Source: Verrucomicrobiaceae bacterium
GTDB lineage: Bacteria > Verrucomicrobiota > Verrucomicrobiia > Chthoniobacterales > JAATET01
Assembly (NCBI GenBank): GCA_027488755.1
Contig: JAIYAZ010000098.1
Coordinates: 1-39,339 of the forward strand
Direction of reading: 5' to 3'
Length of the DNA stretch: 39,339 bases
Made by a program: the position numbers and the translations under genes. The notes below the pieces were generated by a model, which searched no databases, was not told where the DNA came from, and was given only the letters and a program-made list of their open reading frames with translations. This document shows positions 1 through 39,339 of this stretch, one piece after another (positions within the stretch are counted from its first letter, which is position 1; each line of letters begins with the position of its first letter).

Positions 1-2
1 AG

Positions 3-78
3 TGGCGACCCTAACGGGATTCGAACCCGTGTTACCGCCGTGAAAGGGCGGTGTCCTAGGCCACTGGACGATAGGGTC
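3..78 (-). tRNA. tRNA-Glu (anticodon TTC)
   Basis: Read on the minus strand this folds as a complete cloverleaf. The acceptor stem is GACCCTA paired with TAGGGTC. The anticodon stem CCGCC/GGCGG encloses the loop CTTTCAC, giving anticodon TTC (Glu). The T-arm carries the usual GGTTCGAAT sequence. After the discriminator base G the 3' CCA is encoded in the DNA (positions 5 to 3). The gene charges glutamate for GAA/GAG decoding. It is transcribed away from the operon on its right, apparently from its own promoter. Confidence 0.97.
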
Positions 79-91
79 TAAAGAGCCGTGA

Positions 92-120
92 AATATGGGA
101 TTCCCGCCGCGGGAACGCAA
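92..120 (-). promoter_or_regulatory. Predicted sigma70-type promoter of tRNA-Glu
   Basis: On the minus strand a -35-like TTGCGT (120-115) and a -10-like CATATT (97-92) are 17 bases apart. The expected start is near position 85, a few bases before the mature tRNA 5' end at 78. The spacer contains a perfect 15-base palindrome (101-115). Promoter assignment is by eye from hexamers and spacing. Confidence 0.45.
101..115. repeat. 15-bp palindrome between the tRNA-Glu promoter hexamers
   Basis: TTCCCGCCGCGGGAA is a perfect dyad around a single central C. It fills most of the spacer between the predicted -35 and -10 of tRNA-Glu. It also lies just past the stop codon of the MpaB-like gene, so it could be a T-less terminator hairpin for that operon, or an operator. 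The sequence alone does not decide. Confidence 0.6.
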
Positions 121-128
121 GCGGGAAA

Positions 129-923
129 TCATCCCATGCGGATCGCCCGCCGATACGCCGGCACATACCGCCACGCCGCCGGCCACCACGGCAGGGTGGC
201 CCGCACCGCGCCCACCGCCATCCCGTAAAACCGCCGGCTCCCCGCGCTCGAGGCGAATCCCAGCCGCTCCCGCAGCGGCGCGGGGAGCGTCTCCGCGACC
301 ACCCAGCCACTCAGCGGCGCCGCCCAGCGCACCGTCCGCGGCCGCCGCGGCGCGACCACCGCCTGCGCGAGTTCGCGGCAGATCGGCAGCGAGCCCAGCC
401 GCTCCCCGGCCAGCATTTCGCGGTAGTATTCGCCGAACTCCCGCGAGGTGCGCGGCCCGTAGCCGGCCGGCAGGCCAAACCATTCACCAAACTCGCGCAT
501 GTCCCGGTAGTGCCCCTCGCGTTCCCCGGCGGTCAGCGGCGCGACCAGCGCCTCGAAAATTTCCGTGCCGACCGCGATGAGCGTGGCCAGCACCCACATT
601 TGCGCCTCGGGCGAAAAGGAGTCATAGGGCACCGGCTCCGTGCCCCGCACCCGCGCATGCACCGCCGCGATGCGCTCCCGCATGGCCTCCGCCTCGGCCC
701 GGGGGGCGAAGGTAATCGTGTGCACGGCCGCCAGCGTGCGCCGCAGCCGCCCGAGGGCGTCGGTCTGGAACCGGCTGTGCGCGGCCACCCCCGCGGCCAC
801 CTCGGGATGAGCGACCTGGAGAATGGCGGCCGCGGGCCCGCCCAAAAGCAGAACGTTTTCGCGGGCCAGCCGCCAAATCTGCGAGTCGGGCGGAAACACG
901 CCCGCCGCCCCGGCCGCGGTCAT
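129..923 (-). CDS. Oxygenase MpaB family protein (DUF2236)
   Basis: The 264-residue product matches the DUF2236 / MpaB / rubber-oxygenase-like family. The diagnostic stretch LLLGGPAAAILQVAHP lies at residues 25-40, with H39 and a second His at H49 in the usual spacing. Characterised relatives are haem-dependent oxidases or oxygenases (latex-clearing protein, MpaB), but most bacterial members have no assigned substrate, so only the family is claimed. No signal peptide is apparent. The start ATG overlaps the stop of the upstream ABC ATPase by 4 bases, implying translational coupling as the last gene of the sanA / ATPase / mpaB-like operon. Tryptophan-rich segments near the C-terminus may bring it to the membrane. 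Confidence 0.82.
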   Translation of the reverse strand: MTAAGAAGVFPPDSQIWRLARENVLLLGGPAAAILQVAHPEVAAGVAAHSRFQTDALGRLRRTLAAVHTITFAPRAEAEAMRERIAAVHARVRGTEPVPYDSFSPEAQMWVLATLIAVGTEIFEALVAPLTAGEREGHYRDMREFGEWFGLPAGYGPRTSREFGEYYREMLAGERLGSLPICRELAQAVVAPRRPRTVRWAAPLSGWVVAETLPAPLRERLGFASSAGSRRFYGMAVGAVRATLPWWPAAWRYVPAYRRAIRMG

Positions 924-1591
924 GCGGCCAGCATGCCGTCCTCGATGCGCAGGATGCGATCGCCGCGCTGGGCGAGGGTCTGGTCGTGCGTGACGACCAG
1001 GATGGTGCGGCGGTCGGTGCGCCCGAGATCGAGCAGGAGTTCGAGGATTTTTTCGCCCGTCTGCGAATCCAGATTGCCCGTGGGCTCGTCCGCAAAAAGC
1101 ACGCGCGGGTCGTTGATGAGCGCCCGGGCAATCGCCACGCGCTGCTGCTCGCCCCCGCTCAATTCGCTCGGCAGGTGCTGCATGCGGTCCGCCAGCCCGA
1201 CCCGCTCCAGCAAAGCCTCCGCCCGCGGCCGGGCCTCGCGCCGCGCGATCATCGCGGGCACCAGCACGTTCTCGACGGCGGTGAGCTCCGGCAGCAGAAA
1301 ATACGATTGGAAGATGAACCCCATGCGCGCGTTGCGCAGCCGCGCGAGCGCCCCGCCGCCGATGCCGTAAACGTTGGTCGTCTCAAACCAAACCTCCCCC
1401 GACTCCGGCCGCTCCAGCCCGGCCAGCGTGTAAAGCAACGTGGTTTTTCCCGCGCCCGAGGCCCCGCAGAGGAACACCGTCTCGCCCGCGGCGATCTCCA
1501 GATCAATGCCCCGCAGCACGTCGATGGCCCGCCGCCCGATCCGGAAGGAGCGGCGCAGCGCCTTGGCGCGAAGGAGCGGGGATGCGGTCAT
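920..1591 (-). CDS. LolD/MacB-type ABC transporter ATP-binding protein
   Basis: A 223-residue ABC ATPase of the LolD/MacB/FtsE subfamily. Walker A GASGAGKT lies at 43-50, the signature LSGGEQQ at 144-150, and Walker B VLFADEP at 164-170 followed by TGNLDS, which is typical of the subfamily. The Q-loop is in GFIFQSY. Such ATPases energise lipoprotein release (LolCDE) or peptide/lipid export (MacB type). No partner permease with the usual four-helix FtsX-like topology lies in the window, so it must pair with a permease encoded elsewhere. It begins 9 bases after the SanA-like gene and overlaps the MpaB-like gene by 4 bases. Family assignment is firm; the physiological substrate is unknown. Confidence 0.9.
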   Translation of the reverse strand: MTASPLLRAKALRRSFRIGRRAIDVLRGIDLEIAAGETVFLCGASGAGKTTLLYTLAGLERPESGEVWFETTNVYGIGGGALARLRNARMGFIFQSYFLLPELTAVENVLVPAMIARREARPRAEALLERVGLADRMQHLPSELSGGEQQRVAIARALINDPRVLFADEPTGNLDSQTGEKILELLLDLGRTDRRTILVVTHDQTLAQRGDRILRIEDGMLAA

Positions 1592-1600
1592 GGCGGGACT

Positions 1601-2269
1601 CTAACGAGACGGACGCGCCGAGGACAATGTCTTCGGCGGCGGCGGGGAAATCGTGGGCTGCTTGCCCGGAATGAGCACGTCCAGCACGGCGCGCACCCGC
1701 GCCAACCGCTCGCGCAGGGCGGTGCGGGGATCCGTCCACACGCCCACGCGGCGGGCGTTCCACCCGTGCACGTCGAGCCCGCGCGCCCGCCCGATGAAGA
1801 CCGCCCGCTCATTGTGCGAGCGCTGCGAGACCACGATGAAATCCCGCGCGCCGAACACCTCCGCCGCCCGCACCACGGAGTCAAACGTGCGCAGCCCCGC
1901 CTCGTCCGCGACGATGGCCCCGGCCGGCACGCCCCGCGCCTCGAGGTCCTCCCGCATCATGCGCGGCTCGTTGTAATGCGGGCCGGCGCCGTTTCCGCTC
2001 ACGATCAACCGACGCACCTTGCCGGCATGGTAAAGCTCCACCGCGGCATCGATGCGGTATTGGTAGTGCAGGTTGATCCGGCCCGGGGCGACAAACTTCG
2101 ACGTCCCCAGCACCAGGCCAAACTCCCGCGCCGGCACCTCTTCCAGCCGCGAATGGCAGCGCCCCCACGCGGCCGCCTCGACCGCCGCCTCGCAGCCCAG
2201 CCAGAGCAGAACAATCGCGCCGACCGCCAGCGCGACGACCCGCCCGAGAATTCGTGCCACCCTCCGCAT
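1601..2269 (-). CDS. sanA: SanA/YdcF-type (DUF218) membrane protein
   Basis: I start this 222-residue protein at 2269 because a GAGG motif lies about 9 bases upstream and a longer reading would run into the divergent glyoxalase gene. It has one N-terminal membrane segment (about residues 8-28). The DUF218 domain follows with LVLGTSKFVAPGRINL, the SGNG motif, YNEPRMMREDL, FDSVVRAAEVFG and SQRSHNERA, closely resembling E. coli SanA, which affects envelope permeability to vancomycin at high temperature. The biochemical activity of SanA is not established. It is first in the minus-strand operon with the LolD-like ATPase and MpaB-like protein, suggesting an envelope-related unit. The last ~15 residues are Pro/Ser/Arg-rich. 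Confidence 0.87.
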   Translation of the reverse strand: MRRVARILGRVVALAVGAIVLLWLGCEAAVEAAAWGRCHSRLEEVPAREFGLVLGTSKFVAPGRINLHYQYRIDAAVELYHAGKVRRLIVSGNGAGPHYNEPRMMREDLEARGVPAGAIVADEAGLRTFDSVVRAAEVFGARDFIVVSQRSHNERAVFIGRARGLDVHGWNARRVGVWTDPRTALRERLARVRAVLDVLIPGKQPTISPPPPKTLSSARPSR

Positions 2270-2365
2270 GATGCGGACAACCTCACGCTTCCCCGGGGCC
2301 GCGACAAGCCGCGTCTGCGCGAACTCGCGATGGACTCCCGCCCCCGCCGATGGTTTGCTGCCCCC

Positions 2366-2743
2366 ATGCTCACCCGCCTGCTTCACGCCCGCTACCGCGT
2401 CACCGATCTCGACAAGGCCATTCACTTCTACCGCGACGTCCTCGGCCTGGAACTCAGCCGCCAGTCGAAGAGCCCGCGCGGTTCGGAGCTCGTGTTTTTC
2501 AAGGTCCCCGGCGACAGCGTGGAAATCGAGATTTGCAAATACGACGCCAGCGGCCCCGTGACCCTTGGGCCCGACATCACCCACCTCGCCTTCGAGGTCG
2601 AGGATCTGGAAGACTTTGCCCGCCACACCGCCGCCCAGGGTTACCCGCTCAGCGACGGCCCGACCAAAACCTCCAGCGGCTCGATTATCGCCTTCCTCGA
2701 CGCCCCCGAAGGTTACGAGGTCGAGCTCATCCAGAAGGCCTGA
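2366..2743 (+). CDS. Glyoxalase I-like VOC family protein
   Basis: A 125-residue single vicinal-oxygen-chelate domain protein. The metal-ligand pattern of bacterial glyoxalase I is visible: H7, E55, H73 (ITHLAFEV) and E120 (GYEVELIQ), spaced much like the H5/E56/H74/E122 set of E. coli GlxI. Glyoxalase I isomerises the methylglyoxal-glutathione hemithioacetal to S-lactoylglutathione, but other VOC enzymes share the fold, so the substrate is uncertain. The ATG at 2366 fits the family N-terminus (HARYRVTDLDKAIHFYRDVLGL). There is no Shine-Dalgarno; the start follows a C-tract. It is divergent from the SanA-like gene, 96 bases away. Confidence 0.85.
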   Translation: MLTRLLHARYRVTDLDKAIHFYRDVLGLELSRQSKSPRGSELVFFKVPGDSVEIEICKYDASGPVTLGPDITHLAFEVEDLEDFARHTAAQGYPLSDGPTKTSSGSIIAFLDAPEGYEVELIQKA

Positions 2744-2761
2744 CCGCCCGCAAAAAAAGGC

Positions 2762-2832
2762 GGCCCGGCTGGTTATCCCTGAAGCAGAAACCTCCCCCCG
2801 AAGATTCTACTCAATCCCTTCCAGCCGGGCCG
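2762..2832. repeat. 12-bp perfect inverted repeat after the VOC gene
   Basis: CGGCCCGGCTGG (2762-2773) is the exact reverse complement of CCAGCCGGGCCG (2821-2832), with 47 bases between. It lies in the 230-base gap between the VOC gene and the NxxGxxAF gene. No T-tract follows either arm, so it is not a classical terminator. It could be a long-loop hairpin or a binding site. Otherwise the gap holds only a GATAAT hexamer at 2891-2896, a weak -10 candidate for the next gene. Confidence 0.5.
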
Positions 2833-2974
2833 CGACCTGAATCAGATTGAAACTACAGCAACGGGTGTGCCAAGGCCTCACACCCCGCCGGATAATCTTA
2901 ACCCACCCCCGCGAGCGTTTTTTCTTGGCAGAGCGAAATGCTCCGGGAACTCTCGCCTCAGCCAAGTTCCTTCC

Positions 2975-4333
2975 ATGAACATTTTTCCTCGCTTTCAGCC
3001 GGCCCTCCTCTTCGGGGCCGCCCTCGTTTTTTCGCCCGTTCTCGCGGCGCAAGCGGACCCCTCTTTCACGACGGTTGTCCTTTCCCGGAAACTCCTCCCC
3101 GTCCAGAACGCCAAGATTCGCATGGGCTCGTTTGGTGCCCCCACCATCAACACCCGCGGCGCGATTGCGTTTTATGGAACGGGCTACGGTTCCGGCATCG
3201 GAACCAAAAACAACACCTTCATCGCCCGCATCCAGGGGACTCGCGGGCGGCTTATTGTGCAGGAAGGGCAAGCAACTTTTCCGTATGGTGTCTACAATTC
3301 AGGCCCCCCCGCTGTCCCATGGAGTGGAGCTTATTTCACCAAATTTGGTCCAAGTCCACAGATCAACGACAAGATGCAGGTCTCCTGGAGAGGAGAAGTC
3401 ATTCAGTTTTACACCGGCACGAACCCGACAACTTTCGGTGGCCAAAACACCCGCCTGAACGTCTCCCAAAAGAACGGCAGCCAGAGCACCTACTCGCTGT
3501 ATCCCGATGGCGGGGCCACGCCCAACACGGATTTCAGCAACCGCGGCACGCTTTCGGTTGTCGCAAAGGATCTCTCCAACCAACCCGATAAACCGGAGAC
3601 CGTCTTTCGGCAATCGGCGTCCAATTTTTTTGGTCTCGTCGCGATTGGAGAAACCGCGATTGGCCTTCCGCTGGATTCCAATTATCGCACCTTCGGCGAC
3701 CCCTGCCTGGATGATAAAAACTTCGTGTATTTTGCCGCCGACGTGGAAAACACCGACAATCGTTTCGACGGCATCTGGTATGGTAAAAATGGCGACCCTC
3801 TGCCGCTCGTGGTGAAGGGCCAGGTCGTTCCCGGCGGCAATCGCACCGTGACGACCTTCTCCGCCTTTTCCAGCCCGCCGGTGCCATCTCCCTCCGGCAA
3901 GTATATGGGCTTCGCGGCCTCCACCTCCGCGGGAACAAAGAATGGCGTTTGGGTGGTGGACGTCGCGAGCAAGGCCGTCACGACCGTCGCAACGACTTCC
4001 AGCAAAGTGCTTGGTTACAACGGCACCCTCAGCAACTTCCAACCGCCTGCGGTGAACAATCTCGGCGAGGTGGTTTTTGGAATTCAGATTTCTACCACAG
4101 TCATCAACTCCAACGATTTTCGACGCGTGGATGCCCTTTTCTACGCCAGCAAACCCGGAGCAAGCCTCAGCAAAATCGTGGCCGTCGGTGATACCTTTGA
4201 AATCAACGGAGAGAATACCAAGGTCATTGACATCCGGTTCTCGCCGAATGGCGGCCTGAGCGACGTCGGCAAAATTGCCTTCACCGCCTCCTTCGACAAC
4301 CGCACCTCCGGCATCTTCATCGCGAAGCCGTAG
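2975..4333 (+). CDS. Secreted NxxGxxAF-repeat protein (choice-of-anchor tandem-repeat type)
   Basis: The 452-residue product starts at ATG 2975, giving a clean signal peptide (basic start, hydrophobic residues 9-24, cleavage near AQA-DP). The mature part carries an irregular repeat of the form NxxGxxAF: INTRGAIAF (near residue 60), INDKMQVSW, FSNRGTLSVV, LDDKNFVYFA, VNNLGEVVFG and LSDVGKIAF. This pattern defines a family of exported bacterial proteins of unknown function, often with a C-terminal sorting anchor. Here the protein stops right after the last repeat (GIFIAKP) with no visible anchor. A beta-propeller-like fold is plausible but inferred. Codon usage is clearly less GC3-biased than the neighbours (many AT-ending codons), hinting at transfer or relaxed selection. 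Confidence 0.8.
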   Translation: MNIFPRFQPALLFGAALVFSPVLAAQADPSFTTVVLSRKLLPVQNAKIRMGSFGAPTINTRGAIAFYGTGYGSGIGTKNNTFIARIQGTRGRLIVQEGQATFPYGVYNSGPPAVPWSGAYFTKFGPSPQINDKMQVSWRGEVIQFYTGTNPTTFGGQNTRLNVSQKNGSQSTYSLYPDGGATPNTDFSNRGTLSVVAKDLSNQPDKPETVFRQSASNFFGLVAIGETAIGLPLDSNYRTFGDPCLDDKNFVYFAADVENTDNRFDGIWYGKNGDPLPLVVKGQVVPGGNRTVTTFSAFSSPPVPSPSGKYMGFAASTSAGTKNGVWVVDVASKAVTTVATTSSKVLGYNGTLSNFQPPAVNNLGEVVFGIQISTTVINSNDFRRVDALFYASKPGASLSKIVAVGDTFEINGENTKVIDIRFSPNGGLSDVGKIAFTASFDNRTSGIFIAKP

Positions 4334-4342
4334 GTTTCCTCC

Positions 4343-6995
<2,653 letters not shown>

Positions 6996-7038
6996 TAAAT
7001 TCTCGAACGCACCGCCAATTCGCGAAATCTTCCCACCC

Positions 7039-8280
<1,242 letters not shown>

Positions 8281-8322
8281 ACGGGATTGCGACCCACGCC
8301 CACCCCGCACTAAAACCACCCG

Positions 8323-9222
8323 GTGAAACACCTCCTGTCCATCGAGCAACTCTCCCGCGCGGAGATTCTCGAGATCCTCGACCTCACCGCCACGATCAAG
8401 GCCAACCGCGGCGTCGCCGACCCCAAGCCCCTCGCCGGCCAGTGCTGGGCCATCATGTTCGCGAAGAGCTCCACGCGCACCCGCGTGAGCTTCGAGGTCG
8501 GCATCCGCGAACTCGGCGGCTCCCCGATGTTTCTCTCGGCGAATGACATCCAGCTCGGCCGCGGCGAACCCATCCGCGACACCGCCCGCGTCATGGGCCG
8601 CATGCTCCACGGCGCCGTCATCCGCACCTTCGCGCAGAAGGACGTCGAGGACTTCGCCCACTACAGCGGCATCCCCACCATCAACGCCCTCACCGACGAA
8701 GAGCATCCCTGCCAGATCCTCGCCGACCTCTTCACCATCCGCGAACTCCGCGGCTCCCTCGACGATCTCACCGTCTGCTTCGTCGGCGACGGCGAATGCA
8801 ACGTCCCCCGCTCCTGGATCTGGGCCGCCGCCCGGCTCGGCTTCGCCCTCCGCATCGCCGCGCCCACCCGTTTCCAACCACCCGCCGACCTCCTCGCCCG
8901 CGCCGGCGGCAACATCGCCGTCACCACCGGCCTGCAGGACGCCGCCGCCGGGGCCGACGTCCTCTACACCGACGTCTGGGTCAGCATGGGCCGCGAGGAC
9001 GAAGCCGCTTTCCGCATCGCCCAGCTCGGCGGATACCAGATCAACGAGGAACTCGTCGCCGTCGCCAAACCCGGCGCCCTCGTCATGCACTGCCTGCCCG
9101 CCTACCGCGGCAAGGAAATCACCGACGAAACCCTGGAAAAACACGCCGCCACCATCTTCCAGGAGGCCGAAAACCGCCTCCACGTCCAGAAAGCGGTGCT
9201 CGCCCTCCTGACCCGCGGTTAA
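8323..9222 (+). CDS. argF: Ornithine carbamoyltransferase
   Basis: A 299-residue anabolic ornithine transcarbamylase that makes citrulline from ornithine and carbamoyl phosphate. The carbamoyl-phosphate loop SSTRTR lies at 49-54 (KSSTRTRVSFEVG), with the HPCQILAD motif in the middle and the ornithine-binding MHCLPAYRGKEI motif near the C-terminus. FVGDGECNVPRSW replaces the common GDGNNVA-type loop, with an inserted acidic residue and Pro-Arg-Ser. It starts at GTG 8323 (MKHLLSIEQLS), typical of the family. It is co-directional with argD. Confidence 0.94.
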   Translation: MKHLLSIEQLSRAEILEILDLTATIKANRGVADPKPLAGQCWAIMFAKSSTRTRVSFEVGIRELGGSPMFLSANDIQLGRGEPIRDTARVMGRMLHGAVIRTFAQKDVEDFAHYSGIPTINALTDEEHPCQILADLFTIRELRGSLDDLTVCFVGDGECNVPRSWIWAAARLGFALRIAAPTRFQPPADLLARAGGNIAVTTGLQDAAAGADVLYTDVWVSMGREDEAAFRIAQLGGYQINEELVAVAKPGALVMHCLPAYRGKEITDETLEKHAATIFQEAENRLHVQKAVLALLTRG

Positions 9223-9262
9223 GCCATTCGCCCCCGCAACCCGCGCCCTCGCCGCGGAAGGG

Positions 9263-9292
9263 TTGCCAGCCGTCATCGAGTTGCCCTACCGT
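9263..9292 (+). promoter_or_regulatory. Possible promoter of the CHASE4/hybrid kinase pair
   Basis: TTGCCA (9263-9268) and TACCGT (9287-9292) are 18 bases apart in the 84-base gap after argF. The predicted start is about 8 bases before the sensor ATG. The -10 matches consensus at three of six bases only, so this is tentative. Confidence 0.22.
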
Positions 9293-9306
9293 ATCCGGCG
9301 GCCGCG

Positions 9307-10890
9307 ATGAACTTCCGAACAATCCCACTCCGCATCAAGGTCGCCCTGATGCTCGGGGGCGGGATGCTTCTCGCGCTCGTCGCGACCCTCTTCACGCTCT
9401 TCGTCGTGATGCAGGGCGACTTCGACCGCATGGCCCGCGCCCTGGCGGAACAACGCGTGCAGCGCGCCGCTCATTTTCTCATCCTCCGCGCCCAGGCCCT
9501 TCGCACCAGCGTCGCCGACAACGCCATCTGGGACGAAACCTACCGCTTCGCCACCCATCCCTCCGCCGACTACCTCGAGAAAAACTACTACAACGACCCC
9601 ACCCTCGCGGAACCCTACGACTTCGTTCTCGCCTACGGAGCCGACGGCCGCTTCCTCGGCGGCATCACCCACCACGCCACCAGCTTCGATCCCGCCCCGC
9701 CCGCCGGACTCGACCCCGCCGTCATCGCCCGCTCCCCGCTCCTGCGCGCCCCCGACGGCCGCTACGCCCTCCTCCACCTCGGCTCGCAGGCGGCCATCCT
9801 CGCCTCCCACGACATTCTCCCCACCAGCGGCGAAGGCAGCCCCGCGGGCACCCTCGTCTACGGCACCTTCCTTTCGCCCGCCCTCATCGAGGAACTCCGC
9901 GCCACCACCGGCGTCACCCTCGCCGCCACCGCCACCCCGCCGCCCGCCGACCCAAGCGCCAAAACCCAGCCCCTCCCGGGCAACCTCGGGGCCTTCTCCG
10001 TCCGCATGGTCGGGAACTGGACCGACCCCGCCGGCCCCGAGGCCTGGCTCATCACCACCGGCCTCGATCAACAACCCCTCTACCTCCGCCTCCGGTTCGA
10101 ACCCGCCTACTTCGCCGACATCGTCCGCCGCCCCTACCTTATCGTCGGCACCCTCGCGGCCGGCGGCTTCCTGCTCGTGGCCGGCGCCCTCCTGCTGCTC
10201 GAAGTCAACGTCCTCCGCGCCATCGCCTCGCTCGACCGCCAGATGGCCGCCGTCGCGCAGGATCCCCAAAACGCCGGCATCCAGCTCGAAGGCAGCCAGG
10301 AATTCGCCCGCCTCGCCGCCTCCGCCAACCGCATGGTCGAGGCCCTGCGCGAACAGCAGGGCGCCCTCGCCGCCGAACGCCGCCTCCTCCACAGCGTGTT
10401 CGACGCCGCCGCCGAGGGCCTCCTCGCCTTTCGCGCCGAGCGCGACCCCCAGGGAACCATCACCGATTTCGTCATCGAACGCGCCAACCCCGCCGGCTGC
10501 CACCTCCTCGGCATCACCCCCGAAACCTCCATCGGCTGGTCCCTCCGCGCCTCCCTGGCCCGCGTCGGCGGCGACGACATCCTCTGGCAGGCCTTCTGCC
10601 GCACCGCCAACGACGGCCAGCCCCAGCACCTCGTCCGCCCCGGCCCCCTCTCCCACTCCCGCTGGCACGACAGCCAGCTCGCCCCCTGGGGCGACGGCGT
10701 CGTCATGTGCCTCTCCGACGTCACCCCCCAGCGCGAATCCGAGCAGCAACTCCGCGCCAGCCTCAACGAAATCGAACGCTTCAACCGCTCCATGCTCGGC
10801 CGCGAGGAACGCATCCTCGAACTCAAACGCGAGGTGAACCTCATTCTCACCGCCACCGGTCAACCGTCCCGCTACCACTCCGACCCGTGA
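9307..10890 (+). CDS. CHASE4-HAMP-PAS membrane sensor without a kinase domain
   Basis: A 527-residue transmembrane sensor. TM1 is about residues 13-35. The periplasmic region to about 270 has the CHASE4 hallmark DNAIWDETYRF at 71-81. TM2 is about 275-298 (LIVGTLAAGGFLLVAGALLLL). A HAMP-like linker follows, then a PAS domain (about 360-480) and a C-terminal coiled coil ending in ELKREVNLILTATGQPSRY, a tail usually followed by a kinase in other sensors. There is no histidine kinase, GGDEF or EAL domain. The stop overlaps the GTG of the next gene, a soluble hybrid kinase, by 4 bases. I infer that the two form a split receptor-kinase. Confidence 0.85.
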   Translation: MNFRTIPLRIKVALMLGGGMLLALVATLFTLFVVMQGDFDRMARALAEQRVQRAAHFLILRAQALRTSVADNAIWDETYRFATHPSADYLEKNYYNDPTLAEPYDFVLAYGADGRFLGGITHHATSFDPAPPAGLDPAVIARSPLLRAPDGRYALLHLGSQAAILASHDILPTSGEGSPAGTLVYGTFLSPALIEELRATTGVTLAATATPPPADPSAKTQPLPGNLGAFSVRMVGNWTDPAGPEAWLITTGLDQQPLYLRLRFEPAYFADIVRRPYLIVGTLAAGGFLLVAGALLLLEVNVLRAIASLDRQMAAVAQDPQNAGIQLEGSQEFARLAASANRMVEALREQQGALAAERRLLHSVFDAAAEGLLAFRAERDPQGTITDFVIERANPAGCHLLGITPETSIGWSLRASLARVGGDDILWQAFCRTANDGQPQHLVRPGPLSHSRWHDSQLAPWGDGVVMCLSDVTPQRESEQQLRASLNEIERFNRSMLGREERILELKREVNLILTATGQPSRYHSDP

Positions 10891-12674
10891 TCCCCGGCGC
10901 CCCCAACTCCAGCCCGGACGCCGCCCGCCTGCTCGCCGTCCTCGCCGACGCCCTCGAGGTTCTCCTCCGCACCAACGAACTCCACGGCAACATCCAGCGC
11001 GCCCTCGCCATGGTCGGCGAACACGCCAACGCCGACCGCTCCTACTTCTTCACCGGCGTCGGCCCCCAGGGCGACCTCAGCCGCATCAGCCAGAAAATCG
11101 AATGGGTCCGCCCCGGCGTCATCCCCCAGATCGACAACCTCGACTACCAGAACTACCCCCTTGCGGAAAAAATCCCCCGCTGGTTCGACGAACTCTCCCG
11201 CGGCCGCCCCCTCTTCGGCCACACCGCCGACTTCCATCCCGACGAACGCCCCCTCCTCGAGGAACAGCAAATCCGCTCCATCGTCATGGTGCCGATCATG
11301 CAAAACCACGCCGCCCGCGGCTTCATCGGCTTCGACGCCTGCACCCGCGACCGGGAATGGACCGCCACCGACATCGCGGTCCTCCGCGCCCTCGCCGCCG
11401 GCATCGGCGGCGCCCTCGAACGCCACACCGTCGAAACCTCCCTCTCCGACTACGCCAGCGACCTCCTCCGCAGCCGCCGGGTCGCCCTCAGCCTCATGGA
11501 GGACGCCCAGATCGCGCAAAAGCGAGCCGACGCCGCCAACCAGGAAAAATCCCGCTTCCTCGCCGTCATGAGCCACGAGATGCGCACCCCGCTAAACGGC
11601 ATCCTCGGCTTCGCCGAGCTCATCGCCAGCGAAGCCACCGGCCCCATCCGCGAACACGCCGGCACCATCCAGGCCAGCGGCCACCTCCTCCTCAGCCTCA
11701 TCTCCGACCTCCTCGACTTTTCCAAGATCGAAGCCGGCCGCCTCGAACTCGCCCCCACCGATGGCCGCCTCCGCGATCACGTCGAACGCGTCCTCGCCAT
11801 CTTCACCCCCGCCTGCCGCAACCGCGGCATCCAGCTTCGGTTGGAATTCGACCCCACCCTCCCCACCTTCGCCCGCACCGACTTCCTCCGCTACGAACAG
11901 GTCCTCCTCAACCTCGTCGGCAACGCGGTCAAATTCACCACCACCGGCGGCATCACCGTCCGCCTCCGCCCCGCCCGCCCCGACGCCAGCCCCGACATCA
12001 TCCTCACCGAAATCGAGGACACCGGCATCGGCATCGCGCCCGAAGCCTTCAACCGCATCTTCGAGCCCTTCTCCCAGGCCCACAGCCGCGTCCACCAGGA
12101 ATTCGGCGGCACCGGCCTCGGCCTCGCGATCTGCAAACGCCTCGTCAACCTCCTCGGCGGCGACCTCTCCGTCGAAAGCGAACCCGGCCGCGGCTCCACC
12201 TTCCGTTTCACCCTCCCGCTCGGCCGCGCCACCTCGCCCGCCCCCGCCCTCAGTCCCGCGCCCGCCGACGCCACCCCCACCCCGCCGCCCGACGCCCGCT
12301 CCCTCCGCGTCCTCATCGTCGACGACGTCGCCACCAACCGCGAACTCGCCGCCACCCTCCTCCGCCGCATGGGCGCCGAGGTCTGGCTCGCCCCCGACGG
12401 CCCCACCGCCCTCCGCCTCACCCGCGAAACCACCCCCCACCTCGTGCTCATGGACGTCCTCATGCCCGAGATGGACGGCACCGAAGCCGCCCGCGCCATC
12501 CGCGCCGAGCACCCCGACATCCCCCGCATCGCCGCCCTCTCCGCCGACGCCACCGCCGAAAACGAGGAACGCTGCCGCCTCGCCGGCATGGAGTTTTTCC
12601 TCACCAAACCCATCAACCGCCGCGCCCTCGAGCACGTCGTCCGCACCGTCCTCGAACCCCGCCCGCCCGCCTGA
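10887..12674 (+). CDS. GAF-domain hybrid histidine kinase with C-terminal receiver
   Basis: A 595-residue soluble hybrid kinase. An N-terminal GAF domain (about 20-180) is followed by a coiled coil. The dimerisation/phosphoacceptor box MSHEMRTPLNGILGFAEL has H230, the N box is NLVGNAVKFT, and the G boxes are DTGIGI and GGTGLGLAI. A Pro/Ala linker leads to a receiver domain with RVLIVDD and phospho-acceptor D523 in LVLMDVLMPEMDG. No membrane segments are visible. The GTG start at 10887 overlaps the stop of the CHASE4 sensor (GTGA), indicating translational coupling. No separate output response regulator follows, so the final target (an Hpt protein or another regulator) is outside the window. 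Confidence 0.92.
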   Translation: MIPGAPNSSPDAARLLAVLADALEVLLRTNELHGNIQRALAMVGEHANADRSYFFTGVGPQGDLSRISQKIEWVRPGVIPQIDNLDYQNYPLAEKIPRWFDELSRGRPLFGHTADFHPDERPLLEEQQIRSIVMVPIMQNHAARGFIGFDACTRDREWTATDIAVLRALAAGIGGALERHTVETSLSDYASDLLRSRRVALSLMEDAQIAQKRADAANQEKSRFLAVMSHEMRTPLNGILGFAELIASEATGPIREHAGTIQASGHLLLSLISDLLDFSKIEAGRLELAPTDGRLRDHVERVLAIFTPACRNRGIQLRLEFDPTLPTFARTDFLRYEQVLLNLVGNAVKFTTTGGITVRLRPARPDASPDIILTEIEDTGIGIAPEAFNRIFEPFSQAHSRVHQEFGGTGLGLAICKRLVNLLGGDLSVESEPGRGSTFRFTLPLGRATSPAPALSPAPADATPTPPPDARSLRVLIVDDVATNRELAATLLRRMGAEVWLAPDGPTALRLTRETTPHLVLMDVLMPEMDGTEAARAIRAEHPDIPRIAALSADATAENEERCRLAGMEFFLTKPINRRALEHVVRTVLEPRPPA

Positions 12675-12708
12675 TCCCCGCGCCGGGAAAATGCCCCCAA
12701 ATCAGGGC

Positions 12709-12736
12709 TTGCATCCCGCCGCAATCCGGCCATGAT
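12709..12736 (+). promoter_or_regulatory. Predicted promoter of rplS
   Basis: TTGCAT (12709-12714) and CATGAT (12731-12736) are 16 bases apart, about 24 bases before the rplS start and after the end of the kinase gene. The -10 matches four of six consensus bases. Assignment is by eye. Confidence 0.35.
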
Positions 12737-12759
12737 CTCCAATCCAACTTTTTACGGCC

Positions 12760-13110
12760 ATGAGCTTGATCGCCACCATCGAAAACGAACAACTAAAGAA
12801 AGACGTCGCGAGCTTCGCGGTGGGCGATACCGTCAAGGTTCACACCCGCGTCATTGAAGGCGACAAGGAGCGCATCCAGATCTTCACCGGCATCGTCATC
12901 GGCCGCAAGGGCGCCGGCATCAACGCGAACTTCACCGTACGCCGCATCAGCTCGGGCGTTGGCGTCGAACGCGTCTTCCCGCTTCACTCCCCGCGCATCG
13001 CCAAGATCGAAGTCGAGCGCAAGGGCTCCATCCGCCGCGCCAAACTCAATTACCTCCGCGACCGCAAGGGCAAGTCCGCCACCACGGTCAAGGAAAAGGT
13101 CGAGGCCTAA
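12760..13110 (+). CDS. rplS: 50S ribosomal protein L19
   Basis: A 116-residue L19, a large-subunit protein at the 30S-50S interface. The family core is clear: [33 protein letters not shown], then [20 protein letters not shown] and [22 protein letters not shown]. The start follows a T/A-rich stretch with no Shine-Dalgarno. rnhB and yraN follow, the conserved rplS-rnhB-yraN order. An intrinsic terminator-like hairpin directly after the stop suggests that part of the transcription ends before rnhB. Confidence 0.98.
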
Positions 13111-13148
13111 AAACCCGCCGGCCTTCCCGGCCCCCCTCTTCGCTCGAG

Positions 13149-13185
13149 ACGCTGAAATTTCGCGATTTCAGCGTTTCGTCGTTTT
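13149..13185 (+). terminator. Intrinsic terminator after rplS
   Basis: ACGCTGAAAT (13149-13158) pairs perfectly with ATTTCAGCGT (13165-13174) around a 6-base loop, followed by TTCGTCGTTTT. It lies in the 84-base gap between rplS and rnhB. The T-tract is interrupted, so partial read-through into rnhB is likely. Confidence 0.6.
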
Positions 13186-13194
13186 CCGCCCCCC

Positions 13195-13812
13195 ATGCCC
13201 TGCACGTTTGACGCCGAACGCCGCCTGCAGGCCGCCGGGCAAACCCCCGTCGCCGGCATCGACGAAGCCGGCCGCGGCCCGCTCGCCGGCCCCGTCGTCG
13301 CCGCCGCCGTCATCCTCCCCGCCGACTACCCCGCCGAAGGCCTCGACGACTCCAAGCGCCTCACCGCCGCCGCCCGCGACCGCCACTACGCCCGCCTTAC
13401 GCGCGACGCCTCCGTCGTTTGGGCCGTCGCCGTCCTCGAAGCCCCGGAAATCGACCGCCTCAACATCCTGCGCGCCACCCACGAAGCCATGCGCCGCGCC
13501 GTCCTCGGCCTCCGCGTCCCCGCCCGCCACGCCCTCATCGACGGCCTGCCCGTCCACCCCTTCCCCCTCCCCCAGACCGCCCTCGTCGGCGGCGACGCCC
13601 TTTCCCTCAGCATCGCCGCCGCCAGCGTCATCGCCAAGGTCACCCGCGACCGCCTCATGGCCGCCCACGACCGCGCCTGGCCCGCCTACGGCTTCGCGCA
13701 ACACAAGGGCTATGCAACCGCCGCGCATCTGGCTAGCCTCCGCGCGCATGGGCCCTGCCCGATCCATCGCCGCAGCTTTTCACCGGTTGCGCAACTGGCT
13801 TTCCCGCTCTAA
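13195..13812 (+). CDS. rnhB: Ribonuclease HII
   Basis: A 205-residue RNase HII, which cleaves 5' of ribonucleotides embedded in DNA and removes RNA from RNA-DNA hybrids. The active-site motif GIDEAGRGPLAGPVVAAAV carries D23 and E24. Further landmarks are LDDSKRLT, HALIDGLPV (third acidic residue), GGDALSLSIAAASVIAKVTRDRLM and YGFAQHKGYAT. The C-terminal 65 bases overlap the start of yraN in a different frame. Confidence 0.95.
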   Translation: MPCTFDAERRLQAAGQTPVAGIDEAGRGPLAGPVVAAAVILPADYPAEGLDDSKRLTAAARDRHYARLTRDASVVWAVAVLEAPEIDRLNILRATHEAMRRAVLGLRVPARHALIDGLPVHPFPLPQTALVGGDALSLSIAAASVIAKVTRDRLMAAHDRAWPAYGFAQHKGYATAAHLASLRAHGPCPIHRRSFSPVAQLAFPL

Positions 13813-14203
13813 CTCCCGCGGCGAATCGCCCCACCTCGCCCTCGGCCGCCGCGGCGAACGCCTCGCCGCCCGCCACCTCCGCCACCTCGGCTACAAGGTC
13901 CTCTACCGCAACTTCCGCCGCGGCAAGGGCGGCGAAATCGACCTCGTCTGCCGCCACGGCGACACCCTCGTTTTTGTCGAAGTCAAAACCCGCTCCGACG
14001 AAACCTTCGGCCGCCCCTCCGCCGCCGTCGACCGCCGCAAACGCGAGCGCCTCATCCGCGGCGCGATGACCTGGCTCCGCCTCCTCAACCTCCCCGACAT
14101 CTCCTTCCGCTTCGACATCGTCGAGGTCGTCACCCGCACCGAACCGCCCGAAATCCGCGTCCTCGAAAACGCCTTCCCCCTCCCCGGCCGGTATATTTAC
14201 TAG
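13748..14203 (+). CDS. yraN: YraN family (UPF0102) nuclease-fold protein
   Basis: A 151-residue UPF0102 protein with a restriction-endonuclease-like fold. The family core runs from LGRRGERLAARHLRHLGYK through GGEIDLVCRHGDTLVFVEVKTR, where Asp in GEIDLV and Glu/Lys in VEVK form the PD-(D/E)XK-type site. The ATG at 13748 is the only ATG before the core; the first ~30 residues (Arg/Ser-rich) overlap rnhB and are not conserved, so true translation may begin later at a non-ATG codon. Activity of YraN proteins is unproven, although a DNA-processing role is suspected from the fold. Confidence 0.88.
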   Translation: MGPARSIAAAFHRLRNWLSRSNSRGESPHLALGRRGERLAARHLRHLGYKVLYRNFRRGKGGEIDLVCRHGDTLVFVEVKTRSDETFGRPSAAVDRRKRERLIRGAMTWLRLLNLPDISFRFDIVEVVTRTEPPEIRVLENAFPLPGRYIY

Positions 14204-14221
14204 CTGCGCCGCAGCCGGGCT

Positions 14222-14250
14222 TTGACCCGAATAACGATTTCCCTTATCGC
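14222..14250 (+). promoter_or_regulatory. Possible promoter of the Rrf2 regulator gene
   Basis: TTGACC (14222-14227) and TATCGC (14245-14250) are 17 bases apart. The predicted start falls at or within a base or two of the ATG at 14257, implying a leaderless or very short leader. ATAA/TTAT half-sites flank the spacer (14231-14247), a possible autoregulatory dyad. Confidence 0.25.
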
Positions 14251-14256
14251 TGGGGG

Positions 14257-14721
14257 ATGCAGCTCTCCATGCGCACCGATTACGCGTTGCGCGCCCTCTT
14301 CACCCTCGTCGAACACCACGGCGGCCAGCCCATCCCCATCGCGGAACTCGCCCGTCGCAACGACGTCCCCAAGCGCTTCCTCGAGCACATCATGCTCGAC
14401 CTCAAGGAACGCGGTTGGGTCTCCAGCGTCGCCGGCAAACGCGGCGGCTACCTCCTCGCCCGCAACCCCGAGCGCATCACCATGGGCGAAGTCGTCCGCC
14501 ACTTCGACGGCTACCTCGCCCCCCTCGCCTGCGTCTCCGTCACCGACTACAAACGCTGCTCCCAGGAACCCGTCTGCCGCTTCCGCCGCGTCATGCTCGA
14601 GTCCCGCAACCTCGTCGCCCGCCTCATGGACCGCACCACCCTCGCCGACGTCATGCGCGGCCTCCCCGTCACCGACCGCGAGATCGCCAACACCATCGGC
14701 CTCGACGGCGAAGGCATCTGA
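14257..14721 (+). CDS. Rrf2 family transcriptional regulator with three cysteines
   Basis: A 154-residue Rrf2 regulator. The N-terminal winged helix begins MQLSMRTDYALRALFTLVEH, and the recognition region and wing include KRFLEHIMLDLKERGWV and GKRGGYLLARNPERITMGEVV. Cysteines C92, C101 and C107 give a C-X8-C-X5-C spacing, comparable with the C-X5-C-X5-C cluster ligands of IscR and the related pattern in NsrR, so an Fe-S cofactor is plausible. CymR, the Rrf2 regulator of cysteine synthesis in Bacillus, lacks such ligands. It lies directly upstream of the sulfate-binding protein, cysK and cysTWA, which it probably controls. Start ATG 14257 fits family N-termini; GGGGG precedes it. Confidence 0.9.
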   Translation: MQLSMRTDYALRALFTLVEHHGGQPIPIAELARRNDVPKRFLEHIMLDLKERGWVSSVAGKRGGYLLARNPERITMGEVVRHFDGYLAPLACVSVTDYKRCSQEPVCRFRRVMLESRNLVARLMDRTTLADVMRGLPVTDREIANTIGLDGEGI

Positions 14722-14789
14722 TTTCCCCCGCCAAATCACCCGCCCAACCCCGCTATGACGCAAACAACGACTGCTTGAATCGTTTTTTG

Positions 14790-14818
14790 TTGACCCCCCG
14801 CGCCGAACGGCCGATTTT
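14790..14818 (+). promoter_or_regulatory. Predicted promoter of the sulfate-uptake operon with upstream dyad
   Basis: TTGACC (14790-14795) and GATTTT (14813-14818) are 17 bases apart, 34 bases before the first binding-protein start. Immediately upstream lies the dyad AACGA (14766-14770) / TCGTT (14780-14784), followed by a T-run. That could be an operator for the Rrf2 protein or a weak terminator of its gene. Confidence 0.32.
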
Positions 14819-14851
14819 TGCGTCTCCACGAACCCCTTTCCGACCTTCCCG

Positions 14852-15850
14852 ATGAAAATCCTCACCCTCGCCGGCCTCGCCCTCGCCGCCCTCGCCGGTT
14901 CGGCGCTCGCCGCCCCCACTATTCTCAACGTCTCCTACGACCCCACCCGCGAGCTTTACGCGGACTTCGACGCCGTCTTCGCCAAGCACTGGAAGGAAAA
15001 AACCGGGCAGGACCTCAAGATCGACCAATCCCACGGCGGCTCCGGCAAACAGGCCCGCTCCGTCATCGACGGCCTCGAAGCCGACGTCGTCACCCTCGCG
15101 CTCGCCTACGATATCGACTCCATCGCCCAAAAGGCGAAGCTCCTCCCCGAGGACTGGCAGAAACGCCTCCCCAACAACAGCTCCCCCTACACCTCGACGA
15201 TCGTCTTCCTCGTCCGCAAGGGCAACCCCAAGGGCATCCAGGATTGGCCCGATCTCCTCAAGACCGGTGTCGAGGTCATCACCCCGAACCCCCGCACCTC
15301 CGGCGGCGCCCGCTGGAACTACCTCGCCGCCTGGGCCGATGCCCTCAAGCGCAACGGCGGCGACGAGGCCAAGGCCCGCGAATTCGTCACCGAGCTCTTC
15401 AAGCACGTCCCCGTGCTCGACTCCGGCGCCCGCGGCTCCACCGTGACCTTCACCGAACGCGGCATCGGCGACGTCCTCCTCGCCTGGGAAAACGAAGCCT
15501 ACCTCGCCCTCCAGCAAAAACCCGACCAGTTCGAAATCATCACCCCCAAGGTCAGCATCCTCGCCGAGCCGCCCGTCGCCGTCGTCGACAAGATCGTGGA
15601 CCGCAAGGGCACGCGCGAAGTCGCCACCGCCTACCTCGAATACCTCTACACCCCCGAGGGCCAGGACATCGTCGCCAAACATTTCTACCGCCCCACCGAC
15701 CCCACCGTGAAAGCGAAATACGCCGACAAGTTCCCCGCCCTCGAGCTCGTCACCATCGACGACACCTTCGGCGGCTGGGCCAACGCGCAGAAGGTTCACT
15801 TCGAAAACGGCGGCATCTTCGACCAGATCTACCAGCCCCAGGCCCGCTAA
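14852..15850 (+). CDS. sbp: Sulfate/thiosulfate ABC transporter substrate-binding protein (first copy)
   Basis: A 332-residue periplasmic sulfate-binding protein. The signal peptide is [20 protein letters not shown], with cleavage before [16 protein letters not shown]. Family features include the [28 protein letters not shown] oxyanion-binding region, [34 protein letters not shown] and [15 protein letters not shown] at the end. It delivers sulfate or thiosulfate to CysT/CysW/CysA, encoded 3 kb downstream. A paralogue lies after cysK (16934-17938), and the two share long stretches even at the DNA level, so they arose by duplication. Confidence 0.94.
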
Positions 15851-15881
15851 CCCCCACCACCCTCCACCCCTCGCACCCGCC

Positions 15882-16856
15882 ATGTCCTTCTACGACAACG
15901 TCGTTGCCAGCGTTGGCAAAACCCCGCTCATCCGCCTCAACCGCATCGCCGCCGGCCTCCCCGCGACCATCGCCATCAAGGGCGAATTCGCCAACCCGCT
16001 CGGCAGCGTGAAAGACCGCATCGGCGCCGCCATGATCGCCGCCGCCGAGGCCGACGGCCGCCTCACCCCCGGCACCACGATCATCGAGCCCACCTCCGGC
16101 AACACCGGCATCGCCCTCGCCTTCGTCGCCGCCGCCAAGGGCTACAAACTCATCCTCACCATGCCCGAGAGCATGAGCATCGAGCGCCGCACGCTCCTCG
16201 CCCTGCTCGGCGCCCAACTCGTCCTCACCCCCGCCGCCGAGGGCATGCGCGGCGCCATCGCCCGCGCCGAACAGCTCCACGCCGAGACCGAAAACTCCTG
16301 GATCCCCCAGCAGTTCAACAACCCGGCGAACCCCGAGATCCACCGCCGCACCACCGCCGAGGAAATCTGGGCCGACACCGACGGCCAGGTCGACGTCCTC
16401 GTCTCCGCCGTCGGCACCGGCGGCACCATCACCGGCGTCGCCGAAGTCCTCAAAACCCGCAAGCCCGGCTTCCTGGCCATCGCCGTCGAGCCGAAGGACT
16501 CCCCCGTCATCACGCAGACCCGCAACGGCGAGCCCCTCAAACCCGGCCCCCACAAAATCCAGGGCACCGGCGCCGGCTTCGTCCCCGGCAACCTCAACGT
16601 CGCCCTCCTCGACGAAGTCATCACCGTCAGCAACGAGGACGCCATCGAGACCGCCCGCCGCCTCGCCCTCGAGGAAGGCATCCTCGCCGGCATCTCCAGC
16701 GGAGCCAACGTCTGGGCCGCCCTCCAGGTTGCCCGCCGGCCCGAGTTTGCCGGCAAACTCATCGTCACTATTGGCTGTAGCACCGGCGAGCGCTACCTCA
16801 GCACCGCCCTCGCCGAAAAGGCCAAGGCCGACCTCCTCGCCGAACAGCCCGCTTAA
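15882..16856 (+). CDS. cysK: Cysteine synthase A (O-acetylserine sulfhydrylase)
   Basis: A 324-residue PLP enzyme making cysteine from O-acetylserine and sulfide. It shows the start [21 protein letters not shown], the PLP lysine in [15 protein letters not shown], the substrate loop [13 protein letters not shown], the phosphate-binding GTGGTITG and the C-terminal GISSGAN segment. It is placed between two sulfate-binding protein genes, 31 bases after the first. A strong intrinsic terminator follows it. Confidence 0.96.
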
Positions 16857-16893
16857 AACCACCCACCGCCCGCGTTCCACCTTCCACGCCACA

Positions 16894-16924
16894 GACCCGG
16901 GCCCCCAAAAGGCCCGGGTCTTTT
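16894..16924 (+). terminator. Strong intrinsic terminator after cysK, ending just before the second sbp
   Basis: GACCCGGGCC (16894-16903) pairs perfectly with GGCCCGGGTC (16911-16920) across the loop CCCAAAA, followed by TTTT. The T-tract ends 9 bases before the ATG of the second sulfate-binding protein. This is a textbook Rho-independent terminator in an unusual position inside an otherwise co-directional gene block. Confidence 0.85.
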
Positions 16925-16933
16925 CCTGTCCCC

Positions 16934-17938
16934 ATGAAATTTTTCGCCCTTCTTCTTCTCTTTCTCCTTGCCCTCCTCCCCGGGACCGGCCGCTCCGCCG
17001 ACGCGCCCACCCGCATCCTCAACGTCTCCTACGACGTCACCCGCGAGTTTTATCAGGACTACAACGCCGCCTTCCAACGCCACTGGCAGACCGAGCACCC
17101 CGAAGCCAAACTCGAAATCGAGCAATCCCACGCCGGCTCCAGCAAACAGGCCCGCGCCGTCATCGACGGACTCCCCGCCGACGTCGTCACCATGAACCAG
17201 GACACCGACATCCAGCTCCTCGCCGACGCCGGACTCGTCGCCCCCGACTGGCGCACCCGCCTCCCCGACCACGCCGCCCCCTCCACCACCACCATCGTCT
17301 TCCTCGTCCGCAAGGGAAACCCCAAGGGCATCCGCGACTGGCCCGACCTCCTCAAACCCGGCGTCGAACCCATCATCCCCAACCCAAAAACCTCCGGCAA
17401 CGGCCGCTACTCCTACCTCGCCGCCTGGGCCTACGCCCAGACCCGCCCCGGCGGCTCCCCCGAAAAAGCCCGCGCCTTCGTCGGCGACCTCTTCCGCCGC
17501 GTCACCGTCCTCCCCTCCGGCGGCCGCGACGCCACCAACACCTTCGTCCAGCGCGGCATTGGCGACGTCCTCCTCACCTTCGAAAGCGAGACCCTCCAGA
17601 TCACCCGCGTCTTCAGCCCCGACGCCTACGACGTCGTCACCCCCTCCGCCAGCATCCTCGCCGCCGCCCCCGTCAGCGTCGTCGACAAAGTCGTCGACCA
17701 GCGCGGCACCCGCGCCCTCGCCACCGCCTACCTCACCCACCTCTGGTCCGACGAAGGCCAGAAAATCGCCGCCCGCCACTACTTCCGCCCCCGCTCGGCC
17801 GCCATCCTCGCCGAAAACGCCGCCCTCTTCCCTCCCCTCGAACTCCTCACCATCGACGCCGTTTTCGGCGGCTGGGCCAACGCCCAGAAACACTTCTCCG
17901 CCGGCGGCGAATTCGACGCCATCTTCGCCCGCCGCTAA
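16934..17938 (+). CDS. sbp: Sulfate/thiosulfate ABC transporter substrate-binding protein (second copy)
   Basis: A 334-residue paralogue of the first binding protein. The signal peptide is MKFFALLLLFLLALLPGTGRS, followed by ADAPTRILNVSYDVTREFY. It keeps [58 protein letters not shown] and [14 protein letters not shown]. Differences near the binding pocket (MNQDTDIQL for [16 protein letters not shown] for GGARWNY) suggest an altered ligand or affinity. No ribosome-binding site is visible, and a strong terminator ends 9 bases upstream. The M14-type hydrolase begins 7 bases after its stop. Confidence 0.92.
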   Translation: MKFFALLLLFLLALLPGTGRSADAPTRILNVSYDVTREFYQDYNAAFQRHWQTEHPEAKLEIEQSHAGSSKQARAVIDGLPADVVTMNQDTDIQLLADAGLVAPDWRTRLPDHAAPSTTTIVFLVRKGNPKGIRDWPDLLKPGVEPIIPNPKTSGNGRYSYLAAWAYAQTRPGGSPEKARAFVGDLFRRVTVLPSGGRDATNTFVQRGIGDVLLTFESETLQITRVFSPDAYDVVTPSASILAAAPVSVVDKVVDQRGTRALATAYLTHLWSDEGQKIAARHYFRPRSAAILAENAALFPPLELLTIDAVFGGWANAQKHFSAGGEFDAIFARR

Positions 17939-17945
17939 ACCCGCC

Positions 17946-18785
17946 ATGCCTCCCGCCGTGACCCCGAAACGCCTGCGCGAACGCCGCAACCTCCGCACGC
18001 TCCTCCGCCCCCTCGAGGAACTCGCCCGCGGCTCCCAGCACCTCTTCACCGCCCACCTCGAGCTCACCGACCCCACCGCCACCGGCGCCATCGGCCCCTA
18101 CCCCCACCAACGCATCACCCTGCCCCGCTTCCTCTTCGCCGGCCCCGGCTCCGGCGGCGCCAGCTTTCTCCGGCTCGGCATCTTCGGCGGCCTCCACGGC
18201 GACGAGGAAGCCACCGTCCTTGGCGCCCTCGCCTTCCTCGAAAAACTCCACGCCCAGCCCGAAATCGCCCGCGGCTACGAGCTCTTCGTCTACCCCGTCG
18301 GCAACCCCACCGGCTTCGCCGACGACACCCGCTGGTCCCGCTCCGGCGTCGACCTCAACCGCCAGTTCTGGCGCGACTCCGCGGAACCCGAGATCGTCCT
18401 GCTCGAACGCCAGCTCGTGAACCTCGCCTTCGACGGCATCATCGCCCTCCACGCCGACGACACCAGCCCCGGCCTCTACGGATTCGTCAAGGGCCACGCC
18501 CTCACCCGCCACGTCCTCGAGCCCGCCCTCACCCGCGCCTCCACCGTGCTCCCGCGCAACTTCGACCGCAGCATCGACAACTTCGAGGCCAACGCCGGCA
18601 TCATCGAAGCCGGCTACCCCGGCGTCCTCAGCGCCCCGCCCGCCCAGCACCCCCGCCCGCTCGAAATCGTCTTCGAAACCCCCGCCCTCGCCCCCCTCGA
18701 CCAACAGATCGAAGCCCACACCCTCGCCCTCGAAGAAATTCTGCTTCGCTTCCGCGCCGTGATTTCCGAAGGTCAATCGATCTAG
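17946..18785 (+). CDS. M14-type zinc hydrolase (succinylglutamate desuccinylase/aspartoacylase or carboxypeptidase-like)
   Basis: A 279-residue protein with M14 metallocarboxypeptidase-superfamily hallmarks. The zinc pair H84 and E87 lies in GGLHGDEEA, the third ligand H169 in IIALHADD, the substrate-binding N138-R139 in VDLNRQF, and a probable catalytic E242 in VFETPA. Members cleave C-terminal amino acids from peptides or deacylate N-acyl amino acids; the sequence does not settle which. There is no signal peptide, so it is probably cytoplasmic. It sits with 7-base gaps between the second sulfate-binding protein and cysT, so it is co-expressed with sulfate uptake, which is not a standard component of that system. 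A role in releasing sulfur amino acids from conjugates is only a hypothesis. Confidence 0.8.
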   Translation: MPPAVTPKRLRERRNLRTLLRPLEELARGSQHLFTAHLELTDPTATGAIGPYPHQRITLPRFLFAGPGSGGASFLRLGIFGGLHGDEEATVLGALAFLEKLHAQPEIARGYELFVYPVGNPTGFADDTRWSRSGVDLNRQFWRDSAEPEIVLLERQLVNLAFDGIIALHADDTSPGLYGFVKGHALTRHVLEPALTRASTVLPRNFDRSIDNFEANAGIIEAGYPGVLSAPPAQHPRPLEIVFETPALAPLDQQIEAHTLALEEILLRFRAVISEGQSI

Positions 18786-18792
18786 TCGTCCC

Positions 18793-19704
18793 GTGAAGCG
18801 CCACACCCTGCCCGGCTTTGGAATCACGCTCGGATACACCCTCGTGTATCTCACCCTCATCGTGCTCATCCCCCTCGCCGCGCTCTTCCTCAAAACCCAG
18901 TCCGGCGGCTGGCATCACTTCTGGGAAACCATCACCTCCCCCCAGGTCGTCGCCTCCTACAAGGTCAGCTTTGGCATCTCCTTCCTCGCCGCCGCCGTCA
19001 ACGGCGTCCTCGGCGTCCTCGCCGCCTGGGTCCTCGTCCGCTACCGCTTCCCGGGCCGTCGCCTCCTCGACGCCATGGTCGACCTGCCCTTCGCCCTCCC
19101 CACGGCCGTCGCCGGCATCGCCCTCACCACCCTCTTCGCGCCGAACGAATGGATCGGCCAGTTCTTCGCCTACACCCAGCCCCTCGGCGCCTGGGCCAGC
19201 CCCCAAAGCCCCACCGGCGCCTGGCTCGCCACGCAGGACTGGGCCCGCCCCTACCTCGGCCCCACCGGCATCCGCATCGCTTACACCCAGATCGGCATCT
19301 TCATCGCCCTCACCTTCATCGGCCTGCCCTTCGTCGTCCGCACCGTCCAACCCGTCATCCAGGACCTCTCCCTCGACGTCGAGGAAGCCGCCGCCTGCCT
19401 CGGGGCCAGCCGCTGGCAAACCTTCACCCGCGTCGTCCTCCCCGGCCTCCTCCCCGCCATCTTCACCGGCGTCACCCTCGCCTACGGCCGCGCCGTCGGC
19501 GAATACGGCTCCGTCGTCTTCATCTCCGGCAATCTGCCATTCCAAACGCAGATCACCCCCATGCTCATCATCTCCAAACTCGAGGACTACGACTACACCG
19601 GCGCCGCCGGCCTCGGCTTCGTCATGCTCCTCGCCTCCTTTGCCATCCTCCTCGTCAGCAATTTCCTGCAGGCCTGGAACAACCGCCGCAACGGCGTCGC
19701 GTAA
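18793..19704 (+). CDS. cysT: Sulfate ABC transporter permease CysT
   Basis: A 303-residue inner-membrane permease with about six helices. The sulfate-permease signature is clear: LPTAVAGIALTTLF, and the ATPase-coupling loop EEAAACLGASRWQTFTRVVL, then GRAVGEYGSVVFISGNLPF. It forms the channel with CysW. It starts at GTG 18793, 7 bases after the M14-type gene. cysW begins at the base after its stop codon, so the two are translationally linked. Confidence 0.95.
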   Translation: MKRHTLPGFGITLGYTLVYLTLIVLIPLAALFLKTQSGGWHHFWETITSPQVVASYKVSFGISFLAAAVNGVLGVLAAWVLVRYRFPGRRLLDAMVDLPFALPTAVAGIALTTLFAPNEWIGQFFAYTQPLGAWASPQSPTGAWLATQDWARPYLGPTGIRIAYTQIGIFIALTFIGLPFVVRTVQPVIQDLSLDVEEAAACLGASRWQTFTRVVLPGLLPAIFTGVTLAYGRAVGEYGSVVFISGNLPFQTQITPMLIISKLEDYDYTGAAGLGFVMLLASFAILLVSNFLQAWNNRRNGVA

Positions 19705-20595
19705 ATGGCCGGCTCCGCCTCCAGTTTTCCCGTCCGCGCCCGCGTCGACGCCCCCGCCGCCGCCACCAGCGACCCGCTCTTCGTGCGCGTCCTCCTCATC
19801 AGCATCGTCTTCGTCGTCTTCACGATATTCTTCGTCCTGCCCCTCGTCGTCGTGCTCAAGGAAGCCTTCTCCAAGGGCCTGCCCGCGTTCCTCATGGTCT
19901 TTCAGGACAGCGCGACCGCCCACGCCGTCCAGCTCACCCTCCTCACCGCCGCCATCGTCGTCCCGCTCAACACGATCTTCGGCCTCGCCGCCGCCTGGGC
20001 CGTCACCCGCTTCCACTTCCCCGGCCGGCCCTTCCTCATCAGCCTCATCGACCTCCCGCTCTGGGTCTCCCCCGTCGTCGGCGGTTTGATCTACGTCCTC
20101 GTCTTCGGCGCCCAGGGCTGGTTCGGCCCCTGGCTCCTCGAAAACAACATCCGCGTCATCTTCGCCGTCCCCGGCATCGTCCTCGCCACCACCTTCGTCA
20201 CCTTCCCCTTCGTCGCCCGCGGCCTCATCCCGCTCATGCAGGCCCAGGGATCCAAGGAGGAGGAGGCCGCCCTCAGCCTCGGCGCGAACGGCTGGCAGAT
20301 CTTCTGGCGCATCACCCTGCCCAAAATCAAATGGGGCCTCTTCTACGGCATCATCCTCTGCAACGCCCGCGCCATGGGCGAATTCGGCGCCGTCTCCGTC
20401 GTCTCCGGCCACATCCGCGGCAAGACCAACACGATGCCCCTCCACATCGAAATCCTCTACCAGGAATACCAATTCTCCGCCGCCTTCGCCGTCGCCTTCG
20501 TCCTCTGCGTGCTCGCCATCGTCACCCTCGTCATCAAAACCTACGCCGAATGGCGCGCCGAACAGCAGCTCGCCGAAGCCGCCCGCAGCCACTAA
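19705..20595 (+). CDS. cysW: Sulfate ABC transporter permease CysW
   Basis: A 296-residue partner permease of CysT. The N-terminus is a short Ala/Pro cytoplasmic stretch, followed by about six helices. The family motifs [29 protein letters not shown], the coupling loop [21 protein letters not shown] and [23 protein letters not shown] are all present. The ATG immediately follows the cysT stop. cysA follows after 37 bases that include a short CTCCCA-type repeat (20611-20629). Confidence 0.95.
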
Positions 20596-20632
20596 CCCCG
20601 AGCTCCCCACTCCCAACTCCCATCTCCCAACC

Positions 20633-21379
20633 GTGAGCATCGAAGTCCGCGCCATCACCAAGAAATTCTCCCGCTATCCCGCGCTGGATTCCGTGAGCCT
20701 CAAGGTCGAGACCGGTGAACTCGTCGCCCTCCTCGGCCCCAGCGGCTCGGGCAAAACCACCCTGCTCCGCATCATCGCCGGCCTCGAGTTTCCCGACGAC
20801 GCCAACAGCCGCGTCCTCTTCGACGGCACCGACGTCACCCAACTCTCCGCCTACCGTCGCCACGCCGGCTTCGTCTTCCAGCACTACGCCCTCTTCGGGC
20901 ACATGAACGTCTTCGACAACGTCGCCTTCGGCCTCCGCGTCAAAAAACGCGGCCACCGCCCCGCCGCCGCCGACATCGACCGCCGCGTCCGCGAACTCCT
21001 CGAAGCCGTCCAGCTCGCCGGCTACGAAAAACGCCTCCCCAGCCAGCTCTCCGGCGGTCAACGCCAGCGCGTCGCCTTCGCCCGCGCCCTCGCCGTCGAA
21101 CCCCAGGTCCTCCTTCTCGACGAACCCTTCGGCGCCCTCGACGCCAAGGTCCGCAAGGAACTCCGCCGCTGGCTCCGCGAATTTCAGGACCGCATCAAAC
21201 TCACCACCATCTTCGTCACCCACGACCAGGACGAAGCCTTCGAAGTCGCCGACCGCGTCGTCCTCATCGACAAGGGCATCCTCCAGCAGGTCGGCAGCCC
21301 CGCCGAAGTCCGCGCCCACCCCGCCAACCGCTTCGTCGCCGAGTTCCTCGACCTCCCCCTCCCCACCCCCGCAAGCTGA
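20633..21379 (+). CDS. cysA: Sulfate ABC transporter ATP-binding protein CysA (short form)
   Basis: A 248-residue ATPase driving sulfate import. Walker A GPSGSGKT lies at 35-42, the Q-loop in [10 protein letters not shown], the signature LSGGQRQRV and Walker [13 protein letters not shown] follow, with the H-loop [15 protein letters not shown]. It ends right after the core ([13 protein letters not shown]). CysA proteins are usually about 340-360 residues with a C-terminal TOBE-like regulatory domain, so about 100 residues are absent here. No frameshift remnant is seen beyond the stop, only a simple repeat and the convergent porin gene. The start is GTG 20633. Confidence 0.93.
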
Positions 21380-21388
21380 CCTTTCCGA

Positions 21389-21420
21389 CCTTTCAGCTTT
21401 TCAGCCTTTCAGCTTTTCAG
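21389..21420. repeat. Two tandem copies of a 16-bp unit
   Basis: CCTTTCAGCTTTTCAG occurs twice head-to-tail (21389-21404 and 21405-21420), continuing into CCTTTTTC. It fills the short gap between the convergent cysA and porin genes. There is no good hairpin. It is probably a local slippage or duplication. Confidence 0.85.
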
Positions 21421-21426
21421 CCTTTT

Positions 21427-22842
21427 TCAAAAGTTCACCTCCATGTGGAGGCCGAAGATGTTCGCATTGCCGATCACGCCCGTGCCGCTCGGGCGAATGA
21501 TGTATTGCCAGAACGGCTGCACGCTCGCGAACTTCGTGAGCTGCACGCGGTAGTCCGCCTCGATAACGCCCTCGTAGGTCTGCCGCACCATCTTGCCCGC
21601 CTCCTCCTCGGCGTTGATCTTGTTGATGCTGTAGTTGCCCAGGCCAAAGGCCACGCCGAGCTGGTCATTGTCCCGCGTCGGAATCAGCCCCTTGTAGACC
21701 AGGCCGGTGTGAAAATAGAACGGCATCGCGTTGTCGTAGGCCGGCGCAAGGTTGAAAAAGCTGAACGCGTAAAGCCCCTGCTCATTCCGCTTCTCCGGGG
21801 CCGCCGTCGAAACCGGCGCCTGGAAATTCTTGCCGTCCCCCGCCCCCTTCGCGAGCGGCGCCGGCTGCTCCTTCGCCGCCGTCGGCTCGCGGAAAAGCAT
21901 CTGGTCCGCCTGCGCGTAAACGTCGACCTTCTGGTCGTAGGTCTCGCCGTAGAACGACTTGTTCTCCAGCCCCCAGTAGATCATGCCCACCGCGAATTTA
22001 CCCGGCAGCTTCGCCGGACCGATCTTCGGCGTCACGCCCGTCTCGCCAAGGAAATACAGGCCGTTCGCCTCGGGATCGGGGCCGTATCCGGCCAGGTCGA
22101 GGCCGTGGTTGAACCGCACCGTCGCCTCGGGGATGGCCATGTAGAGGCCCGCCATCGCGTAATGCCAGTCCACCGGCTTCACCTTCACGTAGCCGCCCCA
22201 CGCCGCATAGCTGCTGCTCCACGGAAACCCGTTCACCCCGCCGATGCCCTTGGTCGTGCCGATCGCGTTGTTCGTAAACAGCTTCGAATCCGGCTGGTCG
22301 GCAAAAAACTCGTAGGGATTCTGCCAGCCGCCCGAAATCGTCAGCAGGTTCTTCACGCCCAGCAGCTCCGGCGTGACGTAGGTCAAATAGAACGGCATCA
22401 GCCGCCAGCCCTGGCCGCTCTGGTAGCGCGACGGTTGGAAGGTCGTCGAGGCGCCCACGTAATAGTTCGGATTGCGCCCGTCCCGGTAGCGCACCGCGCC
22501 CTGCGCCGTCAGCCCCTCAATGCCCGCCAACTTCTCGAAGTCGAGCTTGATGCCAAGCGTGATCTCCTCGTCAAACGCCCCGTGCGGCGCGTCCAAACCT
22601 CCGCCGGTCAAACCGTAGAAATTCGCCTTCCACACTCCGTAGGGCGCGATCCCGCGGTCCTCCAGCGTGGTCCGCAGCCCGAACCAGTCGCCCGACGCAT
22701 ACTTGCCGCCAAGCCAGTTTTCGATGAGGCCGGTGTTCGCCGCCGGCGCCGGAGTCGCCGGGCCGGCAAGGGTGACCGAAACCAGCGTGAGCGTCGCGGC
22801 CAGCCCAAGCAGAGAGGCCCGGGAAAGGATGGATGTTTTCAT
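21427..22842 (-). CDS. Carbohydrate porin, OprB family
   Basis: A 471-residue outer-membrane porin. The signal peptide is MKTSILSRASLLGLAATLTL through VTLAGPA. The OprB signature follows (GDWFGLRTTLEDRGI, then APYGVWKANFYGLTGGG), with repeated aromatic beta-strand patterns and a final C-terminal Phe (HMEVNF) expected for BAM-dependent insertion. OprB porins pass sugars, and some relatives pass other small solutes. It stands alone between pnp and the convergent sulfate operon. The start ATG is preceded by a small dyad (GGATC ... GATCC) and a short leader reading frame with a strong ribosome-binding site. Confidence 0.9.
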   Translation of the reverse strand: MKTSILSRASLLGLAATLTLVSVTLAGPATPAPAANTGLIENWLGGKYASGDWFGLRTTLEDRGIAPYGVWKANFYGLTGGGLDAPHGAFDEEITLGIKLDFEKLAGIEGLTAQGAVRYRDGRNPNYYVGASTTFQPSRYQSGQGWRLMPFYLTYVTPELLGVKNLLTISGGWQNPYEFFADQPDSKLFTNNAIGTTKGIGGVNGFPWSSSYAAWGGYVKVKPVDWHYAMAGLYMAIPEATVRFNHGLDLAGYGPDPEANGLYFLGETGVTPKIGPAKLPGKFAVGMIYWGLENKSFYGETYDQKVDVYAQADQMLFREPTAAKEQPAPLAKGAGDGKNFQAPVSTAAPEKRNEQGLYAFSFFNLAPAYDNAMPFYFHTGLVYKGLIPTRDNDQLGVAFGLGNYSINKINAEEEAGKMVRQTYEGVIEADYRVQLTKFASVQPFWQYIIRPSGTGVIGNANIFGLHMEVNF

Positions 22843-22857
22843 GGATCGACGCTGATC

Positions 22858-22899
22858 CTACCGCCCCTCCCGCCAAAAAGCGGCTGCGATCTCTGCCAT
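22858..22899 (-). CDS. Possible 13-residue leader peptide upstream of the porin
   Basis: A 13-codon frame (MAEIAAAFWREGR) begins 7 bases after GGAGGT (22912-22907 on the minus strand), one of the best Shine-Dalgarno sequences in the window. It ends 15 bases before the porin ATG. In a window where most genes have no such site, this may be a translated leader coupled to the porin. It could equally be chance; the peptide has no recognised attenuator pattern. Confidence 0.25.
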   Translation of the reverse strand: MAEIAAAFWREGR

Positions 22900-22920
22900 G
22901 TTTTTGACCTCCGTCATGGC

Positions 22921-22954
22921 AAAAAAGAGCCGGCCCCCACGCGAGGGCCGGCTC
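22921..22954 (-). terminator. Intrinsic terminator of pnp
   Basis: On the minus strand GAGCCGGCCC pairs perfectly with GGGCCGGCTC (22954-22945 with 22936-22927) around an 8-base loop, followed by TTTTTT (22926-22921). It lies 25 bases past the pnp stop. The opposite side also has a T-run after four bases, so it could work in both directions. Confidence 0.87.
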
Positions 22955-22979
22955 ATGATTTTTTCGGACTCGGGCGAGC

Positions 22980-25121
22980 TTAGACCGCGGCGGCTTCCGC
23001 CGGCGCGCCGTTGGCCTCGTCGCGATCCTTCATCGCCGCCTTGCGGCTCAGCTTCACGCGGCCCTTGTCGTCGATGCCGATGCACTTCACCCAGACGGAG
23101 TCGCCCACGCGCACCACGTCCTCGACCTTGTTCACGCGGAAGTCGGCGAGTTCGGAGATGTGCACGAGACCATCCTTGCCGGGCAGGACTTCGACAAACG
23201 CGCCGAATTCCTTGATCGAAACGACCGTGCCCTGGAAGAGCTCACCGGGGGTGATCTCCTTGGTCATGCCGTTGATGATCTGCTTGGCGCGGGCGAGGGC
23301 ATCGCCGTTGTTCGAGTAAATGTGCACGGAGCCGTCGTCCTCGATGTTAATCTCGGCGCCGGTCTCGGCCACGATGCCCTTGATGGTCTTGCCACCAGGC
23401 CCGATGAGCAGGCCGATCTTGTCGGGGTTGATCTTGATCGTCTCGATGCGCGGCGCGTAGGGGCTCATCTCCGTGCGCGGGGCGGCCAGCACGGCCTCCA
23501 TCACGTCGAGAACCTTCTGGCGGTCATCGCGGGTGCGGTAGATCGCCTCCTCCATGAGCTTCAGCGAAATGCCGGGCAGCTTCAGGTCGAGCTGGAAACC
23601 GGTCACACCCGCGCGGGTGCCGCAGAGCTTCCAGTCCATGTCGCCGAAGTGATCCTCGCTGCCGATGATGTCGGTCAGCAGCGTGTAGCGGGCGAGTTGC
23701 TCACCGTTGAACTCGGTCACCAGGCCGCAGGAAATGCCCGCGACGGGCGTCTTGATCGGCACGCCCGCGTCCATGAGGGCAAGCACGCCGCCGCACACGC
23801 TGGCCATCGAGGTCGAGCCGTTGGACTCCATCACCTCGCTGCTCACGCGCATCGCGTAGGGGAACTCGTTCACCGGCGGGATCACCGCCAGGATCGAGCG
23901 CTCGGCCAGCGCGCCGTGGCCGATTTCGCGGCGGCCCGGGCTGCCGGTGCGGCCGGTTTCGCCCACCGAGAAGGGCGGGAAGTTGTAGTGCAGAATGAAG
24001 CGCTTGGTCGTCTCACCGCCGGTGTAACCATCGAGATCCTGGGCCTCGTCCGCCGGGGCCAGCGTCGCGAGGCAAAGCGCCTGCGTCTCACCGCGCTGGA
24101 AGAGCGCGCTGCCGTGGCTGCGGGGCAGCAGGCCGGTCTCGCCGCTGAGCGGGCGGATCGTCTTCGTGTCGCGACCGTCGCAACGCACGCCCTTGTCGAG
24201 GATGCTGATGCGGAAGGCCTTCTTCTGGAGATAGTCAAACGCCTGGCTGATCTCGAACTTCGTGGCGTTCGGGAACTTCTCGAGGATGGCGGCGGAAACC
24301 TCATCCTTCAGCGCGCCGACCGCCTTCTGGCGGGCCACCTTGCTGGGCGTGTAGATCGCGGCCTCAATGCGGTCGCCGGCCACGGCGTAGGCGACTTCCA
24401 TGAGTTCGTCGGCCACAACAAACAGCGGAGCCTGGCGCTTTTCCTTGCCCGCGGCGGCGGCAAGTTCCTTCTGCGCGGCCACGAGCTTGGCGACTTCGGC
24501 CTGCGCAAAATGCAGCGCGGCCACGAACTGCTCCTCGGGGAGCTCCAGGGCCTCGCCCTCGATCATGATGACGTCGGTTTCATTGCCGACGTAAACCAGG
24601 TTCAGGTCGCTCTCCACGCGCTGGCTGTGCGTGGGGTTCGCGATGAACTCGCCATGCACCCGCGCAACGCGCACGGCCCCGACCGGACCCGCGAACGGGA
24701 TGTCGGAGACGGCCAGCGCGGCGCTCGCGCCGTTGATGAAAAGAATGTCGGGGTCAATCTCGCCGTCCGCGGAGAGCAGCACGCCGATGATCTGCGTGTC
24801 GTAGAGGTAACCCTTCGGGAAGAGCGGACGCAGCGGGCGGTCCGTCATGCGGCAGGTGAGGATCTCCTTCTCGGAGGGCCGACCCTCGCGCTTGAAGTAG
24901 CCGCCGGGGAACTTGCCCACGGCCGCGGCCTTTTCGCGGTAATCCACGGTGAGGGGGAAGAAGTCCTGGCCTTCCTTGACGGTGGTCGCGGAGACGGCGG
25001 AGATGAGGACGATCGTCTCGCCGGAGCGGACGGTCACGGCGCCATCGGCGAGGCGGGCGAGTTTGCCGGTTTCAATAACGATGGGAGTCTGCCCGGCGTG
25101 GGCGGTAACGGAGTGAGGCAT
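22980..25121 (-). CDS. pnp: Polyribonucleotide nucleotidyltransferase (PNPase)
   Basis: A 713-residue 3'-5' phosphorolytic exoribonuclease, the core of RNA decay. Two RNase PH domains (first about 1-230, second about 310-530) flank a helical linker; the second has the catalytic-region motifs [27 protein letters not shown] and [16 protein letters not shown]-like text. The KH domain with the [10 protein letters not shown] loop and the S1 domain ([18 protein letters not shown]) are both present, so it is full length. It lies downstream of rpsO on the same strand, the conserved rpsO-pnp order, separated by a large hairpin. Confidence 0.97.
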
Positions 25122-25199
25122 GGTGTCTATCGGGTATTTCGTTGGCAGCGCCGGGATTTGCTCCGGGGGTGGCGCCGCGCGGGTGGTGGTTGGGGTTTA

Positions 25200-25247
25200 A
25201 TGCCAGAAAGCCCCAGCGATGGCGCCGGGGCTTTCAAAAACTGGCAT
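25200..25247 (-). promoter_or_regulatory. rpsO-pnp intergenic hairpin (attenuator or processing site)
   Basis: A nested dyad: GAAAGCCCC (25206-25214) pairs with GGGGCTTTC (25227-25235), and outside it ATGCCAG (25200-25206) pairs with CTGGCAT (25241-25247), leaving a short A-bulge on one side. It lies between the rpsO stop and the pnp start. No T-tract follows in the direction of transcription, so an RNase III-type processing stem, as known between rpsO and pnp in E. coli, fits better than a simple terminator. Confidence 0.55.
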
Positions 25248-25261
25248 CGGGTGGCTCCGCG

Positions 25262-25522
25262 TTACTTGCGGAGGTCGAGCTTCTCAAGCACCGCCTGGTA
25301 GCGGTCCGAAGCGGTGCGCTTCAGATAGTCAAGAAGGCTGCGGCGCTGGGCGACCAGCTTGAGCAGGCCGCGGCGGGACGAGTGGTCCTTCGCGTGGCCC
25401 TTGAGGTGCTCGGTGAGTTCGAGGATGCGCTTCGTGAGCAGCGCAATCTGCACATCGGCGCTGCCGGTGTCTTTATCGTGGAGGCGCAGCGTGGCGACCT
25501 CGGAGGCTTCAATCTTTCCCAT
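25262..25522 (-). CDS. rpsO: 30S ribosomal protein S15
   Basis: An 86-residue S15, the primary 16S rRNA-binding protein of the platform. Family landmarks: [40 protein letters not shown] and [20 protein letters not shown]. It is close to the usual 88-89 residues. First gene of the rpsO-pnp operon, with a predicted promoter 24 bases upstream. Confidence 0.97.
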
Positions 25523-25545
25523 GGCTTAAATCTTGGTAGTCCGAA

Positions 25546-25574
25546 AGAATGTCACGTCAGCGAATGCGAGGCAA
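25546..25574 (-). promoter_or_regulatory. Predicted promoter of rpsO-pnp
   Basis: On the minus strand TTGCCT (25574-25569) and CATTCT (25551-25546) are 17 bases apart, upstream of the rpsO ATG at 25522. A 7-bp dyad GATTTCC/GGAAATC (25579-25585 and 25594-25600) lies immediately upstream of the -35 and may be a regulatory site. Hexamer matches are moderate. Confidence 0.38.
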
Positions 25575-25686
25575 GGAAGATTTCCCGGAGGCCGGAAATC
25601 GACAAAATTCCTCCTCTTTCCCTCCCCGCAACGCAAGCAGGGTTTGAATCCCCCGCCTCCTTCCGCTTGCTTGGAGGCTCCCCCTT

Positions 25687-26838
25687 ATGAAGCACCTCCG
25701 TCTTGGCCTGATCGGCGCCGGTTCCATGGGCTCGGCCCACGTTCGTCCCATCATTGAGGGCCGCGTGCCCCGGACCACGCTGACCGCGGTCTGCGACCCG
25801 ACCGCGGATCTGGCCGCGTTTTCCCCCGCAAAGACTTTTCGGCGGAGCGACGCATTGATTCATTCCGGCGAGGTCGATGCCGTCCTCATCGCCACCCCGC
25901 ACTACGCCCACACGACGATCGGCATTGCCGCCCTCCGTGCCGGCCTCCACGTGCTCGTCGAAAAACCCATTTCGGTGCACAAGGCGGACGCCCGGAAGCT
26001 CCTCGCGGCGCACACCAACGAGCGGCAGGTCTTTGCGGCCATGTTTAACCAGCGCACGAACCCGGCGTTCCGCAAACTGCGCGAACTCATCCGCGCGGGA
26101 GAATTCGGGGCAATCCGCCGCATCAACTGGATCATCACGAATTGGTTCCGCACCCAGGCCTACTACGATTCGGGCGGCTGGCGCGCCACCTGGGCCGGCG
26201 AAGGCGGCGGCGTTCTCCTCAACCAATGCCCGCACAACCTCGACCTCCTCCATTGGCTCTTCGGCCCGCCCGTCGTCGTGCAGGCGCACTGCCGCTACGG
26301 CCGTTACCACACCATCGAGGTGGAGGACGACGTGACCGCCTATCTCGAGTATCCCAACGGCGCGACCGGCGTGTTCATCACCTCCACGGGCGAGGCCCCG
26401 GGCACGAACCGCCTCGAGATCGCCGCGGACCGCGGCCGCATCGTGCTGGAAAACGACCGCATTCATTGGGATCGCACCGAAGTGCCCGTCGCGGAGTATT
26501 GCCGGGAAAGCTCCGAGCGCTGGGTGCCCCCGCCCACCTGGTCCGTGGAGGTGCCCGTGTCCGGCACCGGCGAAGCCCACCTCGGCATCCTGAAAAACTT
26601 CGTCGCCGCCATTCTCGACGGCGAACCCCTCATCGCCCCCGCCGCCGAAGGGCTTCACTCGGTCGAACTCGCCAACGCGATGCTCTACTCCTCCCACCTC
26701 GGCAAGCCCGTCCCGCTCCCGCTCAACGCGTCCGCCTACGCCCGCTTCCTCCGGGGGAAAATCGCCGCTTCCAAACCCACCCGAAAACCCGCGAAACCTT
26801 CCGTCCCGGTCGACATGTCGGCCTCCTTCGGCCGATAA
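25687..26838 (+). CDS. Gfo/Idh/MocA family oxidoreductase (first)
   Basis: A 383-residue NAD(P)-dependent sugar or cyclitol dehydrogenase. The Rossmann motif GLIGAGSMG lies at 8-16, the catalytic-site motif EKP at 92-94 (VEKPISVHKADA), and the conserved His/Asp-type region GGGVLLNQCPHNLDLLHWLFG in the C-terminal domain. Substrates in this family include inositols, glucose derivatives and other sugars; none can be assigned here. A GGAGG sequence (25673-25677) 9 bases before the ATG makes it one of the few genes with a clear ribosome-binding site. It leads a five-gene plus-strand catabolic block. The upstream region has nested dyads GCAAGC/GCTTGC and GCCTCC/GGAGGC that could be operator sites. 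Confidence 0.92.
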   Translation: MKHLRLGLIGAGSMGSAHVRPIIEGRVPRTTLTAVCDPTADLAAFSPAKTFRRSDALIHSGEVDAVLIATPHYAHTTIGIAALRAGLHVLVEKPISVHKADARKLLAAHTNERQVFAAMFNQRTNPAFRKLRELIRAGEFGAIRRINWIITNWFRTQAYYDSGGWRATWAGEGGGVLLNQCPHNLDLLHWLFGPPVVVQAHCRYGRYHTIEVEDDVTAYLEYPNGATGVFITSTGEAPGTNRLEIAADRGRIVLENDRIHWDRTEVPVAEYCRESSERWVPPPTWSVEVPVSGTGEAHLGILKNFVAAILDGEPLIAPAAEGLHSVELANAMLYSSHLGKPVPLPLNASAYARFLRGKIAASKPTRKPAKPSVPVDMSASFGR

Positions 26839-26868
26839 CCGCCCACACTCCCCAAGATTTTCCGCTCC

Positions 26869-27957
26869 ATGAAAGACGGCATGACCTACGCCCCCCAGGG
26901 CCGCCCCGCCCCGGTGGTGAAACCCGGCGAATTCCTCTTCGCCGCCACCCACCTCGACCACGGCCACATCTACGGCCAATGCCAGGGCCTCCTCGAAGCC
27001 GGCGGCACCCTCGTCGCCGTGCACGACCCCGACCCCGCCAAGGTCGCCGCCTTCCTCGCGAAGTTCCCCGGCGTCAAAGTCGCCGCCCGCCTCGAGGACA
27101 TCCTCGACGACCCCGCCATCCTCCTCGTCGCCGCCGCCGCCATCCCGAACCTCCGCGGCCCCCTCGGCCTCCGCGTGATGGCCGCCGGCAAGGATTACTT
27201 CACCGACAAAACCCCCTTCACCACCCTCAACCAGCTCGCCGCCGCCCGCGCCGCCGCCGCCGCCACCGGCCGCAAATACATGGTCTACTACAGCGAGCGC
27301 CTCCACGTGGAATGCGCCACCGTCGCCGCCCAACTTGTCCGCGACGGCGCCATCGGCCGCGTCATCCAATGCATCGGCTTCGGCCCCCACCGGCTCAGCG
27401 CCAGCGCGCGACCCGACTGGTTCTTCCGCCACGAGGAATACGGCGGCATCCTCTGCGACATCGGCAGCCACCAGAGCGAGCAATTCCTCTTCTTCACCGG
27501 CTCCAATGACGCCCGGGTAAACTTCAGCGCCGTCGGCAACTTCGCGCATCCCGCGCACCCCGAGCTCGAAGACTTCGGCGAAGCCTCCCTCACCGGCGAC
27601 GGCGGCGCCTCCGGCTACTACCGCGTCGACTGGTTCACCCCCGACGGCCTGCGCAGTTGGGGCGACGGCCGCACCTTCCTCCTCGGCACCGAGGGCACCA
27701 TCGAACTCCGCAAATACCTCGAAGTCGCGGCCGACGACCCCGCCGGCGACCAACTCATCCTCGTGGACGGCCGCGGCGAACACCGCATCCCCTGCGGCGG
27801 CCGGGCCGGCTTCCCCTTCTTCGGCGAACTCATCCTCGACGTCCTCAACCGCACCGAACTCGCCATGACCCAGGCCCACGCCTTCAAGGCCGCCGAACTC
27901 TGCCTCCTCGCCCAGGCCCAGGCAAAACGACTCGCCGCCCCGCCCCCGATCCGCTAG
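26869..27957 (+). CDS. Divergent Gfo/Idh/MocA family oxidoreductase (second)
   Basis: A 362-residue member of the same superfamily but an unusual one. The glycine-rich GxGxxG nucleotide loop is replaced by a histidine-rich stretch AATHLDHGHIYGQ (25-37), and the usual EKP is DKT (113-115) in FTDKTPFTT. The C-terminal half is recognisable (GGILCDIGSHQSEQFLFF). Proteins with this variant recur beside ordinary Gfo/Idh genes in catabolic clusters, so it is probably functional with a modified site rather than decayed; cofactor use is uncertain. ATG 26869 is taken; a second in-frame ATG at 26881 is possible. It lies 30 bases after the first dehydrogenase. Confidence 0.85.
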   Translation: MKDGMTYAPQGRPAPVVKPGEFLFAATHLDHGHIYGQCQGLLEAGGTLVAVHDPDPAKVAAFLAKFPGVKVAARLEDILDDPAILLVAAAAIPNLRGPLGLRVMAAGKDYFTDKTPFTTLNQLAAARAAAAATGRKYMVYYSERLHVECATVAAQLVRDGAIGRVIQCIGFGPHRLSASARPDWFFRHEEYGGILCDIGSHQSEQFLFFTGSNDARVNFSAVGNFAHPAHPELEDFGEASLTGDGGASGYYRVDWFTPDGLRSWGDGRTFLLGTEGTIELRKYLEVAADDPAGDQLILVDGRGEHRIPCGGRAGFPFFGELILDVLNRTELAMTQAHAFKAAELCLLAQAQAKRLAAPPPIR

Positions 27958-27993
27958 GTCTTTATCTCCCCCGACCATCCAACCCATCCCCTG

Positions 27994-28800
27994 ATGCATC
28001 TTTTCTCCCTCGAAAACGACGTCGCCGTCGTCATCGGCGCCACCGGCATTCTCGGCGGCTCCATGGCCGAAGCCCTCGCCCGCGCCGGCGCGAAGGTCGC
28101 CGTCGGCGGCCGCTCCCGCGAACGCGGCCAGGCCTGCGTGGACCGCATCCGCGCCGGCGGCGGCAGCGCCGCCTTCTTCGAAATCGACGCCGTGTCCCCC
28201 GCCAGCCTCCGCGCCGCCCACACCGCCATCGACTCCGCCCTCGGCGCGCCCACCGTCCTCGTCAACGCCGCCGGCGGCAACGACCCCAAGGTCACCGTCA
28301 CCGCCGAAAACCCCTTCGAAGCCATCAGCCCCGACGACTGGCGCGCCGCCTTTGACCTCAACCTCGTCGGCGGAGCCCTCCTCCCCTGCCAGGAATTCGG
28401 CCCCGCCATGATCCGCCGCGGCCGCGGCAGCATCATCAACATCGCCAGCGTCTCCGCCCACCTCCCGCTCTCCCGCGTCGTCACCTACTCCGCCGCGAAG
28501 GCCGCCGTCCTCAGCCTCACCCAGTTCCTCGGCCGCGAATGGGGCCCGCACGGCGTGCGCGTCAACTCCCTCACCCCCGGCTTCTTCCCCGCCGAGCAAA
28601 ACCGCAAACTCCTCTTCCAGGACGACGGCACACCCACCGACCGCACCCGCGCCATCTGGGGCCACACCCCCATGGCCCGCTTCGGCACCCCCGAGGAACT
28701 TCACGGCGCCCTCATCTTCCTCGCCTCCCACCACGCCAGCAGCTTCGTCACCGGCACCGACATTCGCGTCGACGGCGGCTTCCTCTCGCAGACCATTTAG
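27994..28800 (+). CDS. SDR family oxidoreductase resembling D-mannonate oxidoreductase / fructuronate reductase
   Basis: A 268-residue short-chain dehydrogenase. The cofactor loop is GATGILGGSMAEALA, the NNAG-type motif appears as VLVNAAGGNDPKVT, and the catalytic Ser and Tyr-x3-Lys lie in INIASVSA and TYSAAKAAV. The C-terminus is GTDIRVDGGF. The NAAGGNDPK signature is typical of SDR-type mannonate/fructuronate oxidoreductases (Bacillus YjmF/UxuB-like), which interconvert fructuronate and mannonate in hexuronate breakdown. The substrate remains an inference. It lies 36 bases after the second Gfo/Idh gene and 5 bases before the LarA-like gene. Confidence 0.88.
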   Translation: MHLFSLENDVAVVIGATGILGGSMAEALARAGAKVAVGGRSRERGQACVDRIRAGGGSAAFFEIDAVSPASLRAAHTAIDSALGAPTVLVNAAGGNDPKVTVTAENPFEAISPDDWRAAFDLNLVGGALLPCQEFGPAMIRRGRGSIINIASVSAHLPLSRVVTYSAAKAAVLSLTQFLGREWGPHGVRVNSLTPGFFPAEQNRKLLFQDDGTPTDRTRAIWGHTPMARFGTPEELHGALIFLASHHASSFVTGTDIRVDGGFLSQTI

Positions 28801-28805
28801 TTTCC

Positions 28806-30086
28806 ATGCCCGTCCCCCACGCGACCGCCCCCGAGCCCGCCTCCCTCACTCCTGACCAGGTCGACGCCGTCCTCGACGCGTTCGTCGCGGAGAATCCCCT
28901 CGCCGGCCAGCGCGTCCTCCTCATCGTCCCCGACGGCACCCGCACCGCGCCCATCGGCACCCTCTTCCGGGGCCTCCACGCCCGCGTCGGCCGCGCCACC
29001 CGCGCCTTCGACGTCATGATCGCCCTCGGCACCCACCCGCCGATGAGCGACGAGGCCATCAACGAACGCCTCGAAATCACCCCCGCCGAACGCGCCACCA
29101 CCTTCGCCGGCGTCACCGTCCACAACCACACCTGGGACCAGCCCGAAACCCTCGAGGAAATCGGCCGCATCCCCGCCGCGGAAATCGCCGCCCTCTCCGG
29201 CGGCCTCTTCTCCCAGGAGGTCCCCGTGCACATCAACCGCCGCGTCAACGACTACGACGTCCTCCTCGTCATCGGCCCCGTCTTCCCCCACGAAGTCGTC
29301 GGCTTCTCCGGCGGCAACAAATACTTCTTCCCCGGCATCGCCGGCCCCGAAATCCTCAACTTCTTCCACTGGCTCGGCGCCGTCGTCACCAACCCGATGA
29401 TCATCGGGAACAAATGGACCCCCGTGCGCAAGGTCGTCGACCGCGCCGCCGCGTTCATCAAACAACGCCGCCTCTGCCTCGCCGCCGTCGTCGACGGCCC
29501 CCGCTTCGCCGGCCTCTTCGCCGGCACCCCCGAGGCCGCGTGGGACGCCGCCAGCGACCTCTCCGCGCAGATCCACATCACCCGCAAACCCCGCCCGTTC
29601 AAGACCGTCCTCTCCTGCGCCCCGCCCATGTATGACGAGCTCTGGGTCGCCGGCAAATGCATGTATAAACTCGAGCCCGTCGTCGCCGACGGCGGCGAGC
29701 TCATCATCTACGCCCCCCACCTCCACGAGATCTCCGTCGTCCACGGCCGCCTCATCCGCGAAATCGGCTACCACTGCCGCGACTACTTCCTCCAGCAGTG
29801 GGACCGCTTCAAGGACTACCCCTGGGGCGTCCTCGCGCACTCCACCCACGTCCGCGGCATCGGCACCTACCAGCACGGCGTGGAATTCCCCCGCGTCCAG
29901 GTCACCCTCGCCTCGCAGATCCCGCCAGACGTCTGCCACGCCATCAACCTCGGCTACCGCGACCCTGCCACGATCAACCCCGCCGACTTCGCCGACCGCG
30001 AGGACGACGGCGTCCTCTACGTCCCGAAGGCCGGCGAACGCCTCTTCCACCTCGAAAACCTCCCCGCCTGGTCCGGCGGCGCGTAA
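28806..30086 (+). CDS. LarA-superfamily nickel-dependent racemase/epimerase (DUF2088)
   Basis: A 426-residue homologue of lactate racemase LarA. D43-x-T-R46 (VPDGTR) and H77 (GTHPP) match the substrate-site residues. H162, K172 (FSGGNKYFFPG) and H188 (NFFHWL) keep exactly the 10- and 16-residue spacing of LarA His174, Lys184 and His200, which hold the nickel-pincer nucleotide. K284 aligns with Lys298. The catalytic Tyr294-Gln295 position reads W280-V281 in ELWVAGK. It should therefore bind the cofactor but act on another 2-hydroxy acid. Its neighbours suggest an aldonic or uronic acid. The larB/larC/larE cofactor genes are not in the window. Confidence 0.88.
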   Translation: MPVPHATAPEPASLTPDQVDAVLDAFVAENPLAGQRVLLIVPDGTRTAPIGTLFRGLHARVGRATRAFDVMIALGTHPPMSDEAINERLEITPAERATTFAGVTVHNHTWDQPETLEEIGRIPAAEIAALSGGLFSQEVPVHINRRVNDYDVLLVIGPVFPHEVVGFSGGNKYFFPGIAGPEILNFFHWLGAVVTNPMIIGNKWTPVRKVVDRAAAFIKQRRLCLAAVVDGPRFAGLFAGTPEAAWDAASDLSAQIHITRKPRPFKTVLSCAPPMYDELWVAGKCMYKLEPVVADGGELIIYAPHLHEISVVHGRLIREIGYHCRDYFLQQWDRFKDYPWGVLAHSTHVRGIGTYQHGVEFPRVQVTLASQIPPDVCHAINLGYRDPATINPADFADREDDGVLYVPKAGERLFHLENLPAWSGGA

Positions 30087-30111
30087 AAATCCCCCCCGCA
30101 AAAATCCCCCC

Positions 30112-31596
30112 ATGAGCCAAAAACCCTCCCTCTTCACGCTCCCCGACGGCCGGAACGTCTTCGTCACCTTCGCCCTCGTCAGCTCGCTGTTTCTCCTCTG
30201 GGGATTCTGCAACGGCATGATCGACGTGATGGACAAGCACTTCCAGGAGGAGCTGCACCTCACCCTCTCGCAGTCCGCCTGGGTCCAGTTCGCCCACTAC
30301 CTCGGCTACTTCCTCATGGCCCTCCCCGCCGGCTGGCTCGCGAGCAAACTCGGCTACCGCGGCGGCATCATCGCCGGCCTCCTCATGGTCGCCGCCGGCG
30401 GCCTCTGGTTCATCCCCGCGACCCACATCGCCGCCTTCTGGGCCTTCCTCCTCGGCGTCTGCCTCATCGCCGCCGGCCTCACCTTCCTCGAAACCGTCGC
30501 CAACCCCTACACCACCGTCCTCGGCCCGAAGGAATACGCCGCCACCCGCATCAACCTCGCCCAATCCTGCAACGGCATCGGTTGGGTCTTCGGCCCCATC
30601 GCCGGCGCCGCCTTCTTCTACTCCACCGACTCCCAGGGCCGCAGCACCGGCTCGGAAACGCTCTGGATCCCCTACGCCGCCGTCGCCGGCGTCGTCCTCC
30701 TCCTCGCCATCGTGTTCTGGTTCGCCAAGGTGCCCGACATCAAAAGCGAGGACTCCTACCAGGTCGAAGCCGCCGACACCGCCCTCCCCGCCGCGCCCGC
30801 CACCCGCGGAGCCCTCACCCTTCTCTGGCTCAACCTCGTCGTGCTCGCCGCGTCGTTCGGCATGATCTTCACCGCCATCGCCACCATCTTCGACCGCGAC
30901 GAATCCCACGTGCTCTGGATCTTCCTCGGCAGCTCCCTCCTCACGCTCGCCGTCCTCTCCGTCCGCTTCGCCGCCCGCGCCCGCCACATCGACGGCCACA
31001 GCATCTGGGCCCACCCGCACTTCTCCTCCGCGACCCTCACCCAGTTTTTCTACGTCGCCGCGCAGTCCGGCATCTTCGCCTACTTCATCAACTACATGAC
31101 CTCCGAGGCCCCGGTGAAAATCACCAACGCCCAGGCCTCCCAGCTCGCCTCCGTCGGTTTCATCTGCTTCCTCGTCGGCCGCTTCATCGGCGCCGGCCTC
31201 ATGAAAAAATTCCCCGCCCACTCCGTGCTCGGGATCTTCGGCGTCGCCAACGTCCTCATGTGCGCCCTCGTCTTTCTCCAGCTCGGCTGGGTCTCCGTCG
31301 TCGCCGTCTTCGCCGGCTACTTCTTCATGTCCATCATGTTCCCGACGATCTTCGCCCTCGGCATCTTCGGCCTCGGCGAACGCGCCAAGCAGGCCTCCGC
31401 CTACATCGTCATGGCCATCATGGGCGGCGCCATCATGCCGAAGCTAATGGGCCACATCTGCGACGTCTACGGCGTCTCCCACGGGTTCATCGTCCCGCTC
31501 GTCTGCTTCATCGTCGTCACGCTCTACGGCTTCAATTGGCGCCGCCTCAGCCAGGCCGACGCCGTCCGCGGCCTCGCCGTCACCGGCGGCCACTAG
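30112..31596 (+). CDS. FucP-type sugar MFS transporter
   Basis: A 494-residue major facilitator with about 12 helices, resembling L-fucose:H+ symporter FucP and glucose/galactose GluP. Diagnostic segments: FLLWGFCNGMIDVMDKHFQEEL in helix 1, YFLMALPAGWLASKLGYRGG, FLETVANPYTTVLGP in helix 5, and NLAQSCNGIGWVFGPIAG. The central cytoplasmic loop is long and acidic. It imports a sugar by proton symport; the specific sugar is not readable. ATG 30112 is preceded by a duplicated AAAAATCCCCCC (30085-30096 and 30100-30111) with no ribosome-binding site. It closes the catabolic block. Confidence 0.9.
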   Translation: MSQKPSLFTLPDGRNVFVTFALVSSLFLLWGFCNGMIDVMDKHFQEELHLTLSQSAWVQFAHYLGYFLMALPAGWLASKLGYRGGIIAGLLMVAAGGLWFIPATHIAAFWAFLLGVCLIAAGLTFLETVANPYTTVLGPKEYAATRINLAQSCNGIGWVFGPIAGAAFFYSTDSQGRSTGSETLWIPYAAVAGVVLLLAIVFWFAKVPDIKSEDSYQVEAADTALPAAPATRGALTLLWLNLVVLAASFGMIFTAIATIFDRDESHVLWIFLGSSLLTLAVLSVRFAARARHIDGHSIWAHPHFSSATLTQFFYVAAQSGIFAYFINYMTSEAPVKITNAQASQLASVGFICFLVGRFIGAGLMKKFPAHSVLGIFGVANVLMCALVFLQLGWVSVVAVFAGYFFMSIMFPTIFALGIFGLGERAKQASAYIVMAIMGGAIMPKLMGHICDVYGVSHGFIVPLVCFIVVTLYGFNWRRLSQADAVRGLAVTGGH

Positions 31597-31620
31597 GGCC
31601 GCCCGCGCCCGCCCGCCGCG

Positions 31621-34446
31621 CTACTGCGCGGCGGCTTCGACCTCGACCGGCCCCGTGATCCCCGCCGGCCGGCCCGGCTCCGTCTCCACGACCACGCTCA
31701 CCGTGCGCTTGTCACCCGGCGGCAGGTCCACCACGAGCGGCCCGGGCGCAAACGCGTCCTTCCGCCCCACGGACTTATCGTCGAGCCACACCTCGGCCTT
31801 GCCCGTGATTTCACGGAACGCCAGCCGCCCGCCCTCGCGCCGCTGCTGACTGTGCGGCTGGAAGCTCGCGCGGAAGATCGCAAACGTGCCGTCCGCAAAC
31901 TTCTGCGCCGTTCCAGCGGAGACCGTCACCCAGCTGTTCATGTCGTTGTCCGCGATGGTCTGCGTCGCGTCCGGCCGCTCGGCCGTCACCGGCGACATGC
32001 GCCACCGCTGCACCGCCAGCCGCGGCGACTCCTCCGGCACAAACGCCGGCCGCGGCACGCCGCGCACCGCCACGGTCACCTCCGCCGGCTCCACGCCCGG
32101 CGCACTCGCGCGCAGCCGAAGCTCGCCCTGACCGTTCACCTGCGATTGCAGGATCACCTGCGCGAGCCCGTTGAAAAGCTTGCGCGCATCGCCCTTCTCG
32201 GGATCGTGGCAGTTCGGGTCGCCGTTGCCGTGGCCGATGATCGCCCCCGGCCCGGTGAGCGCAAAGGTCACCGGCAGATGCGTCGTCGGCACCGGCCGGC
32301 CCTTCGCGTCGAGCGCGCGCACCGTCACCGGCAGCGCATCGCGACCGTCGCCGGCGAGTTGCGCGCGGTCGGGAATCAGCTCCAGCCGCACGGGCTCACC
32401 CGTCGTCTCCACGGCCGTCCGCGCGACCTCGCGGCCGTCCTTCTTCGCCACCGCCTCAAGCCGGCCGGGCGCGTAGGGCACGTCCCAAGAAATAAACTCA
32501 AACCGATCCACCGGCTTCTCGCCGATGACCTTGCCGTTCAGCGAAAGCGTGACGGTGTCCGCGTTTGTGATCGCCATCACCTTGATCGGCTGGCCCTCGC
32601 GGCCCGGCCAGTTCCAGTGCGGGATGAGCTCGAGCACCGGTCGGTCGAGCCAGAACGCCTGCCGCATGAAATACGCCGACTTCGGAAAGCCGCACGTGTC
32701 CATGATGCCGAAGAACGAACTCACCGACGGCCACGTGAACGGCGTGGGCTCGCCGCGGTAATCAAACCCCGTCCACACAAACCCGCCCGCGAGCCACGGC
32801 CGCTCGGCGATCTCCTGCCAGGCCTTGCGGTGCGTCGCGCCCCAGCTCGGGGTTTGCGTGTCGTAGCTGTCGAGCACGTGCGCCGCCTTGTCCGTCGTAA
32901 ACTCGCCGCGCGTCATCAGCGCCGAGGTGTCCTCGGAACTCGTCAGCGCGAGCGTCGGATTCTCGCGGCGGAAGCGGTCGTAGGCGCCGATCTGGTAGTT
33001 GAACCCGACCACGTCCACCGCATGCGCCACGGTCTTCGGGGCGAACAACCCGCCGTTCATCGCCGCCGTCACCGGCCGCGTCGCGTCGAGCTGCCGCACG
33101 ACGTCCGCCATGCGCCGCACCATTTCGTAGCCCTGCTCGGTGCCCTGCATCGGCTCCTCGTTGAACACCGACCACAGGATCACGCTTGGGTGGTTGCGGT
33201 CGCGCCGCACCATCCACTCAAGCTGCCGCACGTATTCCGGCGTGGGGTTGAAGATGCGGTTCTCGTCCATCACGAGCATCCCCAGCCGGTCGCAGGCCTC
33301 AAGAAATTCCTTCGCCGGCGGGTTGTGCGCGCAGCGATACGCGTTCGAGCCCATTTCCTTGAGCCGGCGAATGCGGAAGTCCCAGAGCGACGCCGGCACC
33401 GCCACGCCCACGCCCGCGTGGTCCTGGTGGTTGCACGTGCCCTTGAGCACGAGCGGCTTGTCGTTGAGGAAAAACCCCTTGTCCACGTCGAAGCGGATCG
33501 TGCGGAAACCCGCCGGCGTCGTCTCCTCGTCCGTCACGCGATCGCCGACCTTCGTGCGCGTCACCACGCGGTAAAGATTCGGCTCGTCCACCGACCACAG
33601 CTTCGGATTTTCCACCGGGATCGCATACGTGGCCACGCCCCGGCGCAACCCCGCGACCTCCACCTCGCCGCCGCCGCGCGCGACCTCGCGCCCCGCCGCG
33701 TCAAGCACCACGCTCTCCACGCCCGCGCGCGCCGGCTTGTCGCCGGAATTCTCCACCGTGACCTCGACCGGGATCGTCCACTTGCCGTCGGCCCCGCGCA
33801 CCGGCTGCGCAAACACGCCGTCCGTCACGATGTGCACGGCATCCCGCTTCACCAGCCACGTGTGCCGGTAAATGCCGCCGCCCTCATACCACCAACCCTC
33901 CTGCTCGTCGGCATCGACGCGCACGGCGATGGAGTTGATCTCGTTGCCAAAGCGCACGAGCGAGGTCACGTCCACATACATCGACGTGTAACCGCAGAAG
34001 TTGCGGTGAATGAGCGTGCCGTTCAGCCAGATCGTCGCGTGCGTCGCGATGCCGTCGAACCGCAGCTCGAAATGCCGCCCGCGCTCCGCGGGATCGAGCC
34101 GGAAATAGCGCCGATACCACGCGAACCCGCGCGGCCGGTAGCCCTGCGAGACGTTGGCCTGCGGGTCAAACGGCCCCTCCACCACCCAGTCGTGCGGCAG
34201 ATCGACCTGCCGCCAGTCCGTGTCGTCGAAGTCCGGCGACGCCGCCCCGCGCGCCGTGCCGGCCTTCGCGTTGTTGTAGGTGGCCCCGTGCCCCTTCACC
34301 TCGGGGAACGGAATGTCCCCCAAATGAAACCGCCAGCCCGGGTCGAGGGAAAGCACTTCACGGGAACCTTCGGCGGAAAGACCGCCGGGGGCGGCGACGG
34401 CGGCGGAGAACATCATCATGGCAGGGAAACAACGCAGGGGGATCAT
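31621..34446 (-). CDS. Glycoside hydrolase family 2 protein (beta-galactosidase type)
   Basis: A 941-residue exported GH2 enzyme. The signal peptide (about 1-25) is followed by the sugar-binding domain (LPHDWVVEGPFDP ... YRRYFRL), an Ig-like domain, and the TIM barrel with KGTCNHQDHAGVG and RCAHNPP. The acid/base is E430 in VFNEEP, and the probable nucleophile is E505 in TSSEDTSALMTRGEF. C-terminal DUF4982-like and Ig-like modules (VTLSLNGKVIG, PVTVRALDAKGRPVP) and a final beta-rich region follow. It releases beta-linked sugars, probably galactose, from oligosaccharides or glycans. It is convergent with the FucP transporter 24 bases away. It may supply that system's sugar, but the two are on opposite strands. 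Confidence 0.92.
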   Translation of the reverse strand: MIPLRCFPAMMMFSAAVAAPGGLSAEGSREVLSLDPGWRFHLGDIPFPEVKGHGATYNNAKAGTARGAASPDFDDTDWRQVDLPHDWVVEGPFDPQANVSQGYRPRGFAWYRRYFRLDPAERGRHFELRFDGIATHATIWLNGTLIHRNFCGYTSMYVDVTSLVRFGNEINSIAVRVDADEQEGWWYEGGGIYRHTWLVKRDAVHIVTDGVFAQPVRGADGKWTIPVEVTVENSGDKPARAGVESVVLDAAGREVARGGGEVEVAGLRRGVATYAIPVENPKLWSVDEPNLYRVVTRTKVGDRVTDEETTPAGFRTIRFDVDKGFFLNDKPLVLKGTCNHQDHAGVGVAVPASLWDFRIRRLKEMGSNAYRCAHNPPAKEFLEACDRLGMLVMDENRIFNPTPEYVRQLEWMVRRDRNHPSVILWSVFNEEPMQGTEQGYEMVRRMADVVRQLDATRPVTAAMNGGLFAPKTVAHAVDVVGFNYQIGAYDRFRRENPTLALTSSEDTSALMTRGEFTTDKAAHVLDSYDTQTPSWGATHRKAWQEIAERPWLAGGFVWTGFDYRGEPTPFTWPSVSSFFGIMDTCGFPKSAYFMRQAFWLDRPVLELIPHWNWPGREGQPIKVMAITNADTVTLSLNGKVIGEKPVDRFEFISWDVPYAPGRLEAVAKKDGREVARTAVETTGEPVRLELIPDRAQLAGDGRDALPVTVRALDAKGRPVPTTHLPVTFALTGPGAIIGHGNGDPNCHDPEKGDARKLFNGLAQVILQSQVNGQGELRLRASAPGVEPAEVTVAVRGVPRPAFVPEESPRLAVQRWRMSPVTAERPDATQTIADNDMNSWVTVSAGTAQKFADGTFAIFRASFQPHSQQRREGGRLAFREITGKAEVWLDDKSVGRKDAFAPGPLVVDLPPGDKRTVSVVVETEPGRPAGITGPVEVEAAAQ

Positions 34447-34456
34447 GGGGGGAGAA

Positions 34457-34518
34457 TGCCCGGGGGATTGGGCGAAGGGGGGATTCGCCGCCGACCCTAT
34501 GCGGAAAATCCCCGGGCA
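34457..34518. repeat. Long-loop inverted repeat between leuA and the GH2 gene
   Basis: TGCCCGGGGGATT (34457-34469) and AATCCCCGGGCA (34507-34518) are complementary over 12 bases with one extra G, enclosing 37 bases. It lies in the 105-base gap between the leuA stop and the GH2 start, so it may end leuA transcription or act as an operator for GH2. There is no T-tract. Confidence 0.45.
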
Positions 34519-34551
34519 ATCCAGCCCGTTTCACGCGCCGCCGCGGCCGCG

Positions 34552-36105
34552 CTACACGCCCGCCGACTCAAACCGCCGGGCCGCGCTCTGCTTGAGCGCC
34601 ACCGAGCGGTTGATCGCGTTCACGTAGGCCCGCGCGCTCGCCTCGACCACGTCGGTGCTCGCGCCCTTGCCGGTGATGAGCTGCCCGTCGCCGAAATCGA
34701 TCTTCACCGTCACCTCGCCGAGCGAATCCCGCCCCTGCGTGACCGCCTCGACCTGATAGCTCGCCAGCGTGCCGTGGCAGGCCGTGATGCGGTCGATGGC
34801 CTGCATCGCCGCGTCCACCGCGCCGTTGCCGGGGCTGGAATCCTGCAACGACTCCTCGCCGCGCTTGAGCCGCACGGTGGCGGTCGGCACGGTCGTTGAG
34901 CCGCTCGTCACGTGAATGTAATCCAGCGCGTAGGTCTCGCCCGCGTTGCCGATGGAATCATCCACCAGCGCGCTCAGGTCGTCGTCGTAGACAAACTTTT
35001 TCTTGTCGCCGATGTCCTTGAACCGCGCGAACACCGCCTCGATCTCCGGATCCGTCAACCGAAAGCCGAGGTGCTCCAGCCGCGCGGCCATCGCGTGCCG
35101 CCCCGAGTGCTTCGTGAGCGGCAGCTCCGTGCCGCCCCAGCCAACCTCCTCCGGGTCCATGATCTCGTAGGTCTCCCGCTTTTTCAGAATGCCGTCCTGA
35201 TGGATGCCCGAGCTGTGCGCGAAGGCGTTCTCGCCCACGATCGCCTTGCTCCGCGCGACCTGCAGCCCGCTCATCCGCGCGATCAGCCGAGAGGATTTCA
35301 AAATCTCCCGCGTGACCACGTCGGTGTGGATGCCGCCGAAAAAGTCCGGCCGCGTCTTGATCGCCATGACGACCTCCTCCAGCGCGCAGTTGCCCGCGCG
35401 CTCGCCGATGCCGTTGAACGTCCCCTCGACCTGCCGCGCGCCGGCCTTGATCGCCGCCAGGGAGTTCGCCACCGCCAGCCCGAGATCGTCGTGGCAATGC
35501 ACGCTGATCACCGCGTCGTCGATGTTGCGCACGTTGCCGCGCAAAAACGTAATGAGCGAAGCATACTGCTCCGGCACCGCGTAGCCGACCGTATCGGGAA
35601 TGTTCACCGTCGTCGCACCGGCCTCGATCGCCGCCTGCACGACCTGCGCCAGAAACTCCGGCTCCGTGCGCGACGCATCCTCCGGCGAAAACTCCACGTC
35701 CCGCACCAGCGCCTTCGCGCGGCGCACGCCCTCGACCGCCATCCGGATGATCTCCGCCTCCGCCTTCTTGAGCTTGAACTCGCGGTGGATCGCCGACGTC
35801 GCCAGGAACACGTGGATGCGCCCGCGCTCGCCCGCCGCCTTCACCGCCGCGCCCGCGGCGTCGATGTCCTTCGCCACGCAGCGCGCCAGCCCGCAAATGA
35901 TCGGACCGCGCACCTCCTCGGCGATGGTTTTCACCGCCTCAAAATCCCCGTCGCTGATCACGGGAAATCCCGCCTCGATCACGTCGACGTTCAGCCGCCC
36001 GAGCTGCCGGGCGACCTCCATCTTCTCGCGCAGGTTCATCGACGCGCCGGGGCATTGCTCGCCATCGCGCAGCGTCGTATCAAAAATCAAAACTTTGTCG
36101 GACAT
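34552..36105 (-). CDS. leuA: 2-Isopropylmalate synthase
   Basis: A 517-residue enzyme condensing acetyl-CoA with 2-ketoisovalerate in the first committed step of leucine synthesis. The catalytic barrel starts FDTTLRDGEQCPGASM, and the metal-binding HxH is in SVHCHDDLGLAVANSL. The GIGERAGNCALEEVVMAI and FAHSSGIHQDGILK motifs follow, then the C-terminal regulatory domain (about 390-510), so leucine feedback is likely retained. The start ATG at 36105 fits the family (MSDKVLIFDTTLRDGEQ). No leader peptide rich in leucine codons or T-box was recognised in the 286 bases upstream, which also hold the divergent promoter of the anchor-A gene and a small hairpin (CGTGG/CCACG). Confidence 0.96.
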   Translation of the reverse strand: MSDKVLIFDTTLRDGEQCPGASMNLREKMEVARQLGRLNVDVIEAGFPVISDGDFEAVKTIAEEVRGPIICGLARCVAKDIDAAGAAVKAAGERGRIHVFLATSAIHREFKLKKAEAEIIRMAVEGVRRAKALVRDVEFSPEDASRTEPEFLAQVVQAAIEAGATTVNIPDTVGYAVPEQYASLITFLRGNVRNIDDAVISVHCHDDLGLAVANSLAAIKAGARQVEGTFNGIGERAGNCALEEVVMAIKTRPDFFGGIHTDVVTREILKSSRLIARMSGLQVARSKAIVGENAFAHSSGIHQDGILKKRETYEIMDPEEVGWGGTELPLTKHSGRHAMAARLEHLGFRLTDPEIEAVFARFKDIGDKKKFVYDDDLSALVDDSIGNAGETYALDYIHVTSGSTTVPTATVRLKRGEESLQDSSPGNGAVDAAMQAIDRITACHGTLASYQVEAVTQGRDSLGEVTVKIDFGDGQLITGKGASTDVVEASARAYVNAINRSVALKQSAARRFESAGV

Positions 36106-36354
36106 AACGGGTTTCGGAAAAAAGGTTTCGCGGCGGGAAGAAAAGGACTCGTGGCACCCACCACGCCGCCGGAATCGCGCAGTTATGCCAGGGAATTAGA
36201 AACGAAGAAGGGGAAGTCGGCTCGGGAGCAACCCAAGTCGACCGGCGGGAAGGGCGGGAGCCGCCATGCGCGCGTTTTTCGGCATTCCGCTCAAACTAGC
36301 GCAACCGCCTCCCGCGATCAACCCCGAAGCCGCCCGCGCCCCCAGAAGCTTCGG

Positions 36355-36384
36355 TTGACAACAATTTGCCCGTCGCGGCAAAAT
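36355..36384 (+). promoter_or_regulatory. Predicted promoter of the anchor-A secreted protein
   Basis: A consensus -35 TTGACA (36355-36360) and a -10 CAAAAT (36379-36384) are 18 bases apart. The expected start falls at about 36391, on or next to the ATG at 36392, so the mRNA would be leaderless or nearly so. This is one of the best -35 matches in the window. Confidence 0.5.
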
Positions 36385-36391
36385 GAGAGCC

Positions 36392-39118
36392 ATGAAAAGG
36401 CCAGCCGCCGGGACGTGGACGGGGAAGGTATGCGTCACCGTCATCGCGCTGGCCCTCGCGGCCGCCGCCCTTCCGACCGCCTTCGCCCAGAAAGTCGTCG
36501 GCGAAGAGGACGCCATGTCCATCGGCAAACACTCCGTCGCCTTCCGCGGCGTGCGCTACAACTACCCCTCCGCCGGACAGTCCACGTGGTATTACTCGAT
36601 CACCTCGGGGGCGAAACCCGCCATCAGCCACCTCACCTACCGCCTCGCCTGCCCGGCCCTCCGCATCCTCGACGCCGGCAGCTGGGACGGCACCGATTAC
36701 AGCAAACTCACCACCGGCGGCGGCCAGCCCGTGCCGGAGAAATTCCCCGCCGTCGCGACCCTCGACCCCCCCACCGGCATCAGCGGCCTGAAGTTCGACC
36801 TCGGTTTCGCCGAGGGCGAGAGGCGCCACTACTACTTCACCGTCAACCAGAACTACGAGATCGAGAAAACCACGCTCGCCACCAAGGCCGGCAACGGCTT
36901 CCTCACCGGCCAAATCGGACTCCCCAGCCCGAAATGCGCCGTCATCTCCTCCTCAACGCCGACCCCCACGCCCACCGCAACCCCGACTCCCACACCGACG
37001 CCGACGCCCACTCCTACCCCAACCGCGACACCCACTCCAACGCCTACGCCGACCCCAACGGCAACTCCGACCCCTCCCCCCACGCCCACCGCAACCCCCA
37101 CTCCCGCGCCGACTCCGACTCCCACTCCAACCCCGACTCCCACTCCGACGCCCACCCCCACCCCGAGCCCGACCCCCGAAATCACCAGCTCGATCGGCGA
37201 TTTCCTCTGGGAGGATGCCAACGGCAACGGGCAGCAGGACCTTGACGAACCCGGCCTCAGCGGCGTCGCCGTCACCCTCCTGCGCGAGGACGGCAGCCAG
37301 GTCGCCGTCACCGCCACCACCCCCAAGGGCACCTACCTCTTTGACCGCCTGAAGGCCGGCAACTACCGCGTGCAGTTCACCCTGCCCGGCGGCTACACCT
37401 TCTCGCCCCGTGCCACGGGCCAGCCGGAAACCGACAGCAACGCCGACCCCGACTCCGGCCTCACCGACCTCATCGTCCTCGCGAACGGCAACAGCGACCT
37501 CACCATCGACGCCGGCGTCGTCCCCATCCCCGAGCCCGCGCCGCCCGCCCTCACGCTCGTCAAATCCGGCACGCTTCTCCCCGCCTCCCAGGAGCCCGAC
37601 ACCACCACCGACGTCTTCGGCCTCGCCCACCAGTTCAACGCCCTCATCTTCGGCGACATGCTCGCCATCAGCGGCGACACCGAGGGCCGCCTCGCCGTCG
37701 CCGGCGACCTCGCCGTCATCGATGGTTACGGCGTCGGCATGCCCGCCGTCGGCCGCCCCATCCCCCCCGCCTTCGACGGCACCGTCGACCGCCTCATCGT
37801 CGCCGGGGACTTCTGCGACGGCGACTGGGCCGTGAACGGCAACATCGTCCTCGGCGGCCTCCGCTACGGCCCCACCCGCTACCTCACCCAAAACAACACC
37901 CTCCGCCTCGGCGAACGCATCACCTTCGACCCCGAAGGCAACGTCCCCGCCTCCGGCAACGGCACCACCTTCGCCGACCTCCGCACGGAACTCCTCACCC
38001 GCAGCGCCCTCCTCGGCACCCTGCCCGACCGAGGCGTGGAAACCAAGGACCTCACCCTCTCCTACCGCGCCGACCTCGTCGGCACCGACCCCGCGCTGAA
38101 CATCTTCAACGTCACCGCCCAGGAATGGAGCCGCCAAAGCAGCGCGCTTTACATCTCCGCCCCCGGCAACGCCACCGTCCTCATCAACATCCACGGCGGC
38201 CCCGTCGAACTCCGCGACGTCGGCATGCACCTCACCGGCGTCACCGAGGAAAACCTCCTCTTCAACTACGTCGGCACCCGCGAACTCCGCAGCAGCAACG
38301 TCGCCCACCTCGGCTCCGTCCTCGCCCCCGAGGCCGCCGCCTTCCTCTCTGCCGGCTCCATCAACGGCCGCGCCGTTTTCGGCGGCAGCATCGAAACCGA
38401 CCAGGGCTTCGAATTCCACAACCTCCACTTCACCGGCCTCGTCGCCATCCCCGGCGCCCTCCGCCCGCCGCAAATCCGCTACACCTTCGAGATCACGAAC
38501 TCCGGCGGCTACCCGCTCGAAAACATCCGCATCGACGACCTCCTCGTCGCCGTCCTCGGCGGCCCCATCAAACTCCCCCCCGGCGGCATCGACCGCGTGA
38601 GCTTCACCGCCCTCTACCAGCCCACCGATTCGGAGCTCACCGCCGGCCTCGTCACCAACACCGCCACCGCCATCGGCTACACCGAAACCGGCCTCACCGG
38701 CTCCGGCAACGCCACCCACGAACTCCCCCTGCCCACCCCCACCCCGACCCCCACCGCCACCCCCACGCCGACTCCGACCCCCACGCCCACCGCGACGCCT
38801 GACCCCACGGCCACGCCGGACGCCACCCCCACCCCCACGGCCACCCCCCGCATCGAACTCAACTTCGGCGCGGAAAAAACCGTCGTCCGCATCACCACCA
38901 ACACCCGCCCCACCCTCCGCGGCACCTCCACCGGCTTCGTCACCATCAAGATCGTCCGCGGCGACGCCCGGCTCTTCTTCACCAACGACGGCACCGGCCG
39001 CTGGTCCGTCGTCCCCACCAAACTCCGCGTCGGCCGCAACAACGTCATCCTCCGCGCCACCGCCGCCGACGGCACCTCCCGCCTCCTCCGCCTCGTCTTC
39101 ATCAAGACCGCGAACTAA
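36392..39118 (+). CDS. Secreted choice-of-anchor A / SdrD-B-like protein with Thr-Pro linkers
   Basis: A 908-residue exported protein. ATG 36392 is chosen over the ATG at 36383, which lies inside the predicted -10. The signal peptide covers about 1-29 ([14 protein letters not shown]). Then come a unique domain to about 188 and a 74-residue Thr-Pro/Ala-Pro linker (189-262). An SdrD B-like domain follows ([24 protein letters not shown], about 266-377), with acidic calcium-type loops. A choice-of-anchor A domain runs from about 405 to 690 ([25 protein letters not shown]). A CARDB/DUF11-like beta domain is followed by a second Thr-Pro linker (about 782-819) and a C-terminal beta domain. No LPXTG or PEP-CTERM signal is seen. 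It is probably a surface or matrix protein. Confidence 0.87.
36956..37177 (+). repeat. Thr-Pro-encoding tandem repeat tract (first)
   Basis: Coding DNA for 74 residues of alternating Thr-Pro with occasional Ala or Ser. The repeat unit is about 6 bases of the form ACN-CCN, with the third codon position varying freely (C, G, A or T). The variation keeps the DNA from being a perfect microsatellite, while the protein stays strictly TP. The linker is likely extended and possibly O-glycosylated. Confidence 0.95.
38735..38848 (+). repeat. Thr-Pro-encoding tandem repeat tract (second)
   Basis: Coding DNA for about 38 residues of Thr-Pro with Ala and Asp insertions ([14 protein letters not shown]). 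It joins the DUF11-like region to the C-terminal beta domain. It is more degenerate than the first tract and carries aspartates that the first lacks. Confidence 0.93.
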
Positions 39119-39141
39119 TCCCCCCGTTTCCGCCCCGCCGG

Positions 39142-39169
39142 TTGACAAACCCGGGGCGAGTCGGATATC
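39142..39169 (+). promoter_or_regulatory. Predicted promoter of the last (partial) gene
   Basis: A consensus -35 TTGACA (39142-39147) is followed after 16 bases by GATATC (39164-39169). The start codon is only 10 bases after the -10, implying a very short leader. GGATATCC around the -10 is itself a palindrome. Confidence 0.35.
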
Positions 39170-39178
39170 CGACGCCTC

Positions 39179-39339
39179 ATGCTCAGCGGAATCTTCCGGG
39201 CCACCGCCCTTGGCCTCGTCCTCAGCCTCGGCGCCGGCTCCCCCGCCCGCGCCGCCTACGCCGACCTCGTCACCTTCTTCGACCAGCTCAGCCTCTCCGC
39301 CGACGCCGCCGTCTTCCCCGTCAGCGGCCGCAGCCTCAC
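39179..39339 (+). CDS. Exported protein, N-terminal fragment (runs off the window)
   Basis: Only the first ~53 codons are present. The start ATG at 39179 gives a signal peptide (MLSGIFRATALGLVLSLGAG, cleavage near ARA-AY), then YADLVTFFDQLSLSADAAVFPV. No family can be named from this much. It lies 60 bases after the anchor-A gene, with its own predicted promoter. Confidence 0.6.
   Translation, partial: MLSGIFRATALGLVLSLGAGSPARAAYADLVTFFDQLSLSADAAVFPVSGRSL

Follow-up and report, generated by a model that had tools for sequence, protein, structure and literature searches.

A predicted M14-type zinc amidohydrolase encoded within a sulfur operon of Verrucomicrobiae

The window, i.e. the whole stretch of 39,339 nucleotides of Verrucomicrobiaceae DNA that was analysed, contains an operon-like run of genes in the order rrf2, sbp1, cysK, sbp2, M14 gene, cysT, cysW and cysA (Table 1). 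The M14 open reading frame starts with ATG and encodes 279 amino acids. Assuming this ATG start and the GTG start of cysT, it is separated from both neighbouring genes by gaps of exactly 7 bases (17938/17946 towards sbp2 and 18785/18793 towards cysT), as had been claimed in an earlier note on this DNA. The binding protein, CysT, CysW, CysA and cysteine synthase are common to this run and the enterobacterial cysPTWAM cluster, whereas the latter lacks an M14 enzyme and is controlled by CysB with N-acetylserine as inducer, and the verrucomicrobial operon has an Rrf2 regulator.

Between cysK and sbp2 there is a strong GC-rich hairpin with a T-rich tail, so that expression of the distal genes may be partly separate. 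Comparable hairpins are found at the equivalent place in two relatives (L053 and L055); the number of hairpins with a T-rich tail in the window region was not above that in shuffled sequences. Rfam revealed no riboswitch in the window, its sole match being a tRNA at the window edge, and a search of the window for sigma-70 promoters found none. Long open frames in L125 and in the window, considered as gene fusions that might name a partner, looked on inspection like out-of-frame artefacts of high-GC DNA and were discarded.

Table 1. Positions of the operon features in the window and of the catalytically dead M14 paralogues in other loci (locus handle before the colon)
Feature	Position	Strand	Basis or remark
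Candidate Rrf2 operator copy AACGATTTCCCTTATCGCT	14233..14251	.	1 mismatch to AACGAY-N7-RTCGTT; 5 bases before rrf2 start
Rrf2-family regulator, 154 aa	14257..14721	+	Pfam Rrf2 3.3e-35
Candidate operator AACGACTGCTTGAATCGTT, upstream of sbp1	14766..14784	.	Genus-conserved; perfect AACGAY-N7-RTCGTT match
Sulfate-binding protein 1 (sbp1)	14852..15850	+	TIGR00971 488.5 bits, cut-off 155.5
Cysteine synthase CysK	15882..16856	+	TIGR01139 444.9 bits, cut-off 351
GC-rich hairpin and T-rich tail, possible terminator/attenuator	16893..16921	+	
Sulfate-binding protein 2 (sbp2)	16934..17938	+	TIGR00971 398.6 bits
Predicted M14/AstE-AspA-type zinc amidohydrolase	17946..18785	+	ORF, Pfam, alignment, AlphaFold model, structural match
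Sulfate permease CysT	18793..19704	+	TIGR02139 398.4 bits, cut-off 246.1
Sulfate permease CysW	19705..20595	+	TIGR02140 384 bits, cut-off 329.1
Sulfate transporter ATPase CysA	20633..21379	+	TIGR00968 347.7 bits, cut-off 342.75
M14b dead paralogue	L112:5073-5879		
M14b dead paralogue	L120:6131-6940		
M14b dead paralogue	L204:5195-5941		
M14b dead paralogue	L123:7865-8641	-	
M14b dead paralogue	L131:8832-9578	-	
M14b dead paralogue	L088:7822-8580	-	
M14b dead paralogue	L151:7064-7807	-	
M14b dead paralogue	L205:7572-8348	-	
M14c dead paralogue	L074:7988-8794		
M14c dead paralogue	L201:5437-6369		
M14c dead paralogue	L198:5715-6533	-	
M14c dead paralogue	L199:5723-6541	-	
M14c dead paralogue	L200:5670-6638	-	

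Features of the M14 protein

An alignment of 56 relatives has H84, G85, D86, E87 and H169 in every sequence, together with R129, N138 and E244, the last a candidate for the catalytic base; R139 is nearly invariant, and N120, Y178 and D211 do not vary either. The AlphaFold model (pLDDT 92.9) has its top structural match in the Shewanella metallopeptidase 2qvp (Z 26.1, rmsd 2.7 Å over 237 residues). Both the fold match and the invariant ligands uphold the earlier assignment as an M14-superfamily protein with intact zinc ligands H84, E87 and H169; judged from model and alignment, the window protein is an M14-superfamily enzyme with a complete predicted catalytic set. Structural comparison, which had been proposed in the same note, gave Z scores from 26 to 23, with 2qvp, 3b2y and 3ieh from Shewanella followed by carboxypeptidases (A and B at about 23). 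EutE/DoeB of ectoine utilization, an N-acetyl-diaminobutyrate deacetylase, is also among the matches.

The Pfam model AstE_AspA_cat (PF24827), whose family comprises zinc amidohydrolases acting on N-acyl amino acids and includes EutE/DoeB, is passed with 30.1 bits (gathering cut-off 25), although the match is limited to the catalytic core (residues 77–182) and no arginine- or ectoine-utilization genes were recognised beside the M14 gene. For Peptidase_M14 (PF00246) the window protein scores 16.1 bits, below the gathering value of 21.6, and relatives reach 22–25. As inspection of the N-terminus reveals no evident signal sequence, the protein is probably cytosolic. Within the genus the gene is under purifying selection (dN 0.11–0.12, dS 0.49–0.58).

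Among annotated families, NF052223, that of the Shewanella N-acetylornithine deacetylase, is the nearest (2.7e-12). The verrucomicrobial protein shares with SO_3749/NF052223 and with 2qvp, 3b2y and 3ieh the fold, a similar length and, in the alignment, the HGxE, NPTGF, R and NR, HxD and ETP motifs. However, identity is about 25%, DLNR stands in place of xPNR, the LHxDDT motif differs, and the verrucomicrobial gene lies in a sulfur operon in contrast to the arginine role of the Shewanella type. This kinship could nevertheless mean that the protein is an N-acetylornithine deacetylase of arginine synthesis which sits in the sulfate operon by chance. We consider this very improbable and have rejected it. 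The NF052223 score is 46.5 bits against an equivalog cut-off of 400, and arginine synthesis needs no M14 enzyme here because the window genome has ArgJ (381 bits, curated cut-off 298). ArgJ matches are found in 89 of 93 sampled genomes of the class, with or without M14, and the M14 gene is linked to sulfur genes across 23 family groups.

Distribution, sulfur linkage and control

Relatives of the M14 protein were found in 122 of the 384 genomes sampled across the class. The search beyond the class comprised a phylum-wide sample of 288 genomes, in which all 19 matches fell inside the own class, and one close-relative scan of GTDB contigs; no plasmid-borne copies were found. For the analysis of the neighbourhoods, 80 loci from the better-scoring, hence not random, matches were combined with the window, and sulfur genes were located in these 81 loci by tblastn, a neighbour being a gene within 4 kb on the same strand. 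A sulfate-binding protein gene and cysT/cysW both adjoin the M14 gene in 50 loci, cysT only in two, a sulfate-binding protein gene only in 10 (some with cysK), a sulfonate transporter in three, cysK or cystathionine-synthase-like genes in three and an Rrf2 regulator only in another three. Ten loci, seven of them from family f39, have no recognised sulfur neighbour. Linkage to sulfur genes or Rrf2 is thus seen in 71 of the 81 loci and, as it extends over 23 of 24 family-level groups, is not the property of a single clade. The gene cysK lies near the M14 gene in 27 loci and that of the serine acetyltransferase EpsC in four, EpsC joining the M14 cluster in one family.

The earlier note had made its reading depend on the conservation of the sbp-M14-cysT order in relatives and had regarded the M14 gene as part of the sulfate operon. 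Both views withstood the analysis, the neighbours having been verified as Sbp, CysK, CysT, CysW and CysA: the M14 gene is a member of the sulfur operon, and its setting is conserved among relatives and no local accident. Both M14 and CysT occur in 98 genomes, M14 only in 24, CysT only in 61 and neither in 201 (odds ratio 13; Fisher p 2e-26 for 384 genomes, a value that overstates independence since the genomes are related). Being absent from 61 of the 159 CysT-bearing genomes, the gene is not essential to the pathway. In 20 loci with CysT but no M14 match over the threshold, the sbp-cysT-cysW-cysA order is mostly kept and the gap mostly holds no recognised gene; in one of them, L151, a dead M14 paralogue occupies it.

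Further genes recur in these loci. A cysteine desulfurase, a rhodanese and EpsC lie upstream of rrf2-sbp-M14-cysTWA in L113 and L118 (about 9500–14500); the same cluster in L117 (about 9500–14500) has the rhodanese and EpsC, the desulfurase not being seen there. This desulfurase resembles family 2A encapsulin cargo, in L118 scoring just below the cut-off of the model. In L117 (9013-9327, minus strand) and L118, a small lipoprotein-like gene without a Pfam match is flanked by rrf2 and sbp; in L110 it precedes sbp. A small DUF2292 protein is encoded in L098 (10278-10481, minus strand), L128 (6631-6810), L106 (7714-7968) and about 15 other sulfur loci, often near Rrf2.

Mycobacterial Mec+ is a precedent for a metallopeptidase in cysteine synthesis, and an M14 enzyme might likewise release cysteine built on a sulfur-carrier protein of the CysO/ThiS type. 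However, no conserved small protein with a Gly-Gly end recurs near the M14 gene, the recurring one being DUF2292, and we rejected this route as scarcely credible.

With regard to control, inverted repeats like AACGAC-N7-GTCGTT are conserved in the genus upstream of sbp1. With up to one mismatch, this repeat is present in 12 of the 15 loci whose Rrf2 is of the window type (0.4 expected from shuffles), in one of 23 with another Rrf2 type (0.2 expected) and in four of the 42 where an Rrf2 gene was not seen (1.2 expected). This co-occurrence suggests that the repeat is the operator of the Rrf2 regulator. The M14 gene of L064, one of the copies lacking a recognised sulfur neighbour, is preceded by a site 89 bases from its start, and L106 has two sites, with one and two mismatches, between rrf2 and M14. 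If two mismatches are allowed, the operator pattern yields 75 sites where 51 are expected, which is too noisy to be used alone. The window genome holds two perfect AACGAY-N7-RTCGTT matches, one of them the site before sbp1. Allowing one mismatch yields 14 sites in this genome versus 6 for the reversed control, so that single weak sites prove little. As the repeat marks operons with the window-type Rrf2 and also precedes the unlinked L064 copy, these patterns in the DNA lend support to a control shared by M14 and sulfate uptake, as the earlier note had supposed.

The three cysteines of the regulator (Cys-X8-Cys-X5-Cys) are conserved in 38 of 39 relatives and could hint at a sensor with an Fe-S cluster instead of one like CymR. 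A perfect AACGAC-N7-GTCGTT at L055:14194 also directly precedes an OprB-type porin gene, which suggests that the porin adjoining the operon in the window (21427-22842) may share the regulon.

Catalytically dead paralogues

Some loci encode a second, M14-like protein that has kept neither the zinc ligands nor the NR clamp nor the base. One group, M14b, occurs in nine genomes of family f24, and its usual place is between sbp and either the active M14 gene or cysT. Another, M14c, comprises five genomes of family f37; it is in tandem with the active gene in L074 and without recognised sulfur neighbours in the other four. These paralogues were aligned with a profile, and none of those tested had a Pfam match. 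An M14 fold for M14b is backed by a profile comparison (99.7%) and by a model of moderate quality (pLDDT 70, best Z 14.5). With a dN/dS of about 0.1–0.2 between pairs, the M14c copies are not genes in decay. On the tree, the loss of catalysis requires at least three separate changes, the long branches making the placements unsure.

Among bacterial M16B peptidases, an inactive partner is encoded together with its counterpart in a two-gene operon (PMC11266112), which suggests by analogy that dead M14b and active M14 may form a heteromer. That dead paralogues are retained under purifying selection, several of them at the same operon position, and that two M14b genomes have only the dead copy and no active M14 gene, would also suit a protein that is mainly a regulatory or scaffold subunit of the transporter or of CysK, with hydrolysis being secondary and the dead copies doing likewise without chemistry. 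In the main family, however, the full catalytic set is intact throughout some 80 copies; a scaffold would have no need of it, and we regard such a role as improbable.

The window genome itself has a dead, very divergent M14 paralogue (G000:C107; L167 about 1200–1991) that adjoins an esterase and an RND transporter and is remote from any recognised sulfur gene. Further single M14 copies in which catalytic residues have been lost are found in L208 (5402-6337, minus strand), L209 (5597-6484), L202 (5461-6318) and L203 (1317-2234), those of L208 and L209 near Rrf2 and cysK genes and that of L203 near an Rrf2 gene.

Proposed function and substrate

An argE deletion of E. coli is complemented by SO_3749 of Shewanella (PMC3219624), the closest relative that has been put to an experimental test. 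This places N-acetyl-amino-acid deacetylases in this branch of M14 and makes N-acyl-amino-acid hydrolysis the best guess. Since the gene moves among sulfate, sulfonate and cysK settings, its substrate probably lies downstream of uptake, and the common feature of these settings is the serine – O-acetylserine – cysteine node. We therefore propose, with roughly even chances of being right, that the M14 protein is a cytosolic zinc-dependent N-acyl-amino-acid amidohydrolase of the sulfur/cysteine regulon of Verrucomicrobiae which acts on an N-acyl derivative of a serine- or cysteine-type amino acid. Water would be activated by the zinc held by H84, E87 and H169, R129 and N138/R139 would grip the amino-acid moiety by its free carboxylate and also hold the reacting carbonyl, and E244 would serve as general base, so that the N-acyl bond, most likely N-acetyl, of a small amino acid would be cut. 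Against a deacylase speak the fact that M14 active sites also fit peptides and the identity of only about 25% to the characterised Shewanella type.

O-acetylserine is the product of CysE, and N-acetylserine can, to our knowledge, not be used by CysK. The former is converted spontaneously into the latter (PMC13256707, PMC8137854), and hydrolysis of N-acetylserine would return serine and acetate to the pathway as a form of metabolite repair. No dedicated enzyme that recycles N-acetylserine was named in the open-access literature searched, nor did we find an enzyme of this type in a sulfate operon named there. An EpsC-type gene is present elsewhere in the window genome, next to a cysteine desulfurase. 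The likeliest substrates are N-acetyl-L-serine, which taken alone is only a tentative choice, and, as the main alternative, N-acetyl-L-cysteine, from which cysteine would be freed and which is slightly less probable on its own.

The association of M14 with cysK, serine acetyltransferase and the regulator, and likewise with transporters, fits recycling or repair of an intermediate of the pathway and an alternative sulfur source, the option raised in the earlier note, equally well. A scavenging peptidase or deacylase might indeed free cysteine or methionine from short peptides, gamma-glutamyl compounds or mercapturate-like conjugates, and the place of the gene in the sulfur regulon as well as the M14 fold with its R/NR carboxylate clamp, typical of carboxypeptidases, are consistent with this. 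Bacillus recovers cysteine by means of the N-acetylcysteine deacetylases ScmP, YhaA and YtnL (PMC12757645), possible functional analogues in that deacylation is tied to cysteine recovery, although they belong to family M20 instead of M14. However, no ScmL/ScmK-like pair of partner acetyltransferase and monooxygenase was recognised near M14 in a census that named clusters present in at least three loci, and no importer of peptides or conjugates recurs beside the gene, the recurring transporters being those for sulfate and sulfonates. Scavenging is thus possible, yet on the unlikely side.

Turning back to the deacylase, its boldest version, which we regard as quite speculative, is that cysteine synthesis in Verrucomicrobiae has an undescribed repair step in which it is dedicated to hydrolysing N-acetylserine and is governed by an Rrf2 regulator that has an operator to itself, some lineages adding a dead M14 partner encoded just upstream in the manner of M16B heterodimers. 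More generally, the sequences make it appear that many Verrucomicrobia make cysteine with an undescribed extra step, in which an acyl moiety, likely acetyl, would probably be taken off a serine- or cysteine-like amino acid by a small zinc enzyme. Its conservation and apparent co-regulation within the sulfur regulon of a large class make this deacylase a concrete candidate for N-acetylserine recycling; if it instead frees cysteine from conjugates, it would show the use of organic sulfur by these bacteria. Either answer would give a function to a family that is now modelled only as a generic desuccinylase or carboxypeptidase.
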